A stretch of DNA of 64,000 bases from Erythrobacter sp. F6033 (lineage in GTDB: Bacteria > Pseudomonadota > Alphaproteobacteria > Sphingomonadales > Sphingomonadaceae), in the NCBI RefSeq assembly GCF_023016005.1, contig NZ_JALKAZ010000002.1, positions 310,001-374,000 of the forward strand, written 5' to 3'. Shown in pieces: positions 1 through 64,000 of this stretch. Positions within the stretch are counted from its first letter, which is position 1; each line of letters opens with the position of its first letter. Below the pieces are notes generated by a model, which saw only the letters and a list, made by a program, of their open reading frames with translations, was not told where the DNA came from and did no database searches. Made by a program: the position numbers and the translations under genes.

Positions 1-701
1 ATCGAACCGCCACCGCGCGCGACGATCACGACATCAGGGCGCGCCACTGCACCGCCCTGTGGAAGCTCGGAAAACCCTCTAATCGCTGCAGAAACCTGCT
101 CTGCTGCGCCTTGGCCCTGAACCAATACAGGCCAGACCACGACATGGCTAGGAAAGCGATCCGCCAGCCGGTGCAGGATATCGCGAATAACCGATCCGGT
201 CGGCGAAGTAACCACACCGATAGTGCGCGGCAGATAGGGCAAAGCGCGTTTGCGCTCCCGGGAAAACAGCCCCTCCGCCTCCAGCCGCGCTCGGGTTTTC
301 TCCAGCAAAGCCAGCAAAGCGCCCTCACCCGCCAGCTCAAGGCTATCCATCACGATCTGGTATTTTGACCGGCCCGGATAGGTCGTCAGCTTGCCCGTCG
401 CGATCACTTCCAACCCGTCTTCTGGCACGAAGGCCATGCGGTTCGTATTGCCGCGCCACATCACGCCATCAAGCACGGCTTTGTCGTCTTTGAGCGCGCA
501 ATAAAGGTGGCCAGATGCGGCCCGCTTTACACCGGACAATTCCCCGCGCAGACGCACGTGACCGAAACGATCCTCGACACTGCGTTTCAGCGCCTGCGAA
601 ATCTCGGTGATCGACAGCGGCTCGGCGTTGTCGCCCTGACGCTCTCGCGCTACCAAACCGCCAGATTCGGAATCGTCATAATTTGAGGGGGCGCGAGCCA
701 T
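1..701 (-). CDS. xseA: Exodeoxyribonuclease VII large subunit (partial, N-terminal part)
   Basis: Reading the minus strand from the ATG at 701-699 gives an uninterrupted frame of about 233 codons that runs off the left edge. It starts with an N-terminal extension, then the OB-fold nucleic-acid-binding domain ([20 protein letters not shown], about residues 46-65), followed by the start of the catalytic domain with [18 protein letters not shown] and VIVARGGGS, both highly typical of XseA. With XseB this enzyme degrades single-stranded DNA in repair. The C-terminal half lies outside the window. The start codon overlaps the purD start codon on the opposite strand (CATG), so each gene's ribosome-binding site and promoter must lie inside the other gene. 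Identity is secure; the exact start is less so. Confidence 0.93.
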
Positions 702-1983
702 GAATGTCCTTTTGCTTGGATCGGGTGGACGCGAACATGCGCTGGCATGGAAGCTGGCGCAATCCCCTACGCTAACCCGGCTGTTTGCTGCCCCCGGAAA
801 TCCCGGCATTGCCGAGTGTGCGGAGCTGTTGACGCTGGATGCGAGCGATCACAACGCATGCATCGGTTTTTGTCAGGAAAACGCGATTGATCTGGTGGTG
901 ATCGGGCCGGAAGCGCCCTTGGTCGACGGCCTCGGCGACAGTCTTCGCGCGGCAAACATTGCGGTGTTCGGCCCCGACAAAGCCGCGGCGCAATTGGAAG
1001 GGTCAAAAAGCTTTACCAAACAGCTTTGCGACCGCGCCAATATCCCAACTGCGCGTTACACAGAAGTGTTCAATTACCGCGAAGGGCTCGATGCCCTTGG
1101 CGACTTTGAGAAACCCTATGTCATCAAGGCGGACGGGCTGGCAGCAGGCAAAGGCGTGTTCATCGCGGAACACAATGACGCCGCACGCAACGCGTTTATC
1201 GAAATTTTCGGTACTGACAAAATGGACACTGTAGAGGGTTCAAAAGCGGTGATCGAGGAGTTTATGACAGGCGAGGAAGCGAGCTTCTTTGTCCTGACCG
1301 ATGGCGAGACGATTCTGCCATTTGGCACGGCGCAGGATCACAAACGCGTTGGCGAAGGGGATGAAGGCCCGAACACCGGCGGTATGGGTGCCTATTCACC
1401 CGCACCCGTCCTCACACCAGAGCTGCAACAGCGCGCGATTGACGAAATCATTCGCCCGACAGTCGACACAATGCGCGCCGAAGGCATGCCCTATTCGGGA
1501 GTGCTTTATGCCGGCCTAATGCTGACCGATCAGGGGCCTAAGCTGGTCGAATACAATTGCCGCTTTGGCGATCCAGAATGTCAGGTCCTGATGATGCGCC
1601 TGCAGGGTGACCTTGCCGCAATCATGCTCGCCTGCGCCAAAGGAGAATTGGCCAGCGTTGAAGCGCAGTTTGCCGAGGAAACCGCCCTAACCGTGGTGAT
1701 GGCGGCGGAGGGCTACCCAGCAAGTGCCAAAAAGGGCGGCGCTATTGAACTGGGCGAGGCTGAAGCAAGCGGCGCCAAGGTCTTCCACGCGGGCACGGCG
1801 ATGAAAGACGGCGCGCTGGTCGCAAATGGAGGCCGAGTGCTGAATGTCGCTGCGCGCGGAACGAGTGTTACGGCGGCGCAAAAGTCGGCTTACGAAGCCG
1901 TCGATGCGATCAGCTTCGAAAGCGGGTTTTGCCGCAGGGACATCGGCTGGCGCGAAGTTGAGCGGGAAAATCCGCAAAATTGA
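700..1983 (+). CDS. purD: Phosphoribosylamine-glycine ligase (GARS)
   Basis: 427 residues, the normal length for PurD, which joins phosphoribosylamine to glycine using ATP in de novo purine synthesis. Visible features are the N-terminal [17 protein letters not shown] motif, the ATP-grasp [11 protein letters not shown] segment near residues 143-153, [14 protein letters not shown] near 227-240 and the [11 protein letters not shown] metal/ATP-binding motif near 284-294. A GAGGGGG Shine-Dalgarno at 685-691 supports the ATG at 700. The gene is divergent from xseA and shares the CATG start overlap. Cytoplasmic; alone on its strand here, with the rest of the purine pathway elsewhere. Confidence 0.97.
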
Positions 1984-2027
1984 TCTGAGTCAATGAGGCC
2001 CCACGCGGCTCATGCTCTATTGCGCGC

Positions 2028-2390
2028 ATGAACCAGTCCAAAGGCCTATGCACCGTCGCCCTAATCGTCTCCGCACTAGCGGTTGCTGGGTGTCAGCCGC
2101 ACCCGAGTCCACAAACTGCTGGCTCCGGATCGCCGCCCTCCCTTATCGCAGGGGTCTGCGGCGATTGCCACGGGGTGGAAGCACCCTTCATCTCGCCCAA
2201 CCCGGAAGCCCCTGGCTTTGATGCCATCGCCAATCGCGAAGGTCTGAATGAAAAGACGATGAACTCTTGGCTGCTCAACGCGCACAATTATCCGCTCCAG
2301 ATGGAGTTTGAATTGTCTGAAGGGGAAGCCAAGCAAATCGCCGATTACATGCTCACGCTGCAGAGCGACGATTATGAGCCAGAGCAGTGA
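2028..2390 (+). CDS. Monohaem cytochrome c lipoprotein
   Basis: 120 residues. The N-terminus is a lipoprotein signal ending in LAVAGC (acylated Cys about residue 22), and a single CGDCH haem-binding motif follows at about residues 44-48. A Met in the sequence YPLQMEF near residue 93 is a plausible sixth iron ligand, and the C-terminal helix (SEGEAKQIADYMLTLQ) is typical of class I cytochromes c. The product is probably a membrane-anchored periplasmic electron carrier; partner unknown. It lies 44 bp after purD and has no functional link to its neighbours. Confidence 0.82.
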   Translation: MNQSKGLCTVALIVSALAVAGCQPHPSPQTAGSGSPPSLIAGVCGDCHGVEAPFISPNPEAPGFDAIANREGLNEKTMNSWLLNAHNYPLQMEFELSEGEAKQIADYMLTLQSDDYEPEQ

Positions 2391-2534
2391 TTTTCCTACT
2401 TCGATGAGCGGCGCTAACCTGCGCGCGGCTCTTTCAAATCGTCAGCTTCCCCGCTCACAATGCGGGCGTTTCAGTTGGACATATGTCACCTGTGTCCAAC
2501 ATCGCTAACTTCATGAATTACAGGCGAAATACCA

Positions 2535-2581
2535 TGTAGGCACCGCATGACACTTCGCCGATTTGTCATGTGGTGCCTACA
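2535..2581. repeat. 18-bp inverted repeat (hairpin) overlapping the PfkB stop codon
   Basis: TGTAGGCACCGCATGACA (2535-2552) is followed after an 11-nt loop by TGTCATGTGGTGCCTACA (2564-2581). The arms pair at 17 of 18 positions and the single mismatch is a G-U pair in RNA. The right arm contains the stop codon of the minus-strand PfkB gene (2577-2579), so the hairpin would form at the 3' end of that mRNA. There is no T-run after it on either strand, so it is not a classical intrinsic terminator. The rest of 2391-2576 shows no gene. Confidence 0.7.
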
Positions 2582-3569
2582 GCTTTTCAGCCATCAGTGC
2601 CTGCATGTCGGTCTCCGGACGCGGGCCGTAATGCGAGATCACTTCGGCAGCGGCGATTGCGCCGCGTTTCAGGCAGGTTTCCAGGGCTGCGTCTTTGACA
2701 AAGCCAGATAGGAAGCCCGCCGCAAACTGATCACCTGCGCCGGTTGTGTCGATCACTTTGGCGACCGGCTCGGCGGCGACTTCGGCGCGTTCTCCGTGTG
2801 CAATCGCAACAGCACCCTTCTCGCCTTTGGTCGCGACCAGTACCGGCACCTTGCCAGCAATCGCGGCAATACCCGCTTCGAAATCATCCTCGCCAGTCAG
2901 CGTCGCGAGTTCGCTTTCGTTGACGAACAAAATGTCGATCACGCCGTCTTCGATCATCGCACGGAAATCATCGCCATGCCGATCAATCACAAAGCTTTCA
3001 CTGGCGGTAAAAGCGACCTTGCGACCTGCCGCTTTTGCAACGTCGATTGCCCGGCGCATCGCACGGCGTGGTTCTTCGGGATCCCACAGATACCCTTCGA
3101 GATAAAGGATGCTGGCGCTGGCGATCAGATCTTCGTCCAGCGCAGCGGCGGGCAGGAACTGGCCCGCACCAAGGAAGGTGTTCATCGTCCGCTCGCCATC
3201 CGGCGTCACAAAGATGAGGCAGCGGCCCGTAGGCGGCTCAGATTCGCGCATCGGCGTGTCAAAATCGATGCCAGCCGCGCGAATATCGTGGGCGAACACT
3301 TCGCCGAACTGGTCATTAGCAACCTGCCCGATAAAGGCGCATTGCGTGCCGAGCTGTGCAAGGCCCGCCAGCGTGTTGGCGGCCGAACCGCCTGATTTTT
3401 CAGTCGCTTGACCCATTGCTGCGTAGAGCGTGTCAGCGCCATCTGCATCCACAAGCGTCATTCCGCCGCGATTGAGGCCAAGCTCGGCAATGGTTTCATT
3501 TTCGCAACTGGCAATAATATCGACGATGGCATTGCCGATAGCGATCACATCATAGCGTGGGTCTGTCAC
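2577..3569 (-). CDS. PfkB-family carbohydrate/nucleoside kinase (adenosine kinase-like)
   Basis: About 330 residues. Visible: the N-terminal YDVIAIGNAIVD segment, the GGSAANT substrate-binding motif, and the C-terminal DTTGAGDQFAAGF signature at about residues 274-286 with the catalytic Asp at about 280. The closing YGPRP is common in the adenosine kinase/ribokinase branch of alphaproteobacteria. Likely phosphorylates a nucleoside or sugar; substrate cannot be fixed from sequence. I chose the GTG at 3569 because AGGA lies 9 nt upstream and the product then begins like family members; an in-frame ATG at 3587 is the alternative. The 3' end forms part of an 18-bp inverted repeat. Confidence 0.87.
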   Translation of the reverse strand: MTDPRYDVIAIGNAIVDIIASCENETIAELGLNRGGMTLVDADGADTLYAAMGQATEKSGGSAANTLAGLAQLGTQCAFIGQVANDQFGEVFAHDIRAAGIDFDTPMRESEPPTGRCLIFVTPDGERTMNTFLGAGQFLPAAALDEDLIASASILYLEGYLWDPEEPRRAMRRAIDVAKAAGRKVAFTASESFVIDRHGDDFRAMIEDGVIDILFVNESELATLTGEDDFEAGIAAIAGKVPVLVATKGEKGAVAIAHGERAEVAAEPVAKVIDTTGAGDQFAAGFLSGFVKDAALETCLKRGAIAAAEVISHYGPRPETDMQALMAEKL

Positions 3570-3700
3570 AAAAAGGCGTCCTGTCATGAGAAGTGTTTGA
3601 AGTTCGCGACCGCCTAGCCGGAACCGGAGGAGACGCCAAGGGGTGGATGAGTGGCTGTTTCGCGTTTGACTTCGAAGGCGCGGCACACCATCGCAGTCCT

Positions 3701-4399
3701 ATGAACGCGGTCCTCGCCTCTCTTTCCAAAGCGTTTGGCCAATTGAGCGACCCGGCAATCATGCGCGTCGCGGCAAAAAGCATCGGGATCACGGTGCTGT
3801 TGTTCGTGCTGGCCGGTTTTGGGCTGTATCTGGGGCTTGAGTGGTTTTTTGCTTGGAACGGCTGGGAAACTGGCGGCATGGCGCAAGCCGCGGCGGCGGC
3901 AATCATCGCGATCATCGCATTCTGGTTTCTGTTCCGCGTTGTAGCGCTCGCTGTCTTGCAGTTCTTTGCCGACAAAATCGTCGCTGCGGTGGAGGCAAAG
4001 CATTATCCCGATCTTGCCGATAAAGCGCAGCCGCTGCCCTTGCCTCAGGATATTGCAAATTCGGTTCGCGGGCTTGGCCGCGCATTGGGGTTCAATCTGC
4101 TCGCGCTGCCTTTCGCGATTGTGCTTATCTTCACTGCATTTGGTCCGGCAGTCGTATTCTTGCTGGTCAATGCGGTGCTGCTCGGACGGGAACTTACCGA
4201 TATGGCCTGGCTCCGCCACACTGGCGGCAAGCGCAAGGCAAGTCCGGTCAAGGGCAGTGACAGGTTGATGCTGGGCGGCGTGATTGCGGCGATGATGCTG
4301 GTCCCGTTCCTCAACCTGATCGCTCCGGTGGTCGGCGCAGCGGCAGGGACGCACCTTGCCCATGATGCGATGCGCCGAAAGGAATTGGGTCATGCGTAG
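3701..4399 (+). CDS. EI24-domain integral membrane protein (CysZ-like)
   Basis: 232 residues with at least four hydrophobic segments (about residues 20-45, 60-85, 135-165 and 190-215). The layout and the motif around PxxxPLPLPQDIANSVRGLGRALGFNLLALP match the EI24/CysZ family, whose best known member is a sulfate transporter; the substrate here is unknown. The ATG at 3701 is preferred over upstream in-frame starts because those add a hydrophilic, low-complexity lead. The last 8 bp overlap the start of the downstream lipoprotein gene, suggesting translational coupling. Confidence 0.8.
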   Translation: MNAVLASLSKAFGQLSDPAIMRVAAKSIGITVLLFVLAGFGLYLGLEWFFAWNGWETGGMAQAAAAAIIAIIAFWFLFRVVALAVLQFFADKIVAAVEAKHYPDLADKAQPLPLPQDIANSVRGLGRALGFNLLALPFAIVLIFTAFGPAVVFLLVNAVLLGRELTDMAWLRHTGGKRKASPVKGSDRLMLGGVIAAMMLVPFLNLIAPVVGAAAGTHLAHDAMRRKELGHA

Positions 4400-4790
4400 T
4401 GTGATGTTGCCCGTTATATTGCTTTCGATCTCTGCTTGTTCGGCCGGATCGGGAGCCACCTATGTCCCGCCAAACGCTTCGGCACCGCCGAACAACCAGC
4501 CAACCGAAACATTTCGTCGACCAGCAGTTGACCGGGAAGCTGGTCTTGAAAGCATAATCGGCGCGCCTGCATCACGTTTGCTATCGCGCCTTGGCGAGGC
4601 GCGAATTGACCTAACCGAAGGCGATTCTCGCAAATTGCAGTTCACAGGTGAAAGCTGCGTGCTCGACATCTACCTCTACCCCTTGCAGGCGGGCACAGAG
4701 CCGGTGGCGACCCATATCGAAGCGCGCATGCGCAGCGGCGGTCGTGCGATCGACAAAAGCCAGTGTCTGGGCGAAGTCGAGGCACGGTAA
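4392..4790 (+). CDS. Small lipoprotein, conserved hypothetical
   Basis: 132 residues. The N-terminus MRSVMLPVILLSISAC is a lipoprotein signal with the lipobox Cys at residue 16. The mature part has a proline/asparagine-rich linker and a compact domain containing two cysteines (in GESCVLDIYLY and SQCLGEV) that could form a disulfide. AGGA about 10 nt before the ATG supports the start. It overlaps the EI24 gene by 8 bp and is probably cotranscribed with it. Function not recognised. Confidence 0.75.
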   Translation: MRSVMLPVILLSISACSAGSGATYVPPNASAPPNNQPTETFRRPAVDREAGLESIIGAPASRLLSRLGEARIDLTEGDSRKLQFTGESCVLDIYLYPLQAGTEPVATHIEARMRSGGRAIDKSQCLGEVEAR

Positions 4791-4853
4791 CCGGGTCTTA
4801 AGTACATTTGTGTCATACCCTCCTTGGATTTTTATGAGGTTTGACGCAGTTCC

Positions 4854-5813
4854 ATGACCACACATTTCACCGAACTGGCGCAGCGCGCCGCCGCCGATGG
4901 TGTTGTATCGCCAGAAGAACTTCTTGGCCTTCGCCGTCAGGGCTGGGGCGATGGGATCATCACCCGCGAAGAGGCGGAAGCCCTATTTGCCATCAACAAT
5001 GTGCTGGATGAACGCGACAGTGAATGGTGCGACTTCTTCGTGGAAGCCATCGGCGAATATGTTCTCAACGGCACCCAGCCGCGCCAGCAATGCAACGCCG
5101 AAGAAGCCGAATGGCTAATCGCGCAGGTTGATCATGACGGCGTGGTTGATAGCCTCGTTGAGCTAGAAACGCTGGTTCGCATTGTAGAACGCGCGGAAAA
5201 TGTACCGGAGCGCCTTAAGAACTATCTGCTTGAGCAAATTGAACGCGAAGTGATGACTGGCACTGGTCCGACTCGCTGCGGCGGTGAACTATCAGCAACA
5301 CATGTCAGCGCCGCGGAAGTCAGAATTCTGCGCCGCGTGATCTTTTCAAGCGGCGGTTACGGCCCTGCTGCTGTCAGCCGGTTTGACGCCGAACTTCTGT
5401 TTCGGATCAAAGACGCAACCCTTGAAGACGAAAACGATGCTGGTTGGGCCGATCTGTTTGTGGACGGCATTGCCAATTACCTACGCGGGTTCGTCCTCGA
5501 CAACGCGCAGCTGAGCCACGAGCGAAAGCTGGAGCTCGTGAAATTTGTCGAAGCAGAAAGCAAAGGCCATGCCGCGTTCCTCGGCGCAATGGCGAAGAGC
5601 AAAGTCGGTCTCGGGCAGCGCATAGGCTGGGCCATGGAGCATTTGAATGGCACCGATGGCCCGCAGAACGATTACTATGCCGATGCAGAGGCTGGCCACG
5701 CGGTTACTGCGAATGAAAAAGGGTGGCTGGACAGCGCGATCGACCAGGATGGACAGATCGACGAATTAGAACAGCGCTTACTCAGACGGCTTGTCGAAGA
5801 AGACGCGCTCTGA
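4854..5813 (+). CDS. Hypothetical protein with duplicated EF-hand-like segments
   Basis: 319 residues, no signal peptide and no membrane segment. The protein is an internal duplication. EEAEALFAINNVLDERDSEW in the first half matches DAELLFRIKDATLEDENDAGW in the second, and AEWLIAQVDHDGVVDSLVE matches KGWLDSAIDQDGQIDELEQ. The DxDGxxD loops, plus DGVVSPEE and DGIITREE at the N-terminus, resemble shortened EF-hand calcium loops but lack the full 12-residue pattern. No enzyme motif is visible. It ends 21 bp before the convergent sufA gene. Function unknown; Ca2+ binding is inference. Confidence 0.78.
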   Translation: MTTHFTELAQRAAADGVVSPEELLGLRRQGWGDGIITREEAEALFAINNVLDERDSEWCDFFVEAIGEYVLNGTQPRQQCNAEEAEWLIAQVDHDGVVDSLVELETLVRIVERAENVPERLKNYLLEQIEREVMTGTGPTRCGGELSATHVSAAEVRILRRVIFSSGGYGPAAVSRFDAELLFRIKDATLEDENDAGWADLFVDGIANYLRGFVLDNAQLSHERKLELVKFVEAESKGHAAFLGAMAKSKVGLGQRIGWAMEHLNGTDGPQNDYYADAEAGHAVTANEKGWLDSAIDQDGQIDELEQRLLRRLVEEDAL

Positions 5814-5834
5814 TTCTTCGGCCAACAGGCCCTA

Positions 5835-6191
5835 TCAGACCATAAAGCTTTCGCCGCAACCGCAGGCGCCTTTGGCATTGGGGTTTTCGAACGTGAAGCC
5901 AGCTGTGAAGTCGTCTTCCACCCAATCCATGATTGACCCGACGAGGTAGAGCACGCTGGCACCGTCAATGTAGAATACGCCGTCAGGTGTTTCGATTTTC
6001 TCGTCGAATTTCGCTTCCTCGGTGACGTAGTCAACCGAATAGGCAAGGCCAGAACAGCCGCGGCGGGGGGTCGACAGCTTGACGCCTATGGCATCATCTG
6101 GGGCGAGGCTCATCAAATGGGCGATGCGTTCTTCCGCGCCTTTGGTCAGAGTGACAGCAGCGGGTATCTGGCGAGTTTTGGTATCGGCCAT
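5835..6191 (-). CDS. sufA: A-type iron-sulfur carrier (HesB/IscA family) of the SUF operon
   Basis: 118 residues. The three conserved cysteines of A-type carriers are present: RRGCSGLAY near the middle and ACGCGESFMV at the C-terminus. It carries nascent Fe-S clusters from the SufBCD scaffold to apo-enzymes. Last gene of the minus-strand suf operon; its ATG overlaps the stop of sufT by one base (TGATG). A second A-type protein, ErpA-like, is encoded at 39.3 kb. Confidence 0.93.
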   Translation of the reverse strand: MADTKTRQIPAAVTLTKGAEERIAHLMSLAPDDAIGVKLSTPRRGCSGLAYSVDYVTEEAKFDEKIETPDGVFYIDGASVLYLVGSIMDWVEDDFTAGFTFENPNAKGACGCGESFMV

Positions 6192-6691
6192 CAAAGCATC
6201 CCCAGTTCGAGGCGTGCCTCGTCGGTCATCTTTTCGGGACTCCAAGGCGGATCCCACACCAGGTTTACCTCGGCATCGCGAATACCTGGCACCGATGCAG
6301 CGCGCAGCTCAACCTCGCCCGGCATCGTTTCGGCGACGGGGCAATGCGGTGTGGTCAGTGTCATCGTGATGGTCGCGTCGCGTTCGTCATCGACATCCAC
6401 ACCGTAAATCAGGCCAAGATCATAGATATTGACCGGAATTTCCGGATCGTAAATTTCTTTGAGCGCATCAACCACGGCGGTCTGCAGATCGCTACCCGGG
6501 CCGCCGACTTCACCAGCCGCAGGTTGCTGTTGCAGGAACCCGTCGAGATAATCCCGCTTGCGCGATCCGGTGTCGGAGGCGACATCGGAATCAATAACGT
6601 CTGAAACACGCGCACGCGGCGGTTTCACCACTTCATCGTTCGGCGCTGGGGCCGCGACAAATTCGGTCTCGTCCTGAGGTTTGTTCATCAT
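6191..6691 (-). CDS. sufT: SUF-system assembly factor SufT (MIP18/DUF59 family)
   Basis: 166 residues: a variable N-terminal tail of about 60 residues followed by the MIP18 domain with EIYDPEIPVNIYDLGLIYGV and the signature TLTTPHCPVAETMP, containing the conserved Cys. SufT-type proteins support Fe-S maturation. Either of two adjacent ATGs (6691 or 6688) could start it; both overlap the sufS stop (ATGATGA), so the two genes are translationally coupled. Confidence 0.9.
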   Translation of the reverse strand: MMNKPQDETEFVAAPAPNDEVVKPPRARVSDVIDSDVASDTGSRKRDYLDGFLQQQPAAGEVGGPGSDLQTAVVDALKEIYDPEIPVNIYDLGLIYGVDVDDERDATITMTLTTPHCPVAETMPGEVELRAASVPGIRDAEVNLVWDPPWSPEKMTDEARLELGML

Positions 6692-7920
6692 ACTTTCCCA
6701 AAAATCCGGCGCGTGCGGGCAATGCCCTCAAGCAGTGCGTCGACATCATCATGTGTCGAATAAAGGCCAAAACTGGCCCGCGCGGTCGCTGTCACATCCA
6801 GATAATCCATCAAAGGCTGCGCGCAATGGTGTCCTGCGCGGATCGCGACGTTCGCTTCGTCCAAAATTGTGCCGAGGTCGTGCGGATGAATGCCCTCGAT
6901 CGCAAAGCTTACAATCCCCGCGCTGTCGGCAGGACCAAACAGAGTGACATCGTTCATAGAGCCGAGTTCACGGCGAAGGCGCTCCACCAATTCCGCTTCG
7001 TGTGCGTGTAGACGGTCCAAACCCGCCTCACGGACGTAATCCGCTGCAGCAGCGAAAGCGATGGCTTCACCAATGGCTGGCGTACCCGCCTCAAAACGCT
7101 GCGGTGCAGTCGCGTAGGTCGTCTTTTCAAATGTCACACGGTCAATCATCGCACCGCCGCCTTCCCATGGCGGCATCGCGTCCAGAATTTCACTGCGCGC
7201 CCACAGCGCACCTATGCCTGTCGGGCCGTAAAGCTTGTGTGCGCTGAAGACATAGAAATCACAGCCAAGCGCGTTCACGTCAAAGTTGATCCGGGGCGCG
7301 GCCTGACATCCATCCAACAGCAGCTTCGCGCCGACATTATGCGCCAGCTCCGCCGCACGCGGTGCATCCAGAACACTGCCGAGCACATTCGACACATGTC
7401 CGAATGCAACCAGCTTGTGCCGCTCGGTCAGCATCGCTTCTGCAGCGTCGAGATCAATGCGGTGATCATCGGTAAGCGGGCAAATATCGATGATCGCGCC
7501 GGTTGCTTGGGCAATCATCTGCCACGGCACAATGTTAGAATGGTGCTCCAATTGAGAGAGCAGAATGCGATCACCCGGCTTTAGGTTTGCACGGCCCCAG
7601 CTGTTCGCAACGAGATTGATCGCCTCAGTCGCGCCTCGCGTGAAGACAATCTCGTTTTCCGCGCCGCCAAGAAAGCGCGCGACCATCCGGCGGGCGTTTT
7701 CGTATGCCTGTGTCATTTCGGCAGAGCGCGAATAGACACCGCGATGGACCGTGGCATAATCTTCGCCCAGCGCTCGGCTCATCGCATCGATCACAGCGCG
7801 TGGCTTCTGTGCGGTCGCCGCGGTGTCGAGGTAATGCCAAGGCGCACCGTCATGCGTGACCATGCCGGGGAAATCCCCGCGCAGGTCAGGCAATGTCGAG
7901 ATGGCTGCTGGTGCGTTCAC
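6688..7920 (-). CDS. sufS: Cysteine desulfurase SufS
   Basis: 410 residues, full length. The PLP lysine lies in SAHKLYGPTG (Lys229) and the sulfur-carrying Cys in RAGHHCAQPL (Cys366). It removes sulfur from cysteine and passes it to the SufBCD scaffold. The start is GTG at 7920, overlapping the sufD stop (GTGA). No sufE is visible in the operon, so the sulfur acceptor may be encoded elsewhere. Confidence 0.96.
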   Translation of the reverse strand: MNAPAAISTLPDLRGDFPGMVTHDGAPWHYLDTAATAQKPRAVIDAMSRALGEDYATVHRGVYSRSAEMTQAYENARRMVARFLGGAENEIVFTRGATEAINLVANSWGRANLKPGDRILLSQLEHHSNIVPWQMIAQATGAIIDICPLTDDHRIDLDAAEAMLTERHKLVAFGHVSNVLGSVLDAPRAAELAHNVGAKLLLDGCQAAPRINFDVNALGCDFYVFSAHKLYGPTGIGALWARSEILDAMPPWEGGGAMIDRVTFEKTTYATAPQRFEAGTPAIGEAIAFAAAADYVREAGLDRLHAHEAELVERLRRELGSMNDVTLFGPADSAGIVSFAIEGIHPHDLGTILDEANVAIRAGHHCAQPLMDYLDVTATARASFGLYSTHDDVDALLEGIARTRRIFGKV

Positions 7921-8675
7921 AGCGCCGCTCCCTCAAGGGCAGTCAACGCTGCCTCGAGCAACCTTTCGCGCTCAGCTTCATCTTCCAGTTCGACGAAGGC
8001 ATCACCGAGGAAAGCCTGCACCAACAGGCGCTGTGCCTGCTCCGGCGAAAGGCCGCGCGCCGCCATGTAGTAGCGCGCCGCTTCGTCCAGTTGCCCTACA
8101 GTCGCGCCGTGTGCGCACTTCACATCATCTGCGAAAATCTCAAGCTGCGGGACGGCATTGGCGCTTGCACCAGCTTCGAGCAGCAGGCCTTTAAAATCCT
8201 GTGCCGCATCGGTCTTCTGCGCGTGGCGGGCAACTTTGATCTCGCCAAGAAAATTGCCCGTGCCCGTGCCCCAATGGACGCTACGCACCGTCTGATTGCT
8301 GGTGCCATCTGGCTCCGCGTGAACGGTCGTCGTCACAAATTCGCGCACAGCATCGCCGCCGCCAATTGTCACACCGCCAAATTCGAAATGCGCACCCTTG
8401 CCCAAAGTCACTTCGACTTCGAGGCGGGTGAAATCCTGTCCGATATTAGTCGCAAACAATTCGGCCCGTGCGCCATCGTCAAGCGTAAGGCGAATGCGGT
8501 GCAATTCCGGCGCATCCGAACCAATGAGCATGGTGTCATGCCATGTTTCGCCAGCAGCAACGCTGACCTCGTTCCACGCACTGAGCGCGCCTTCGCCGAG
8601 ACGCTGAACCGCATCAATATCGGCATAGCGCCAGGCCTCATCGCGGCGTGTCGGCAGAGTTGTTGCTTGGGTCAT
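7917..8675 (-). CDS. sufD: Fe-S assembly scaffold component SufD
   Basis: 252 residues, short for SufD because the N-terminal region is reduced, which is common in alphaproteobacteria. It begins MTQATTLPTRRDEAWRYADI, whose RxxEAWRYxD motif is diagnostic. The C-terminal beta-helix region includes DDVKCAHGATVGQLDE and RGLSPEQAQRLLVQAF, the SufB/SufD core. Its ATG overlaps the stop of the small upstream gene (TAATG). Confidence 0.93.
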   Translation of the reverse strand: MTQATTLPTRRDEAWRYADIDAVQRLGEGALSAWNEVSVAAGETWHDTMLIGSDAPELHRIRLTLDDGARAELFATNIGQDFTRLEVEVTLGKGAHFEFGGVTIGGGDAVREFVTTTVHAEPDGTSNQTVRSVHWGTGTGNFLGEIKVARHAQKTDAAQDFKGLLLEAGASANAVPQLEIFADDVKCAHGATVGQLDEAARYYMAARGLSPEQAQRLLVQAFLGDAFVELEDEAERERLLEAALTALEGAAL

Positions 8676-8980
8676 TACGATGTCTTCTTCATTGCGCGCT
8701 CGAACTGTTCCACCAGCCCGTTGCGGCTCTTGCGGATGCACTTTTCGATGGCACCCGTTTCCTTCGCGCCCTTACGCACACATTTGGTGGCGGCACGGCA
8801 AAACTTATCATCCAGCCGCGGGCGACCAGTTGATCCGCTTAAGGAACAATTCCAGCTTCCTTCCTGGTCTTGGCCAACCGTGACCTGAAGGCTGCGCAAC
8901 CGTCCAAGAACAACGATCTCGGGCACGGGTTCAGCCGCAGGCGCCGCCTGCAAGGAAAAGAGGAGAGCGGAAAGGATCAC
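8675..8980 (-). CDS. Small exported cysteine-containing protein inside the suf operon
   Basis: 101 residues, GTG start at 8980 overlapping the sufC stop (GTGA) and stop overlapping the sufD ATG (TAATG). The first 16 residues (MILSALLFSLQAAPAA) look like a Sec signal peptide. The mature part is basic and has four cysteines (about residues 45, 61, 67 and 80), probably two disulfides if exported. No family recognised. Tight coupling at both ends shows it is a real member of the operon, although a periplasmic product is unexpected among cytoplasmic SUF proteins. Confidence 0.75.
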   Translation of the reverse strand: MILSALLFSLQAAPAAEPVPEIVVLGRLRSLQVTVGQDQEGSWNCSLSGSTGRPRLDDKFCRAATKCVRKGAKETGAIEKCIRKSRNGLVEQFERAMKKTS

Positions 8981-9744
8981 GCGGCCGCTTCTGCCATGAC
9001 AGCATCATAGCCTTCATCTTCGAGACGCAGAGCAAGCTCAGGCCCGCCCGTCTGAACGATCCGGCCATCGGCCAGCACGCTGACGCGGTCCGGCTTCACA
9101 ACGTCCAAGAGGCGCTGATAGTGAGTGATGAGCAGCACGCCTTTGTCCGGCGCACGCATGATCGAGTTGATGCCCTCACCCACGATCCGCAGCGCATCAA
9201 TGTCGAGCCCGCTATCGGTTTCGTCCAGCACCGCAAAGGCCGGGTTGAGAATGCCCATCTGGACCATCTCGGCCCGCTTTTTCTCACCGCCGGAAAATCC
9301 GACATTCACCTGCCGCTTAAGCATCTCCATGTCCATTTTCAGGAGGCCGGCTTTTTCCTTCGCCAGTTTCAGGAATTCGCCGCCCGAAAGCGGTTCTTCC
9401 TCGCGATATTTGCGCTGCGAATTGAGCGCTTCACGCAGGAACTGGACGTTTGATACGCCGGGGATTTCGACCGGGTATTGAAACCCGAGAAACAGACCAG
9501 TTGCAGCGCGTTCATGCGGATCAAGATCGAACAGATCTTCACCTTGGAACTCAACAGAGCCTTGAGTCACTTCGTATCCCGGCTTTCCGCCAAGGACGTT
9601 TGCAAGGGTCGATTTGCCGGCACCGTTCGGGCCCATAATCGCATGCACCTCACCCGCTGGCACTTCCAACGAAAGGCCTTTGAGGATCGGTTTTTTGCCG
9701 CTCGCGCCGTCTACTTCGGCGTGAAGGTTGTTAATTTTCAGCAT
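8977..9744 (-). CDS. sufC: Fe-S assembly ATPase SufC
   Basis: 255 residues, an ABC-type ATPase without membrane domain. Walker A GPNGAGKST is at residues 38-46, the signature SGGEKKR at 151-157, and Walker B with AVLDETDSGLD at 171-181, the SufC-specific form. Drives conformational change of the SufBCD scaffold in the cytoplasm. Its ATG overlaps the stop of the upstream exported-protein gene (TAATG). Confidence 0.97.
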   Translation of the reverse strand: MLKINNLHAEVDGASGKKPILKGLSLEVPAGEVHAIMGPNGAGKSTLANVLGGKPGYEVTQGSVEFQGEDLFDLDPHERAATGLFLGFQYPVEIPGVSNVQFLREALNSQRKYREEEPLSGGEFLKLAKEKAGLLKMDMEMLKRQVNVGFSGGEKKRAEMVQMGILNPAFAVLDETDSGLDIDALRIVGEGINSIMRAPDKGVLLITHYQRLLDVVKPDRVSVLADGRIVQTGGPELALRLEDEGYDAVMAEAAA

Positions 9745-10268
9745 TACTTCGATGCGTCCTCAGTCTTTTTCTGGCTCTGATCGATCGCGGATTTCACGAC
9801 CGACGCATCGAGCAAATCCATAATCAAGCCCTTGGGCTTGGTTTCATTATATTCCGTCTCGGCGCGCTCAGCGCTCGCCATTCTGTTGACGAATTGAGCG
9901 TCCAAATCAGCCCCACGTGCGATGTGGATGCGGCCGATATGGGCGAACACTTCGGCGACGTCGTCAGGCGAATAATCTTCAAGTTCACCGCGATTGGCGA
10001 GAATTCGATTGGCCTCAGACTGAGCTGTTGCAGACGTTTCGGCACAGCGGGGAATGTCGCTGCGATGCTGCTCTTCAAGATTGGCTTCGCCCGAGACCAT
10101 ACGGTTCACCACGTTCAGACATCGGCGATAGTCATGAATGAACGGAGTGATGATGCGTGGATACTCGACGGTCCACGTTTCAGGAGTGTCGTTCTTGATC
10201 GCGACTGGTGTTTGGCCTGCCGCCTGCAAAGCGAGCAATGGGGCGAGAGCAATTGAAAACATAGGCAT
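9744..10268 (-). CDS. Exported hypothetical protein inside the suf operon
   Basis: 174 residues. The N-terminus (MPMFSIALAPLLALQAAGQ) looks like a signal peptide; the remainder is hydrophilic and largely helical with two cysteines (YRRCLNVV and IPRCAETS) and a lysine-rich C-terminus. No known domain recognised. It starts 5 nt after the stop of the DUF559-like gene and its stop overlaps the sufC start by one base, so cotranscription is very likely. Function unknown. Confidence 0.75.
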   Translation of the reverse strand: MPMFSIALAPLLALQAAGQTPVAIKNDTPETWTVEYPRIITPFIHDYRRCLNVVNRMVSGEANLEEQHRSDIPRCAETSATAQSEANRILANRGELEDYSPDDVAEVFAHIGRIHIARGADLDAQFVNRMASAERAETEYNETKPKGLIMDLLDASVVKSAIDQSQKKTEDASK

Positions 10269-10273
10269 AGCGT

Positions 10274-10831
10274 TCAGTCCCGTGAGTAATCGTTGTTCGT
10301 GCGTGAGGGGCGATCATTCTCGTCGCGGCGTTGGTAGTAATCCTGTTTCGGGTTTGCCTCCCGGTGGGCGCGTGCGGCTTCACGTTTGTCACCGATGCGG
10401 GCGCGCATGCCGAGTGTGATCCGTTCCAGCACTTTATCCATATCGTCGAGGATGTCGGAAGCGCGGATGCGCATCACTTTGATGCCAACCGCTTCAAGGC
10501 TTTTGTCGCGCCGCGATGCAAGCGCCTCGTTGTCGTCCTCTTCAAAGATATCGATCGCCATGCCGAGCGTGTGGCAATTGAAATCGACAATCGCGCTGCC
10601 GACAACGGCAAAGCGTTTGAAGGTGTGACGGCCCAGATTGGCTTCTGAAAACCGCTTCGCAAGAGCTTTGTGAGCGGGCGAAGCAAACCGCTTCATTTCG
10701 CGCGCACGATCATGCAGCTCATCAAGACGCTTGTCGGAGATCTTCCAACCGCGGCCCTTTTTGTTGAGGGTCTCAGTAACGTCGCCTTGCTCGGAAGGCG
10801 GTTTGAGAGCGAGTTTTTTGCGATCAGTCAT
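10274..10831 (-). CDS. DUF559-like protein (restriction-endonuclease-like fold) in the suf operon
   Basis: 185 residues. The central part, [20 protein letters not shown] then [17 protein letters not shown], follows the DUF559/Vsr-like pattern in which strands carry an IVDF motif and a late G(Y/I)xVxR strand. The usual catalytic cluster (E-x-D-G-x-Q-H) is replaced by [11 protein letters not shown], so nuclease activity is doubtful. The N- and C-terminal tails are highly charged. Its ATG overlaps the sufB stop (ATGA), tying it to Fe-S assembly by position. Role unknown. Confidence 0.75.
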
Positions 10832-12330
10832 CCCACGCTCCCCTCAAGCGAAATTGCCAGAAGCTTTTGCGCTTCGACGGCGAACTCCATCGGCAGTTCT
10901 TTGAGCACATCCTTGGCAAAGCCGTTAACGATCAGGGCCACGGCCTCTTCCTCGTCCAGCCCGCGTTGCATCGCGTAGAACAATTGCTCGTCGCTGATTT
11001 TGGAGGTGGTGGCCTCGTGCTCGATCTGCGCGCCGGGGTTCTTGACCTCAATGTATGGCACGGTGTGCGCGCCGCATTCGTCGCCCAAGAGCAGACTGTC
11101 GCATTGGGTAAAGTTACGGACGTTATCAGCAGATGCGCCTACGCGAACGAGGCCGCGATAGGTGTTGTTGGATTTGCCCGCGCTGATGCCTTTGGAGATG
11201 ATCGTTGAACGGCTGCCTTTGCCGTTATGGATCATCTTCGTACCGGTGTCCGCCTGTTGGAAATTATTGGTCACCGCGACCGAATAAAATTCGCCAACGC
11301 TGTTTTCACCGTTGAGCACGCAGGATGGATATTTCCATGTCACTGCGGAGCCGGTTTCGACCTGCGTCCAGCTGATTTTGGAGCGGTCGCCCTGACACAG
11401 CCCGCGCTTGGTCACGAAATTGTAGATCCCGCCGACGCCTTCGGAATTGCCGGGATACCAGTTCTGGACGGTCGAATATTTGATCTCCGCGTCTTCCATC
11501 GCGACCAGTTCAACCACGGCAGCGTGCAGCTGGTTCTCATCGCGCATCGGCGCGGTGCAGCCTTCGAGGTAAGAGACGTAAGCGCCCTTTTCGGCGATGA
11601 TCAGGGTCCGCTCAAACTGGCCAGTATTTTCGGCGTTGATGCGGAAATAGGTGCTAAGCTCCATCGGGCAGCGCACGCCCTCTGGCACATACACAAATGT
11701 CCCGTCCGAAAAGACCGCCGCGTTGAGGCAGGCAAAGTAGTTGTCGCGTGTCGGAACAACGCGGCCCAGCCACTTTTTCACCAGCTCTGGATATTCTTTG
11801 ATCGCCTCTGAGATCGAGCGGAAGATCACGCCCGCCCGCATCAACTCCTCGCGAAAAGAGGTTGCCACGCTGACGCTGTCAAACACGGCATCAACGGCGA
11901 CTTTCTTTGCGCCCTTCACCCCGGCGAGAACTTCCTGTTCGCCAAGAGGAATGCCAAGCTTGTCGTAGACACGCTTGATCTCCGGATCGAGATCATCGAG
12001 CGAATCCAGTTCGACCTTTTTAGTAGGTGCGGCGTAATAATACGCGTCCTGATAATCGATTTTCGGATAGCCGACTTTCGCCCAATCGGGCTCTTCCATT
12101 TCCTGCCACATGCGGAAAGCCTTCAGACGCCAGTCGAGCATCCATTCCGGCTCGCCCTTCTTGCCCGAGATAAAGCGGACGGTGTCCTCCGTCAGGCCTT
12201 TTTCGGCAAATTCGGTCTCGATATCCGAAGACCAGCCATGCTCATATTCGCCAGCGTTCGCAGCCGCTGCAGCTTTCGCATCAGCATCCATTTCCGCTTC
12301 GGGAGTTTTGAGATCGACGGTTTCGGTCAT
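10828..12330 (-). CDS. sufB: Fe-S assembly scaffold protein SufB
   Basis: 500 residues, full length. SufB landmarks include [57 protein letters not shown] and the late [19 protein letters not shown] and [10 protein letters not shown] segments. It forms the cluster-building scaffold with SufC and SufD. First structural gene of the operon; its ATG overlaps the stop of the Rrf2 regulator (ATGA). Confidence 0.97.
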
Positions 12331-12755
12331 GCCACTTCTTTTTCGCGAGAGAGGGGTTCGGTGCGTAATTGCGTTAAAGTGATTTCGGCCAGCGCGCTGC
12401 GCAACGCATCATTGATGACAGGCCAGTGGGGCTTCATGGAACAGCGCGCTTCGTGATCGCAATCGCCGTTCGCATCAATACAAGCAGTGAGAGCAATAGG
12501 CCCTTCGACTGCCTCGACAATATCGGCCACGGTGATCGCGGCGGCTGGCCGCGCAAGTTGCAGCCCGCCATGCGCGCCGCGTTCCGACCTAAGCAACCCA
12601 GCCCCTGTCAGCTTACTCACCAGTTTTTGAACGGTCGGCTTTGGCAGGCCCGTTTCTGCTGCGAGTTCACTCGCGCTGGTACGGCTGCCACCGCAATGGC
12701 CAGCGGCCGCGCTCATCGTGATGACGGCGTAATCTGCAAGGTTGGAAAGGCGCAT
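12327..12755 (-). CDS. Rrf2-family Fe-S-responsive regulator of the suf operon
   Basis: 142 residues. An N-terminal winged helix ([14 protein letters not shown], then the recognition region [21 protein letters not shown]) is followed by three cysteines, CIDANGDC and ARC, and CSMKPHW, the cluster-binding arrangement of IscR/RirA-type regulators. It leads the operon and overlaps sufB by 4 bp, so it probably senses cluster status and controls its own transcript. An 8-bp perfect inverted repeat lies 8-32 nt before its start codon. Confidence 0.9.
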
Positions 12756-12762
12756 GCACGCT

Positions 12763-12787
12763 AATTCGGAGCATTTTGATCCGAATT
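12763..12787. promoter_or_regulatory. Palindromic operator upstream of the suf operon
   Basis: AATTCGGA (12763-12770) and TCCGAATT (12780-12787) are exact inverted repeats separated by 9 nt, directly upstream of the Rrf2 regulator start. A TTGACT hexamer on the minus strand at 12795-12790 could be the -35 element, placing the palindrome over the spacer/-10 region. The position suits autorepression by the Rrf2 protein; this assignment is inferred. Confidence 0.6.
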
Positions 12788-12842
12788 CAAGTCAAAACCC
12801 CTTGTTGCGAGTCGTTAGCGGTTTGAGATCAGGGCGCTAGCG

Positions 12843-13715
12843 CTATTCTCCGATGCTTCGGAATTCCTTCAACCGGTCGAGATTTTTCATCCGCAACAGC
12901 GTCTGAAACAATGGCTCTTTCGGCCCGCCCAGCCGCGTCGGAGTGTAACCGCAATGCCGGCGAATCTCGCGGATCATATGCGGCTGGTCATAAAACGCGG
13001 CCGCAATTTCGGCCTCGCCTTCATCGGTCAGTTCAGGCTGGGCGAGAAGATTCGCCGCCCGGATAGCGCGAAATTTACGTGCGAGAGCTCTGGGCGTGAG
13101 GCCGAAATAGCGGGTGATTAGACGTTCCGTCTGGCGGCGCGAATACGGGCTGCCAGCAACCAAAACGTCTATGTCGGGATTGAGCGAGGAGCTAAGCCAG
13201 TAAAGGCCCTGTTCGATGATTGGCACATGCTCTTCGGGCACCGGCTCAAATCGCGGCGCGATCCAGTCTGCCAGCACATTGCAAGCCTCGGCCCCAGTAA
13301 GATCGCCGGTGCGGTACCGCTCGTTTGTTTCTTTGGCGAAGGCGTTCACATCTGATCCAACCAGCTCGTCTGCAGGGATCAGAGTGTTGTAATGCTTGTT
13401 CGCAGGTTGCCGGGCCAAAGCTGCCCAGCCCAGCGGCGATAGCGACGCGCCGATGGCATGCCACGGGCCCTCCATCGTAAAGGGAACGGCCTTTTCAAAT
13501 CCGGCCAGCATATGCACCTCGCCCTGCACAGGCTCGACGCGATCGTCGAATTGCATTTGCCCTTTGCCATGCGGGAACAGAACAATCTGCGGCAAAGCGC
13601 CCGGATGACGGTCCGAGATGTCGTCCTCGTCCCATGCAAAATAGAACAGCGCCAACACATGCCGTGACAGTTCGGGCGGGGGATCAAAGTATTCGAGATG
13701 GAATTGGGGCGACAT
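12843..13715 (-). CDS. AraC-family transcriptional regulator
   Basis: 290 residues. The N-terminal sensing domain begins FHLEYFDPPPELSRHVLAL and contains GASLSPLGW, similar to DUF6597-type AraC regulators. The C-terminal double helix-turn-helix includes YSRRQTERLITRYFGLTPRALARKFRAIRAANLL and ends with DQPHMIREIRRHCGYTPT, the AraC signature. Ligand and targets unknown. The paralogue at 13.9-14.8 kb lies just upstream in the same orientation. Confidence 0.88.
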   Translation of the reverse strand: MSPQFHLEYFDPPPELSRHVLALFYFAWDEDDISDRHPGALPQIVLFPHGKGQMQFDDRVEPVQGEVHMLAGFEKAVPFTMEGPWHAIGASLSPLGWAALARQPANKHYNTLIPADELVGSDVNAFAKETNERYRTGDLTGAEACNVLADWIAPRFEPVPEEHVPIIEQGLYWLSSSLNPDIDVLVAGSPYSRRQTERLITRYFGLTPRALARKFRAIRAANLLAQPELTDEGEAEIAAAFYDQPHMIREIRRHCGYTPTRLGGPKEPLFQTLLRMKNLDRLKEFRSIGE

Positions 13716-13911
13716 GACGGCTTATTGCGACCCGCCGCCGCGCCGCCCCCACTGCCGATGGTTCAGGAACTGGAGATCCCGCCTCACGCGGCTTGGACAT
13801 AAGACTAATTGGGTGAAGCGGTTGGTCATTGTATTCTGGCGACATTGCGATTTTCTATCGCCGGGATAGCAATTATTGGACCATCGTCAACAGCTGCAAG
13901 CCTTTAAAAAA

Positions 13912-14805
13912 TCAGCGTAAAATTTTGGCACCTTCGCCATGAGCGTCGGGATCAAGTGTGTCCTGCATCAGCGACGTTTTCTTGAGCGCAGTGGGCGTCC
14001 GACCAGTATATCTTCGAATATCGCGGATGAGATGCGCTTGATCGAAATATATCCCGAGTATGTCGCTCCGCATCGCTTCCGACAGATCAGGATTGGCCAG
14101 AAACATAGCGGCACGCATCGCGCGATATCGCTTCACGAGACGCGATGGAGACACGCCAAAGTACCGCTTGCAAAGGCGCTGCGCAGAGCGAACCGACACG
14201 CCCACCTCGGAGTAAAGGGCTTCCAGCGGCGGGTTCAGCGCACTGGACAACCATTTTGTGACGATGCCCACGAAGCGCGCATGTTCGGCGTTTATCTGGC
14301 CGCTGCGCCGCCGAACGACATCTGAGATCGCATCACAAATCACTTCATTCGGCACCGATCCGCGGCGACTTTCTTGCGCCAGCCCCTCTAGCTCAGCGAT
14401 TTCCTGCGCTTCGAGGATTTTCTCTGACGGGACCATGCAATTGTTGACCTCATCCGCAGCCAAGCCCGACAGGCAATGCCAACCAAGAGGGGTCAGCGAA
14501 GCTCCAACAATTTTGGTTGGCCCTTTCAGTGTAAACGGCGTCGCCGACAACAGCGGAGCGGTGCATGTAACGGGTTGCGATTCGAAAATCGTATCGCCTT
14601 CCGGGCACAAGTCAGAGCTTCCCTCGACATAGACCATCAGTTGCGCCGAATAGGCGGGCATCATTTCTTCGAGACGTTTAGAATCGCTCGTCGCAACAAA
14701 GAATGTGTTGATCAGCTCAGCGCAATCAGCGGGGGCAGGTATCAGCTCGAAACCAAACGGGATCGAGTGCCCAATTTCCAATTCTCGCAGCTGAGCATGA
14801 GGCAT
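13912..14805 (-). CDS. AraC-family transcriptional regulator (second copy)
   Basis: 297 residues from the ATG at 14805; a TTG further upstream would add nine residues. Like its neighbour it carries GASLTPLGW in the N-terminal domain and a C-terminal AraC helix-turn-helix (SVRSAQRLCKRYFGVSPSRL, then FDQAHLIRDIRRYTGRTPTAL). The two share layout but clearly differ in sequence, an old tandem duplication. It begins 4 bp after the stop of the DUF885 gene, so it may be read from that promoter. The 196 bp between the two regulators hold no gene I can support. Confidence 0.87.
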   Translation of the reverse strand: MPHAQLRELEIGHSIPFGFELIPAPADCAELINTFFVATSDSKRLEEMMPAYSAQLMVYVEGSSDLCPEGDTIFESQPVTCTAPLLSATPFTLKGPTKIVGASLTPLGWHCLSGLAADEVNNCMVPSEKILEAQEIAELEGLAQESRRGSVPNEVICDAISDVVRRRSGQINAEHARFVGIVTKWLSSALNPPLEALYSEVGVSVRSAQRLCKRYFGVSPSRLVKRYRAMRAAMFLANPDLSEAMRSDILGIYFDQAHLIRDIRRYTGRTPTALKKTSLMQDTLDPDAHGEGAKILR

Positions 14806-14809
14806 GGTG

Positions 14810-16630
14810 CTATCTCGCTTTCTCGCGCTCAACCCACTTCACAACATTCTCCTCAAGAATATCGAGTGGGACCGGGCCGCTTAGCAAGACCGCATCGTGG
14901 AAACCCCGCCAGTCGAAATCGTCGCCAAGTTCGCTTTGCGCCATGCTACGCAGCTCCATGATTTTCAGTTTGCCGATCATATAGGCCGTCGCTTGACCGG
15001 GAGTCGTGATGTAGCGTTCGATCGCCTTCACGATATCGCCCTCTGGATTGGGCGTATTATCCTTAAGGTACTGAATAGCCTCTTCGCGTGTCCACCGCTT
15101 TGAATGAAGCCCGGTGTCGACCACCAATCGGCATGCGCGCCAAAGCTCCATGCCTAACCGTCCGAAATCGGAATAGGGGTCTTGATAGAAGCCCATGTCC
15201 TTGCCGAGTTCTTCGGTATAGAGGCCCCATCCCTCGGTATATGCGGTTACGCCGCCAAACCGCCGGAATGGGGGCACATCGCCCAATTCGGTTTGCAGGG
15301 CTCGCTGCAAATGGTGGCCCGGAAAGCCCTCATGATATGCGAGCGCTTCCAGCTCATTCTTGGACATATCGCGGAGGTTATAGAGGTTGACGTAATATGT
15401 GCCGGGGCGCGAACCATCTGCGGCAGGACTTTGGTAAAACGCCTTGCCCGCGCTCTTTTCACGGAATGCTTCGACGGGTTTGATGATCATCGGTGCTTTG
15501 GGAAGCGCACCGAAATATTCCGGCAGCTTCACTTCCATCGCATCAAGCTTGGCCTGCGCATCGCGCAGATAATCTTCGCGGCTGGTGTAGAAGAACCGGT
15601 CGTCGGTGCGGGTGAATTCAAAGAAATCCTGCAGCGATCCTTCAAAGCCCACTTGCGCCATGATTGTGCGCATTTCACCATGAATCCGCTCGACCTCACG
15701 CAGCCCTATATTGTGGATTTCGTCTGCAGAAAGATCGGTGGTGGTGTAGCTTTTCAGCCGAGCGGCATAATACGCATCGCCATCGGGCAAGCGCCAGATC
15801 CCGTCATCCGTTGGCGCGATTGCCTGCTGACGCTTCATCTCGGCAAGCAGGCCTTTGTATGCCGGAAGCGCGGATTCGCCCCAGGCATTCAGGGCGCTAT
15901 CGATCAGAGCCGCATGCGCTTCAGTGTTAAAGCCTACAAAGTCCACTTTCTTCCGGAAATCTTCCAGAATAGCATTGTCATCGCCGGCAGCGATCATCGC
16001 TTCGAGGTCCGCTATGACATAGGGATACACCCAGTCTGGCGGCATGATCCCGGCATCCGCACGCTCACGGGCTTCGGCAGTGAGGCTGTTAAGTTGGGGG
16101 CCAATCCCGCGAATCCGGTCAACATAGTCCTCTGCATGGCCGGGTTCGCTGATACGGTGAATGTTGATCAGGAATGCCGGAATGTTGGAATGGGCACCGC
16201 GCCTGTGATCGAACAGGAAATTGTATTCGCGATACGGGTAAAGCGATGCGCTGCGCCCGACCATTTGTTCATATAGGCGATATGACAGCGCGTCTTCTTC
16301 GGAGAGTGCGGCCAGATCATAGTCCGCCTGCATTGTCGCTAATGCGTTCTGCATGACCTTGAATTCAGCAGCGGCAGCCTCATCCGAGGGGTCGTCCCAT
16401 TTGCCGTAATCCTCATCGCGGATACCGCGATACGCCCGGGTGATCGGCGACATCTCAAGCTGCTTCGCATTATACGCCTCAAAAAACTCCGCGATACTGG
16501 CAGGCTCAGTGTCCGATGGAGAGGTGGCAATCGGAGCAGAAGCGCTCTCAAGCGAAGGCTTAGCCGCTGGCGAGCAAGCCGCCATTGCCAATGCGATCGC
16601 CGAAACTGCAACGAGTGAGTGAGTGCGCAT
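14810..16630 (-). CDS. DUF885-family lipoprotein, putative metallopeptidase
   Basis: 606 residues. The signal MRTHSLVAVSAIALAMAAC ends in a lipobox Cys at residue 19. The body matches DUF885 proteins: an N-terminal helical part (SPITRAYRGIRDEDYGKWDD), the motif ALAYHEGFPGHHLQ with HExxxHH-type metal ligands, and FRRFGGVTAYTEGWGLY with a conserved Glu. Likely a cell-envelope peptidase; substrate unknown. Transcribed towards the AraC genes and possibly cotranscribed with the nearer one. Confidence 0.88.
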   Translation of the reverse strand: MRTHSLVAVSAIALAMAACSPAAKPSLESASAPIATSPSDTEPASIAEFFEAYNAKQLEMSPITRAYRGIRDEDYGKWDDPSDEAAAAEFKVMQNALATMQADYDLAALSEEDALSYRLYEQMVGRSASLYPYREYNFLFDHRRGAHSNIPAFLINIHRISEPGHAEDYVDRIRGIGPQLNSLTAEARERADAGIMPPDWVYPYVIADLEAMIAAGDDNAILEDFRKKVDFVGFNTEAHAALIDSALNAWGESALPAYKGLLAEMKRQQAIAPTDDGIWRLPDGDAYYAARLKSYTTTDLSADEIHNIGLREVERIHGEMRTIMAQVGFEGSLQDFFEFTRTDDRFFYTSREDYLRDAQAKLDAMEVKLPEYFGALPKAPMIIKPVEAFREKSAGKAFYQSPAADGSRPGTYYVNLYNLRDMSKNELEALAYHEGFPGHHLQRALQTELGDVPPFRRFGGVTAYTEGWGLYTEELGKDMGFYQDPYSDFGRLGMELWRACRLVVDTGLHSKRWTREEAIQYLKDNTPNPEGDIVKAIERYITTPGQATAYMIGKLKIMELRSMAQSELGDDFDWRGFHDAVLLSGPVPLDILEENVVKWVEREKAR

Positions 16631-16780
16631 GGAGACCCTTTTTTATGTATTACCCGATTTATGCCTAACGCTCGCCAATGCGTCTTTACAAGTCAAGGCT
16701 TACGGCGTGTTCGGAACCTGCATTCCGGGCCAAAAAACCAGCCTGAAACAGGGCTCTGGATAGCCAAAGATGGCGTTGAG

Positions 16781-16815
16781 AAAAAAAAGGGCGGCTCCAA
16801 CAAAGGAAGCCGCCC
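16781..16815 (-). terminator. Intrinsic terminator (minus strand)
   Basis: The arms GGGCGGCTCC (16789-16798) and GGAAGCCGCCC (16805-16815) pair, and on the minus strand the stem is followed by eight consecutive Ts (16788-16781). It points away from pyrD and lies upstream of, not after, the DUF885 gene, so it must end a separate short transcript. Confidence 0.75.
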
Positions 16816-16891
16816 ATTTGAGTTGAGGAACTCTTCGCATTGCTGCTTCGAGCCCTTCGGGTCGCAAAGCCGTATTAGGACAAACAACTGG
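16781..16891 (-). ncRNA. Candidate small RNA between the DUF885 gene and pyrD
   Basis: On the minus strand a TACAAT box (16903-16898) is followed about 75 nt later by a GC-rich hairpin and eight Ts, with no convincing open frame between. The predicted transcript also contains a short internal hairpin around CGACCCGAAGGGCTCG. It does not resemble 4.5S, tmRNA or 6S RNA closely enough to name. No clear -35 element was found. The remaining bases of the 16631-16991 gap show no gene and must hold the pyrD and DUF885 promoters. Confidence 0.4.
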
Positions 16892-16991
16892 CTAGGAATT
16901 GTATGCAAACGACAAGCATGCAATTTATCCGATCGGTAAGTCGCTGCGCCGGACACTCGACGAGCCTTGAATCCTACGATATTCGCGCTGC

Positions 16992-18044
16992 ATGCTTTTC
17001 CGACTGATAAAACCGGCTGTCTTCGCGCTTGATTCCGAAACCGCTCACAGACTCGCAATTACCGCCCTCAAGGCAATGCCAACCCGCGGTGCGCAATCAT
17101 CGCTCGCCAAAGCTGGCGCGTTGACAGTGAATGTTGCGGGCCTTGAATTCCCCAATCCTGTCGGTGTCGCGGCGGGTTTTGACAAGGATGCCGAGGTCCC
17201 CGATCCTCTGCTGGGCCTCGGTTTCGGATTTACCGAAGTCGGCTCAATCACCCCTCTCCCCCAAGCAGGCAATCCAAAGCCGCGCCTGTTCCGTCTTGTC
17301 GAGGACGCGGCTGTTATCAATCGCATGGGTTTCAACAATGCGGGTGCAGAGGTGGCCCTCGGGCGGCTTAAGGCACGGTCCGGCAAACCGGGCATTGTCG
17401 GGATCAATGTCGGCGCGAACAAGGATTCCGACGATCGCACCGCCGATTATGCGACCATGACGCGAATCATGGCCCCTTATGCGAGTTACTTGGCAGTCAA
17501 TGTGTCCAGCCCCAACACACCCGGCCTGCGCGCGCTTCAGGATGAAGGCGCGCTGACCGCCCTTATCGATGCAGTGATCGCGGCGCGCGACGAAGTGACC
17601 AGCGCCGCCCCGCCACCGATCTTCCTGAAAGTCGCCCCTGACCTGGAACCTGAGGACATTGATGCGATTGCCCGCATCGCGATCGACAAGAAATTGGGCG
17701 CGCTGATCGTGTCGAACACCACAATCTCCCGGCCCGATCTCAAATCTGCTCATGCTGGCGAGACCGGCGGGCTCTCAGGTGCGCCTTTACGCAGCCTCGC
17801 TTTGCAGCGCGTCCGCGATTTTCGCGCTGCAACTGACGGCGAAGTTCCCTTGATCGGGGTCGGCGGGATTGCGAGCGCTGAGGATGCATGGGCACGCATT
17901 CGCGCCGGCGCCAGCCTCGTACAGTTTTATTCCGCGATCGTTTTTGAAGGGCCGGGCCTCGGCGCGCGCATCGTGTCGGGCATGGAGCGCCTGATGAAAC
18001 GGGATGGCTTCACCAGCATTGCAGAGGCGGTCGGAACAGAATAG
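16992..18044 (+). CDS. pyrD: Dihydroorotate dehydrogenase (quinone), class 2
   Basis: 350 residues with the N-terminal helix typical of membrane-associated class 2 enzymes (FRLIKPAVFALDSETAHRLA). Motifs include NPVGVAAGFDKDAEV, FTEVGSITPLPQAGNPKPR, INRMGFNNAG, LAVNVSSPNTPGLR, and IVSNTTISRP with GGLSGAPL. Oxidises dihydroorotate to orotate with FMN, passing electrons to quinone. Starts after a 361-bp gap and is followed 10 bp later by ggt. Confidence 0.97.
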   Translation: MLFRLIKPAVFALDSETAHRLAITALKAMPTRGAQSSLAKAGALTVNVAGLEFPNPVGVAAGFDKDAEVPDPLLGLGFGFTEVGSITPLPQAGNPKPRLFRLVEDAAVINRMGFNNAGAEVALGRLKARSGKPGIVGINVGANKDSDDRTADYATMTRIMAPYASYLAVNVSSPNTPGLRALQDEGALTALIDAVIAARDEVTSAAPPPIFLKVAPDLEPEDIDAIARIAIDKKLGALIVSNTTISRPDLKSAHAGETGGLSGAPLRSLALQRVRDFRAATDGEVPLIGVGGIASAEDAWARIRAGASLVQFYSAIVFEGPGLGARIVSGMERLMKRDGFTSIAEAVGTE

Positions 18045-18054
18045 CGAGGGGTCT

Positions 18055-19773
18055 ATGTTGAAACGCACCTTCGCAGCACTCGCCCTGTCGGCCAGTCTGG
18101 CCGCTTGTTCACCCTATGAAACACCAGTGCAGGCTTCTGCGCCTGTCGCCTCCGACAGAACACCGGAAGGTGCCGTCAGCGCAGCCGATCCGCGCGCAGC
18201 CGCAGCGGGCGAAGCCATCCTTGCCAAGGGTGGGTCCGCCACAGACGCGGCAATTGCCGTCATGCTGGCCCTCACCGTCGTGGAGCCGCAGAGCTCGGGT
18301 ATCGGCGGCGGCGGATTTATGATCCATGCGGGCGAGAACGGCGTTACCAGTTTTGACGGACGCGAAACGGCGCCAGCGTCAGCAACAGGCACGCGCTTCT
18401 TAGATGCAGCAGGCAATCGTCTGCCGCGATCATCGCGCACTCTTTCCGGTCTCAGCGTCGGCGTACCCGGCAATCTGGCTCTCGCGGCCAAGGCTCACCA
18501 GCAATATGGCAAGCTTGAATGGGCCGAACTGTTCGAGCCTGCCATCGCTCTTGCACGCGACGGTTTCTTGATGAACCGCCGCCTGAATGGCTCGCTTTCG
18601 AGCAATAAAGGACGGGCTGACAAAACCGCTGCCGCTCGCGCAATTTTCTTCGATTCTGATGGCGAAGCGCTAGCCGTGGGAACGCGTATCAAAGTGCCTG
18701 ACCTCGCGGATACGCTAGAGCGGGTGGCCTTGAACGGCTCCGAAGCATTCTACAGTGACGCCGCGAACGCTCTGGCTGCTTATGTAGCGACAGAAACCCC
18801 GCAAGACGGCACACTAACCGCCTCTGACATCATCGGATACGAAGCGAAACAGCGCGAAGCGGTCTGCGCGCGTTACCGGACATACAAAGTCTGCGGCATG
18901 GGCCCGCCATCATCCGGCGGCGTTGCGGTTGCGCAAATGCTGGGGCAGCTTGAGCGTTTTGACCTCGCCGAAATGGGGCCGGAAAGCCCGACCTTCTGGC
19001 ACGTCTTCCTCGAATCCCAGCGCCTCGCCTATGCTGATCGTGAGCTTTACATCGGCGATAGCGATTTTGTTGCTGTGCCGGTCGAGGGCTTGGTCAATGC
19101 CAGCTACATCGCCAGCCGCGGGGCGCTCATTGATCCAGCCAACGCCATGTCCGAAGCAAAGCCGGGCACACCTCCCGGTGCGCCGCTTGCACGGGCAGAC
19201 GGTGATGAGCCTCCAGAGAACGGCACCACGCACTTCTCGGTTGTTGATGGCGAAGGCAATGCAGTCAGCTACACCTCCACAATCGAAGGAGCGTTTGGTT
19301 CAGGGCTGCATTTTGGCGGCTTTTACCTCAACAATGAGCTGACCGACTTCAGCTCTTCACCAGAGATAGACGGCAAGCCTGTCGCGAACCGTGTCGAAGG
19401 CGGCAAACGCCCCCGCTCTTCGATGGCACCGACCATCGTGTTTGATGAAAATGGCGAGGTTGTGCTGGTGATCGGCGCGGCTGGCGGGCCGACAATCCCT
19501 GTTCAGGTCGCGCGCTCAATTATCGGCGTGCTGGATTTCGGAATGACAGCCGAAGAGGCCCTAGCACTGCCGCTCGTCATGGGTTTTGGATCGACTGTAA
19601 TAACCGAAGAAGGCGGGCCCGTCGCTGATATGACAGCGGAATTCGAAGCCCTTGGTCACGGAACTTTGCGTGTTTTGTCCCCACGCGGCAAAGCGAACGT
19701 TCTTCGCCGGACAGAGGATGGCTGGGAAGCTGCGGGTGATCCGCGCGTCGCCGATCTGCTCGATTACGAGTAA
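18055..19773 (+). CDS. ggt: Gamma-glutamyltransferase
   Basis: 572 residues with a lipoprotein-type signal (LALSASLAAC). The autoprocessing site is in NGTTHFSVVD; the first Thr of TTHF, about residue 391, would become the N-terminal nucleophile of the small subunit. Other motifs: QSSGIGGGGFM, GSGLHFGGFYLNNELTDF and KRPRSSMAPT. Cleaves or transfers gamma-glutamyl groups, for example from glutathione, in the periplasm. A GAGGGG ribosome site precedes the ATG at 18055; upstream in-frame starts lie in pyrD. Confidence 0.95.
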   Translation: MLKRTFAALALSASLAACSPYETPVQASAPVASDRTPEGAVSAADPRAAAAGEAILAKGGSATDAAIAVMLALTVVEPQSSGIGGGGFMIHAGENGVTSFDGRETAPASATGTRFLDAAGNRLPRSSRTLSGLSVGVPGNLALAAKAHQQYGKLEWAELFEPAIALARDGFLMNRRLNGSLSSNKGRADKTAAARAIFFDSDGEALAVGTRIKVPDLADTLERVALNGSEAFYSDAANALAAYVATETPQDGTLTASDIIGYEAKQREAVCARYRTYKVCGMGPPSSGGVAVAQMLGQLERFDLAEMGPESPTFWHVFLESQRLAYADRELYIGDSDFVAVPVEGLVNASYIASRGALIDPANAMSEAKPGTPPGAPLARADGDEPPENGTTHFSVVDGEGNAVSYTSTIEGAFGSGLHFGGFYLNNELTDFSSSPEIDGKPVANRVEGGKRPRSSMAPTIVFDENGEVVLVIGAAGGPTIPVQVARSIIGVLDFGMTAEEALALPLVMGFGSTVITEEGGPVADMTAEFEALGHGTLRVLSPRGKANVLRRTEDGWEAAGDPRVADLLDYE

Positions 19774-19870
19774 GGCATTTGCGCTGATGCTTGCCGCTGA
19801 GGCGCGTAGCCACTAATTCATCACAAGAGAGAGACATTGAGCCCGTGTTTAGGGCGCAGGAGAGAAATTG

Positions 19871-21727
19871 GTGAACGCTCCAGAAACACATATCAGCGAT
19901 CGACCCGTGGTCGATCCCAATGACGCGCAGTGGCTGCAGGATATTGATGCTGCCAGCAATCTGGTCGAGTTGTTTCTTAAGCGTGCCGATGAAAAAGGCG
20001 ATGCACCGTTTCTAGGGCGCAAGTCGGACGGTAAATGGGTCACGCAAAGCTGGGCCGAGACCGCAGACCAGATTTGCTTGCTGGCAGAAAGCCTGCGCAA
20101 ACTGGGTTTGAACGAAGGCGACCGCGTCGCGATTGTCTCTGAAAACCGCCCTGAATGGTGTGTCGCCGATATCGCGATCATGGCGGCGGGCTGCATTTCG
20201 GTGCCGACCTACATCACGAATACGGAGCGCGATCACGCGCATATCCTCGACAATTCCGGCGCGCGCGCTGTGATTGTTTCGACCGAGAAATTGCTTGGCC
20301 CACTGGTTGGCGCAATCGGGCAGACCGGGATCATTGATCATGTGATTGGCATCGAAGATTTGCACCGCAAACAATCTGGCAGTTTCGATTATCACAATTG
20401 GAGCGATCTGATCACTGGCGATGCGACGGCGGCTCGCAAAGCCGTTGACGTTCGGGCGGGCAGCATTGCGCGCGAAGACACCGCTTGTCTGATCTACACC
20501 AGCGGCACAGGTGGCGCTCCGCGCGGCGTGATGCAGCACCACGGATCAATACTGTGTAATATCGCAGGCGCGGCAGAGATCCTGATCACCGATTTCGGCA
20601 TTCAGGACGAACGCTTCTTGTCATTCCTCCCGCTCAGCCACGCTTACGAACACACCGGCGGACAATATCTGCCGATCTCTGTCGGCGCGGAAATTTTCTA
20701 TTCAGAAGGCCTCGAAAAACTCGCCAGCAATATCGAGGAAACCCGCCCGACGATCATGGTTGTCGTCCCGCGTTTGTTCGAAGTGCTACGCACGCGGATC
20801 ATGAAGCAGGTCGAAAAACAGGGCAAAGTCGCCAATTTCATGATGGATAGCGCGCTGAAAATCAGCGAGAATTCCAAAGACGGCAAGAAACGGCTACGCG
20901 ACAAGCCGCTCGATTTCCTTGTCGAAAAAACGCTGCGTCCGAAAATCCGCCTGAAATTTGGTGGCCGGATCAAAGCTATGGTCTCCGGCGGTGCGCCGCT
21001 GAACCCCGAAGTCGGCAATTTCTTCGAAGCGATGGGTCTCACCATGCTGCAGGGTTACGGCCAAACCGAAGCCGGGCCTGTCATGAGCTGCAACCGACCA
21101 AAAACCGGTCTCAAAATGGATACGGTCGGCCCGCCTATGCGCAGCGTTGAGATCAAGATTGCTGAAGATGGCGAAATTTTGTGCCGCGGCGAATTGGTGA
21201 TGCACGGATACTGGCAAAACGACGCCGAAACGGCGCGCACGATTGTCGATGGCTGGCTGCACACGGGCGATATCGGTCACCTCGATGAGGCTGGCCGGAT
21301 TGTAATCACCGACCGCAAGAAGGACATGATTGTCAACGACAAGGGCGACAATGTCGCGCCGCAGAAAATCGAAGGCATGCTGACCCTGCAACCAGAAATC
21401 GCACAGGCGATGGTGAGCGGTGACAAGCGGCCTTACGTTGTCGGCCTGATCGTCCCGGATGCGGAATGGGCGCTCGAATGGGCGCGTGCCAATGACGAGA
21501 AGTATGATCTGAAGGCGCTGCAGGACCTGCCCGCATTCAAACAAGCGGTGCGCAAAGCCGTCGACCGGACCAATGTCGATTTGTCGGTAGTCGAAAAAGT
21601 GCGCAAGTTTGAGTTTTCAGACGAGGCCTTCTCGATCGACAACGAAGAGATGACGCCGAGCATGAAGATCCGCCGCCACAAGATCAGGGACCGCTATCAA
21701 GAGCGGATCAATGGAATGTACCGTTAG
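19871..21727 (+). CDS. AMP-dependent long-chain acyl-CoA ligase
   Basis: 618 residues from GTG 19871, with AGGAG upstream; a TTG three bases earlier is possible. The AMP-binding motif reads YTSGTGGAPRGVM, a variant of YTSGTTGxPKG with Gly and Arg substitutions, followed by SFLPLSHAYEH, LQGYGQTEAGPV, WLHTGDIG and the DRKKDMIVNDKGDNVAPQKIE region with the C-terminal catalytic loop. It resembles the long, FACS/FadD15-like group. Activates fatty acids with ATP and CoA; chain length not predictable. Confidence 0.93.
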   Translation: MNAPETHISDRPVVDPNDAQWLQDIDAASNLVELFLKRADEKGDAPFLGRKSDGKWVTQSWAETADQICLLAESLRKLGLNEGDRVAIVSENRPEWCVADIAIMAAGCISVPTYITNTERDHAHILDNSGARAVIVSTEKLLGPLVGAIGQTGIIDHVIGIEDLHRKQSGSFDYHNWSDLITGDATAARKAVDVRAGSIAREDTACLIYTSGTGGAPRGVMQHHGSILCNIAGAAEILITDFGIQDERFLSFLPLSHAYEHTGGQYLPISVGAEIFYSEGLEKLASNIEETRPTIMVVVPRLFEVLRTRIMKQVEKQGKVANFMMDSALKISENSKDGKKRLRDKPLDFLVEKTLRPKIRLKFGGRIKAMVSGGAPLNPEVGNFFEAMGLTMLQGYGQTEAGPVMSCNRPKTGLKMDTVGPPMRSVEIKIAEDGEILCRGELVMHGYWQNDAETARTIVDGWLHTGDIGHLDEAGRIVITDRKKDMIVNDKGDNVAPQKIEGMLTLQPEIAQAMVSGDKRPYVVGLIVPDAEWALEWARANDEKYDLKALQDLPAFKQAVRKAVDRTNVDLSVVEKVRKFEFSDEAFSIDNEEMTPSMKIRRHKIRDRYQERINGMYR

Positions 21728-21735
21728 AACGGCTG

Positions 21736-22266
21736 TCAGGCTGCTTCTGCTTCCTCGATAAATTCGGGATAGAAGCTTGGCTCCGCATCTGACCATGCAG
21801 GCGCTGTCGCTGCGGCTTCGCTTAAGCTTTGAAGCAGCACTTTGCGATGCTGCGGGCGGATCATAGGCAATGCCGCCGCAGCGCAGAATGCCGCTGGCAG
21901 ATAAGGCCGCGCAGACGCACCCAGAAGACGTTCGTAGAGGAAGCGGAAGGCCGAGAAACTCTCGAGTTGCTCCTGGCCCAGATCGAATGTCGTCATCCGG
22001 GTCAATTTACCGATGAAGCGCTCAATTTCACCAATCGAGCCATCTTGCGGGACCATTGATCTAAGCGCTTTGAGGTCCTGATAGGCGACATACTGGCGCC
22101 GGATGGCCGCGTTGTCGCTTTCTGTGGTGCCCCACAGCTTGAAAGCATCACTGCGCGCAAGACCGATGTCGAGGCTCCGCTTGATGTAGCGCTGCTCTGA
22201 TGGGTCGAAGCCCGCGAACTCACGCATTTCGCCAATCGATAGGTTTGCAGTGCTGGTAAGTGTCAC
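21736..22266 (-). CDS. Conserved hypothetical protein
   Basis: 176 residues, no signal peptide or clear membrane helix. N-terminal part EMREFAGFDPSEQRYIKRSLDIGLARSDAF is helical; a small hydrophobic stretch (PAAFCAAAALPM) lies near residue 130. No family recognised. It converges on the acyl-CoA ligase gene with an 8-bp gap and is followed on its 5' side by 70 bp and the thiS-thiG gene end. Confidence 0.62.
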   Translation of the reverse strand: MTLTSTANLSIGEMREFAGFDPSEQRYIKRSLDIGLARSDAFKLWGTTESDNAAIRRQYVAYQDLKALRSMVPQDGSIGEIERFIGKLTRMTTFDLGQEQLESFSAFRFLYERLLGASARPYLPAAFCAAAALPMIRPQHRKVLLQSLSEAAATAPAWSDAEPSFYPEFIEEAEAA

Positions 22267-22336
22267 GGTCGTCTCCCTGTTCGAGAGACGTTTTCAGGCA
22301 ACGTGGTTAATTTACGGTAACCGTGTTCGGCTTTTT

Positions 22337-23317
22337 CTAGATCAGCCCAGCCAGCGGCGAGCTTGGATCGGCATATCTGCGGCGACCCATTCGGCCAGAA
22401 AGATAGGCTTCCCGCCCTCCTTCAACCGCAAGCTTCATAGCGCGGGCCATACGGATCGGATCTTTCGCCTCCGCAATCGCTGTGTTCATCAGGATGCCGT
22501 CACACCCCAGCTCCATGCCAACCGCCGCGTCAGACGCGGTGCCCACGCCCGCATCAACAAGAACCGGCACATTGGCGCCTTCGACGATCAAGCGGATCGT
22601 CACTTGGTTCTGAATACCCAGACCCGATCCAATCGGCGCGCCAAGCGGCATCACCGCAACGGCGCCGGCATCCTCGAGCTGTTTTGCAGCGATGGGATCA
22701 TCAACGCAGTAGACCATCGGAAGGAAGCCTTCTTTGGCGAGCGTCTCGGTCGCTTTCAGCGTTTCGCGCATATCGGGGTAGAGCGTGCGTGCCTCGCCGA
22801 GGACTTCGAGTTTGACCAAATCCCATCCACCAGCCTCACGCGCCAGGCGCAGTGTGCGAATTGCATCATCGGCGGTGAAACAGCCGGCTGTGTTGGGCAG
22901 ATACGTGATCTTTTTCGGATCAATGAAATCCGTAAGCATCGGAGCCTTGGGATCGCTCACATTCACTCGCCGAACGGCTACCGTCACGATTTCTGCACCG
23001 CTGGCTTCCACAGCAGCGGCATTCTGTTCGAAATCCTGGTATTTGCCAGTGCCGACAATCAACCGCGACGTGAATGTCCTTCCGGCAACGGTCCAAGTGT
23101 CTGTCTTGTCCCCGCCTCCGACAAAATGAACGATCTCCAGCGTGTCGCCATCATTAAGGGTGACGGTTTCAAGCGTCGAGCGGGCTACAATTTCGCCGTT
23201 GCGCTCAACCGCTACCTTTTCTGGCGTTAGTTCAAGCTCGCGAACGAGGTCAGCAATTGTCGATGCCGCGCTTTTGCGCACATCGCCATTGAGGGTGATT
23301 GATTTCATTTCACTCAT
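22337..23317 (-). CDS. thiSG: Fused sulfur-carrier ThiS and thiazole synthase ThiG
   Basis: 326 residues. Residues 1-69 form a ThiS ubiquitin-like domain (MKSITLNGD onward, ending HFVGGG), fused directly to ThiG from about residue 74 ([20 protein letters not shown]). ThiG landmarks are the Schiff-base Lys169 in [15 protein letters not shown] and GAPIGSG. Makes the thiazole part of thiamine. In separate ThiS proteins the terminal Gly-Gly is thiocarboxylated; here it is internal, so cleavage or another mechanism is needed. Starts at 23317 or 23308 are both possible. No TPP riboswitch motif is visible in the 61 bp upstream. Confidence 0.92.
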
Positions 23318-23378
23318 GGCGGATTGAAATAGACCGCAGCGCGCGAAGCGCAACCGCCAGTTTGCCACCTTGCTGGAT

Positions 23379-23759
23379 TCAATCGCGCTTTAAGAAGGGC
23401 CGCATATTGAGCAAGTGGCCGATAGTGACCAGCGATACGCCGATAATTGTCAGCACAGCCTCACCCATACCATGTGGCATCGCAAGCGCGCCGCCCATAA
23501 ATGTAAGGCCCATCATCGCGGTTACGAATGGTGCTGCACGGCGATGTTTGAGTGCGCCCCAACCGATCGCGACCGCTGCAACGATCAATGCGAGGGCCAG
23601 TCCGATCCGGTGAATTTCTGGCGAAAGCAGGAAGTGCCCACCAACTCCCAGGGCAGACACCAACACAACCGTCGCAACGCAATGCAATGCGCATAGCCCT
23701 GCGAGCATAATGCCTGTCCGGTCAAACCGGCGGCGAATCGAGGATGATGTGTCAGTCAT
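23379..23759 (-). CDS. MerC-domain membrane protein
   Basis: 126 residues with four hydrophobic segments. The first carries the MerC cysteine motif [14 protein letters not shown]. MerC was first described as a mercury transporter, but chromosomal copies in sphingomonads may handle other metals. The start at 23759 lies 15 nt downstream of a Zur-like palindrome, which points to zinc-responsive control. Downstream on the same strand is thiS-thiG (62-bp gap). Confidence 0.85.
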
Positions 23760-23773
23760 GCTGTGGAATTGCA

Positions 23774-23796
23774 CATATGTAACATTATCACATTTC
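23774..23796. promoter_or_regulatory. Zur-box-like operator upstream of the MerC gene
   Basis: Read on the minus strand the 23-bp site begins GAAATGTGATAATG and ends TTACATATG. By eye it matches the proteobacterial Zur consensus (GAAATGTTATA-N-TATAACATTTC) at about 18 of 23 positions. It sits 15-37 nt before the MerC start codon, where a repressor would block RNA polymerase. Direct evidence is the pattern and position only. Confidence 0.5.
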
Positions 23797-23890
23797 GCAA
23801 GCTGCAATTGCGATTATTGCGCTGCACACACCATCATTTGCGGCAAATAGGCTTGCGTAGTTGCCTCGACGGGCACATTGACGCGGCACT

Positions 23891-24985
23891 ATGGCAAGTG
23901 CTTCTCAGACTGCAGCAAATATAGGCGCAGAGGCTGGACTCTTCGCGCGCCCGCTCGCGATTGCCCGATGGCTGGAGGTGGTTGCTGCATTCGTCGTGAT
24001 CATTGTGCTCGTTGGCGGTATCACTCGCCTGACAGAGAGCGGCCTCTCCATAACGGAATGGGATGTCGCGACAGGGATACTCCCGCCACTGACAGAAGCC
24101 TCATGGCAGGAAGAGTTCGCCAAATATCAGGCGACCCCGGAATATCGGTTAGAAGCAAGCATTGGCGGAATGACGCTTGCCGAATTTAAATTCATTTTCT
24201 TTTGGGAATGGTTCCACCGTCTGCTCGCCCGGTTGGTTGGCGTGGTCTACGCTTTGCCGCTGGTTTGGTTCTGGGTGAAAGGTGCGATCCCCGCTGGATA
24301 CAAAGGGCGTCTGATCGGCCTGCTCGCATTGGGCGGGCTTCAGGGGCTATTCGGTTGGCTTATGGTTCAGTCGGGCCTTGTCGGCGATATGACCGACGTC
24401 AGCCATTTCCGGCTCTCGCTCCACTTGCTGACCGCGCTTCTATTGCTCGCCTGTCTGGTGTGGACCGCACGCGATATGCGGCGAATAGCGCGCGATCCGC
24501 ACGCGCGCCCCGCGCCGATAACGGGTGCATCCACGGTGATTGCTGCCGTTCTGTTTGTTCAATTGCTGCTCGGCGCCTGGGTTGCCGGTTTGAATGCGGG
24601 CCATGCGGCCTATGACTGGCCTTTGATGAATGGTCGTTGGATCCCGGAGATCAGTTTCTCATCCGGCTTTTGGTGGACACTTACCCATGATCCGTTCTTG
24701 CTCCACTTTTTGCATCGCTGGTGGGCGTGGATCGCTGTTGCGGCATTGATCTGGCAAGGTCGACGAACGCGGAGGTCCGATCGGTCGGCATCAATTGTTC
24801 TGAATGCCGTGTTCGGCATCATGATTGTCTTGGGAATAGCGACAGTTCTGAGCGAGGTTTCGCTTTGGATCGCTGCTGCGCACCAACTGGTTGGTGCACT
24901 TCTTGTCGCAGCGACAGCTTGGGCCATGCATGCAGATGGCGCAGCGCATCAGGCGGCAAGCGGTTCACAGAAAGCCGTCACTTGA
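23891..24985 (+). CDS. ctaA: Haem A synthase (COX15/CtaA)
   Basis: 364 residues with about eight membrane helices. The haem-ligand histidines are visible in FWEWFHRLLAR, HFRLSLHLLTA, LLHFLHRWWAW and AAAHQLVGA, and the N-terminal GGITRLTESGLSITEW motif is diagnostic. Converts haem O to haem A for cytochrome c oxidase in the inner membrane. The stop overlaps the TTG start of cutA (TTGA). Confidence 0.96.
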   Translation: MASASQTAANIGAEAGLFARPLAIARWLEVVAAFVVIIVLVGGITRLTESGLSITEWDVATGILPPLTEASWQEEFAKYQATPEYRLEASIGGMTLAEFKFIFFWEWFHRLLARLVGVVYALPLVWFWVKGAIPAGYKGRLIGLLALGGLQGLFGWLMVQSGLVGDMTDVSHFRLSLHLLTALLLLACLVWTARDMRRIARDPHARPAPITGASTVIAAVLFVQLLLGAWVAGLNAGHAAYDWPLMNGRWIPEISFSSGFWWTLTHDPFLLHFLHRWWAWIAVAALIWQGRRTRRSDRSASIVLNAVFGIMIVLGIATVLSEVSLWIAAAHQLVGALLVAATAWAMHADGAAHQAASGSQKAVT

Positions 24986-25317
24986 ACGAAGTTGGCGCTG
25001 TCTTGGTTTGGTGCCCATTTCCCAATCGGGCCAAAGCGCGTGAAGTATCAAACGCGCTTCTCGACCAAAAACTGATCGCTTGCGCCAATATCGTCGGTGA
25101 TATTGAAGTTATCTACGAATGGAATGACAGTCGCTGCAACGAGAATGAAGTAGGCGTTCTGTTCAAGACTACGGATGCCATATGCGATGAAATGATTCAG
25201 AAGTTGGGTGATTATCACCCCTATGATACACCCGCGATTATTGGCTGGCGTTGTGACAATTCGCACCCGTCTACTCGGGCATGGCTGATTGAACAGACTT
25301 TGTCTGAAGAGGGCTAG
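24982..25317 (+). CDS. cutA: Divalent-cation tolerance protein CutA
   Basis: 111 residues, the usual CutA length. It reads NEVGAVLVWCPFPNRAKAREVSNALLD, then LIACANIVGDIEVIYEWN, the family core, and GDYHPYDTPAIIGW. CutA forms small trimers linked to metal tolerance; the biochemical role is unclear. The only start that fits is TTG at 24982, overlapping the ctaA stop by 4 bp, implying translational coupling. Confidence 0.9.
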   Translation: MNEVGAVLVWCPFPNRAKAREVSNALLDQKLIACANIVGDIEVIYEWNDSRCNENEVGVLFKTTDAICDEMIQKLGDYHPYDTPAIIGWRCDNSHPSTRAWLIEQTLSEEG

Positions 25318-25359
25318 CTGTTTCACGCAAGAGCAAACGATAGGGGAAGATTGGGCGCA

Positions 25360-26079
25360 ATGGACGGAATTTCACGCCGAGATTTCGGGGTCGGATTGGC
25401 GACTACCGGCATCACTCTTCTCACCGCCAATTCGGCATTTGCGGCGACCGGAATTTCAATCCCAGCCACACCGATGCTTCTATCACGAAAGGTGACGAGA
25501 GGCCTTGGCGATGGCAACAGCCTATCCGTCTATCGCGAGTGGATGATTGAATTTGCGATCCAGGGACGGGGGTTTTCTGTGTCTGGCACGCAGACCCACG
25601 CCAAAGTCGATGCTCCAGAGAATTTGGCCGCGATCGCGCAAATCGAAGAAAGCCGATCAACTGACAAGATGTGGCCCATCTTGCTTTCGTCAGATGGCCA
25701 GATTTTGGGAGCTGGCGACTTTATCCGGGAAGAGGATCTCGCTGCAGCAGTACAGGCGGCGGAGCATGCGATTTCGCAGAATGATCAGCCAGCTGCTCTG
25801 CAGATCCAGCAAAAGCGTTATCTAGCTCAGATGCATCAAGCTGGCTCTTCCTTAACCGATCAACTGCCCCCTGATCTCTTCTTTCCTGCAGGAGACAAGC
25901 AAGACCTGGTTCGCACAGTGAACTTGCCCGAGGGCGGCGTGGGCGAATTCAGCGTATCCTACAAAGCCAAGACGGCGACGGATGGGCCTTGGCTGTCAGA
26001 AGCGATGCGAAAGATCACAACGCGGATCGGCAAAGACACCAGAGAATCCAGCGAAGAATGGCATTTGAACGCCATTTAG
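25360..26079 (+). CDS. Hypothetical protein with twin-arginine export signal
   Basis: 239 residues from ATG 25360; a TTG at 25351 is an alternative with closer ribosome-site spacing. The N-terminus MDGISRRDFGVGLATTGITLLTANSAFAA has the SRRDF twin-arginine motif, a hydrophobic stretch and an AFA-A cleavage site, so the product is probably exported folded. The mature part shows no recognised domain. It stands alone between cutA and rplM. Confidence 0.75.
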   Translation: MDGISRRDFGVGLATTGITLLTANSAFAATGISIPATPMLLSRKVTRGLGDGNSLSVYREWMIEFAIQGRGFSVSGTQTHAKVDAPENLAAIAQIEESRSTDKMWPILLSSDGQILGAGDFIREEDLAAAVQAAEHAISQNDQPAALQIQQKRYLAQMHQAGSSLTDQLPPDLFFPAGDKQDLVRTVNLPEGGVGEFSVSYKAKTATDGPWLSEAMRKITTRIGKDTRESSEEWHLNAI

Positions 26080-26256
26080 ACACCGGATTTGCCTCACGGT
26101 ATTATTTTACCTCCTCTGAAACCCGCAGTTTTGCTTGACTTGCAGCCTCTCTGCGCACAAATGCGCCGCACTTGTCTTGCGCGAGTTTTTGATTCCGCAC
26201 GATTCGCTGTTGCCAGTCACTGACTGGCCAGCATCACAACCACAAACCTGCAGAGT

Positions 26257-26278
26257 TTAAAGCTCTCAGCTTTAAGGA
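26257..26278 (+). promoter_or_regulatory. Leader hairpin overlapping the rplM ribosome-binding site
   Basis: TTAAAGCT (26257-26264) and AGCTTTAA (26268-26275) form a perfect 8-bp stem with a 3-nt loop. The right arm runs into the AAGGA ribosome-binding site (26274-26278) of rplM, whose ATG is at 26288. Folding would hide part of the site. A TTGACT at 26135-26140 is a possible -35 element; the rest of 26080-26256 shows no gene. Confidence 0.45.
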
Positions 26279-26287
26279 CATTCAGCC

Positions 26288-26767
26288 ATGAAGGCCCTCA
26301 GTAAACAGACCCAGTCGGCGAAGCCGGCAGAGGTCGAAAAAAAATGGCACATCATTGATGCGGACGGCCTCGTAGTCGGTCGCCTCGCAGCCATCATTGC
26401 CAATCACCTGCGCGGTAAGCACAAGCCAAGCTATACTCCGCATGTCGATTGCGGCGATCACATCATCGTGATCAACGCCGACAAGGTGAAATTCACCAGC
26501 AACAAAGCTGAGAAGAAAATCTATTACAAGCACACCGGCCACCCGGGCGGTATCAAGGAAACAACCCCTGCGAAGATTCTCGAAGGTCGTTTTCCTGAGC
26601 GCGTGCTTAAGAAAGCCGTTGAGCGCATGATCCCGCGCGGCCCGCTCGGCCGTGATCAGATGCGCGCTCTGCACCTCTACAATGGCACCGAGCACCCACA
26701 TGACGGGCAAAACCCTCAAGTGCTCGACGTGGCTTCCATGAACCGCAAGAACAAGGTCTCCGGATAA
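26288..26767 (+). CDS. rplM: 50S ribosomal protein L13
   Basis: 159 residues. Typical L13 sequence: [40 protein letters not shown] and [12 protein letters not shown]. Early assembly protein of the large ribosomal subunit. The TAA stop overlaps the ATG of rpsI (TAATG), the classic L13-S9 operon. The C-terminus is slightly longer than in E. coli. Confidence 0.98.
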
Positions 26768-27285
26768 TGGCTGACGAAAACAACACCGTCTCCGACCTGT
26801 CGGATCTCAAAGACATCGCTGGCGACGCACCCGCTGCGGATGCTGCTGAAATTGCTCAAAATCCTGCGGCGCCGCTGCGCGAGCAAGAGCTGGACGCACA
26901 AGGCCGCGCCTATGCGACCGGTCGTCGTAAAGACGCCAAAGCACGTGTCTGGATTAAACCAGGCACCGGTAAAGTCACCGTCAATGGCCGCGATCAGGAA
27001 GTGTATTTTGCACGTCCGACACTGCGTCTGATCATTGATCAGCCTTTCACGATCACCGATCGTCAGGGCCAGTATGACGTTGTTGCAACTGTCCGCGGCG
27101 GCGGCCTTTCAGGCCAAGCTGGCGCGGTTAAGCACGGCATCAGCCAGGCACTTGCCAAGTTTGAGCCTGAGCTGCGCGCTACCGTGAAGTCGGCCGGGTT
27201 CCTTACTCGCGATAGCCGTGTTGTTGAGCGTAAGAAGTATGGCCGTGCGAAAGCGCGTCGTAGCTTCCAGTTCTCGAAGCGTTAA
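26767..27285 (+). CDS. rpsI: 30S ribosomal protein S9
   Basis: 172 residues: an acidic, Ala/Asp-rich N-terminal extension of about 48 residues, then the S9 fold from [18 protein letters not shown] to the C-terminal [14 protein letters not shown], whose basic tail contacts the P-site tRNA. The extension is common in alphaproteobacteria. Translationally coupled to rplM and followed by a strong intrinsic terminator. Confidence 0.98.
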
Positions 27286-27309
27286 TCCGCCTCGCAGCAC
27301 ATACCTTAC

Positions 27310-27352
27310 AAAGAAAAGGGCGGCATCCTTCGGGATGTCGCCCTTTTCTTTT
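27310..27352 (+). terminator. Intrinsic terminator after rplM-rpsI
   Basis: A long stem with arms 27310-27328 and 27333-27352, a TTCG tetraloop and a final TTTTCTTT run. The left arm begins with an A-rich AAAGAAAA, so the structure could also terminate the minus-strand small membrane-protein gene's antisense direction. Confidence 0.9.
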
Positions 27353-27366
27353 GGCATCATGATCCG

Positions 27367-27564
27367 CTATTTTTGCAGCAGCATCAGCGCCCATGCGAGG
27401 CCGCTGCCTGCCAGAAAAATCGGCCATGACCAGAACACTCTCAAGTCACCAAGCGCCATCGAATGCACATCAAGCGGGCCACCACTTGCCCCTTGCGAGC
27501 CAATTACACCCGCTATGGAACCGGTCAGGATTGCCCCCAGAACAAACGCTTTCAACATATCCAT
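27367..27564 (-). CDS. Small membrane protein
   Basis: 65 residues from ATG 27564, which has GGAGG at ideal distance; a TTG at 27579 would destroy that spacing. Two hydrophobic segments are visible, MLKAFVLGAILTGSIAGVIG near the N-terminus and FWSWPIFLAGSGLAWALMLL at the C-terminus. No family recognised. It converges on rpsI and the shared terminator. Confidence 0.6.
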   Translation of the reverse strand: MDMLKAFVLGAILTGSIAGVIGSQGASGGPLDVHSMALGDLRVFWSWPIFLAGSGLAWALMLLQK

Positions 27565-27684
27565 CGGCTCTGCCTCCAACAGATTGAACCAAACTGGCAG
27601 CGGTTATGATCAACACCGGGTTAACGCCGCACCGACAAAAACGGTTAAAGCAAAACCGCATATGTTTACCCGCGCGGGGACTCG

Positions 27685-28428
27685 TTAGTGCGTGACTTCG
27701 CACAATTCGGACGTGATTTTTCCGCCTGGCCCGCAAGAGATCCGGCGAAAGGATGGTGGAGCTCCGTGCCGAAGACGGGTCGACAAAGTCCCCGTTCCGA
27801 TCAAGCGCATGCTCTGACCGCCAACGGTTCGAACCTCATCGAAAGGCACATGCACATGTCCCGATATCACGGCATGTGCACCCGCAGCGGCTATCGCCTC
27901 GAATGCTTGATCCCCGCGGATGGTCGGGTTCGCGGATGAGCCCTTTGGCCCCAACAGAGGATGGTGCGCGGTTACGATCTTGGTGCGCGGGTCCCCCACC
28001 AGGTCCTTCAATCGGCCTAAGGTATCGTCCAGCGCGGCGCCCATGACGACACCGTCTGACCATGGAAAGCGAGCCTGAGCCCGCACAGTCGTCTTCAGCG
28101 GAACGAGCACAACATCGTCCGACGTCAGTTCGGAACCGACTTCTTCTTTGAGGGTGCGATACCGCTTGTAGGGATCAGTGAACCGCTCCCACAGATTGTA
28201 ATACGGCATGTCGTGATTGCCTGGATCGAGCACTACCGGCACATCAAGGGATGCGAACCACTTTGCTGCATCGGCGTATTGGGCATGCGTGGCGCGCTGT
28301 GTCAGATCACCCGTGCACACCACCGCATCGGGCGCCTCATCCGCAACGATGCGCTCAACCATAGCCAGCGCACTGCGGTCCTCGACTCCGAAATGGACAT
28401 CGCTAATATGAATAAGCCGAGTAGTCAT
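27685..28428 (-). CDS. Metallophosphoesterase
   Basis: 247 residues. Calcineurin-like motifs are complete: HISDVHFG, VVCTGDLTQ, DPGNHDM, VTAHHPLL and ISGHVHVPF, giving the two-metal active site. Similar to 3',5'-cyclic nucleotide or general phosphodiesterases of the Icc type; substrate unknown. Cytoplasmic, monocistronic. Confidence 0.9.
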   Translation of the reverse strand: MTTRLIHISDVHFGVEDRSALAMVERIVADEAPDAVVCTGDLTQRATHAQYADAAKWFASLDVPVVLDPGNHDMPYYNLWERFTDPYKRYRTLKEEVGSELTSDDVVLVPLKTTVRAQARFPWSDGVVMGAALDDTLGRLKDLVGDPRTKIVTAHHPLLGPKGSSANPTIRGDQAFEAIAAAGAHAVISGHVHVPFDEVRTVGGQSMRLIGTGTLSTRLRHGAPPSFRRISCGPGGKITSELCEVTH

Positions 28429-28480
28429 GCCTTAACCCAATGGGCAATATTCGCGCCGAAGCAATCTCTATTCACCAGCA

Positions 28481-28753
28481 CTACGCCCTCCCCGACAGGA
28501 TCAGCCAGGCCGCTCCAGCATTCAGCGCACTATATGCAAGGTATCCCCACATCAGCTCGGGCCAGCCATTTGCCACCAACAACATCGCTATGAGCAGCAC
28601 CAAAAATTCTGCAACCAGCGTCAGCTTCCCGCCCATAAAATGGATAAATGCCGGCATTTGATCGAGCATAGGGTGTTCGCTGTCGAGCACAGCTTTATGC
28701 AATGCGAAGTTCCCAACCCCGAGCACGAATATGATAGCGACAGCGATCCACAT
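28481..28753 (-). CDS. Small membrane protein, hypothetical
   Basis: 90 residues from the ATG at 28753. Three hydrophobic segments (MWIAVAIIFVLGVGNFAL, VAEFLVLLIAMLLVANGW and LMWGYLAYSALNAGAAWLIL) suggest an inner-membrane protein. No clear ribosome site. It may be cotranscribed with the metallophosphoesterase 52 bp downstream. Function unknown. Confidence 0.6.
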   Translation of the reverse strand: MWIAVAIIFVLGVGNFALHKAVLDSEHPMLDQMPAFIHFMGGKLTLVAEFLVLLIAMLLVANGWPELMWGYLAYSALNAGAAWLILSGRA

Positions 28754-28909
28754 AGTTACAATCTGACGTAATCCTCTGTCGGCTTGATACAACCGTTGGT
28801 CGGGCGAATTACAGCATCGGTCAAGCAGGTACCCCGCCAATCGAACGACATAGGGGCTTTGGTCGACCTCAGGATGATTGCCAATCCCGTACAGCGTATT
28901 TCTTCAATC

Positions 28910-28965
28910 AACAGGACGGATGGTTCCCCGCTTCGAACCCCCGCTCGAACGCCAGCCATCCTGTT
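28910..28965 (+). promoter_or_regulatory. Structured leader upstream of the UrcA-family gene
   Basis: AACAGGA-CGG-ATGG (28910-28923) can pair with CCATCCTGTT (28956-28965), with a 3-nt bulge. Inside it TTCGA (28932-28936) can pair with TCGAA (28945-28949). The structure ends one base before the GGAGGAG ribosome site of the gene at 28980. I see no match to a known riboswitch. The rest of 28754-28909 holds no gene. Confidence 0.4.
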
Positions 28966-28979
28966 GGAGGAGAATACCC

Positions 28980-29288
28980 ATGAAGACTTTCGCAATCGCG
29001 ACTGCCGCCATTGGCTTGGCAGTAACAGCAGTTCCCGCATTTGCTGGACCTACCGATGTTCCGGTCGAAAAGGTTAGCACCGCAGGCCTGGATCTGGACA
29101 CTCCAGCTGGCCAGAAAATGCTCGACCAGCGGATCGATCGCGCTGCCCGTTCGGTGTGCCGCGTCAACGAAGTGCGCACCGGCTCACGATTGAAAAGTGT
29201 CGAAGCCCGCGCCTGTGTTTCCAAAGCTCGCGCCAGCGCCAAACGTCAGATTACCAGCATTATCGAAAACGAACGCCTGGGCGGATAA
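28980..29288 (+). CDS. UrcA-family exported protein
   Basis: 102 residues. MKTFAIATAAIGLAVTAVPAFAG is a signal peptide cleaved after AFA. The mature part has the UrcA pattern: VSTAGLDLDTPAGQKMLDQRIDRAARSVC, and a second Cys in EARACVSKA, likely one disulfide. The family is frequent in sphingomonads and of unknown function. Strong GGAGGAG ribosome site and its own terminator indicate high independent expression. Confidence 0.88.
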   Translation: MKTFAIATAAIGLAVTAVPAFAGPTDVPVEKVSTAGLDLDTPAGQKMLDQRIDRAARSVCRVNEVRTGSRLKSVEARACVSKARASAKRQITSIIENERLGG

Positions 29289-29344
29289 GCTATACCCGAA
29301 CCTCCTACTCCGATCGCTCCCCGTATTGCGATCGTGTAGGACAC

Positions 29345-29391
29345 AGCGGCTCGAACCCTAACAGTCCCGGGGTTCGGGCCGCTTCTTTTTT
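29345..29391 (+). terminator. Intrinsic terminator after the UrcA-family gene
   Basis: AGCGGCTCGAACCC (29345-29358) pairs with GGGTTCGGGCCGCT (29370-29383) and is followed by TCTTTTTT. Ends the plus-strand UrcA transcript before the convergent response-regulator gene. Confidence 0.88.
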
Positions 29392-29419
29392 GTCGACGCT
29401 TTAAGAAAAGTGGCGCGAA

Positions 29420-30175
29420 TTAGCGTCCAGCCATGGATTTGACCTTGGACAGATAAGTCCGGCCGATCCTCAATGCCTCGCCATTCTGCAACTCTGCCGA
29501 CCAAACGCCCAACCCATCGTGCCGCAATCCGCGAATGTTATCGCGGCGCAAGATCGTTGAGCGGTGAATTCGGATAAACTCGTCCGGGTCCAGCCGCGCT
29601 TCGAGACCTGCGATTGTCTGAAGCAAGAGGTAAGACCGCGGTGCTTCAGCGGTTCCTACGTGAAGGCGGACATAGTCTCTTTCGGCGTCGATTTGGTGCA
29701 CTTCGCTCACGGCGATACGGAGCAGTTCAGATCGGTGCGGAACCCACAGTTCATCAAGCCACTGGCTGCCAGATTCCTTACGCTCGCCCTTGCGTGCAAC
29801 CGCGCGTTCGATCGCTCGCTCCAGCCTGTCGGCGGAGACGGGTTTCAACACGTAGTCAATCGCCTCAAGATCGAACGCTTCAACGGCAAAATGATCATGC
29901 GCTGTTACAAAGATCACGGCGGGCGGATCATCCGATTCTGCCAGCTTACGCGCGACCCCTAAGCCATCCAGTTCCGGCATGGTCATATCAAGCAACGCAA
30001 GTTCCGGTTGCAGCTTTTCAGCCAGTCGCAAAGCGGCCGCTCCATCGCTCGCCGTGCCCACAACATTGATCGCGGGCAGTTCCGCACAAATCACCTGAAT
30101 GCGCTCAACCGCGAGAGGTTCATCATCGACAATCAGGGTGCGCAGCGCGGTGTTTTTAGACATGCTTTCAGCCAT
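29420..30175 (-). CDS. LytTR-family response regulator
   Basis: 251 residues. N-terminal receiver domain with VDDEP, phosphoacceptor Asp63 in LLDMTMPELDG, and the VTAHD and LKPVSADR motifs; then a C-terminal LytTR DNA-binding domain (IDAERDYVRLH ... FIRIHRSTILRRDNIRGL). It overlaps the histidine-kinase gene by 8 bp, so the pair is one operon. Target genes unknown; the ATG at 30163 is a shorter alternative start. Confidence 0.94.
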   Translation of the reverse strand: MAESMSKNTALRTLIVDDEPLAVERIQVICAELPAINVVGTASDGAAALRLAEKLQPELALLDMTMPELDGLGVARKLAESDDPPAVIFVTAHDHFAVEAFDLEAIDYVLKPVSADRLERAIERAVARKGERKESGSQWLDELWVPHRSELLRIAVSEVHQIDAERDYVRLHVGTAEAPRSYLLLQTIAGLEARLDPDEFIRIHRSTILRRDNIRGLRHDGLGVWSAELQNGEALRIGRTYLSKVKSMAGR

Positions 30176-31418
30176 GGCGGGTCAATGGAATCCGTATCTC
30201 TGTTGTGTAGCCGCCCGGAACGGGGGCAGAAGTGAAGCCGATGTCCGGGCCAAAGCGAGCTTCGAGCCGATCGCGCACATTCGCGAGTCCAATTCCGAAA
30301 CCATGAGGAGATCCCTCAGGAACCCCAGGGCCATCGTCACTCACGCTAATGACCAGTCTGTCAAATTCCTCGCGCGCGGCAACACGGATTGTTATGTTCC
30401 GCGTCACATTTGAGACTGCGTACTTTACCGAGTTTTCAACCAGTGGCTGCAAGATCATGCCCGGCACGCGCGCTTCTTTCAGATCTTCCGGAAGGTCAAA
30501 CTCGCATGTCAAACGATCCGGGAAGCGAACGGCTTCGATATCAAGATAGAGCTGCTGCAGGTCAAATTCGTCTTCAAGCGCGACATCACTGGTCGGCTCA
30601 TCCGCAAGCGAGTGACGATAAAACCGGCTGATGCTCTGGATCATGCGCTCTGCACGTTCTGCCTTGCCCGTCATAACGAGCGCTGACAGCGAGTTCAGTG
30701 TGTTGAACAGGAAGTGCGGATTGACCTGATATCTCAGAGATCGAATCTCTGCCGCTTTGGCGGCTGAACGGAATTTCTGTTCGCGCCGCTCTGCCTCGCG
30801 AGCCTGAGCAATCGCAAGAAAGGCGATGTACAGCGCAGCCCAAGTCAGCAGAATATAATATCGGCTGAGCGAGGCATCGATCAATGGGTACCATTTTTGG
30901 CCCGTATCTTCGGCATCCTGCAGGATAAAAGTGATCACTGGCGGATTGTCAGGATCGAAATCGTCTACGTTCTTCAGCTGCCATTCCTGAGGAGCATCAA
31001 TTTCAGCGAGCAGATTGCCCGATTCATCGCGGCGCAGCTTAAACCCGCGTTCTTCGGCGTATTTCTGCTCCAGCCGCTCGTTTAGCGACGTAAACAGCAC
31101 TTGATTGACTTGCGCGATGGCAATGGCGCCGGGGAAAGCCACCACAAGAGCAACTGCGAAAAGCACCCAACGCTTTTGCTGTTCGAAAAGGCGGAGGATG
31201 AACCACAGCACCACGGTGATAAACACAGCGAACGTACAAACAATGCTACGCCGCCAAAGCAGTTCAGGCTGAATATCCAGCCCAAGCATGGCGCCGCGGG
31301 CCGAGATCAGAAGGAAATAGACGATCCAAAGGCCGACGATAGACGCAAGCACTGTCGGAAAGGGCACACTGATGTTTGTCTTCCGCGAAGACGCATAAGG
31401 GGGGTGTTTGCTATTCAT
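30168..31418 (-). CDS. LytS-type membrane sensor histidine kinase
   Basis: 416 residues. Three hydrophobic segments lie near residues 20-42, 57-77 and 88-110, a periplasmic loop of about 75 residues follows, and a fourth segment is at 187-205. The His_kinase domain has the phosphoacceptor in NPHFLFNTLNSLSAL (His235), and the ATPase domain has PLVENSVKYA and DDGPGVP. Partner of the LytTR regulator; the signal is unknown. ATG 31418 is preferred to an upstream TTG. Confidence 0.93.
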   Translation of the reverse strand: MNSKHPPYASSRKTNISVPFPTVLASIVGLWIVYFLLISARGAMLGLDIQPELLWRRSIVCTFAVFITVVLWFILRLFEQQKRWVLFAVALVVAFPGAIAIAQVNQVLFTSLNERLEQKYAEERGFKLRRDESGNLLAEIDAPQEWQLKNVDDFDPDNPPVITFILQDAEDTGQKWYPLIDASLSRYYILLTWAALYIAFLAIAQAREAERREQKFRSAAKAAEIRSLRYQVNPHFLFNTLNSLSALVMTGKAERAERMIQSISRFYRHSLADEPTSDVALEDEFDLQQLYLDIEAVRFPDRLTCEFDLPEDLKEARVPGMILQPLVENSVKYAVSNVTRNITIRVAAREEFDRLVISVSDDGPGVPEGSPHGFGIGLANVRDRLEARFGPDIGFTSAPVPGGYTTEIRIPLTRHG

Positions 31419-31550
31419 ATATCTCAACTGAGATAGCGATCAGCACCCTAAAGCGCCACCAACCGGCTGACGGATAGTCGGACAGGGTTGGACATTTGTC
31501 GATTGAAACACCCTTCCCCGACTGCAGTTTTGCCGAAAATCACATTCGAA

Positions 31551-32984
31551 TCATCCGCGCGGCTTGATCATTTCTGATGGGATAACCCATTCGGCAAACT
31601 GCTCTTCGGTCAGCAAGCCCAATTCAAGTGCAGCCTCTTTCAAGGTCGTACCATCCGCATGCGCTTTCTTGGCGATTTTTGCGGCATTGTCATAACCGAT
31701 ATGCGGGTTGAGCGCTGTCACCAGCATCAGGCTCTCATTCATCAACTTGTCGATCCGGTCTGTGTTTGCCTCGATTCCGACCACACAATTATCGGTGAAG
31801 CTGCGCGCCGCGTCGCTGAGCAAGCGGATCGATTGCAGCACGGCATTGATCATCACAGGCTTGAACACATTGAGTTCGAGATGGCCGTGCGATCCGGCCA
31901 CGCTAACGGTCGTGTTGTTGCCCATGACCTGCGCGCAAACCATGGTAAGTGCTTCACACTGCGTCGGATTGACCTTGCCCGGCATGATCGAAGAGCCCGG
32001 CTCATTCGCAGGCAGAGCAATCTCACCGAGACCGCTACGCGGACCAGAGCCCAACAAACGGATGTCATTGGCGATCTTCATGCAGCTGACGGCGACAGAA
32101 TTGAGCGCGCCGGACAATTCGACGAGCGCATCATGCGCCGCAAGCGATTCAAACTTGTTGGGGGCCGTAACAAAGCTGTGGCCTGTCGCTTCGGCGACTT
32201 GTGCAGCGAATTTTTCGGCAAAACCGACTGTAGAATTGATGCCTGTACCGACAGCGGTCCCGCCCTGCGCCAACTCCAGCACCCGAGGCAAAGCGTTCTC
32301 GAGACGAGCAATCCCGTATTCGACTTGCTTGGCGTAACCGGAGAATTCCTGACCCAACGTCAAAGGAGTTGCATCCTGCAAGTGTGTCCGACCGATTTTG
32401 ACGATATCGGCATAGGCGGTCGCCTTTGCGTCCAGAGCGCTCTGCAAATGGTCAAGCGCAGGGATGAGTTGCTCAATCGTTTCACTCGCGGCTGCAATAT
32501 GCATGGCGGTAGGGAATGTATCGTTTGAGCTCTGCCCCATATTGCAGTGATCATTTGGGTGGACTGGTTCTTTCCCACCCAACTCACCGGTCAAAAGCTC
32601 GTTTGCGCGGCTGGCAATCACTTCATTGGCATTCATATTCGACTGCGTGCCTGAGCCAGTCTGCCACACCGAAAGTGGGAATTGGCTGGCAAGCGTACCA
32701 TCGATAACTTCATGCGCAGCTTTGATGATCGCATCACCAATTTTCGCATCAAGCACGCCCAAATCCATATTGGCGCGCGCAGCGGATTGTTTCTGGATAC
32801 CAAGCGCTTTCACCAAGGGCGCAGGCATCGTCTCAGTACCGATCGCAAAGTTGGCAAGACTGCGCTGTGTCTGTGCGCCCCAATGCGCATCCACGGGTAC
32901 AGCAACTTCGCCCAGCGAGTCGGTTTCAATCCGAACTTTGCCCGTGGCTCCAAAGATCTTGCCGTCGTTATGAATGTCACTCAT
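31551..32984 (-). CDS. fumC: Fumarate hydratase, class II
   Basis: 477 residues. Motifs: [37 protein letters not shown], and the catalytic signature [11 protein letters not shown] (about residues 330-340). Converts fumarate to malate in the TCA cycle without an Fe-S cluster. A ribosome site AGGGAAC precedes ATG 32984; the upstream in-frame codons run into non-coding sequence. Divergent from the PIMT-like/tolC operon. Confidence 0.97.
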
Positions 32985-33129
32985 CGAAGTGTTCCCTGTT
33001 TCGGTCGATTGCGTGCCCCCATAAGCATCGCGGACGCTAGAGGTCAAAGAGATAAGACCTGTCTGAAAAGTGGAGCTGAAATACAGTGCCAAACCACTTG
33101 GCCAATCAGCCAGCGAACGGTAGTAAGGG

Positions 33130-33159
33130 TTGACGTGCTGTATTGTGTGACTAATACAG
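33130..33159 (+). promoter_or_regulatory. Promoter and inverted repeat ahead of the PIMT-like/tolC operon
   Basis: TTGACG (33130-33135) and TAATAC (33152-33157) are spaced 16 bp, a good sigma-70-type promoter. CTGTATT (33138-33144) and AATACAG (33153-33159) form a perfect 7-bp inverted repeat with an 8-nt spacer over the spacer and -10 box, as expected for a repressor site. A ribosome site GGAG follows before ATG 33175. The rest of 32985-33129 shows only non-coding sequence. Confidence 0.55.
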
Positions 33160-33174
33160 TCAATCGGAGTTAAT

Positions 33175-33777
33175 ATGACGACCATGACAGCCCCTTCCGA
33201 ATCCGCCACTGCCCGCCGTGCAATGATCGATAGCCAGCTGCGCACCAGCGGCGTGAACGAAGAGTTCGCGCTGGCCCGTATGTTGGCTGTGCCTCGCGAG
33301 GATTTTCTTCCCGAAGACAAAGCGGCGCAGGCCTATACCGATCGCTCCATCGCTATCGGCGAAGATGCTTATCTTGGATCGCCTTTGTTTTACGGAAAGC
33401 TTCTGCTCGAAGCCGATCCGGACAAGAACGACAATGTGCTGATCGTAGAAGGCGGCACCGGATATCTGGCAGAGCTGCTGCGCCCGCTGGTCGGATCAAT
33501 CGATACAATGTCTGTGGCTGATGCTGCGGCAGGTAAAGATGCCAAAGGCGGCTCGTATTCGCTCGTCGTGATCGACGGCGCTATTGAGCAGTTGCCCGAT
33601 GCCATCGCCTCCTGCGTCGCCGAAAACGGCCGGATCGTTTCCGGTTTGCTTTTACGCCAGGTCACTCGCCTCGCCGCGGGCCGCAAAGTCGCAGGCCACC
33701 TTTCGCTTCAACCTGTTGAAGATATCGGCATCCCCGTGCTGCACGCCTTCGATAAACCCAAGAGCTGGACTTTCTAA
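33175..33777 (+). CDS. Protein-L-isoaspartate O-methyltransferase-like protein
   Basis: 200 residues. The N-terminal region matches PIMT family proteins ([39 protein letters not shown]) but the SAM-binding part is shortened: [15 protein letters not shown] replaces the usual glycine-rich GTGSGYxxA loop and the following strand is missing. [11 protein letters not shown] and the C-terminal region remain. Likely a non-catalytic or altered member that conserves synteny with tolC. The stop overlaps the tolC start (TAATG). Confidence 0.82.
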
Positions 33778-35252
33778 TGAATGCACATGTCGGCCTGAAA
33801 CGCGCATTGTTCGCCGCCGCCGGTCTCGGCGCGATTGCGATTGGCGCACCGGCACAGGCCGACACTCTGCGCGAAGCTCTGGTGAAGGCATACAATACAA
33901 ACCCCACGCTAGAAGCCGCCCGTTCTGATCAGCGCGCCACCGATGAAGGTGTGCCAATTGCCCGTGCGCCGGGCCTGCCAAGCGCCAACGTCACAGCAAC
34001 GCACATCGAGTTTGTCCGGCGCTCCGCAAACAGCTTCACGGCGCCAGAGCGCAATCTCGGCATTAATGGCCAGCTCGTGGTTCCGATCTATTCCGGCGGA
34101 GCGGTGAAGAACAATCTGCGCGCCGCCAAAGAACTGGTCGCAGCCGGGCAGGCATCACTTCGAAACACCGAAAGCGCCATTTTTAGCCAAGTGGTCGCCG
34201 CATATATGGATGTGCTTCGTACAGAAGCGCTGACCGCATTGACTGCCAATCAGGTTGAGGTTTTGAGGATCAATCTCGAAGCCACCAATGACCGGTTTGA
34301 GATTGGCGATCTGACCCGCACCGATGTCGCCCAATCGCAATCCCGATTTGCTCAGGCCCAAGGCGACTTTCAGCAAGCACAGGCGAATCTCATCGCCGCG
34401 CGCGAGTTGTACATTCAACTGGTTGGCACGGCGCCCGGTGAACTCGACGCACCGCCGCCTCTTCCCGGCCTGCCCGAAACGGTAGGACAGGCAATCGTCA
34501 CAGCCCTGGAACAGAATCCCAACCTGATCGCAGCGAAAGAACGCGCAGAAGCGGCTGGTTTCAGCACCAAAGCCGCAGGGGCCGGTAGATATCCGACGGT
34601 CGGTGTCTTTTCTAACGTCGATTACAGCGACTTTTACGGCACATTGGGTGGGCCGATATCGTCCGACTTCCTTCAAAGTGAAACGACGGCGAATGTTGGT
34701 GTGCGTCTCACAGTGCCGCTGTTTCAAGGCGGGCTGCCCGCTGCCCGTCAACGTCAGGCTGGCGCGCGTGAAAGCGCCGCTTTGAACGAAGTCATTGCAT
34801 TCGAACGCGACGTTATTGCGCAAACCCGCGCAACCTACGCCAATTGGCAATCGGCCGGCGCAGTCATCAAAAGCTCGCAAACGGCCGTTGAGGCAGCTGA
34901 ATTGAGCCTCGAAGGCGTGCGCGCGGAGAACTCCATCGGCAATCGCTCAATTCTCGATGTTCTGAATGCCGAACAGGAATTGCTATCCGCACGGGCGCAA
35001 TTGGTAACTGCACGTCGCAACGCTTATGTCGCAGGCTTCAATCTGCTAGCCCTTATGGGAAAGGCCGAGGCGCGCGACCTCAATCTCGAAACCGGCGGCC
35101 CGCTATACGATCCTATGGTTAATTATGAGCGTGTTCGCGGACGCCAATGGGATTGGGATCGCGATCCAAAAGCAGAAGCGCAGTCGACCAGAACCGTTGA
35201 CATTCCGCCCGCTGACGCGATGATTGGCCCACGTCTGGAACCCGGCGAGTAA
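33777..35252 (+). CDS. tolC: TolC-family outer-membrane channel
   Basis: 491 residues. Signal peptide [28 protein letters not shown]; two TolC repeats (LREALVKAYNTNPTLEAARSD and GQAIVTALEQNPNLIAAKER) with long coiled-coil helices, VPIYSGG and VPLFQGG strand motifs, and NRSILDVLNAEQELL. Exit duct for type I secretion and efflux pumps. Tightly coupled to the PIMT-like gene; pump partners are not in this window. Confidence 0.94.
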   Translation: MNAHVGLKRALFAAAGLGAIAIGAPAQADTLREALVKAYNTNPTLEAARSDQRATDEGVPIARAPGLPSANVTATHIEFVRRSANSFTAPERNLGINGQLVVPIYSGGAVKNNLRAAKELVAAGQASLRNTESAIFSQVVAAYMDVLRTEALTALTANQVEVLRINLEATNDRFEIGDLTRTDVAQSQSRFAQAQGDFQQAQANLIAARELYIQLVGTAPGELDAPPPLPGLPETVGQAIVTALEQNPNLIAAKERAEAAGFSTKAAGAGRYPTVGVFSNVDYSDFYGTLGGPISSDFLQSETTANVGVRLTVPLFQGGLPAARQRQAGARESAALNEVIAFERDVIAQTRATYANWQSAGAVIKSSQTAVEAAELSLEGVRAENSIGNRSILDVLNAEQELLSARAQLVTARRNAYVAGFNLLALMGKAEARDLNLETGGPLYDPMVNYERVRGRQWDWDRDPKAEAQSTRTVDIPPADAMIGPRLEPGE

Positions 35253-35282
35253 AGCCCGCGTTCTGATTCGGAATGGTTAACA

Positions 35283-35780
35283 GTGACAGGTCTGGGACAA
35301 GCAGTGGCGCAAAACGAAGCATCGGTCGAAGAGATCCTCGAATCGATCAAGAAGGTTATCGCGCGCGATAACCGCGAAAGCACTTTGCAAACTCGCAAGC
35401 GCCGCGAAGAAGACGCGGATCGCGTCGAAACCGACGCGCTCGATGTCGAGGACGCTGAAGATGTCTTGGACCTTTCCGAGATGGAGCTTGAGGCCGAGGA
35501 AGCATCACAGGATGATGCGGCATCAGAGCCTGACATTGCCGAACCGTTGGTGACGGAAGAAGTGCGGGGCGCGATGCAGGAGAATCTTGCAGCACTGGCC
35601 ATGCTTTCTGAACCAAGCGCACGCCCGCAAATTGTTCGCTCGGGCGAGACCTCGCTTGAGGATTTGACGCGTGAATTGATGCGTCCAATGCTTGCAGAAT
35701 GGCTTGATAAGAACCTTCCAAGCATGGTCGAAAAGATGGTTCAGGCCGAAATCGCGCGGATCGCTGGCAAGAAAAGCTGA
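35283..35780 (+). CDS. popZ: PopZ-family (DUF2497) polar organising protein
   Basis: 165 residues. N-terminal helix EASVEEILESIKKVIARD, a central acidic Glu/Asp-rich linker, and a C-terminal module ETSLEDLTRELMRPMLAEWLDKNLPSMVEKMVQAEIARI. This three-part architecture is that of PopZ, which forms a polar matrix that binds ParB-parS in alphaproteobacteria. Start: GTG 35283 or the better-spaced GTG 35304. It follows tolC by 30 bp. Relevance to parAB and parS in this window is inferred from family knowledge. Confidence 0.85.
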   Translation: MTGLGQAVAQNEASVEEILESIKKVIARDNRESTLQTRKRREEDADRVETDALDVEDAEDVLDLSEMELEAEEASQDDAASEPDIAEPLVTEEVRGAMQENLAALAMLSEPSARPQIVRSGETSLEDLTRELMRPMLAEWLDKNLPSMVEKMVQAEIARIAGKKS

Positions 35781-35848
35781 AGCCTTAGGGCCCACACACT
35801 TCCGGTTTCACTAGCGCGCGGCGGATAAGCCCGTTACTCCACACACCC

Positions 35849-38002
35849 ATGCGATGGACACAAATCTTCAGTGCTGCAGCCGCAGCAGCTGCATTTACCT
35901 CGGCGCCGCTAGCCGCCGACGATCACACCGTTTCAGGCCTAAAGGTGCCGGCAATGTCGGCCCAGGATCTGGTTACGATGCCCCGCCTTGGCGGAGCAAC
36001 CGTGGCACAGGATCGCTATGCGGTGTTTTCCGTCACCGAAACCGATCCTGACACATATGACAGATCACGAAAGCATTATGTGATCGACCTTCAGAACGCA
36101 GATGCGACACCGGTCGCGTTTGACCTTGGGATTGATGCATATTCACTGGCATTCGGCCCCGATGATTTCCTGTATTTCCTCAGCACGGATCACACCGATC
36201 AAGAACAGGAACCACGATCACGGCTGTGGCGCGCCGCGCTTGAGGCCAATGGAAATGTCACAGGCCCAATGCTCGTGGCGGAATTTCCAGACACGGATAT
36301 TGCCGGGTTCAAGATCGCTCCGACGGGCAAGCGAATTGCTCTTTGGGCAGAGTTGTCACGCGACTGTACACGCTTCGCCTGCAGAGACAGTGCAGCCAAG
36401 CATTTGCCCGGGCCGGGTAACGGTCGTCTCTATCAAGGTGACGAAGGCTTTTTCCGCCACTGGGATCGCTGGGCAACACCCGGGATTTACAACCGCGTAT
36501 TCCTCTTCGGATTGGAAGAGGGCAAAGTCGTGGGCGATGGCACACCTGTCGACGGTGCGGACTCCTCCACTGGGATTACTGGCAACACGCCAACCATGCC
36601 GTTCGGAGGTGGTGAAGATATCGCTTGGGCGCCCGACGGATCAGGCGTGTATTTCGTCGCGAGAGAAGCGAACGCAGACGAACCTATCTCGACCGATCAC
36701 GATATCTATTTCTCAGACTTCTCCGGGTCCGCACCGCAAGTTTTGACCGATGCCAATAAGGCTGTCGACATTGCGCCCGCCCCTTCGCCAAACGGCAAGC
36801 ATCTTGCCTATCTCGCTATGGCGCGGGCCGGATATGAAGCGGACCGGCTGGTCGTGCAGTTGCGCGATCTTGAAACCGGCGAAACACGCGCGCTCACACA
36901 GGATGTTGATCTGTCATTCGGCGGTCTGTCATGGAGCGCAGACGGGTCTTACCTTCTCGCAAGCGCAGCCGACGTGCTAGATACACCTGTTTTCAAGATT
37001 GATCCGAAGACTGGCAAAACCAGCAGGCTCGATCTGATGGCGGGCAATGAGGCGCATATTGGCAATGTGGTGCCGCTTTCCGGCGATCGGCTTTTGTTCA
37101 CGCGCGATTCCATTGGCGTTCCAAACGAGCTGTTCCTGTCGGACGGTATGGGCCAAGCCCGCCCGCTCACCGATATTGTCACAAGCCGAATGGGCACAAT
37201 GGCATCGACTGTTACATCGCGTTTCAGCTTTGCCGGAGCTGAAGGTGACACTGTTTGGGGTCAAATCACACGACTTGAGAATCAAACAGGGCCTATTCCG
37301 GCAATTCTATATATCCATGGCGGCCCTCAAGGCAGCTTCCGCGACGGATGGTCCAGCCGCTGGAACCCGCGCGTTGTTGCGAGCCAAGGCTATGCCGTGA
37401 TCTCTGTCGATTTCCACGGAAGCGCTGGATACGGCCAGGAATTTATGGATTCCATCAACCGCGATTGGGGCGGTAAGCCTTTGGAAGACCTGCAAAAAGG
37501 CCTCGCCGCCGCGCTTGAACTCGACGATCAGATTGATGGCTCGCGCGCCTGCGCAATGGGTGCGAGCTATGGCGGTTACATGGTCAACTGGATCGCGGGC
37601 AAATGGCCAGATCGCTTTAATTGCCTTGTTCAGCATGACGGATTGTTCGACATGCGCAGCTTCTACTATTCGACCGAGGAATTGTGGTTCCCTCGTTGGG
37701 ACTTCGGCGGCTCTTATGCCGAAGCGCGCGAAGAGTATGAGCGCTGGAATCCCGTCAATCATGTCGATCAATGGAAGACACCGATGCTTGTAGTGGCTGG
37801 CGAGCAGGATTTCCGCGTGCCTTACACCCAAGGCCTGCAAAGCTTCACAGCTTTGCAAGAGCGCAAAATTCCTTCGCAATTATTGGTGTTCCCAGATGAA
37901 AACCATTGGGTTCTGGGCGCGGAAAACTCATTGCAGTGGCATGAAACGGTGTTCGATTGGCTCGATCAATGGCTTACGAAAGAAGATACGGCAGCAGAAT
38001 GA
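35849..38002 (+). CDS. S9-family (prolyl oligopeptidase) serine peptidase
   Basis: 717 residues. Signal peptide up to about residue 24 (TSAPLAADD), a beta-propeller region with repeated [19 protein letters not shown] blades, then the alpha/beta-hydrolase domain. The catalytic triad is visible: Ser573 in GASYGGYM, Asp654 in GEQDFRVP and His686 in DENHWV. Probably a periplasmic dipeptidyl- or acylaminoacyl-peptidase. Its stop overlaps the start of the ferredoxin gene (ATGA). Confidence 0.93.
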
Positions 38003-38412
38003 GCGACACCGGTAAACTGGCAGCGCAGGTCGCGCTCGCCAAGAAATACGGGACCGAGGAAAAAGGCGACGGAATTGAGCGTCATATCTTCCTTTGCGCG
38101 CTGTCCGACAAAGAGAAATGCTGCTCGCGCGCTGACGGGGAAATTGCTTGGCAGTTCCTCAAAGACCGTTTGAAAGAGCGGGGTCTAGTGGGGCCTAAAA
38201 GGACTGAACAGCACCAGAGAGGGGCTGGCGGAGGTATTCAGCGTACCAAAGCGGACTGTCTGCAAATCTGCGGCAACGGACCGATCGCGGTCGTTTGGCC
38301 AGAAGGCGTCTGGTACCATTCCTGCCATCCGGAAGTTCTTGAGCGGATCATCGAAGAACACCTGATCGGCGGGGTGCCGGTTGAGGAATTCAGATTGACC
38401 CCTCCCGCTTGA
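37999..38412 (+). CDS. Thioredoxin-like (2Fe-2S) ferredoxin
   Basis: 137 residues. The pattern [13 protein letters not shown], then [24 protein letters not shown] and a C-terminal helix [16 protein letters not shown], matches thioredoxin-fold 2Fe-2S ferredoxins. Cysteines in the first loop and in ADCLQICG would bind the cluster. Function as an electron carrier is probable, partner unknown. ATG 37999 overlaps the S9 peptidase stop by 4 bp. Confidence 0.88.
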
Positions 38413-38421
38413 TCTGGCGCC

Positions 38422-38739
38422 TTATTTGTCGTCCGTCTTATCGCCGAACAACTCATCTGCATTCGGCAATCGATTATCGACGGCTTCATCGTGGCCGGTC
38501 CCATTCGATAGGAACAAAAGCCCCATCAATCCGCCAGTCAAAAGCATCGTGAAGGCTATGCCGAGAGCCACAGCAATGTAAAAATGCACGGAAATCGCGC
38601 CATTGAAAGCGTACAAAACGCCCAGCGCGACCGCGACTACCGCAATCGTTACGACCAGCAGCAATCGCATGACTTGGCGATATCTGGCCCAAGCATGGGC
38701 GGCTGTTTCCGGATCATCGAGCGGTGATTTTCTGGCCAT
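38422..38739 (-). CDS. Small two-helix membrane protein
   Basis: 105 residues from ATG 38739. Hydrophilic start MARKSPLDDPETAAHAWARYRQ, then two transmembrane segments (RLLLVVTIAVVAVALGVLY and IAVALGIAFTMLLTGGLMGLLFL) and a short acidic tail. Frequent in sphingomonads, function unknown. Convergent with the ferredoxin gene. Confidence 0.72.
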   Translation of the reverse strand: MARKSPLDDPETAAHAWARYRQVMRLLLVVTIAVVAVALGVLYAFNGAISVHFYIAVALGIAFTMLLTGGLMGLLFLSNGTGHDEAVDNRLPNADELFGDKTDDK

Positions 38740-38874
38740 AGCTTTCCCATGAATGCGCACAGCCGGGTTTGCAATGGCCTTGCTTGCAAGTGCTCTTGCA
38801 CCGGGCCGGACACAGCTTGATTCGCTTTTCGCTCGCAAAAGTGGCATTTTCTATTCGTAAGAAAGGAGAGCCCT

Positions 38875-39306
38875 ATGACAATTGCAAAGATCATCGCAGG
38901 TCGCTCGGCTGCGGATGTCGTGTCTTGCGATGTGACCACGCCTGTATCAGAGGTCGTCGCGATCCTCGCTGGAAAGCGGATTGGCGCCTTGCCAGTGATG
39001 CGTGCGGGAAGCGTTGCCGGAATCATTTCAGAGCGCGACATCATTTACAGGCTGGCAGACCAAGGTGCGAGTTGCCTGAATATGCCGGTTGAGGCGATCA
39101 TGACCTCCCCTGCTGTAACCATCGAATCTGGAACACAAATCGACGACGCAATGGCATTGATGACAAAGCGGCGCTTTCGCCATTTCCCTGTCGTCGAAAA
39201 CGGTGCGCTCGTCGCCTTTATCTCGATCGGTGATCTGGTGAAGGACAAGATTGACGCGGTGGAGCAAGAAGCAGAGGCAATCCGGAACTATATCCAGACG
39301 GCTTAA
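38875..39306 (+). CDS. CBS-domain pair protein
   Basis: 143 residues made of two CBS repeats, about residues 10-62 (VVSCDVTTPVSEVVAILAGK) and 75-125 (MTSPAVTIESGTQIDDAMAL), each with the (F/I)xVVExG..VGIxSxxD pattern. CBS pairs bind adenosine nucleotides and often act as regulators; no effector domain is attached. A GGAG ribosome site precedes the ATG. Stand-alone gene. Confidence 0.92.
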   Translation: MTIAKIIAGRSAADVVSCDVTTPVSEVVAILAGKRIGALPVMRAGSVAGIISERDIIYRLADQGASCLNMPVEAIMTSPAVTIESGTQIDDAMALMTKRRFRHFPVVENGALVAFISIGDLVKDKIDAVEQEAEAIRNYIQTA

Positions 39307-39343
39307 GCTTGTGGTTCACTCCCCCTGCACCTAGATCATATCC

Positions 39344-39673
39344 ATGGCTGAAACACTTACCCTCACCCCTGCCGCAGCGAAACGCATAGCTTGGATCGCC
39401 GATAAGCAGACCAAACCCGCTATCTTGCGACTTTCGGTCGAAGGTGGGGGCTGTTCGGGTTTTCAGTACAAGTTTGATCTCGCCGACAGTCCCGAAAGTG
39501 ACGATTCGATTAGCGAAACCGACGGGGTTAAACTGGTTGTCGATCCGATGAGCCTCGACCTTGTCGGCGGAAGCGTCGTTGATTTTGTCGAATCGCTCGG
39601 CGGGGCAGCCTTTAAGGTTGAAAATCCCAAGGCAGCGGCCGGTTGCGGCTGCGGATCAAGTTTCGGGATTTAG
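39344..39673 (+). CDS. erpA: Iron-sulfur insertion protein ErpA-like (A-type carrier)
   Basis: 109 residues. Three conserved cysteines: GGGCSGFQYKF and GCGCGSSFGI. More ErpA-like than the sufA product at 5.8 kb because it lacks the N-terminal extension and has the LSVEGGGCSGFQY form. Delivers Fe-S clusters to target enzymes. Located outside the suf operon, upstream of xthA. Confidence 0.9.
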   Translation: MAETLTLTPAAAKRIAWIADKQTKPAILRLSVEGGGCSGFQYKFDLADSPESDDSISETDGVKLVVDPMSLDLVGGSVVDFVESLGGAAFKVENPKAAAGCGCGSSFGI

Positions 39674-39711
39674 GTTTTACCAAAGGGCGCATTTCGGGCA
39701 GTAGTGCTGCC

Positions 39712-40524
39712 ATGAAGATTGCCACCTACAATATCAACGGTATCAAAGCGCGCCTGCCGCGATTGAAGGAATGGCTTGCCGAAACACGGCCTGCTGTTGC
39801 TTGCCTGCAAGAAGTTAAAAGCCAGGACGAAGGCTTTCCCGCGTCCGAATTCGAAGAGCTTGGCTACCACGCGATCTGGCACGGCCAGAAGAGCTTTAAC
39901 GGCGTGGCTATCTTGACCGATAGCAAGGCAGGCTATGAGCCTCCGAAAGAGATCCAGCGCGGATTGGGCATCGACGGCCCGAAAGAGGGCGAGGGCGAGC
40001 AATCGCGCTATCTCGAAGCGGATGTGACGGACAAAGATGGCCGTACCATCCGCATTGTCTGCATCTATCTGCCCAATGGAAACCCGCATCCGGGGCCAAA
40101 GTTCGACTACAAGCTGGCCTGGATGGAAAAATTGCGCGCGCGCATGGGCGAAATTTGGGCTGAAGAAGTTCCAGCGGCAGTGTTGGGCGACTACAACGTG
40201 ATCCCGCAGGACGATGATACCTATTCAGTAAGAGCAATGGCGTCCGATGCTTTGATGCAGCCGGAAAGCCGCGCCGCCTATTCGACATTGCTCGCTGATG
40301 GTTGGACCGACGCGGTCCGCACAATGAATCCGCGCGGCGGAGTGTGGACGTATTGGGACTATCAAGCCGGTGCATGGCAGCGCGATCACGGCTTTAGAAT
40401 CGATCACATCCTGCTGACCCCAGAATTGGCGGATCGGCTGCACTCTGTGGGTGTTGACCGTGATCACCGTGGCCGTGAAAAGGCCAGCGATCACGCCCCA
40501 ACTTGGGCTGTACTTCGGGGCTAA
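39712..40524 (+). CDS. xthA: Exodeoxyribonuclease III (AP endonuclease)
   Basis: 270 residues, EEP-family fold. MKIATYNINGIKARLPRL, CLQEVKSQDEGFP with the catalytic Glu, VLGDYNVIP, and the C-terminal FRIDHILLTPEL with the SDHAPTW motif are all present. Repairs abasic sites in DNA. ATG 39712 is chosen because upstream in-frame codons lie within the preceding gene's end. Confidence 0.96.
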   Translation: MKIATYNINGIKARLPRLKEWLAETRPAVACLQEVKSQDEGFPASEFEELGYHAIWHGQKSFNGVAILTDSKAGYEPPKEIQRGLGIDGPKEGEGEQSRYLEADVTDKDGRTIRIVCIYLPNGNPHPGPKFDYKLAWMEKLRARMGEIWAEEVPAAVLGDYNVIPQDDDTYSVRAMASDALMQPESRAAYSTLLADGWTDAVRTMNPRGGVWTYWDYQAGAWQRDHGFRIDHILLTPELADRLHSVGVDRDHRGREKASDHAPTWAVLRG

Positions 40525-40545
40525 CTTCCAGAATTCCCCCCGCAC

Positions 40546-40577
40546 AAACAAAAACCCCCGCCGGTGAGGGCGGGGGT
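40546..40577 (-). terminator. Intrinsic terminator, bidirectional hairpin
   Basis: ACCCCCGCC (40554-40562) pairs with GGCGGGGGT (40569-40577). On the minus strand the stem is followed by TTTTTGTTTGT, ending the SleB hydrolase transcript. It also lies between convergent genes, so it can stop xthA transcription. Confidence 0.85.
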
Positions 40578-40602
40578 CTGTGTTCTTCACCGGATCAAAT
40601 GA

Positions 40603-41274
40603 TCAACGATAGAAAATGTGTGTATCGATCTGCGCAGTGCGCGTCTTACGGCGGCTCCACGAAGGACGGACGTAATTTGCGTGGAAGTAGACTGCTTCGC
40701 CCGCTTCGGATTCCCACATTTCTTCATGCGCGATCCGGGCGATTGATTTTGCGCGGTCCCAAGCGGCAGAGCCGGTCTTGATGCGCGGCATGCGGCCGTT
40801 TTTCACGAAGGAAAACTGCGCGCGTTGATACACAACGCCGCAATAGCTGGCCGGGAAACGGCGATCGTCAGCACGATTGATGACCACTTGCGCCACAGCA
40901 AGCTGCCCAGCGAGTGGCTCGCCGCGCGATTCGAAATAGACAGCACCTGCGAGGCAACGCATTTGCTCACTCATATCATCGCTCTGATCGACTTTGCTCA
41001 CCAATTCGCGAAGCGAAGCGGCGTTGTAAGTGATTTCGGCGTTTGGTTCGTCTGCGGTTTCTTCCGCGACAGGCTGCACCACTTCTTCCGATACGAAAAC
41101 GGTCGCCTGGGGTACAATTTCCACCAACTCTTCAGCGGTGGTTGCGGTTTGATCCGCCGCGGGGAGAGCCGCTGCGTCTTGTGCGAAAGCTCCTGCGCCA
41201 TCAGCGCTTGAAAAGCTCAAACCGGCAGTGGCTGCAATAGCGACTGCGCTTAAAGAGTAAGTCTTACGACTCAT
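40603..41274 (-). CDS. Cell-wall hydrolase, SleB family
   Basis: 223 residues. A signal-like N-terminus, a Thr/Glu-rich linker, and the Hydrolase_2 domain with MRCLAGAVYFESRGEPLAGQLAVAQVVINR (catalytic Glu) and YCGVVYQRAQFSF. Such enzymes are lytic transglycosylase-like peptidoglycan hydrolases; in non-sporulating bacteria they act in wall remodelling. ATG 41274 is preferred to the TTG three bases upstream. The 199-bp gap 41275-41473 shows no gene. Confidence 0.92.
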   Translation of the reverse strand: MSRKTYSLSAVAIAATAGLSFSSADGAGAFAQDAAALPAADQTATTAEELVEIVPQATVFVSEEVVQPVAEETADEPNAEITYNAASLRELVSKVDQSDDMSEQMRCLAGAVYFESRGEPLAGQLAVAQVVINRADDRRFPASYCGVVYQRAQFSFVKNGRMPRIKTGSAAWDRAKSIARIAHEEMWESEAGEAVYFHANYVRPSWSRRKTRTAQIDTHIFYR

Positions 41275-41473
41275 CAAATCTACTTTTTATGCGGTGAGCG
41301 AGCTCCGACGCAGGTGAGAACCTGTTGCGTTATTTGCGCAAATTTTATGATGGTTCTTCTTGCCTGCCGGCTGCCCCCCGTCTGCGTGCTGATCCCACGG
41401 CCTTATTGCCGCATTGCCAGCCTCCGCATGTGGAAGCAGGGGTCCAAATAGTCTCAGATGAAACTAAGTCAAG

Positions 41474-41815
41474 TTAACCGGGCAGAAGTGCGATGAACCG
41501 TTCCGGGTCCGCGATATCCACCTCTAAAATCCAAATATCGGGGTCTTGTTCGCGCCTGCGGCTGAGATAGTCAGAAAATTCATAATGATTTTCAGTATCT
41601 TGTTCTTTTGTGCGCACGAAAGAGCGTGTTCCGTCCATCTGCGGCATTCTTTCCCATAGCTGGGCGCTGCCGCCGCGATACATGGTTACCAAGAGGATCG
41701 TACCCCCGTCGCGCTCGCCTTTGGATAGCACCATCGCCGAGCCATTATTGGATTCGGCAAGGCGAATCAGGCTGGAAATTTCGACATGCGCAGGAAAGCG
41801 AACAGGTTCGGTCAT
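41474..41815 (-). CDS. DUF1491-family protein
   Basis: 113 residues, no signal. The pattern EISSLIRLAESNNGSAMVLSKGERDGGTILLVTM, then LWERMPQMDG and DYLSRRREQDPDIWILEVD is characteristic of DUF1491 proteins, widespread in alphaproteobacteria and of unknown function. Its ATG overlaps the stop of the thioesterase gene (ATGA), so they are cotranscribed. Confidence 0.85.
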   Translation of the reverse strand: MTEPVRFPAHVEISSLIRLAESNNGSAMVLSKGERDGGTILLVTMYRGGSAQLWERMPQMDGTRSFVRTKEQDTENHYEFSDYLSRRREQDPDIWILEVDIADPERFIALLPG

Positions 41816-42288
41816 CCGTCCGAAGAATATCCGGGAAGACTGGAAAGGGCGATGCGCGACCGCATGAATGTGCCTGTGCCGCGGCCGATTTCGTCACCTT
41901 CCGCATCGATCAAGCGCGATTCTGCAACAAAAACGCGCCGCTTGCCGCTTACCCAGCGACCTTCGGCGATAACTTCGCCCACGCGAACAGGCTTTGTGAA
42001 ATGGAGGTTGAAACTCGTTGTCAGCAAGAACCGGTCCGTTGCCAGGGTATTCGCCGCGTAAAACGCCGCGTCATCGAGCATCTTGAAATAGATGGTTCCG
42101 TGCGCCGCGCCGGCGGCATGAAACACATCTTCATCAATCGTGAAGGTCAACCGCGACCGGCCTTCACCCGGCAATTCTATCTTTGAGGCGAATTTCTGGT
42201 TGATCGGCGCAGAAGAATACAGCCGCTCCAAAGCCCGGTAGTGCGAATCCGCACCCGGCATTGCGTCACTGGCCTCTTCAGGCGGCAT
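41812..42288 (-). CDS. PaaI-type hotdog-fold thioesterase
   Basis: 158 residues. Hotdog-fold landmarks: FHAAGAAHGTIYFKMLDDAAFYAAN (the helix with its conserved His/Gly/Asp region) and LHFTKPVRVGEVIAEGRWVS. Probably a cytoplasmic acyl-CoA thioesterase, substrate unknown. Overlaps the ptsN stop by 11 bp and DUF1491 start by 4 bp. A start at 42261 is the shorter alternative. Confidence 0.88.
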   Translation of the reverse strand: MPPEEASDAMPGADSHYRALERLYSSAPINQKFASKIELPGEGRSRLTFTIDEDVFHAAGAAHGTIYFKMLDDAAFYAANTLATDRFLLTTSFNLHFTKPVRVGEVIAEGRWVSGKRRVFVAESRLIDAEGDEIGRGTGTFMRSRIALSSLPGYSSDG

Positions 42289-42739
42289 CGCGCAGGAACT
42301 GGTTCGTCAGCAAGGCAAAGATTGCCTCCGCATCAGATGCGTCGTTCAAGGACTGGAGTCTGTTTTCATCACGCATGAAGCGGGAAATCGCTGCCAGCGC
42401 ATGAAGATGGGTGGCGCCCGCGTTCTCTGGTGAAACCAGGCCAAAGAACAAGGATACAGGCATCGCATCGGCCGCGTTGAAATCGACCGGTTGCTCCAAT
42501 TTGAGCAAAACCAGAGTCGGGCGGCGTACCGACGCATTGCGGCAATGCGGAATCGCTGCTCCACGGCCAAAGCCGGTGCTGCCAAGCGCTTCGCGCTGCT
42601 CGAGGCCATCCAGCACTTCGGCAGCGTCCAAGCCGTAAATCTCGGCAAATTGCTCTGAAATCTTGGTTAGAACTTGCTGCTTGTTCTCCAGACGGTCGAT
42701 CAAGACCGCCTCGGGCAGCATGGTGATATTTACGTCCAT
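42278..42739 (-). CDS. ptsN: PTS nitrogen-regulatory EIIA protein PtsN
   Basis: 153 residues. EIIA-Ntr fold with the active-site His65 in GRGAAIPHCRNAS. It takes phosphate from the nitrogen PTS and regulates potassium and nitrogen/stress responses. ATG 42739 is chosen; the rest of the 42740-42895 gap to hpf shows no gene. Neighbourhood with hpf is the usual rpoN-hpf-ptsN arrangement, although rpoN is not adjacent here. Confidence 0.93.
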   Translation of the reverse strand: MDVNITMLPEAVLIDRLENKQQVLTKISEQFAEIYGLDAAEVLDGLEQREALGSTGFGRGAAIPHCRNASVRRPTLVLLKLEQPVDFNAADAMPVSLFFGLVSPENAGATHLHALAAISRFMRDENRLQSLNDASDAEAIFALLTNQFLRDAA

Positions 42740-42895
42740 TACGAAACTAAAATCCTGAATAACTTTACCCAACAAGGGTAGGGTCCACGCATGACATCAA
42801 GTGACCGCGGGCGGGGGTGCGGTCTCCTCTCCTGTGATGCACAGCTTACGCAGTCCTACATATGGTGCCGTTTTATCAACGGTACAAATGTGGCT

Positions 42896-43459
42896 CTATC
42901 GTGGCTCAACCCAGCCGATCGAGCCGTCAGCGCGGCGATAAACCATATTATGCCGGTCAGTTCCAGCATTTTTGAAAAACAGCGCGGGTGTATCGCGCAG
43001 ATCCAGCATCATCACTGCATCAGCAACGCTGTAGGTCGGGATGTCTACGCTGGTTTCCGCAATAATGGGCGGAGCGTCAGCCACAATTTCTTCTTCCGGC
43101 TCTTCGGCGGCGAAAATTGTGTAGGCAGCCTCTTCCTCAGCACGAACCTGGCTGGCGCGCTCATGCCGATCGGTCAGACGGCGTTTATACCGGCGCAGCT
43201 GCGTTTCAATCTTGGTGGCGGCATTGTCGAGCGCTTGATGCGCGTCATGCGCGCTGCCTTGCGCCTTTAGAATCGTTCCGTGGTTTACGTGGGTAACAAT
43301 ATCGCAGCTAAACGCCCCGGCGGGGGCTTTGCCAAACGTGACATGAGAGGAAAGCGCCCCGTCGAAATATTTGTCGACGATCCCGCTCAATCGATCCGAT
43401 GCATGCTCTTGCAAAGCTGCGCCCGTTTCCACCTGGTGGCCCGATACCCGAATATCCAT
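42896..43459 (-). CDS. hpf: Ribosome hibernation-promoting factor, long form
   Basis: 187 residues: the N-terminal RaiA/HPF domain (MDIRVSGHQVETGAALQEHA ... DKYFDGALSSHVTFGKAP) and the long-HPF C-terminal domain with YSVADAVMMLDLRDTPALFFKNAGT. Long forms dimerise ribosomes into inactive 100S particles. Separated from ptsN by 156 bp and from dnaQ by 55 bp. Confidence 0.95.
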   Translation of the reverse strand: MDIRVSGHQVETGAALQEHASDRLSGIVDKYFDGALSSHVTFGKAPAGAFSCDIVTHVNHGTILKAQGSAHDAHQALDNAATKIETQLRRYKRRLTDRHERASQVRAEEEAAYTIFAAEEPEEEIVADAPPIIAETSVDIPTYSVADAVMMLDLRDTPALFFKNAGTDRHNMVYRRADGSIGWVEPR

Positions 43460-43514
43460 CGTCGCCCCGTCTCCTTTATCGTTACAATTCTCTCTTGGCT
43501 GACCGATAATTCGA

Positions 43515-44222
43515 TCAGTGAGCCCAGATCGCGTCCTTGATCCCGGCTATAAATTCTTTGTGTCGCGCCAATTCCTGAGGGGAAGCCGCATGCACGCGCG
43601 GCTCGCGTCGCGGTTTGTCTGGCCTCTTTGACAAAGCAGGTGTCACGAACCCTGCCGTATCAGACGAAGCACCCGAAGGCGCTGCATCAGCCGCCAGCTC
43701 AAGTCCGATCTGCCGGCCGCCATTCAGTTCGACATAAACCTGAGCGAGCAGCTCGGCATCAAGCAGTGCGCCATGTTTGACACGGTGGCTGCGATCAATC
43801 CCATAGCGCGTGCACAATGCATCGAGTGACAATTTCGCCCCCGGATGCCGTTTGCGGGCAATCGCGACGGTATCAATCATCCGGTCCATGGAAATCGGCT
43901 CTTTGCCAATTTTTTCGAGTTCCGAATTGAGAAAGCCAAAGTCGAAACCTGCATTGTGCGCAACCAGCGACGCATCGCCCAGAAATTCAAGCAATTCATC
44001 CGCTGTTTCGGCGAATTTGGGTTTTGTCTCAAGAAACGAGATTGAAAGACCGTGCACCGCTTCAGCAGCAGAGGGCATATCACGTTCTGGATTGTAGTAG
44101 GCGTGGTAGGTGTTTCCGGTTTCTACCCGGTCGATCATTTCCAGACACCCGATTTCGACCATCCGGTCCCCTGTTTTGGGGTCTAGGCCGGTGGTCTCGG
44201 TGTCGAAAATAATCTCACGCAT
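43515..44222 (-). CDS. dnaQ: DNA polymerase III epsilon (proofreading) subunit
   Basis: 235 residues. Exonuclease motifs: FDTETTGLDPKTGDRMVEIG (ExoI), LVAHNAGFDFGFLN (ExoII) and HGALLDAELLAQVY (ExoIIIe with His-Asp). Removes mismatches during replication. A Pro/Ala-rich C-terminal tail binds the alpha subunit. Situated at the right place in a replication-origin-adjacent block of genes. Confidence 0.96.
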   Translation of the reverse strand: MREIIFDTETTGLDPKTGDRMVEIGCLEMIDRVETGNTYHAYYNPERDMPSAAEAVHGLSISFLETKPKFAETADELLEFLGDASLVAHNAGFDFGFLNSELEKIGKEPISMDRMIDTVAIARKRHPGAKLSLDALCTRYGIDRSHRVKHGALLDAELLAQVYVELNGGRQIGLELAADAAPSGASSDTAGFVTPALSKRPDKPRREPRVHAASPQELARHKEFIAGIKDAIWAH

Positions 44223-44284
44223 TGGAGATGTTATTCACCCAAGTTTGGCGAAGCGCAAGGGGTCTGATGGCCCCAGAACGGAGC

Positions 44285-44884
44285 TTACACTCGGCTCGAC
44301 GCGATCTCATTGATAATCGCGGCGACTTGCGCCCGCGTCTCATCGAATGTGGTGCCAGTATCAATAACAAAATCTGCGCGGGAGCGCTTTTCCGCATCCG
44401 GTGTTTGTAACGACAATATGTGTTCAAACTTCTCTTCCGTCATACCGGGACGGGCGAGAACCCGTTCGCGCTGTAAATCTGTAGGGGCGGAGACGACTAC
44501 AACGACATCAACCGATTCGTTGCCCCCCCCTTCAAACAATAGGGGGATATCGAACAGGATTATGGCTGCGCCCTCATTGTCGGCAAGAAACTGCATGCGC
44601 TTCTTACCCACCGACGGATGGACAATCGCTTCGAGCCTCGCGAGAGCGTTTTTGTCACCGAACACCAACTTGCCAAGCGCGTCACGGTTCACCCCTTCCG
44701 GGCCGGTTGAGCCGGGGAAGGCTGCCTCAATCGCGGGGTTCAATTCGCCATCGGGCCCCTGCATCGCCCGCACCTCGGCATCGGCATCGAAGACCGGAAT
44801 GCCGGCATCTTCAAACATCGCCGCGACGGTCGATTTGCCCATTCCAATGGAACCGGTGAGACCAATGATCACAGGCTTGGTCAT
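44285..44884 (-). CDS. coaE: Dephospho-CoA kinase
   Basis: 199 residues. P-loop GLTGSIGMGKST (9-20), VFDADAEVRAM, VHPSVGKKR and DIPLLFEGGG are CoaE hallmarks. Last step of CoA synthesis. ATG overlaps the aroE stop (ATGA) and 62 bp separate it from dnaQ. Confidence 0.96.
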   Translation of the reverse strand: MTKPVIIGLTGSIGMGKSTVAAMFEDAGIPVFDADAEVRAMQGPDGELNPAIEAAFPGSTGPEGVNRDALGKLVFGDKNALARLEAIVHPSVGKKRMQFLADNEGAAIILFDIPLLFEGGGNESVDVVVVVSAPTDLQRERVLARPGMTEEKFEHILSLQTPDAEKRSRADFVIDTGTTFDETRAQVAAIINEIASSRV

Positions 44885-45738
44885 TTGAGCAGCAGCTCCT
44901 GCAATTCCTGATCGTGTTCGCGCGGAGGAGGCGCTCCGAAAAACTTCTCGAATGCCGCCGCTGCTTGACCGATTAGCATTGCAAACCCGTTGATCGTTTC
45001 GTGGCCGCCCTCGCGGGCCGCTTTCAGAAATGGTGTTTCGATCGGATTGGTCACAATATCATAAGCAATGCCGCCCGGAGGTGCGTGGCTCCAGTCGAAA
45101 GCGAGTGGAGGGTTGCCTTCCATCCCCAGTGGGGATGCGTTCACCACCAGATCAAAACACCTGTCGCGATCGTCGAAAGGAAAGTCGGTCGGCTCGGCAA
45201 AATGGGCGATATCGATCGCGTGATGTTCCCCGCGCGGAGCCAATTCATCAAGCAAGGCGCGCGCCTTACTCGGATTGCGTCCAGCCACCACCAAAGTGAA
45301 GCCTCGATCTGCCAGAGTAGCAATGACCGCGCGGGCCGCACCGCCTGTGCCGATAATACGCGCCATGCGAAATAGGTGTTCTGTTTCAAGCATAGGAAGC
45401 AGCGGCTCAAGAAATCCGGAGGCGTCGGTATTGAAACCTTTCAGCACCCCGTTTTCGTGCCGGACAACCGTGTTCACAGCGCCGAGTTTTTCAGCGACCG
45501 GGTCCAGTGCATCAATCTCAGCAATGATGCTTTGTTTATGCGGCATTGTGACGTTGCAGCCGATCCAACTGCCATCATCGCGGTACTTGGAAAGATAGTC
45601 TCGCAAAGCATCCGCTTCGACATGCCGCGACTTATATCGGCCAGAAATGCCGAGCTTCTCCAGCCAAAAACTATGGATGAGCGGCGATTTCGATTGTGCA
45701 ATCGGATCACCGATGACGTGTGCGAAGGGAATGCTCAT
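44881..45738 (-). CDS. aroE: Shikimate dehydrogenase
   Basis: 285 residues. HVIGDPIAQSKSPLIH at the start, VTMPHK (catalytic Lys), AVNTVV, NTDASGF, the dinucleotide loop GTGGAARAV and the NASPLGMEG motif are all visible. Reduces dehydroshikimate with NADPH in aromatic amino-acid synthesis. ATGA overlaps with maf and coaE on both sides. Confidence 0.97.
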   Translation of the reverse strand: MSIPFAHVIGDPIAQSKSPLIHSFWLEKLGISGRYKSRHVEADALRDYLSKYRDDGSWIGCNVTMPHKQSIIAEIDALDPVAEKLGAVNTVVRHENGVLKGFNTDASGFLEPLLPMLETEHLFRMARIIGTGGAARAVIATLADRGFTLVVAGRNPSKARALLDELAPRGEHHAIDIAHFAEPTDFPFDDRDRCFDLVVNASPLGMEGNPPLAFDWSHAPPGGIAYDIVTNPIETPFLKAAREGGHETINGFAMLIGQAAAAFEKFFGAPPPREHDQELQELLLK

Positions 45739-46337
45739 GCTGGCAAGACACCACGTTCACGCAGCGCGCCAAGGACCGGAAGCAAAGGCATGCCGAGCAC
45801 CGTAAATTGATCACCTGTGATCGATTCAAACAACTGAACACCGATCGCCTCGATCCGAAACACTCCGACTGTGTAGCTTACCTCGGGCCATTCTTGTTCA
45901 AGGTAGTATTCGATGAATTCCTCCGAAAGGTCCCGAACGGTTAGGCTGGCAAGATCGGTGTGGCTCCATTCGCATGTGTCGTCGCGGACCAATGCAGCGG
46001 CGCTGTGCAACTCGATCACCTTGCCGGAAAAGAAGCGGAGATGCTCGGCAGCGTTTTCGCGCGAGGTGGGCTTATCGAAACGCTGACCACCAGCGACAAC
46101 GAGCGAGTCGCTTCCAAGAACCAATGCGCCGGGGTTGGACGGGGCGAGGGCGGCCGCCTTTGCCACGGCCAGAGCTTCGGCGATTTCAGCAGGCGCCGCG
46201 CCAGAGAGCTCCGCTTCGATAGCGCGCTCGTCAACGTCAGCAGGAATTGCCTCATAATGCACACCCGCAGCATCAAGCATGGCGCGGCGAGAGGCCGATT
46301 TTGACGCAAGGATCAGGGAGGGGCGGGCGTCACTCAT
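45735..46337 (-). CDS. maf: Maf-family nucleoside-triphosphate pyrophosphatase
   Basis: 200 residues. LILASKSASRRAMLDAAGV is the Maf start motif with the conserved SxSxRR; LVLGSDSLVV follows, and SVTVRDLS-type region and YCxxEQ-like YYLEQEWPE segment near the middle. Hydrolyses non-canonical nucleotides and can delay division. Overlaps ppsR and aroE by 4 bp each. Confidence 0.94.
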   Translation of the reverse strand: MSDARPSLILASKSASRRAMLDAAGVHYEAIPADVDERAIEAELSGAAPAEIAEALAVAKAAALAPSNPGALVLGSDSLVVAGGQRFDKPTSRENAAEHLRFFSGKVIELHSAAALVRDDTCEWSHTDLASLTVRDLSEEFIEYYLEQEWPEVSYTVGVFRIEAIGVQLFESITGDQFTVLGMPLLPVLGALRERGVLPA

Positions 46338-47179
46338 ATCGGTTTCGACACTCCATCGACTTGCCCGTCTTTGCGTTTGCGTTCTTGCACAAGACGGATG
46401 ATCGCCGCTGCGCTTTCCTCGATAGACCGGCGGGTCACATCGATTACTGGCCAGCCATTGTCCGCAAACATGCGGCGCGCGAATTGCAGCTCGGCTTTGA
46501 CCCGTTCGTCATCCACATAGGATGTTTCGGTTCCTTCATTGAGCGATAATAGCCGGTTGCGGCGGATCTGGACGAGCCGTTCGGACGCGGTGGTCAGACC
46601 AACCACAAGCGGGTGCCGCAATTGAAACAGCGATTCAGGTGGCGGACTTTCAACAACCAGAGGAATGTTCGCGGTTTTATACCCGCGATTGGCGAGATAA
46701 ATGCTCGTCGGTGTTTTCGAACTGCGCGAAACGCCTGCGAGGACAATGTCTGCCTCTTCCCAATTCTCATGCCCAATGCCGTCATCATGCGCGATGGTGA
46801 ATTGGATCGCGTCCACCCGCTTAAAGTAATCGTCATCCATCAGGTGTTGACGGCCCGGGCGACCATGCGCCTCTTGCCCCAGTTGTGATTCAAGCGCGGC
46901 CGTAACCTGATCAAGCACGGGGACCGCAGGCAGGCCAAGGTGACGGCAATGCTCTTCCAGCCGGTCTCTGGTGTCCGGGTTCACCAGCGTAAACAGCACC
47001 AAACCGGGGTTGTCGGCAAGATCAGGCACAATCCGATCAAGGTGCTGACGCGAACGTACCATCGGCCAGAAATGACGATTGACCTCGGGGTCATCAAATT
47101 GCGCGAGCGCAGCTTTGGCGATCATCTCCAGCGTTTCACCAGTGGAATCTGAGACAAGGTGCAGGTTCAGTCGGTTCAT
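46334..47179 (-). CDS. ppsR: PEP-synthase/PPDK regulatory kinase-phosphorylase (DUF299)
   Basis: 281 residues from ATG 47179; upstream in-frame codons would run through the origin gap. LHLVSDSTGETLEMIAKAALAQF and the P-loop GVSRSSKTPTSIYLANRG are DUF299 hallmarks. Known members phosphorylate and reactivate PEP synthase or pyruvate phosphate dikinase. In other alphaproteobacteria this gene lies next to oriC, opposite hemE, as here. Confidence 0.95.
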   Translation of the reverse strand: MNRLNLHLVSDSTGETLEMIAKAALAQFDDPEVNRHFWPMVRSRQHLDRIVPDLADNPGLVLFTLVNPDTRDRLEEHCRHLGLPAVPVLDQVTAALESQLGQEAHGRPGRQHLMDDDYFKRVDAIQFTIAHDDGIGHENWEEADIVLAGVSRSSKTPTSIYLANRGYKTANIPLVVESPPPESLFQLRHPLVVGLTTASERLVQIRRNRLLSLNEGTETSYVDDERVKAELQFARRMFADNGWPVIDVTRRSIEESAAAIIRLVQERKRKDGQVDGVSKPI

Positions 47180-47516
47180 AAGGTTATCGCTGGCTGCTAT
47201 CGGAGGTTGGTGAGCTTGTGGATATACAGGGGCATAAACCACGGCAAAGAACAGTCGACAAGCATGGGAGGAAATTTCATCCTCGAAACCGCGAAGTTGT
47301 GAGGGGTGCTTGTCGACACAAGCCAGCGTTTTTAAACAGGGTGGGGACAGCGTGGATAGTTTCCGCTTGACCACACAAAAGTGTAGAGTCGCATGGACAC
47401 TTTGGGGTGTTCACAGCGGGAGAAATCGGGCAGTTGCTGGTAATTCCCGCTTTCCACAGGGCCAACACCTACTCCATCCTTTTATATAAAAATTATATTA
47501 GATTAGAGGAACTCCA
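47180..47516. other. Candidate chromosomal replication origin (oriC)
   Basis: A 337-bp gene-free gap between ppsR (minus) and hemE (plus), the location of Caulobacter Cori and related origins. DnaA-box-like 9-mers are seen at 47217 (TGTGGATAT, 8 of 9), 47351 (CGTGGATAG, 7 of 9), 47407 (GTGTTCACA, 7 of 9) and 47450 (CTTTCCACA, 7 of 9). A perfect 11-bp inverted repeat flanks the middle, and an AT-rich stretch (47481-47502, TTTATATAAAAATTATATTA) lies at the right end. Genes diverge on both sides. No boxes were verified experimentally. Confidence 0.7.
47254..47317. repeat. 11-bp inverted repeat inside the candidate origin
   Basis: GTCGACAAGCA (47254-47264) and TGCTTGTCGAC (47307-47317) are exact inverted copies with a 42-nt spacer. 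The arms contain the GTCGAC palindrome. They do not match the DnaA box or the CtrA motif and could be a protein-binding pair. Confidence 0.65.
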
Positions 47517-48536
47517 ATGCCGGGCCCACTGCTCGAAACTCTCAAAGGTTCGAAACAAGAAATAGCGCCAGTTTGGCTCATGCGCCAGGCCGGTCGGTAC
47601 CTTCCTGAATATCGTGAATTACGGGCAGAGAAGGGCGGCTTTTTAGAGCTGGTCTATGACAGTGAAGCTGCCGCCGAAGTTACCGTGCAACCTATCCGCC
47701 GCTTTGGGTTTGACGGCGCAATTCTGTTTTCCGATATTCTAATCGTACCGCACGCGATGGGGCAGGGTCTGGAATTTCTCGCAGGGGAGGGACCGCATCT
47801 GAGCCCAACATTGCGCGATGTTGATCTGGCTGATTTCACCCAAGCGAAAGAGCGTTTCGATCCGGTTTATGAGACGGTTCGCCGAACCCGCCAGCAGATC
47901 TCTGATTCCGTCACGATGTTGGGCTTTGCGGGGTCTCCCTGGACAGTTGCGACGTATATGATCGCGGGACAAGGTTCCAAGAACCAGGAGCCAGCGCGAT
48001 TGATGGCGTATCGTGACCCTGCTCGTATGCAGGCGATCTGTGATGCAATCATTGAAATCTCTGTCGAGTATCTACGCGGACAGATTGATGCGGGAGCGGA
48101 AGCCATCCAGCTGTTTGATAGTTGGGCTGGCAGTCTTGCTCCGGACGAGTTTGAACGCTGGGTCATTGCACCCAATGCGAAAATCACAGCAGAGCTTAAA
48201 AGTTCGCATCCCGGCACGCCGATAATTGGCTTTCCGAAGGGTGCAGGGGCCAAATTGCCCGCATATGCGCGCGAAACCGGTGTTGATGCGATTGGCCTTG
48301 ATGAAACGCTCGATCCGGCCTGGGCCCATGCCAGCTTGCCCGAGGGAATGCCTGTTCAAGGCAATTTTGATCCGCTGCTGCTCGAAGCTGGAGGTCCTGA
48401 GATAAAGAAACGGGTTCATACGATTATTGAGGCATTTGAAGATCGGCCGCACATCTTCAATCTTGGTCATGGAATTGGCCAGTTCACGCCGATTGAGCAC
48501 GTTGAAGAGTTGCTAGAAGCCGTTCGCGGCAGTTAA
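47517..48536 (+). CDS. hemE: Uroporphyrinogen decarboxylase
   Basis: 339 residues. PVWLMRQAGRYLPEYRELR, FSDILIVPHAMG, GFAGSPWTVATYMIAGQ and FDSWAGSLAP are HemE landmarks. Converts uroporphyrinogen III to coproporphyrinogen III in haem synthesis. AGAGGAA precedes the ATG at 47517. Adjacent to the candidate origin and to hemJ. Confidence 0.98.
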   Translation: MPGPLLETLKGSKQEIAPVWLMRQAGRYLPEYRELRAEKGGFLELVYDSEAAAEVTVQPIRRFGFDGAILFSDILIVPHAMGQGLEFLAGEGPHLSPTLRDVDLADFTQAKERFDPVYETVRRTRQQISDSVTMLGFAGSPWTVATYMIAGQGSKNQEPARLMAYRDPARMQAICDAIIEISVEYLRGQIDAGAEAIQLFDSWAGSLAPDEFERWVIAPNAKITAELKSSHPGTPIIGFPKGAGAKLPAYARETGVDAIGLDETLDPAWAHASLPEGMPVQGNFDPLLLEAGGPEIKKRVHTIIEAFEDRPHIFNLGHGIGQFTPIEHVEELLEAVRGS

Positions 48537-48545
48537 AGCGGCACG

Positions 48546-48989
48546 ATGCAGGACTTTCTTCTCTCGATTTATCCATGGCTCAAAATCGGCCATGTCATCT
48601 TCATGGTGTTTTGGCTTGCGGGGCTATTTATGCTTCCGCGCCAGTGCATTTACATGCTCGATCATGAGCCAGGATCCGCTGGTGAAGCCAAATGGGCTGA
48701 GCGAATGGGCAAGCTGCGCAAAATTATCCTTACGCCGAGCTTGATCATCGTGTGGGTACTCGGGATTTCTATAGCGATTGCTATCGGTGCATTCTCGCAA
48801 GGTTGGTTGCATGCCAAACTGGCGCTCGTCCTTGGATTAACCGGCTATCATGGTTGGCTGGTTGGTCAGACTAAGAAGATGGCTCGCGGTGAGCGCCCGC
48901 TGACTGAAAAACACCTTCGGATGATTGGCGAAGTGCCTGGGTTTTTGCTCGTTCTGATCGTTGCGCTCGTTTATCTTAAGCCGTTTTGA
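48546..48989 (+). CDS. hemJ: Protoporphyrinogen oxidase HemJ
   Basis: 147 residues with about four membrane helices. The pattern LKIGHVIFMVFWLAGLFMLPR with conserved His, RMGKLRKIILTP, and AKLALVLGLTGYHGWLV is typical of HemJ. Oxidises protoporphyrinogen IX and pairs functionally with the upstream hemE in haem synthesis. 9-bp gap after hemE. The 177-bp region 48990-49166 to rho shows no gene. Confidence 0.9.
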   Translation: MQDFLLSIYPWLKIGHVIFMVFWLAGLFMLPRQCIYMLDHEPGSAGEAKWAERMGKLRKIILTPSLIIVWVLGISIAIAIGAFSQGWLHAKLALVLGLTGYHGWLVGQTKKMARGERPLTEKHLRMIGEVPGFLLVLIVALVYLKPF

Positions 48990-49166
48990 TAAATGCCGAT
49001 TGACCGCGCGATGCTGCGCCTCTAATTTATAGCTCTTAACCGGTTTGGACCGTGCATCCCTGCATTGTCCTGTCTGCTTTCTCCAAGCCCAGCCTTCATC
49101 AAAAGGCGCCTCGTTCAAGAGGTACTGACAATCCGGCCAATCCACTGATTTTGGAAATGATTTTCA

Positions 49167-50432
49167 ATGCATCTTAAAGACCTCAAAGAAAAAACCCCGG
49201 CCGAACTTGTTCAGATGGCTGAAGAACTCGGCGTCGAAGGCGCGTCGACGATGCGCCGTCAGGACCTGCTGTTCAGCATTCTGCGCGAACTCGCTGAAGA
49301 CGAAGAATACGAAGAAAAGATCATGGGTATCGGCACTATCGAAGTGCTGCAGGATGGCTTTGGCTTCCTCCGTTCACCAGAAGCGAATTATCTCGCAGGG
49401 CCCGATGATATCTATGTTTCGCCAAACCAGATCCGCAAATGGGGCCTGCGTACAGGCGACACGGTTGAAGGTGAAATTCGCGCTCCAAGAGAAGGCGAGC
49501 GTTATTTCGCACTGACCGGGCTGACGACGGTAAACTTCGAAGACCCCGCGCAGGTTCGCATGCGCACCAACTTCGACAACCTAACGCCGCTTTATCCGGA
49601 CCAGAAACTGTCGCTCGACACGCTCGATCCAACGGTAAAAGACAAATCGGCGCGTGTGATCGACATCATTTCGCCGCAAGGTAAAGGCCAGCGTGCTTTG
49701 ATCGTGGCGCCGCCGCGTACCGGTAAAACCGTGCTTCTGCAGAATATTGCGAAAGCGATCACTGACAACCACCCTGAGGTGTTCCTTCTGGTTTTGCTCG
49801 TTGACGAGCGTCCAGAGGAAGTCACCGACATGCAGCGTAGCGTGAAGGGTGAGGTTATCTCCTCCACCTTTGACGAACCAGCCAATCGCCACGTTCAAGT
49901 CGCTGAAATGGTTATTGAAAAAGCTAAACGTCTGGTTGAGCACAAGAATGACGTTGTTATCCTGCTCGACTCGATCACGCGTTTGGGCCGCGCTTACAAC
50001 ACGGTTGTGCCAAGCTCGGGCAAAGTCCTGACCGGCGGTGTTGATGCCAACGCTCTGCAGCGTCCGAAACGTTTCTTTGGTGCCGCGCGTAACATCGAAG
50101 AGGGTGGCTCACTCTCCATCATTGCCACCGCTCTGATTGATACGGGCAGCCGGATGGACGAAGTTATCTTCGAAGAATTCAAAGGCACTGGTAACTCGGA
50201 AATCGTTCTGGATCGCAAGGTTGCTGATAAGCGCATCTTCCCGGCTCTGGATGTCGGTAAATCCGGCACGCGTAAGGAAGAGCTGCTGGTCGAGAAGGAC
50301 AAGCTTTCCAAGATGTGGGTCCTTCGCCGCATTCTCATGCAGATGGGTACGATCGATGCGATGGAATTCTTGCTCGACAAGATGAAGGATTCGAAGACCA
50401 ACGAAGATTTCTTCGACACCATGAACCAGTAA
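49167..50432 (+). CDS. rho: Transcription termination factor Rho
   Basis: 421 residues. N-terminal RNA-binding part with [28 protein letters not shown] and [35 protein letters not shown]; Walker A APPRTGKT at residues 181-188; [11 protein letters not shown] and [12 protein letters not shown] in the ATPase. Hexameric RNA helicase. The long untranslated leader is compatible with autoregulated termination. Confidence 0.98.
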
Positions 50433-50450
50433 TTCGGCAAGAGCACGGCG

Positions 50451-50888
50451 ATGGAAGACACCGAAAATTCCATGGTCGTGCTCGCCATATTTGTATCCCG
50501 TTTTGAAGCGATTGCCGTTGCTTCGATGCTACGAGCATACGGTGTTCATGTGTCCTTGGACGGTGAATGGCACGCATCGATCGAATTCAATTCAATGACG
50601 CTAGGTGGGCATCGCTTGCGAGTGATGCGGCGTGATTATGGCGATGCGTGTGAAATCATTCGGCAAACCCAACTAGCCGAACGGGATTACGCGTCCAGCA
50701 AGCCCAATTCCGCACTGCTCGCCATGGTTGGATTTGTTGGCGCTGCCTTTGCGTCCTTTTTCGTTCCGGCGGTTTTGCTGGGCGCTATGCCTGCATGGAC
50801 TTTGGTGTACGTGCCATACTCGGTTTACAGCATTCCGGTCGATCCAAAGGGGAAGGCTGACTATTTTCTCACAAAGCTAGCGGAATAG
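50451..50888 (+). CDS. DUF2007-like membrane protein, hypothetical
   Basis: 145 residues. The N-terminal half has VVLAIFVSRFEAIAVASMLRAYGVHVSLDGEW, resembling the signal-transducing DUF2007 fold; a central hydrophobic segment (LLAMVGFVGAAFASFFVPAVLLG) and a second (WTLVYVPYSVYSIP) suggest membrane attachment. Function unknown. 18 bp after rho, possibly the same transcript. Confidence 0.62.
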   Translation: MEDTENSMVVLAIFVSRFEAIAVASMLRAYGVHVSLDGEWHASIEFNSMTLGGHRLRVMRRDYGDACEIIRQTQLAERDYASSKPNSALLAMVGFVGAAFASFFVPAVLLGAMPAWTLVYVPYSVYSIPVDPKGKADYFLTKLAE

Positions 50889-50949
50889 TCTCGGGCAGAG
50901 GCGGGATGTGATTGGCAAGATCAGAATTCGCCATTAAGCAATCTCCAAT

Positions 50950-51342
50950 ATGCTAAGCCAATATCTCTACATCAGCACTGCGCCGAGCCTTTCTCGCGAA
51001 GAAGTTGATTCGATTCTCGCCAGCAGCGCGCGCAACAATCCTGCGCGCGGTGTAACTGGGCTTCTGCTCTACAATGGCCGCAATTTTCTGCAGTTGCTTG
51101 AAGGCGGTGAGGCTGAACTTGTCGATCTGATGGTTCGGATCACGCATGATCCCCGTCACACTGGCGTTTCTATGCTTGAGCACCGAAAAGTCGAACAGCG
51201 TGCATGTTCTGATTGGGCGATGAAGCGCATAATGATCTCTGAAAGTGTCGAGAACCGTCGTGAGGCGCTCGATACAGACTTGCCGGAGAATTTGGATACC
51301 CAGATCCGCAAGATCATCATGAATTTTGCGGTTCTGAACTAG
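50950..51342 (+). CDS. BLUF-domain blue-light photoreceptor
   Basis: 130 residues. The flavin pocket is complete: Tyr7 in QYLYIS, Asn30 in NNPARGVTG, Gln48 in FLQLLEGG, and the WxM motif with Trp89 and Met91 in DWAMKR. Short-BLUF proteins have no output domain and act by protein contact. It binds FAD and changes state on blue light; partner unknown. No enzyme domain is fused. Confidence 0.93.
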   Translation: MLSQYLYISTAPSLSREEVDSILASSARNNPARGVTGLLLYNGRNFLQLLEGGEAELVDLMVRITHDPRHTGVSMLEHRKVEQRACSDWAMKRIMISESVENRREALDTDLPENLDTQIRKIIMNFAVLN

Positions 51343-51352
51343 GCCTACGTTT

Positions 51353-51754
51353 TCATCCTGATTTCTGGCGCTCCAGTTCAGCCGCCATCATGTCCCAAAC
51401 CTTGTTCACTGCCTTGAGTGGACGGATCATCACTTTGAAATCTTTGATTAAACCGTCGTCGTCGAACTCAATCATGTCGACACCGTTGACGGCGATGCCC
51501 TCCATCTCGGTGGTAAACTCTAGCACCACGGTATCTTTGCCCACGACCTCGCGAACATAGCGGAAGCTTCCGTTGCCAAGAGTTTGTGACGCAGCAGAAA
51601 GATAGGCGACCACGATCGGGCGGCCTTTCTGCGGTGTGTGCACGACAGGAGAATGGAACACGGCATCTTCACGCATGATTGCTGCGAGCTCATCGGGTTT
51701 GCTGCCATTCTTCGCAACTTCATGCCAACGGGATAGGGCTGTTTGGGTGTCCAT
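51353..51754 (-). CDS. SnoaL/NTF2-like protein
   Basis: 133 residues from ATG 51754, with AGGA at a suitable distance. The cone-shaped NTF2 fold is suggested by ALSRWHEVAKNGSKPDELAAIM, HSPVVHTPQKGRPIVVAYL, and FTTEMEGIAVNGVDMIEFDDDGLIKDFKVMIRP. Family members are enzymes or binders with varied roles; no active site assigned. Opposes the BLUF gene, 10 bp apart. Confidence 0.85.
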   Translation of the reverse strand: MDTQTALSRWHEVAKNGSKPDELAAIMREDAVFHSPVVHTPQKGRPIVVAYLSAASQTLGNGSFRYVREVVGKDTVVLEFTTEMEGIAVNGVDMIEFDDDGLIKDFKVMIRPLKAVNKVWDMMAAELERQKSG

Positions 51755-51902
51755 CGTATTCCTGAGAAGTGTTGATCCCAGCATTCCTACGCGATTGATC
51801 CTGTTTGGCCTATCCATGACCGACAGGTTTTGCCAAGTTCGCATTGAACGCACATAGGGGCGTATCGCACCGCAACAATGCGGGCCGTCAGGGAGAATAC
51901 CG

Positions 51903-52163
51903 ATGAAGGTCAATATCGAGATTGATTGCACGCCTGAAGAAGCACGCAGTTTTATGGGGCTTCCCGATGTTAGCGAAGCGAACAGCGTTTATGTCGACAA
52001 CATCACCAAAGCGATGAAGGGTGTGAGCAATCCGGCACAAATGCAGGAATTTGCTCAAGCTCTCGCGCCGATGGGGCAGGTCGGCTTGAAGATGTTCCAG
52101 AATTTCGTTGAAGGCGGCATGCGAGGCGGCAAGACAAAGTCTCCCCAGAAAGACGACGATTGA
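51903..52163 (+). CDS. DUF6489-like small protein
   Basis: 86 residues, MKVNIEIDCTPEEARSFMGLPDV onward, with an amphipathic helix (PAQMQEFAQALAPMGQVGLKMFQNFVEGGM) and a charged tail KTKSPQKDDD. The start is conserved in sphingomonads and no function is known. Located 21 bp before mnmE, so probably cotranscribed. Confidence 0.75.
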   Translation: MKVNIEIDCTPEEARSFMGLPDVSEANSVYVDNITKAMKGVSNPAQMQEFAQALAPMGQVGLKMFQNFVEGGMRGGKTKSPQKDDD

Positions 52164-52184
52164 TTTTCCAAAAGGCCCCTATCC

Positions 52185-53462
52185 ATGGCTGAGACGATCT
52201 TCGCGGTGTCGAGCGGCGCTCCACCGGCGGCCATTGGTGTTATCCGAATTAGTGGCCCAGATGCGCAAAAGGCGCTGAATTTGCTCTGCGGACGCGAATT
52301 CGAGCCTAGACGCGCAAGTGTTGCCAAACTGCGAAATATGAGCGGTGCGGTGCTTGATGAGGCTCTGGTGCTGTGGTTTCCCGGTCCAAAGACCGCAACA
52401 GGCGAGGATCTGGTTGAGTTTCATTGCCACGGTGGCCGTGCTGTCCTTGCCGCCGTTCAAGCCGCTCTTGGCGCGATTGACGGACTCCGACCCGCTCAAC
52501 CAGGTGAATTCACCCGGCGCGCCTTTGCGAATGGCCGGATCGATCTTGCTGAATCGGAGGGGCTAGCCGATCTGCTCTCTGCTGAAACAGAGCTTCAACG
52601 TTCGGCGGCAATTGCGAATGCAAGCGGAAAGCTGTCTGGGCAAGTCGAAGCGTGGCGCTCCGAATTGCTGCGGCTTTCGGCGCAGATCGAAGCTGCTCTC
52701 GATTTCTCAGATGAAGACGATGTAAGTGAATTGCCCAAGGGTTTCGTGAGTGATGTTGAATTGCTTGCGAAAGAGTTGGCGGATTGGTTGGAAAGGCCTC
52801 GCTCGGACAAGCTGGGCGAGGGATTCCGTGTCGTTCTGGCAGGTCCACCCAACTCGGGGAAATCGACGCTCTTCAATGCTCTGATCGAAAGTGAAGCCGC
52901 GATCACATCTCCGATTGCCGGGACAACAAGAGATGTGATTGAGCGACCTGTTTCAATCGGCGGAGCGCCATTCTTGTTTGTGGACACCGCCGGCCTCAGA
53001 GACGACAGCGATGATGAGATCGAAGGAATAGGCATAGATCGCGCTAAAGCTGAATTGGAGCGCGCCGATCTAATCCTATGGCTTGGCGACGAAGGTGAAG
53101 GCCCGGCCGAAGCATATGAAATTGATGCACGGACCGACGAAGCTTCACACCTAGCAAAAGAACAATCCTTAGCGTCGGTTTCCGCGGTAACAGGCGAGGG
53201 TGTTGCTGAGTTAAAAATGCGGTTGGTGGAACTGGCGCGCGCTGCGTTGCCGAAGCCGGGAGAGGCTGCGTTGAATGCGCGGCAACATGGGCGCTTGAGC
53301 GAGGCACTGGCAGCGCTGAAAGGCGCAGGGGGGCAGTCAGATTTGCTCTTGATAGGCGAAGAGTTGCGGACCGCGCGCGTCGCGTTCGATCGTTTGATAG
53401 GTCGCGCAACGACTGAAGACATGCTCGACGCGCTATTCGGGCGGTTTTGTATCGGGAAGTAG
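52185..53462 (+). CDS. mnmE: tRNA modification GTPase MnmE
   Basis: 425 residues. N-terminal tetrahydrofolate-binding domain, LAESEGLADLL helical region, G domain with G1 GPPNSGKS (220-227), G2 TTRD and G3 DTAGLRD, and the C-terminal catalytic Cys in LFGRFCIGK. With MnmG it modifies the wobble uridine of some tRNAs. Gene order mnmE-mnmG-rsmG-parA-parB is the classical origin-proximal order. Confidence 0.97.
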   Translation: MAETIFAVSSGAPPAAIGVIRISGPDAQKALNLLCGREFEPRRASVAKLRNMSGAVLDEALVLWFPGPKTATGEDLVEFHCHGGRAVLAAVQAALGAIDGLRPAQPGEFTRRAFANGRIDLAESEGLADLLSAETELQRSAAIANASGKLSGQVEAWRSELLRLSAQIEAALDFSDEDDVSELPKGFVSDVELLAKELADWLERPRSDKLGEGFRVVLAGPPNSGKSTLFNALIESEAAITSPIAGTTRDVIERPVSIGGAPFLFVDTAGLRDDSDDEIEGIGIDRAKAELERADLILWLGDEGEGPAEAYEIDARTDEASHLAKEQSLASVSAVTGEGVAELKMRLVELARAALPKPGEAALNARQHGRLSEALAALKGAGGQSDLLLIGEELRTARVAFDRLIGRATTEDMLDALFGRFCIGK

Positions 53463-53481
53463 AGGGTTGGGACCGGGCAAG

Positions 53482-53497
53482 TGTTTCACGTGAAACA
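53482..53497. other. parS centromere site 1 (intergenic)
   Basis: TGTTTCACGTGAAACA, a perfect 16-bp palindrome identical to the bacterial parS consensus, in the 97-bp gap between mnmE and mnmG. It is the expected ParB binding site, about 6 kb from the candidate origin. The gap has no other feature I can support. Confidence 0.92.
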
Positions 53498-53559
53498 CAT
53501 GGAGACCTGACGCAAAATCGACTTTGACGCGGAGAGGCACAATCTCTATTTGCGCGACT

Positions 53560-55425
53560 ATGCAGAATTTCGATGTCCTTGTAATCGGCGGCGGTCACGC
53601 CGGTGTAGAAGCGGCCTGCGCCGCTGCACGCATGGGCGCGCGGACCGGACTCGTCAGCTTCGATCTGGATGCCGTTGGGGCTATGAGTTGCAATCCCGCA
53701 ATTGGTGGTCTGGGTAAAGGTCATCTCATGCGCGAAGTCGATGCTCTCGACGGAGTTCTAGGTAGGGCGGCTGATGCTGGGGCGATCCACTACCGAATGC
53801 TCAATAAGTCAAAGGGCAGCGCCGTTTGGGGGCCACGGGTTCAAGCGGACAGGGTTCTCTTCAAAGCGGCTGTTCAAAGCATTGTTGGCAAACAGAGCAA
53901 TTTGACGTTGATCGAGGGAGAGGCCGCAGCTCTCGTTCTTGAAGGTGGCTTTGTCGCTGGCCTCGAACTGGCAGACCAGACAATTATTAGTGCACCGCGT
54001 GTCGTGCTCTGCACAGGCACGTTCCTTGGCGGAATACTGTTCCGCGGCGAAGAACGCTTTGAAGGCGGCCGCATCGGAGAGAACGCGGCTACAAAGCTCG
54101 CCCAGCAACTCCGAGATGCCGAGTTGCCAATGGCCCGGCTTAAGACGGGTACGCCACCTCGGCTTGATGGACGGACAATCGATTGGGCTGTGCTGCCCGA
54201 ACAGCATTCCGATACCGATGATTGGACCATGTCGCCGCTTACAGAGAAGCGACCTAACCCTCAGGTCTTTTGCGCAATCACGCGGACAACACAGGAATCG
54301 CACGATACCATCCGCGAAAACCTTCATCGGTCTCCTCTCTTTTCGGGGGCAATTGATGCTGCGGGACCGCGCTATTGCCCCTCTATCGAAGACAAGATCC
54401 ACCGATTCGGGGATCGAGATGGCCATCAGGTTTTTCTCGAGCCAGAGGGGCTGAACACACATCTCGTTTATCCCAATGGCATAAGCACATCTCTACCGGT
54501 CGACGTGCAGCAGAATATGCTGCGCGCGATGCCTGGTCTGGGACAGGTCAAGATGGTCGTCCCTGGCTATGCCGTCGAATATGACCACATTGATCCACGT
54601 GCCCTGACGCCTGATTTGCAAGTGCGGGCGATCCCCGGGCTGTATTGTGCAGGCCAGATCAATGGCACGACAGGCTATGAAGAGGCGGCCGCTCAAGGGC
54701 TTATTGCTGGGCTTGAAGCGGCGGCTGCAGAGCTTGGGAGGGCGCGGCCCAAGCTTGATCGCGCCAATTCGTACATTGCCGTAATGATCGATGATCTCAC
54801 CCTGCAGGGCGTAAGCGAACCTTACCGTATGCTCACATCCCGCGCGGAATACCGCCTCCGGTTGCGCGCAAACAATGCCTCTACCCGCCTGACACCGTTG
54901 GGCATCGAGGTTGGATGTGTCGGTGCGGAGCGTCGCAATTGGTTTGAGCGGCGCGAGGAAAATCGCACTCGAATTGATGCCGTGTTTGGGAAGCCTGTTC
55001 ACGCACGTGAACTGTCGGACGCGGGCCTATCTGTGCGGCGCGACAGCGGTGAAAAACATCTGCGCGAATGGCTTCGTCATGACGGAATCGATCTGAAAAC
55101 TCTGGAGCCGTGGATGGATGGCGCAACTGAGTTGGACCACCTTTTGGCGGAAGAAATGGCTGAAGACGCCAATTACGCGCCATATCTGGAGCGGCAGGAG
55201 GCCGAACTGCGAGATTTGCGTGCAAGCGAACAATTGCCGCTAACACCTGACTTTCCATATGGCCAAGTGCCCGGTCTTTCCAATGAGATGGTTGAGCGTC
55301 TGGGTAAGGCCGCACCAGGAACACTGGCTGCAGCTGGCCGGGTGCCAGGGGTGACCCCGGCTGCGCTCTCAGCATTGCTCGTCCATGCACGCCGTTATCA
55401 GCAATCAGGTCAGTTTGCAGCGTGA
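53560..55425 (+). CDS. mnmG: tRNA uridine-5-carboxymethylaminomethyl modification enzyme MnmG
   Basis: 621 residues from ATG 53560. The FAD loop is [12 protein letters not shown] (about residues 8-19). [32 protein letters not shown] and [16 protein letters not shown] [18 protein letters not shown] are MnmG landmarks. Partner of MnmE. Stop overlaps the rsmG start (GTGA). Confidence 0.97.
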
Positions 55426-56060
55426 GCCAAGACCGCCTGATCGAAACCGAAGTACAAGCTCGCGCATACGTAAAAAGTATGGTGGGAGAAGCCGCGTTCG
55501 AGCGCGTCGAAAGACTTACGGCGTTGTTGCTGGCTGAAAATCAGCGTCAGAACCTTATCAGCAAGGCTTCTGAATCGCAGATCTGGCAGCGCCACATGGC
55601 TGATAGCGCGCAGTTGCTAGAGCATGTTCCACGTGAAACACTCAATGCAACCTCTGATCCATGGTTGGACCTGGGCACAGGGGCGGGTCCACCAGGCTTG
55701 GTAATCGCGGCACTGCTTCCTGACTTGCCTGTTTGTCTTGTTGAGTCCCGCGGGCGGAGGGTCGAGTTTCTTCAGAGTTGTGTGGATGAACTTGGATTAT
55801 CGCAATGCCGGGTGATTGGTGACCGATTGGAGCGAATCGAACCATTCCCGGTAAATGTCATTTCGGCACGTGCTTTTGCTCCTTTAGATAAGCTCCTTCG
55901 GTTATCCGCACCCTTCTCCACAGGGGCTACACGCTACCTCTTGCCGAAAGGGCGGTCTGCGGCGCACGAATTGAAACAACAGAAAAAACCGATTCGAGCG
56001 ATGTTTCACGTGGAACAATCGTTGACCGATCGCGAAGCAGGCATCATCGTAAGCACCTGA
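55422..56060 (+). CDS. rsmG: 16S rRNA (guanine527-N7)-methyltransferase RsmG
   Basis: 212 residues from GTG 55422, which overlaps mnmG by 4 bp. [26 protein letters not shown] and [19 protein letters not shown] give the SAM-binding site. Methylates 16S rRNA. Two parS sites lie inside the coding sequence, encoding HVPRETL and MFHVEQ. Confidence 0.96.
55625..55640. other. parS centromere site 2 (inside rsmG)
   Basis: TGTTCCACGTGAAACA, matching the parS consensus TGTTNCACGTGAAACA. It lies in frame within rsmG, where it encodes part of HVPRET, so the gene tolerates the site. Confidence 0.88.
56002..56017. other. parS centromere site 3 (3' end of rsmG)
   Basis: TGTTTCACGTGGAACA, one mismatch from the palindromic consensus. 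It lies near the 3' end of rsmG, encoding MFHVEQ, and about 100 bp before parA. Confidence 0.85.
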
Positions 56061-56114
56061 ACGACGCGATTTGTGCAAATGGGCACTGAAATCGGCCCAA
56101 AAGGTGAGAAAACC

Positions 56115-56891
56115 ATGCTGACAATTGCCATTGCGAACCAAAAAGGCGGTGTTGGAAAGACGACGACTGCTATCAATATGGCGACAGCAATGGCTGCGAC
56201 CGGCTGGCGCACACTCTTGATTGATCTTGATCCCCAAGGGAATGCCTCGACGGGAATGGGTGTGGATTCCGCATCGCGCGACCTATCGAGCTATGACCTA
56301 TTGGTGGATGAAATTCCCCTCATCGACGCTACTGTCACAACGAGTATTCCGGGTCTGGATATTGTGCCGGCAACTCAGGATCTAAGCGGGGCTGAGATCG
56401 AGCTTGTATCAGTCGAAGAGCGCACCGCACGTTTACGCAATGCACTCGATAAGCATTCAGGGCACGACGTGTGCTTTATCGATTGCCCGCCTTCGCTTGG
56501 GTTGCTCACACTAAACGCACTTTGTGCAGCCGATACGCTGTTGGTGCCGTTGCAATGCGAGTTTTTCGCACTCGAAGGGCTCAGTCAGTTGCTTCAAACC
56601 ATTGAACAGGTTCAACAACGATTTAATCCGTCGCTCGATATTATTGGCGTCGCACTTACCATGTATGACCGCCGCAACCGTTTGACGGACCAGGTTTCCG
56701 ATGATGTACGGGAATGTTTGGGAGATTTGGTGTTTGATACGGTAATTCCGCGCAATGTGCGGCTTTCGGAAGCGCCAAGTCATGGTTTACCCGCGCTTGT
56801 TTATGATCATTCCTGCACCGGTAGCCGCGCCTATATTGCCTTGGCGCGCGAGCTGATTGGTCGTTTCCCACCTGAAAGGAAAGCCGCATGA
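56115..56891 (+). CDS. parA: Chromosome partition ATPase ParA
   Basis: 258 residues from ATG 56115, with AAGGTGAG upstream. Deviant Walker A KGGVGKTT at residues 10-17 (AIANQKGGVGKTTTAINMA), LIDLDPQGNASTG, and FIDCPPSLGLLTLNAL are ParA/Soj hallmarks. Dynamically moves the ParB-parS complex during segregation. Overlaps parB by 4 bp. Confidence 0.98.
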   Translation: MLTIAIANQKGGVGKTTTAINMATAMAATGWRTLLIDLDPQGNASTGMGVDSASRDLSSYDLLVDEIPLIDATVTTSIPGLDIVPATQDLSGAEIELVSVEERTARLRNALDKHSGHDVCFIDCPPSLGLLTLNALCAADTLLVPLQCEFFALEGLSQLLQTIEQVQQRFNPSLDIIGVALTMYDRRNRLTDQVSDDVRECLGDLVFDTVIPRNVRLSEAPSHGLPALVYDHSCTGSRAYIALARELIGRFPPERKAA

Positions 56892-57865
56892 GCAAGAGCA
56901 GCGATCCCATTCGTTTTTCAGTGCCGCAGCGCAGCCCGGCAGATAAAAAGAAGAAGCTCGGCAAAGGGTTGGGCGCCCTTCTGGGGGAAACGAAGCGAGA
57001 GGAACCTCTCGTTCGTGATGAAGTGACAGGTGAGCCCGTTTTGTCGAAGGCACCTAGTGATTCTTCGCTTCAGTCGCTCTCAGTTGCATCTATCAAACCC
57101 CTGCCGGGGAACCCTCGTAAGCATTTTGATCAGGATGCTCTGGAGGAACTGGCCGCTTCGATTGCAAAGCGCGGCGTAATCCAGCCTATTATCGTGCGGC
57201 CGCTTTCGTCGGGCAAATATGAACTTGTCGCGGGTGAGCGTCGTTGGCGGGCAGCGCAAAAGGCGCGGCTGCACAATATTCCTGCGCTCGTTAGAGATTT
57301 GGATAATCGCGAGGTTATGGCGCTTGCGCTGATTGAAAACCTACAGCGCGAGGATTTAAATCCTGTTGAAGAAGCGCGGGCTTATAAAAGACTTGCAGAT
57401 CAAGAGGGCATGACTCAGGCGGAAATCGCCAGGATGGTCGAGAAATCGCGCAGCCATGTCGCGAATACTCAGCGGCTGCTTAATCTCCCCGAGAAAGTCT
57501 TAGATCTCGTGGAGGGCGGAAAACTCTCCATGGGTCATGCTCGGGCGCTGATTGGACAGGACGACGCAGCAAACCTCGCTGATAAAGCGGTGAACGACAA
57601 TCTTTCTGTCCGTGAAATCGAGAAACTCGTCCGAAAGTTGGCAAGGGCTGTCAATCCAAAGCCTGCATCACCCAAATCCTCGCAGGGTGAGCAAGCGGCC
57701 AATGCTGATATAGCGGCCGTCCAAAACCATCTTGAGGAATTCCTTGGATTGCCCGTCAGGATTAAGTCTGATGATGATCCGAGGACTGGCACAGTATCGA
57801 TCCGCTACGCGTCGCTCGATCAACTGGACTTGGTTTGTCAGCGCCTCACCGGCGGTGAATTCTAG
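56888..57865 (+). CDS. parB: Chromosome partition protein ParB
   Basis: 325 residues. N-terminal basic stretch KKKLGKGLGALLGE, the CTPase core with GNPRKHFD, GVIQPIIVRP, ELVAGERRWRAAQKA and LIENLQREDLNPVEEA, then a helix-turn-helix TQAEIARMVEKSRSHVANTQRLLNLP that reads parS, and a C-terminal dimerisation tail. Binds the three parS sites and, by family, PopZ. Confidence 0.98.
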   Translation: MSKSSDPIRFSVPQRSPADKKKKLGKGLGALLGETKREEPLVRDEVTGEPVLSKAPSDSSLQSLSVASIKPLPGNPRKHFDQDALEELAASIAKRGVIQPIIVRPLSSGKYELVAGERRWRAAQKARLHNIPALVRDLDNREVMALALIENLQREDLNPVEEARAYKRLADQEGMTQAEIARMVEKSRSHVANTQRLLNLPEKVLDLVEGGKLSMGHARALIGQDDAANLADKAVNDNLSVREIEKLVRKLARAVNPKPASPKSSQGEQAANADIAAVQNHLEEFLGLPVRIKSDDDPRTGTVSIRYASLDQLDLVCQRLTGGEF

Positions 57866-57867
57866 CA

Positions 57868-57912
57868 AAAGAAAAGCGCTAAACCTCTGTTCTAAAGAGG
57901 TTTAGCGCTCAT
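57868..57912. terminator. Bidirectional terminator hairpin after parB
   Basis: AGCGCTAAACCTCT (57875-57888) and AGAGGTTTAGCGCT (57896-57909) form a perfect 14-bp stem with a 7-nt loop. On the minus strand a TTTCTTTTG run follows; on the plus strand the tail is T-poor. It separates the convergent parB and glycine-zipper genes. Confidence 0.75.
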
Positions 57913-57976
57913 ACTGTTCTTTCGGAGAGGTTCCAGAAGTTGCGCTGCGCAACTTTTGAATGCCTCTATTCCGCTA

Positions 57977-58903
57977 TCATTTAATCATCTTGATTGGGCG
58001 TGGTGCGCGCGAAGGCGCAACCCGAACAGGCTGCTGTTTGATCATTTTGATCGGCTGTGGATTGGCTGTTGGTACCGGCATAGGAGCCTCGATCTGACGG
58101 ATGGCGCCAGGCACTTCGTAGGTCTCTTCACGAACAGTCTCGCGTACAATCACACGCTGTTGCTGCTCATAACGGACCGGCACATAGACGATCTGCTGCG
58201 GCGGTTGGTATGTATAGGAATAGGCTGGCGCGTAGCTGTATTGCACAGGTGCGGCGTAGACTTGGTGACCATAGCCGTATGCAGGCGCAGGAATGGTGCG
58301 GGTGGCGATGTGGTGACCACCTCGGCCGTGTTGCGAAAGATAAGCATCCAGGGCTGCGGCACAGTCATAGCGCTCGCCCTTCTTGCCACCGCCGATCAGG
58401 CTGCCCAAAAGCAAACCACCAAGTCCGCCAGTGCCTGCACCGATCAAGGTTCCGCCGAGTCGATCGCCAGCTCCAGCGACACGGTTGCCGATAATACCAC
58501 CGGCAACAGCGCCTAGCAGGCTGCCAATGATCCCGCCCTTTTCTTTTTCACCGCGACCATTGGTGCGGCGCTCACATTCTTCGATCCACTGGTCGCGTTC
58601 AAAAACGGTGGCCGTTGGCGAGTGAGCGTAGGAATAGTGAGGCTGAGCCGCGTATTCGCGCTCGCTCTCGTAATACTCTGTGGCTGGGGCGCTATGTTCA
58701 ATCCGGCGAGTGCGAACAATGGTTTCCACCCCATCCGGACCAACAGAAGTGTCGGTGTAATCCTGCTGTACGGGCCCCGACCGATATTCGCTCGGCAATT
58801 GCGAGAGTTCGGCATCGCTCAATTGAGCAGCTGCCGGGCTGGCAATGGCAATTGCGGACGCAGAAAGTGCAATGCCGGCAAAGGTGCGGGTCGTACGAGA
58901 CAT
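57977..58903 (-). CDS. Glycine-zipper outer-membrane-type protein
   Basis: 308 residues from ATG 58903, with GGGGA upstream. Signal peptide ends at PAAAQ. A Gly-rich hydrophobic region (GGIIGSLLGAVAGGIIGNRVAGAG and GGLGGLLLGSLIGGG) is the glycine zipper 2TM pattern. A Tyr/Pro-rich stretch follows, and the C-terminus repeats PIKMIK twice (QPIKMIKQQPVRVAPSRAP then RPIKMIK). Probably an envelope structural protein. Confidence 0.85.
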   Translation of the reverse strand: MSRTTRTFAGIALSASAIAIASPAAAQLSDAELSQLPSEYRSGPVQQDYTDTSVGPDGVETIVRTRRIEHSAPATEYYESEREYAAQPHYSYAHSPTATVFERDQWIEECERRTNGRGEKEKGGIIGSLLGAVAGGIIGNRVAGAGDRLGGTLIGAGTGGLGGLLLGSLIGGGKKGERYDCAAALDAYLSQHGRGGHHIATRTIPAPAYGYGHQVYAAPVQYSYAPAYSYTYQPPQQIVYVPVRYEQQQRVIVRETVREETYEVPGAIRQIEAPMPVPTANPQPIKMIKQQPVRVAPSRAPRPIKMIK

Positions 58904-59052
58904 TTTGATTCCCCTGAGTGAGACGCACGAGGCTGGCTCGCACAGTTTAACTTGGTTAGCCAAATGTTTACCATCGCAAAAGGCAATTGCCCAAGCGCGG
59001 TGTAAAGCCTTGTCTCGTTTCGGGGCGTTTGCGCGCCTTGATTTGAATGAAA

Positions 59053-59550
59053 TCAGACCCGATCGGCCAAAAGGTCAGCCAGTCTCTCTAGCCCGGCCGC
59101 ATCTTCAGCCGAGAAACGGCCAGGACTCGGACTGTCCAGATCAATCACCCCAACCACTTCACCGTCTCGCGTCACCGGTACCACAAGCTCTGAACGGCTC
59201 GCTGAATCGCAGGCGATGTGCCCCGGGAATGCATGGACATCTTCGACAAGCTGGGTTTGACGCGACGATGCGGCTGCTCCGCAAACGCCTCTATCAAGCG
59301 GAATGCGGATACAGGCCGGGCGCCCGACAAACGGGCCAAGCACCAATTCCTGTCCCTGTGACTTCGCAGGCGCAATCCGGTAAAATCCAGCCCAATTTAA
59401 GTCTGGCACAAATTCCCAGATCAGCGCAGCCACGTTGGCCATATTGGCGATTGGGTCTGGTTCGCCCGCGGTCAAAGCATCTGCCGCATCGCATAATTGG
59501 CGGTATCGTTCGGCCGTGTCGAGCGCATCATCGGGTTTGAAATCGTACAT
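59053..59550 (-). CDS. msrC: Free methionine-(R)-sulfoxide reductase (GAF-type)
   Basis: 165 residues. GAF domain with GPFVGRPACIRIPLDRGVCGAA and HIACDSASRSELVVPV. Cys80, Cys90 and Cys114 correspond to the three catalytic cysteines of E. coli fRMsr (84, 94 and 118). Reduces oxidised free methionine in the cytoplasm. Single gene. Confidence 0.93.
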   Translation of the reverse strand: MYDFKPDDALDTAERYRQLCDAADALTAGEPDPIANMANVAALIWEFVPDLNWAGFYRIAPAKSQGQELVLGPFVGRPACIRIPLDRGVCGAAASSRQTQLVEDVHAFPGHIACDSASRSELVVPVTRDGEVVGVIDLDSPSPGRFSAEDAAGLERLADLLADRV

Positions 59551-59612
59551 TGCGCTTCCTTGCGAGCGTTGAACTGTTGCCGCAAGCGTTTTGCGGCTCT
59601 ACTTCCATCCAC

Positions 59613-61097
59613 ATGGCTATTCTTCGCAAACTCGCAATCGCTTTGCTCGTCCTGATTCTGATTCTGGGCGTCGCATTCTTTTTCCTATCGCGCGGCGACA
59701 CCGCTGATCTTTCGGTCGATGAAGTCGCTGGTACGGAGCCTGTGCTTCAAGCGCCTGAGGCGGAGAGTTTCCCAACCGTACAGATTGCGAAACCGGTTGG
59801 CTGGAAAGAGGGCGAGCTGCCAATTCCTGCTGATGGGATGACAGTGAACCGATTTGCAGAAGGTCTGGAGCACCCACGTGTTCTATACGCACTTCCGAAT
59901 GGCGATGTTCTTGTGACGCTGACCCGATCGCCAAAAACCGACGATGACGGCGAAGGCGGTTTCATGGATACGGTGCGCGGCTGGGTCGCATCCTATTTGT
60001 TTTCAGAAGCCGGGGCATCCGGCGATTCGCCCAATCAGATTGTGCTGCTTCGCGATGAAGATGGTGATGGAGCCGCAGAAACACAGATTGTTATCCGCGA
60101 AGAGGGGCTCGATTCTCCTTCGGGTCTGAGCTGGCGGGATGACACACTCTATGTTGCCAATCATGATGCCGTTTTGGCCTTCGACTATGAGCTCGGAAGT
60201 GACGCGGTAACGGGCGAAGGCCGCAAATTGATGGATCTCGCTCCGGGTGGCGGACACTGGATGCGGAATATGGAAATTCATCCGGATGGCGACCGGCTCT
60301 ATGTCGCTGTCGGTTCGGTCAGCAATATCGGTGAAAGCGGCATGGCGGTTGAAGAAGGCCGCGCGATGATTTTGGAGTACAACCTGGAAACCGATCGTCA
60401 GCGCCAGTTCGCGGCGGGCCTGCGCAATGCGAACGGACTGGATTTCAGCCCATGGTCGGGCGAGCTTTGGACGACAGTCAATGAACGCGATATGCTTGGC
60501 TCCGATCTGGTGCCTGACTACCTCACCAATGTACCGGTTGGCGCCCATTACGGTTGGCCGTGGCTCTACTATAAAAACAACATTGACCGCCGAGTGAAGG
60601 CGCCGATGCCGGCGTATCTTATGGAATATACGCGCAATCCCGAATTTGCACTCGGGCCACATGTTGCGGCGCTCGGGTTGGTTTTCACCGCAGAAGGCCA
60701 CCGGATGGGCGATGGTATGAACAGCGGTGCTTTCATCGCTCGTCACGGTTCCTGGAATCGCAAGCCGCCATCGGGGTATGACGTTGTCTATGTCGAGTTT
60801 GACGAGCGGGGCAACCCGACTGGTAAGCCCGTTACTGTCCTGGGCGGCTTTTTAAACGAAGATGGCACGACCAAAGGGCGCCCGACATGGGTGGAATGGG
60901 CCGGAGATGGCTCGCTGCTCGTATCAGACGATACAGCCGGGATCATTTGGCGGACGGTCGCACCGAACGCAGAGCCCGGTGCAGGGATTGAACGCCTAAC
61001 CGGACGATCATTGCCTCCGCAACGCGAATTGCGTGATCCGCAGGCGATCTTCGAAGAAGACTACTTGCGGACCCAAGCAGGGCAGGAAATCGACTAG
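59613..61097 (+). CDS. PQQ-dependent sugar dehydrogenase-like protein (membrane-anchored)
   Basis: 494 residues from ATG 59613. Hydrophobic anchor MAILRKLAIALLVLILILG, then a six-bladed propeller with LEHPRVLYALPNGDVLVTL, GLRNANGLDFSPWSGELW, GAHYGWPWLYY and HGSWNRKPPSGYDV, matching the L-sorbosone dehydrogenase/SGD family. Probably oxidises a sugar in the periplasm with PQQ; substrate and PQQ synthesis genes not seen. Confidence 0.9.
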   Translation: MAILRKLAIALLVLILILGVAFFFLSRGDTADLSVDEVAGTEPVLQAPEAESFPTVQIAKPVGWKEGELPIPADGMTVNRFAEGLEHPRVLYALPNGDVLVTLTRSPKTDDDGEGGFMDTVRGWVASYLFSEAGASGDSPNQIVLLRDEDGDGAAETQIVIREEGLDSPSGLSWRDDTLYVANHDAVLAFDYELGSDAVTGEGRKLMDLAPGGGHWMRNMEIHPDGDRLYVAVGSVSNIGESGMAVEEGRAMILEYNLETDRQRQFAAGLRNANGLDFSPWSGELWTTVNERDMLGSDLVPDYLTNVPVGAHYGWPWLYYKNNIDRRVKAPMPAYLMEYTRNPEFALGPHVAALGLVFTAEGHRMGDGMNSGAFIARHGSWNRKPPSGYDVVYVEFDERGNPTGKPVTVLGGFLNEDGTTKGRPTWVEWAGDGSLLVSDDTAGIIWRTVAPNAEPGAGIERLTGRSLPPQRELRDPQAIFEEDYLRTQAGQEID

Positions 61098-61101
61098 GCC
61101 T

Positions 61102-62844
61102 TTATCCGGCGAGTTGCTCGCTGGAAATCGCGTAGAGCAAGTCCGAACCCGCAATCGCCCCAGCCTTAAGGCCGAGTGCCTCGGGAACGATCCGGTCGAG
61201 GAAAAAGCGCGTGCTGACCGGTTTCGTCTTGGCCAGCGAAGGCGCGGCGCCATTGGCGACGGCCTCTGCCTGCTTCATCATTTGCCAGCCTGCTACAGCG
61301 ACGGCTGACATGGTGCAGAACGGAACACTGCCTGCGAGCCTATCATCGAGGCTCGCTTCGTCGCGCATCCAACGCGCAACATTTACGCATTCGGTTGCTA
61401 GCAAAGAAAGCGTAGCCTCGTTTGATGCGTCGCGGGCGATTTCATCGAACAGGCTGATCATCGCTTCGCCGCCTTCAAGGCCGAGTTTGCGTGTTACCAA
61501 GTCAGCGGCCTGTATGCCGTTGGTGCCTTCATAGATCGGAGCGATGCGCGAATCGCGCCAATGCTGGGCAGCGCCAGTTTCCTCAACGAAGCCCATTCCG
61601 CCGTGGATTTGAATACCGATCCCGGTAACCTCGACGCCGACATCTGTGCCCCACGCTTTAAGCATTGGAACAAGGATTTCGGCGCGATTTCCTGCGTCAG
61701 CATTGCCGATTGCCCCGCGATCGACTTGGCCCGCGCAATAATACAGCAGTGCGCGTACGGCCTCGGTTAGGGCTTTCATGCGCAGGATCATGCGCCGCAC
61801 ATCGGGGTGCTCGATAATCGCGACCGGTGTTTTGTCCGGGGACCCTGCGCGGGCCGATTGCACTCGGTCCATTGCATAGGAAATCGCTTGCTGAGTGGCA
61901 CGTTCGGCGATTTGCGTGCCTTGGTTGCCGACATTGATCCGTGCATTGTTCATCATCGTGAACATGGCCATCAATCCGCGATTGGGCTCTCCGACGAGTT
62001 CGCCAATGCATTCATCATTGTCGCCATAGCTCATGACGCATGTGGGTGACGCATTGATGCCAAGCTTATGTTCCAAACTGACGCAGCGCAGATCGTTGCG
62101 GTTGCCGAGAGAGCCATCGGTGTTGACGTGATATTTCGGGACCACGAACAGCGAAATACCGCGCGAGCCTTCAGGCGCGTCAGGCAAACGCGCCAGGACG
62201 AGGTGAATGATATTCTCGGCAAGTTCGTGCTCACCCCAAGTGATGTAGATCTTTTGGCCTTTGATCTTGTACTTGCCAGCATGCTCTCCGTTTTCGATGG
62301 GCATAGCGGTTGATCGGAGCGCGCCAACGTCGCTGCCCGCGGCTGGCTCTGTCAGGTTCATGGTGCCTGACCATTTGCCGCTTACGAGATCAGGCAGATA
62401 GATTGCCTGCTGATCGGCGCTTCCGTGATGCTCCAGAGCTTCAATTGCGCCAACAGACAGCATCGGCAGCAGGCAAAACGCCATATTTGCCGACCCCAGG
62501 TTCTCAAGCACATTGCAAGACAAGGTAAAGGGAAGGCCTTGCCCGCCATGCGCCTCCGGCGATGCAATCGCATTCCATCCTTGCTCGACATAGGATTCGT
62601 AGGCCTCTTTGAACCCGTGAGGCAGTCGGACCACGCCATTTTCCAGTTTCGCACCTTCCAAATCGCCAATCCGGTTCAGCGGCGCGAACTCGCCTGCAGC
62701 AAACTGACCGACACCGTCGACAATCGCTTCGACCAGATCAGCCTCCGCATGGGCGAATTTTTCAGAAGCCGCGATCTCTTCAATTCCTGCATTCACGCGA
62801 ATGGCGAGCAGTTGATCTTGGGTTGGGGGCGTAAAAGGTGTCAC
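61102..62844 (-). CDS. Acyl-CoA dehydrogenase, large type with C-terminal extension
   Basis: 580 residues, longer than ordinary acyl-CoA dehydrogenases because of the extra C-terminal domain. LTEPAAGSDVGALRSTA, the FAD region, and PIYEGTNGIQAADLV with the catalytic Glu are visible. Probably acts in fatty-acid beta-oxidation. GTG start at 62844 with AGGA further upstream. Converges with the sugar dehydrogenase gene (4-bp gap). Confidence 0.93.
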   Translation of the reverse strand: MTPFTPPTQDQLLAIRVNAGIEEIAASEKFAHAEADLVEAIVDGVGQFAAGEFAPLNRIGDLEGAKLENGVVRLPHGFKEAYESYVEQGWNAIASPEAHGGQGLPFTLSCNVLENLGSANMAFCLLPMLSVGAIEALEHHGSADQQAIYLPDLVSGKWSGTMNLTEPAAGSDVGALRSTAMPIENGEHAGKYKIKGQKIYITWGEHELAENIIHLVLARLPDAPEGSRGISLFVVPKYHVNTDGSLGNRNDLRCVSLEHKLGINASPTCVMSYGDNDECIGELVGEPNRGLMAMFTMMNNARINVGNQGTQIAERATQQAISYAMDRVQSARAGSPDKTPVAIIEHPDVRRMILRMKALTEAVRALLYYCAGQVDRGAIGNADAGNRAEILVPMLKAWGTDVGVEVTGIGIQIHGGMGFVEETGAAQHWRDSRIAPIYEGTNGIQAADLVTRKLGLEGGEAMISLFDEIARDASNEATLSLLATECVNVARWMRDEASLDDRLAGSVPFCTMSAVAVAGWQMMKQAEAVANGAAPSLAKTKPVSTRFFLDRIVPEALGLKAGAIAGSDLLYAISSEQLAG

Positions 62845-62936
62845 GGGCGTGTTCGTCCTGTTTGGGTGGGGCGCAAATTGAGCGGAAAAGCGCGTTTCGC
62901 TTGGCAGCGCTTCTCCAAGAATATAGCGACCAACGC

Positions 62937-63875
62937 ATGAGCGGCAAGAACGTTACGGAAGTGGTGCTGGCGGATGCAGATGGGATTGCGAGGGCGGCCG
63001 CGATTCTCGAATCGGGAGGTCTTGTCGCTGTTCCGACCGAGACGGTTTACGGCCTTGCCGCACGAGCGGATAGCGCAGACACCGTGGCGAAGATTTACGC
63101 TGCCAAAGGCCGGCCAGATTTCAATCCGCTGATCGTCCATGTCAGGGATGCGGAGCATGCTTCCACCTTTGCTGTGATGGATACGAAGGCCCGCGAGCTG
63201 GCGGACCAATATTGGCCCGGACCGCTGACACTTGTTGTGCCAAGGCTCTCAAGTGCCGTTCTCGCTCCGGCAGTGACCGCGGGTCTTTCCACACTTGCCA
63301 TTCGCGCGCCCTCGCATCCGGTGATGCAGGCATTACTTGCTGCGGTGCCGTTCCCGCTTGCCGCTCCTTCTGCCAACCGCAGCGGGTTTATCAGCCCGAC
63401 AACTGCAGAGCACGTTGTCAGATCCCTTGATGGGCGGATTGATCTCGTGCTTGATGGCGGGGCGACCACGGCCGGTGTCGAATCGACTATTGCTGCGATA
63501 CGCGAGGATGGCAGTGTCGAAGAACTCCGCCCCGGACCAATCGAGTTGGATAGCCGCGCGCGGGGATCATCACCCGGCGAGGGAATAGAAGCTCCCGGAC
63601 AGCTCGCAAGCCACTATGCTCCAGGGAAACCCGTGCGGCTTGATGCGCAAATAGTTGCGCCAGACGAGTTTTGGATCGGGTTTGGTGGATTGAGTGGGGA
63701 CTGCAATCTGTCACCGTCCGGCGACCTCACCGAAGCAGCAGCGCGCCTGTACGATTGTCTGCATCTCGGCGCCGCTTCCGAAAAGCCCCGTATCGCGGTT
63801 GCACCTGTACCCGAAGTGGGTATCGGACGAGCGATAAATGACCGTTTGCGTAGAGCGGCTACGCCTGCGGACTAG
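62937..63875 (+). CDS. tsaC: L-threonylcarbamoyladenylate synthase (Sua5/TsaC)
   Basis: 312 residues from ATG 62937. The YrdC domain carries VAVPTETVYGLAARAD, KGRPDFNPLIVHV and PSANRSGFISPT; the added C-terminal Sua5 domain begins around the GQLASHYAPGKPV linker. Makes threonylcarbamoyl-AMP for the t6A modification at tRNA position 37. Its stop codon overlaps the stop of the convergent minus-strand gene by two bases. Confidence 0.95.
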   Translation: MSGKNVTEVVLADADGIARAAAILESGGLVAVPTETVYGLAARADSADTVAKIYAAKGRPDFNPLIVHVRDAEHASTFAVMDTKARELADQYWPGPLTLVVPRLSSAVLAPAVTAGLSTLAIRAPSHPVMQALLAAVPFPLAAPSANRSGFISPTTAEHVVRSLDGRIDLVLDGGATTAGVESTIAAIREDGSVEELRPGPIELDSRARGSSPGEGIEAPGQLASHYAPGKPVRLDAQIVAPDEFWIGFGGLSGDCNLSPSGDLTEAAARLYDCLHLGAASEKPRIAVAPVPEVGIGRAINDRLRRAATPAD

Positions 63876-64000
63876 TCGTTGCTATCCGGTTCGACCGGAA
63901 GCGTGGGAATGAGCTCCTGCATAGCCCGGTAGGTTTTCTGCGCGTCATCGCAGGCCTTGCGGCTTCCATCCTGGCACTTGCGCAACTCCTTACCATAGCG
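63872..64000 (-). CDS. Hypothetical protein (partial, C-terminal 42 residues)
   Basis: The minus strand from the window edge reads 42 codons to a TAG at 63874-63872, ending RAMQELIPTLPVEPDSND. The piece contains two cysteines in KCQDGSRKACDDAQK. Upstream sequence is outside the window, so the family cannot be named. It overlaps the tsaC stop by 4 bases, and the stop codons share bases. Confidence 0.55.
   Translation of the reverse strand, partial: RYGKELRKCQDGSRKACDDAQKTYRAMQELIPTLPVEPDSND

Follow-up and report, generated by a model that had tools for sequence, protein, structure and literature searches.

Whether the gap between the divergent genes ppsR and hemE is the chromosomal replication origin (oriC) was the question raised by this locus, and it had been posed by a sequence-only reading that named the gap as a candidate oriC. 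The window (the whole stretch of 64,000 nucleotides analysed here) corresponded to C2:310001-374000 in an assembly of 3,043,176 bases with two contigs (C1 and C2). Judged from its sequence, the gap was almost certainly the single chromosomal oriC of this marine Erythrobacter-type alphaproteobacterium: the skew switch, a parS cluster, conservation, DnaA-box density, and the weakest duplex of the window all supported the candidate, and the points against it were the degenerate boxes, a denser box cluster beside dnaA, and a GC-skew minimum lying to the left of the gap (see below).

The gap had exactly the borders first proposed for it, with ppsR and hemE as its flanks, and both genes were assigned by family match (ppsR to DUF299), which bore out the hemE/DUF299 context of alphaproteobacterial origins invoked at the outset. 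The claim that genes pointed away from the gap on both sides also held: seven family-assigned genes at 40.6-45.7 kb, a Maf-like gene, and ppsR all pointed left, while hemE, a HemJ-like gene, rho, the gene of a BLUF protein, mnmE, mnmG, rsmG, parA, and parB all pointed right. The left side carried aroE-, coaE-, and dnaQ-like genes besides the Maf-like one. These short gene names were readings of family matches, those for HemJ, Maf, and ParA lying under the curated cut-offs; the position of the ParA-family ATPase gene ahead of parB supported its reading as the chromosomal parA. The arrangement was that of hemE-type origins, i.e., a divergent ppsR/DUF299-hemE pair with rho, mnmE, mnmG, parA, and parB on the hemE side. 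The BLUF protein, a blue-light sensor, was encoded at window positions 50950-51342, near rho and 3.4 kb from the origin. An Rfam search of the window at gathering scores gave no match.

The nearest named relatives were Erythrobacter, and the top ppsR match (99% identical) came from an uncultured Erythrobacter. The ppsR-hemE gap was kept in 77 of 80 loci from named relatives (the remaining three were cut by contig ends) and in 28 of 29 further genus and order loci (the best 30 of 60 matching genomes, with our own left out), the one miss being a truncated locus; the adjacency recurred in 26 of 27 class loci, and both genes were found on 36 of 37 additional genome pieces, the miss being cut by the contig start. 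None of 72,556 plasmid records matched at E 1e-5.

GC skew was sampled in 19 stretches of 20 kb: it was positive in nine C1 stretches (1 to 1.38 Mb), negative in six C1 stretches (1.53-2.40 Mb) and in the three C2 stretches that precede 240 kb; at C2 440 kb it was positive again. The sampled genome had one minimum region, at the gap, and one maximum, near which the values were +0.005 at 1.40 Mb and -0.063 at 1.44 Mb; the two arms from the gap to this maximum measured about 1.55 and 1.49 Mb, assuming a single circle C1-C2. In a continuous 240-kb piece (C2 220-460 kb), the keto-skew minimum fell at 355,869, 1.3 kb left of the gap (which starts at 357,180), and the GC-skew minimum, part of a flat plateau (-1146 there vs. 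-1106 at the gap), fell at 344,524, a distance of 12.7 kb to the left. The skew check that had been proposed for the candidate, run on these samples, placed the gap at the skew minimum. Exact parS sites numbered only three in the 3.04-Mb genome (C2 363,482, 365,625, and 366,002), all 6-9 kb from the gap; eight further parS-like places carried two mismatches, and a backward control pattern gave a similar number (9). No match to a dif-like terminus pattern turned up anywhere in the genome.

Table. Features of the ppsR-hemE gap and its surroundings (window positions; conservation counted over 78 aligned gaps, i.e., the window plus 77 named relatives; functional roles are putative)
Feature	Position	Strand	Basis
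oriC gap, 337 bases	47180..47516		Divergent ppsR-hemE gap, conserved at 312-386 bp across the 77 named relatives
ppsR (DUF299/PF03618), left flank	46334..47179	-	NCBIfam PRK05339, 333 bits, cut-off 225
hemE, right flank	47517..48536	+	TIGR01464, 392 bits, cut-off 303
DnaA box 1, ATATCCACA	47217..47225	-	One mismatch; TGTGGA core: four columns 78/78, two other G 72 and 76
Near-invariant 13-mer GCATAAACCACGG	47232..47244	-	Each column 74-78/78; exact 13-mer in 70/199 family genomes
Conserved GACAAG	47257..47262	-	G in 65/78, five other columns 77-78/78
Degenerate DnaA box TTGTCGACA	47310..47318	+	Two mismatches; outer columns TT, ACA in 74-77/78
W-box-like hexamer TCCCCA	47342..47347	-	TCCCCA in 66/78 gaps, mean 1.18 vs. 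0.19 in shuffles
DnaA box CTATCCACG	47351..47359	-	Two mismatches; GGATA columns 77, 73, 78, 62, 78 of 78
CTTGAC, candidate -35 of hemE or an oriC transcript	47366..47371	+	Columns 62, 78, 65, 78, 78, 69 of 78
GANTC (CcrM-type) site, sole one in gap	47386..47390		G, A, T, C 78/78; middle base T56/G22
DnaA-box-like GTGTTCACA	47407..47415	+	Columns not conserved in relatives
DnaA box CTTTCCACA facing AT-rich stretch	47450..47458	+	TCCACA (47453-47458) 77-78/78 per column
Conserved GC-rich spacer GGGCCAAC	47459..47466	+	73-78/78 per column
Six C-led triplets CAA CAC CTA CTC CAT CCT	47463..47480	+	C-run of 6 in window
AT-rich duplex-unwinding element, putative	47476..47506		87% A+T; least stable 31-mer of window
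parS site 1	53482..53497		Exact palindrome
parS site 2	55625..55640		Exact parS
parS site 3	56002..56017		Exact parS
parA-family ATPase	56073..56891	+	Partition ATPase family matches, under cut-offs
parB	56888..57865	+	TIGR00180, 188 bits, cut-off 58

DnaA boxes were scored against the consensus TTATNCACA at one or two mismatches, with density expressed as a weighted score. The gap contained one 9-mer within one mismatch (47217, minus strand) and none exact, and the entire 64-kb window held 14 such matches, below the shuffle mean of 26. At two mismatches, the gap held 10 matches with a weighted score of 11, which was reached by 0.05% of 17,661 overlapping 337-base intervals drawn from the 64 kb, 19 stretches of 20 kb, and the dnaA locus (the gap's own intervals counted); the boxes were therefore clustered over background, degenerate though they were. 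TCCACA was present in 78/78 gaps (mean 2.03 vs. 0.15 in shuffles), and so was GANTC (mean 3.12 vs. 1.30). The alignment of the 78 gaps displayed invariant columns in box 1, in GANTC, and in the last box plus spacer, with freely varying bases between them. Four of the matches were plausible boxes (47217 and 47351 on the minus strand; 47407 and 47450 on the plus strand), the number also counted by the sequence-only reading, but the columns of the one at 47407 were not conserved. A second group of DnaA-like 9-mers (window 55751-56087, score 10) was located inside rsmG, among the parS sites.

Two further candidates from the gap were rejected: (i) TTGTCGACA as an origin motif, which had 58 genome sites vs. 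11 for its backward control and was enriched without being origin-specific, and (ii) a hairpin at 47412-47452, which had a mean folding z of -1.95 over 78 sequences (mononucleotide shuffles; 54/78 below -1) and was dropped as an RNA, because only two of the seven stem pairs tallied kept their pairing in over 61 of 78 sequences and two others kept it in no more than 17 and 18. Several TTGTCGACA copies formed palindromes TTGTCGACAA, and 38 of the 58 were on the contigs' minus strand.

Could the gap be merely a shared regulatory region, with divergent ppsR and hemE promoters accounting for its conservation and AT-richness? Promoter-like elements were indeed present: the CTTGAC on the hemE side and, on the minus strand, CTTGTC-N17-TTTATG resembled promoters by eye and were conserved, GCATAAACCACGG on the minus strand perhaps being the extended -10 and CTTGTC (the minus strand of the conserved GACAAG) perhaps the -35 of the same candidate ppsR promoter; moreover, the exact 13-mer was located between ppsR and hemE at nine of ten loci inspected, the tenth (L193) having neither gene near. 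Promoters alone nevertheless left the skew switch, the parS cluster, and the DnaA-type boxes in 78/78 gaps unexplained, and a purely regulatory gap was judged very improbable. Promoter and origin may coexist, since in Caulobacter the transcription of hemE reportedly matters for replication (PMC8959179).

An origin at dnaA itself, which a denser set of DnaA-like 9-mers follows, was considered extremely unlikely, because the skew sampled on either side of dnaA (C1 170 and 340 kb) was positive with no switch, and because its box-like sites lay in and beside an inverted repeat (11-bp perfect stem) before the next gene and looked terminator-like. The gene was located on C1 at 228,975-230,333, which puts it about 363 kb away from the gap provided that the contigs join, and the cluster, just past its stop codon, scored 14 vs. 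11 in the gap, the top of all intervals scanned; a stronger cluster near dnaA, named beforehand as a finding that would speak against the candidate, thus existed, but in this terminator-like setting. All six same-genus loci had perfect stems of 9-16 bp after dnaA, with box-like letters in every one except L162, and only 2 of 24 other-family loci had a single box at one mismatch or fewer after dnaA. At two mismatches, the other-family dnaA loci had up to 5 matches in 160 bp vs. 7 at our own locus, and stems of 5-11 bp occurred there too. The inverted repeat with box-like 9-mers in and beside it, just past dnaA, spanned 1381-1500 of locus L002 (C1 about 228.85-228.97 kb).

With the ppsR-hemE gap retained as oriC, its predicted mode of action would be as follows: DnaA would bind four conserved boxes (47217, 47310, 47351, and 47450) together with weak TCCCCA sites; a DnaA oligomer would run from the 47450 box over the GGGCC spacer and melt the AT-rich 47476-47506 just ahead of hemE; forks would then depart both ways, and ParB at the three parS sites would segregate the new origins. 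Through the invariant GANTC, the origin is probably coupled to CcrM methylation and perhaps also to GcrA, which was encoded in the genome. The AT-rich stretch singled out at the start was confirmed as the weakest 31-bp duplex (0 of 63,970 window positions were weaker) and began 17 bp past the end of the 47450 box.

The six C-led triplets that follow the last box are perhaps the remnant of a DnaA-trio-like array. From the box orientation, we take the trio strand in this gap to be the one opposite the hemE coding strand. The published trio rule asks for at least three 3'-NAN-5' trios, mostly 3'-GAT-5', within 16 bp of a box (PMC8287927), and at most two trios followed any of the five boxes in the window. 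Beside the last box, the rule held in 12 and failed in 65 of 77 Erythrobacter-group gaps (one of the 78 had no anchor), the 12/77 falling below the share of about 38% among mononucleotide shuffles, an unfair null that spreads the AT-rich bases. Anywhere in the gap, it held in 19/78 Erythrobacter-group gaps (vs. 11% of shuffles), 10/19 other family members (vs. 14%), and 16/22 other-family gaps (vs. 35%).

The comparison was also applied to 32 two-letter triplet patterns over the last 150 bases of the gaps against dinucleotide shuffles, CNA having been picked by eye beforehand. In the 22 other-family gaps of the order (two near-duplicate pairs included), ACN and CNA, which form one periodic repeat, stood out: CNA had a mean run of 3.05 vs. 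1.45, with runs of at least 4 in 9/22 vs. 0.5% of shuffles and in 1/22 on the other strand. For the class-level set (26 gaps with their last 200 bases; best-matching loci from the 81 of 115 genomes in which ppsR had a match), the mean was 2.65 vs. 1.61, with runs of at least 4 in 3/26 vs. 0.3%; the other strand had no such run. The repeat of order and class relatives was thus 5'-CNA-3' (3'-GNT-5') between the last box and the AT-rich stretch, a looser form than the published trio 3'-GAT-5', examples being five CCA in L278 and five CNA in each of L282, L283, and L285. CNA was at the null in the 78 Erythrobacter-group gaps (1.41 vs. 1.45) and slightly raised in 19 other own-family gaps (1.74 vs. 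1.46); TNT (2.05 vs. 1.56) and CAN (2.08 vs. 1.62) were also raised in the Erythrobacter group, and CAN (2.21 vs. 1.54) was raised in the rest of the family.

The initiator protein was compared with Bacillus DnaA, in which Asn187 touches the middle adenine of a trio, and Arg202 and Glu228 touch the first guanine (PMC10721633). Our DnaA aligned without gaps across this part to chain 8btg, which was taken as that Bacillus protein because residues 183, 187, 190, 193, 202, and 228 agreed, and in 8btg numbering it had Val at 187, Lys at 202, Glu at 228, and Leu-Leu-Tyr at 229-231. Lys202 and Glu228 were found in 69/69 DnaAs, and Asn187 was found in 1/69: residue 187 was V22 and I3 in 25 Erythrobacter-group proteins, and Y13, F9, L1, and H1 in 24 other-family proteins. 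Six neighbouring positions, which belong to the single-strand-gripping (initiator-specific) motif of DnaA, were intact in 24/24 other-family proteins (T225, F229, F230, H231, F233, and N234) and read A, L, L, Y, I, and D in 25/25 Erythrobacter-group proteins; 20 other family members were mostly intermediate, with the Erythrobacter form in G096. Motif and repeat gave a Spearman coefficient of 0.51 over 65 genomes of related groups and -0.03 within 18 other family members; co-variation was therefore rejected as a reading of the 0.51, which reflected group differences, and the motif change would be linked to repeat loss between groups and not within the rest of the family.

A free middle base in the triplet would fit the loss of Asn187. 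It is possible, although we hold it to be rather doubtful, that hemE-type alphaproteobacterial origins grip a relaxed trio, 3'-GNT-5', with a dispensable middle adenine, since nearly all DnaAs examined carry a hydrophobic or aromatic residue in place of Asn187, and that the Erythrobacter group rebuilt both motif and repeat, so that a changed DnaA-to-single-strand contact would open the origin. The relaxed trio was not a forced reading, since other-family and family gaps often obeyed the published rule. What looked unusual in the Erythrobacter group was the opening spot together with the DnaA loop expected to grip it. A literature search joining the DnaA motif term with these genera found no paper. 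Searches on DnaA-trio with Caulobacter returned only the Ori-Finder server; those with Alphaproteobacteria returned Epsilonproteobacteria work only, silent on alphaproteobacterial trios in the excerpts at hand, and the supplementary predictions of PMC8287927 may record the pattern.

A hemE-side origin has already been reported for most Sphingomonadaceae, and its assignment here is correct but ordinary; it gives a firm anchor for Erythrobacter replication studies, for which a search on oriC or replication origin returned genome papers only, with no Erythrobacter origin study among the titles. The unwinding element and the initiator matter more than the origin itself: in Bacillus, DnaA is reported to read the middle adenine of each trio through Asn187, whereas this large group, some of it in culture, has another residue at that position, a repeat that is looser or no higher than background, and a changed motif next to it, so that the generality of the published unwinding mechanism becomes directly testable with purified proteins.

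Among known origins, that of Sphingopyxis lies near hemE, where the origin is predicted for most Sphingomonadaceae, and has conserved boxes along with a putative unwinding element (PMC4741004); that of Novosphingobium PP1Y lies by hemE with three boxes (PMC4059872). Our gap shared with Sphingopyxis granuli TFA and Novosphingobium PP1Y the hemE-side place and several putative DnaA boxes, and with Sphingopyxis also the putative unwinding element and the conserved gene organization (PMC4741004). PP1Y has a dnaA gene close to its origin (PMC4059872), whereas dnaA was far away here; dnaA is described as not conserved near ori in Sphingomonadales (PMC8116508). The Caulobacter crescentus Cori and our gap had in common the hemE side, the six-base weak boxes TCCCCA, and the AT-rich stretch (PMC8959179, PMC4285127). 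The CtrA motif TTAA-N7-TTAA and the G-box TGATCCACA that mark a Caulobacter-type Cori in the narrow sense were each found in 0/78 gaps, and in none of the shuffles either, which makes this an absence and not a depletion. The conserved gene frame that Brassinga (2001) reportedly described at the Caulobacter Cori was shared as well. Compared to the basal unwinding system (PMC8287927, PMC10721633), the hemE-type gaps shared a box facing an AT-rich stretch, a GC-rich spacer, and, in order and class relatives, triplets, but they differed in that the trio rule failed after every box of the window and beside the last box in most Erythrobacter-group gaps, and that the CNA repeat of the relatives (3'-GNT-5') had a free middle base, although most other-family gaps also obeyed the rule somewhere.
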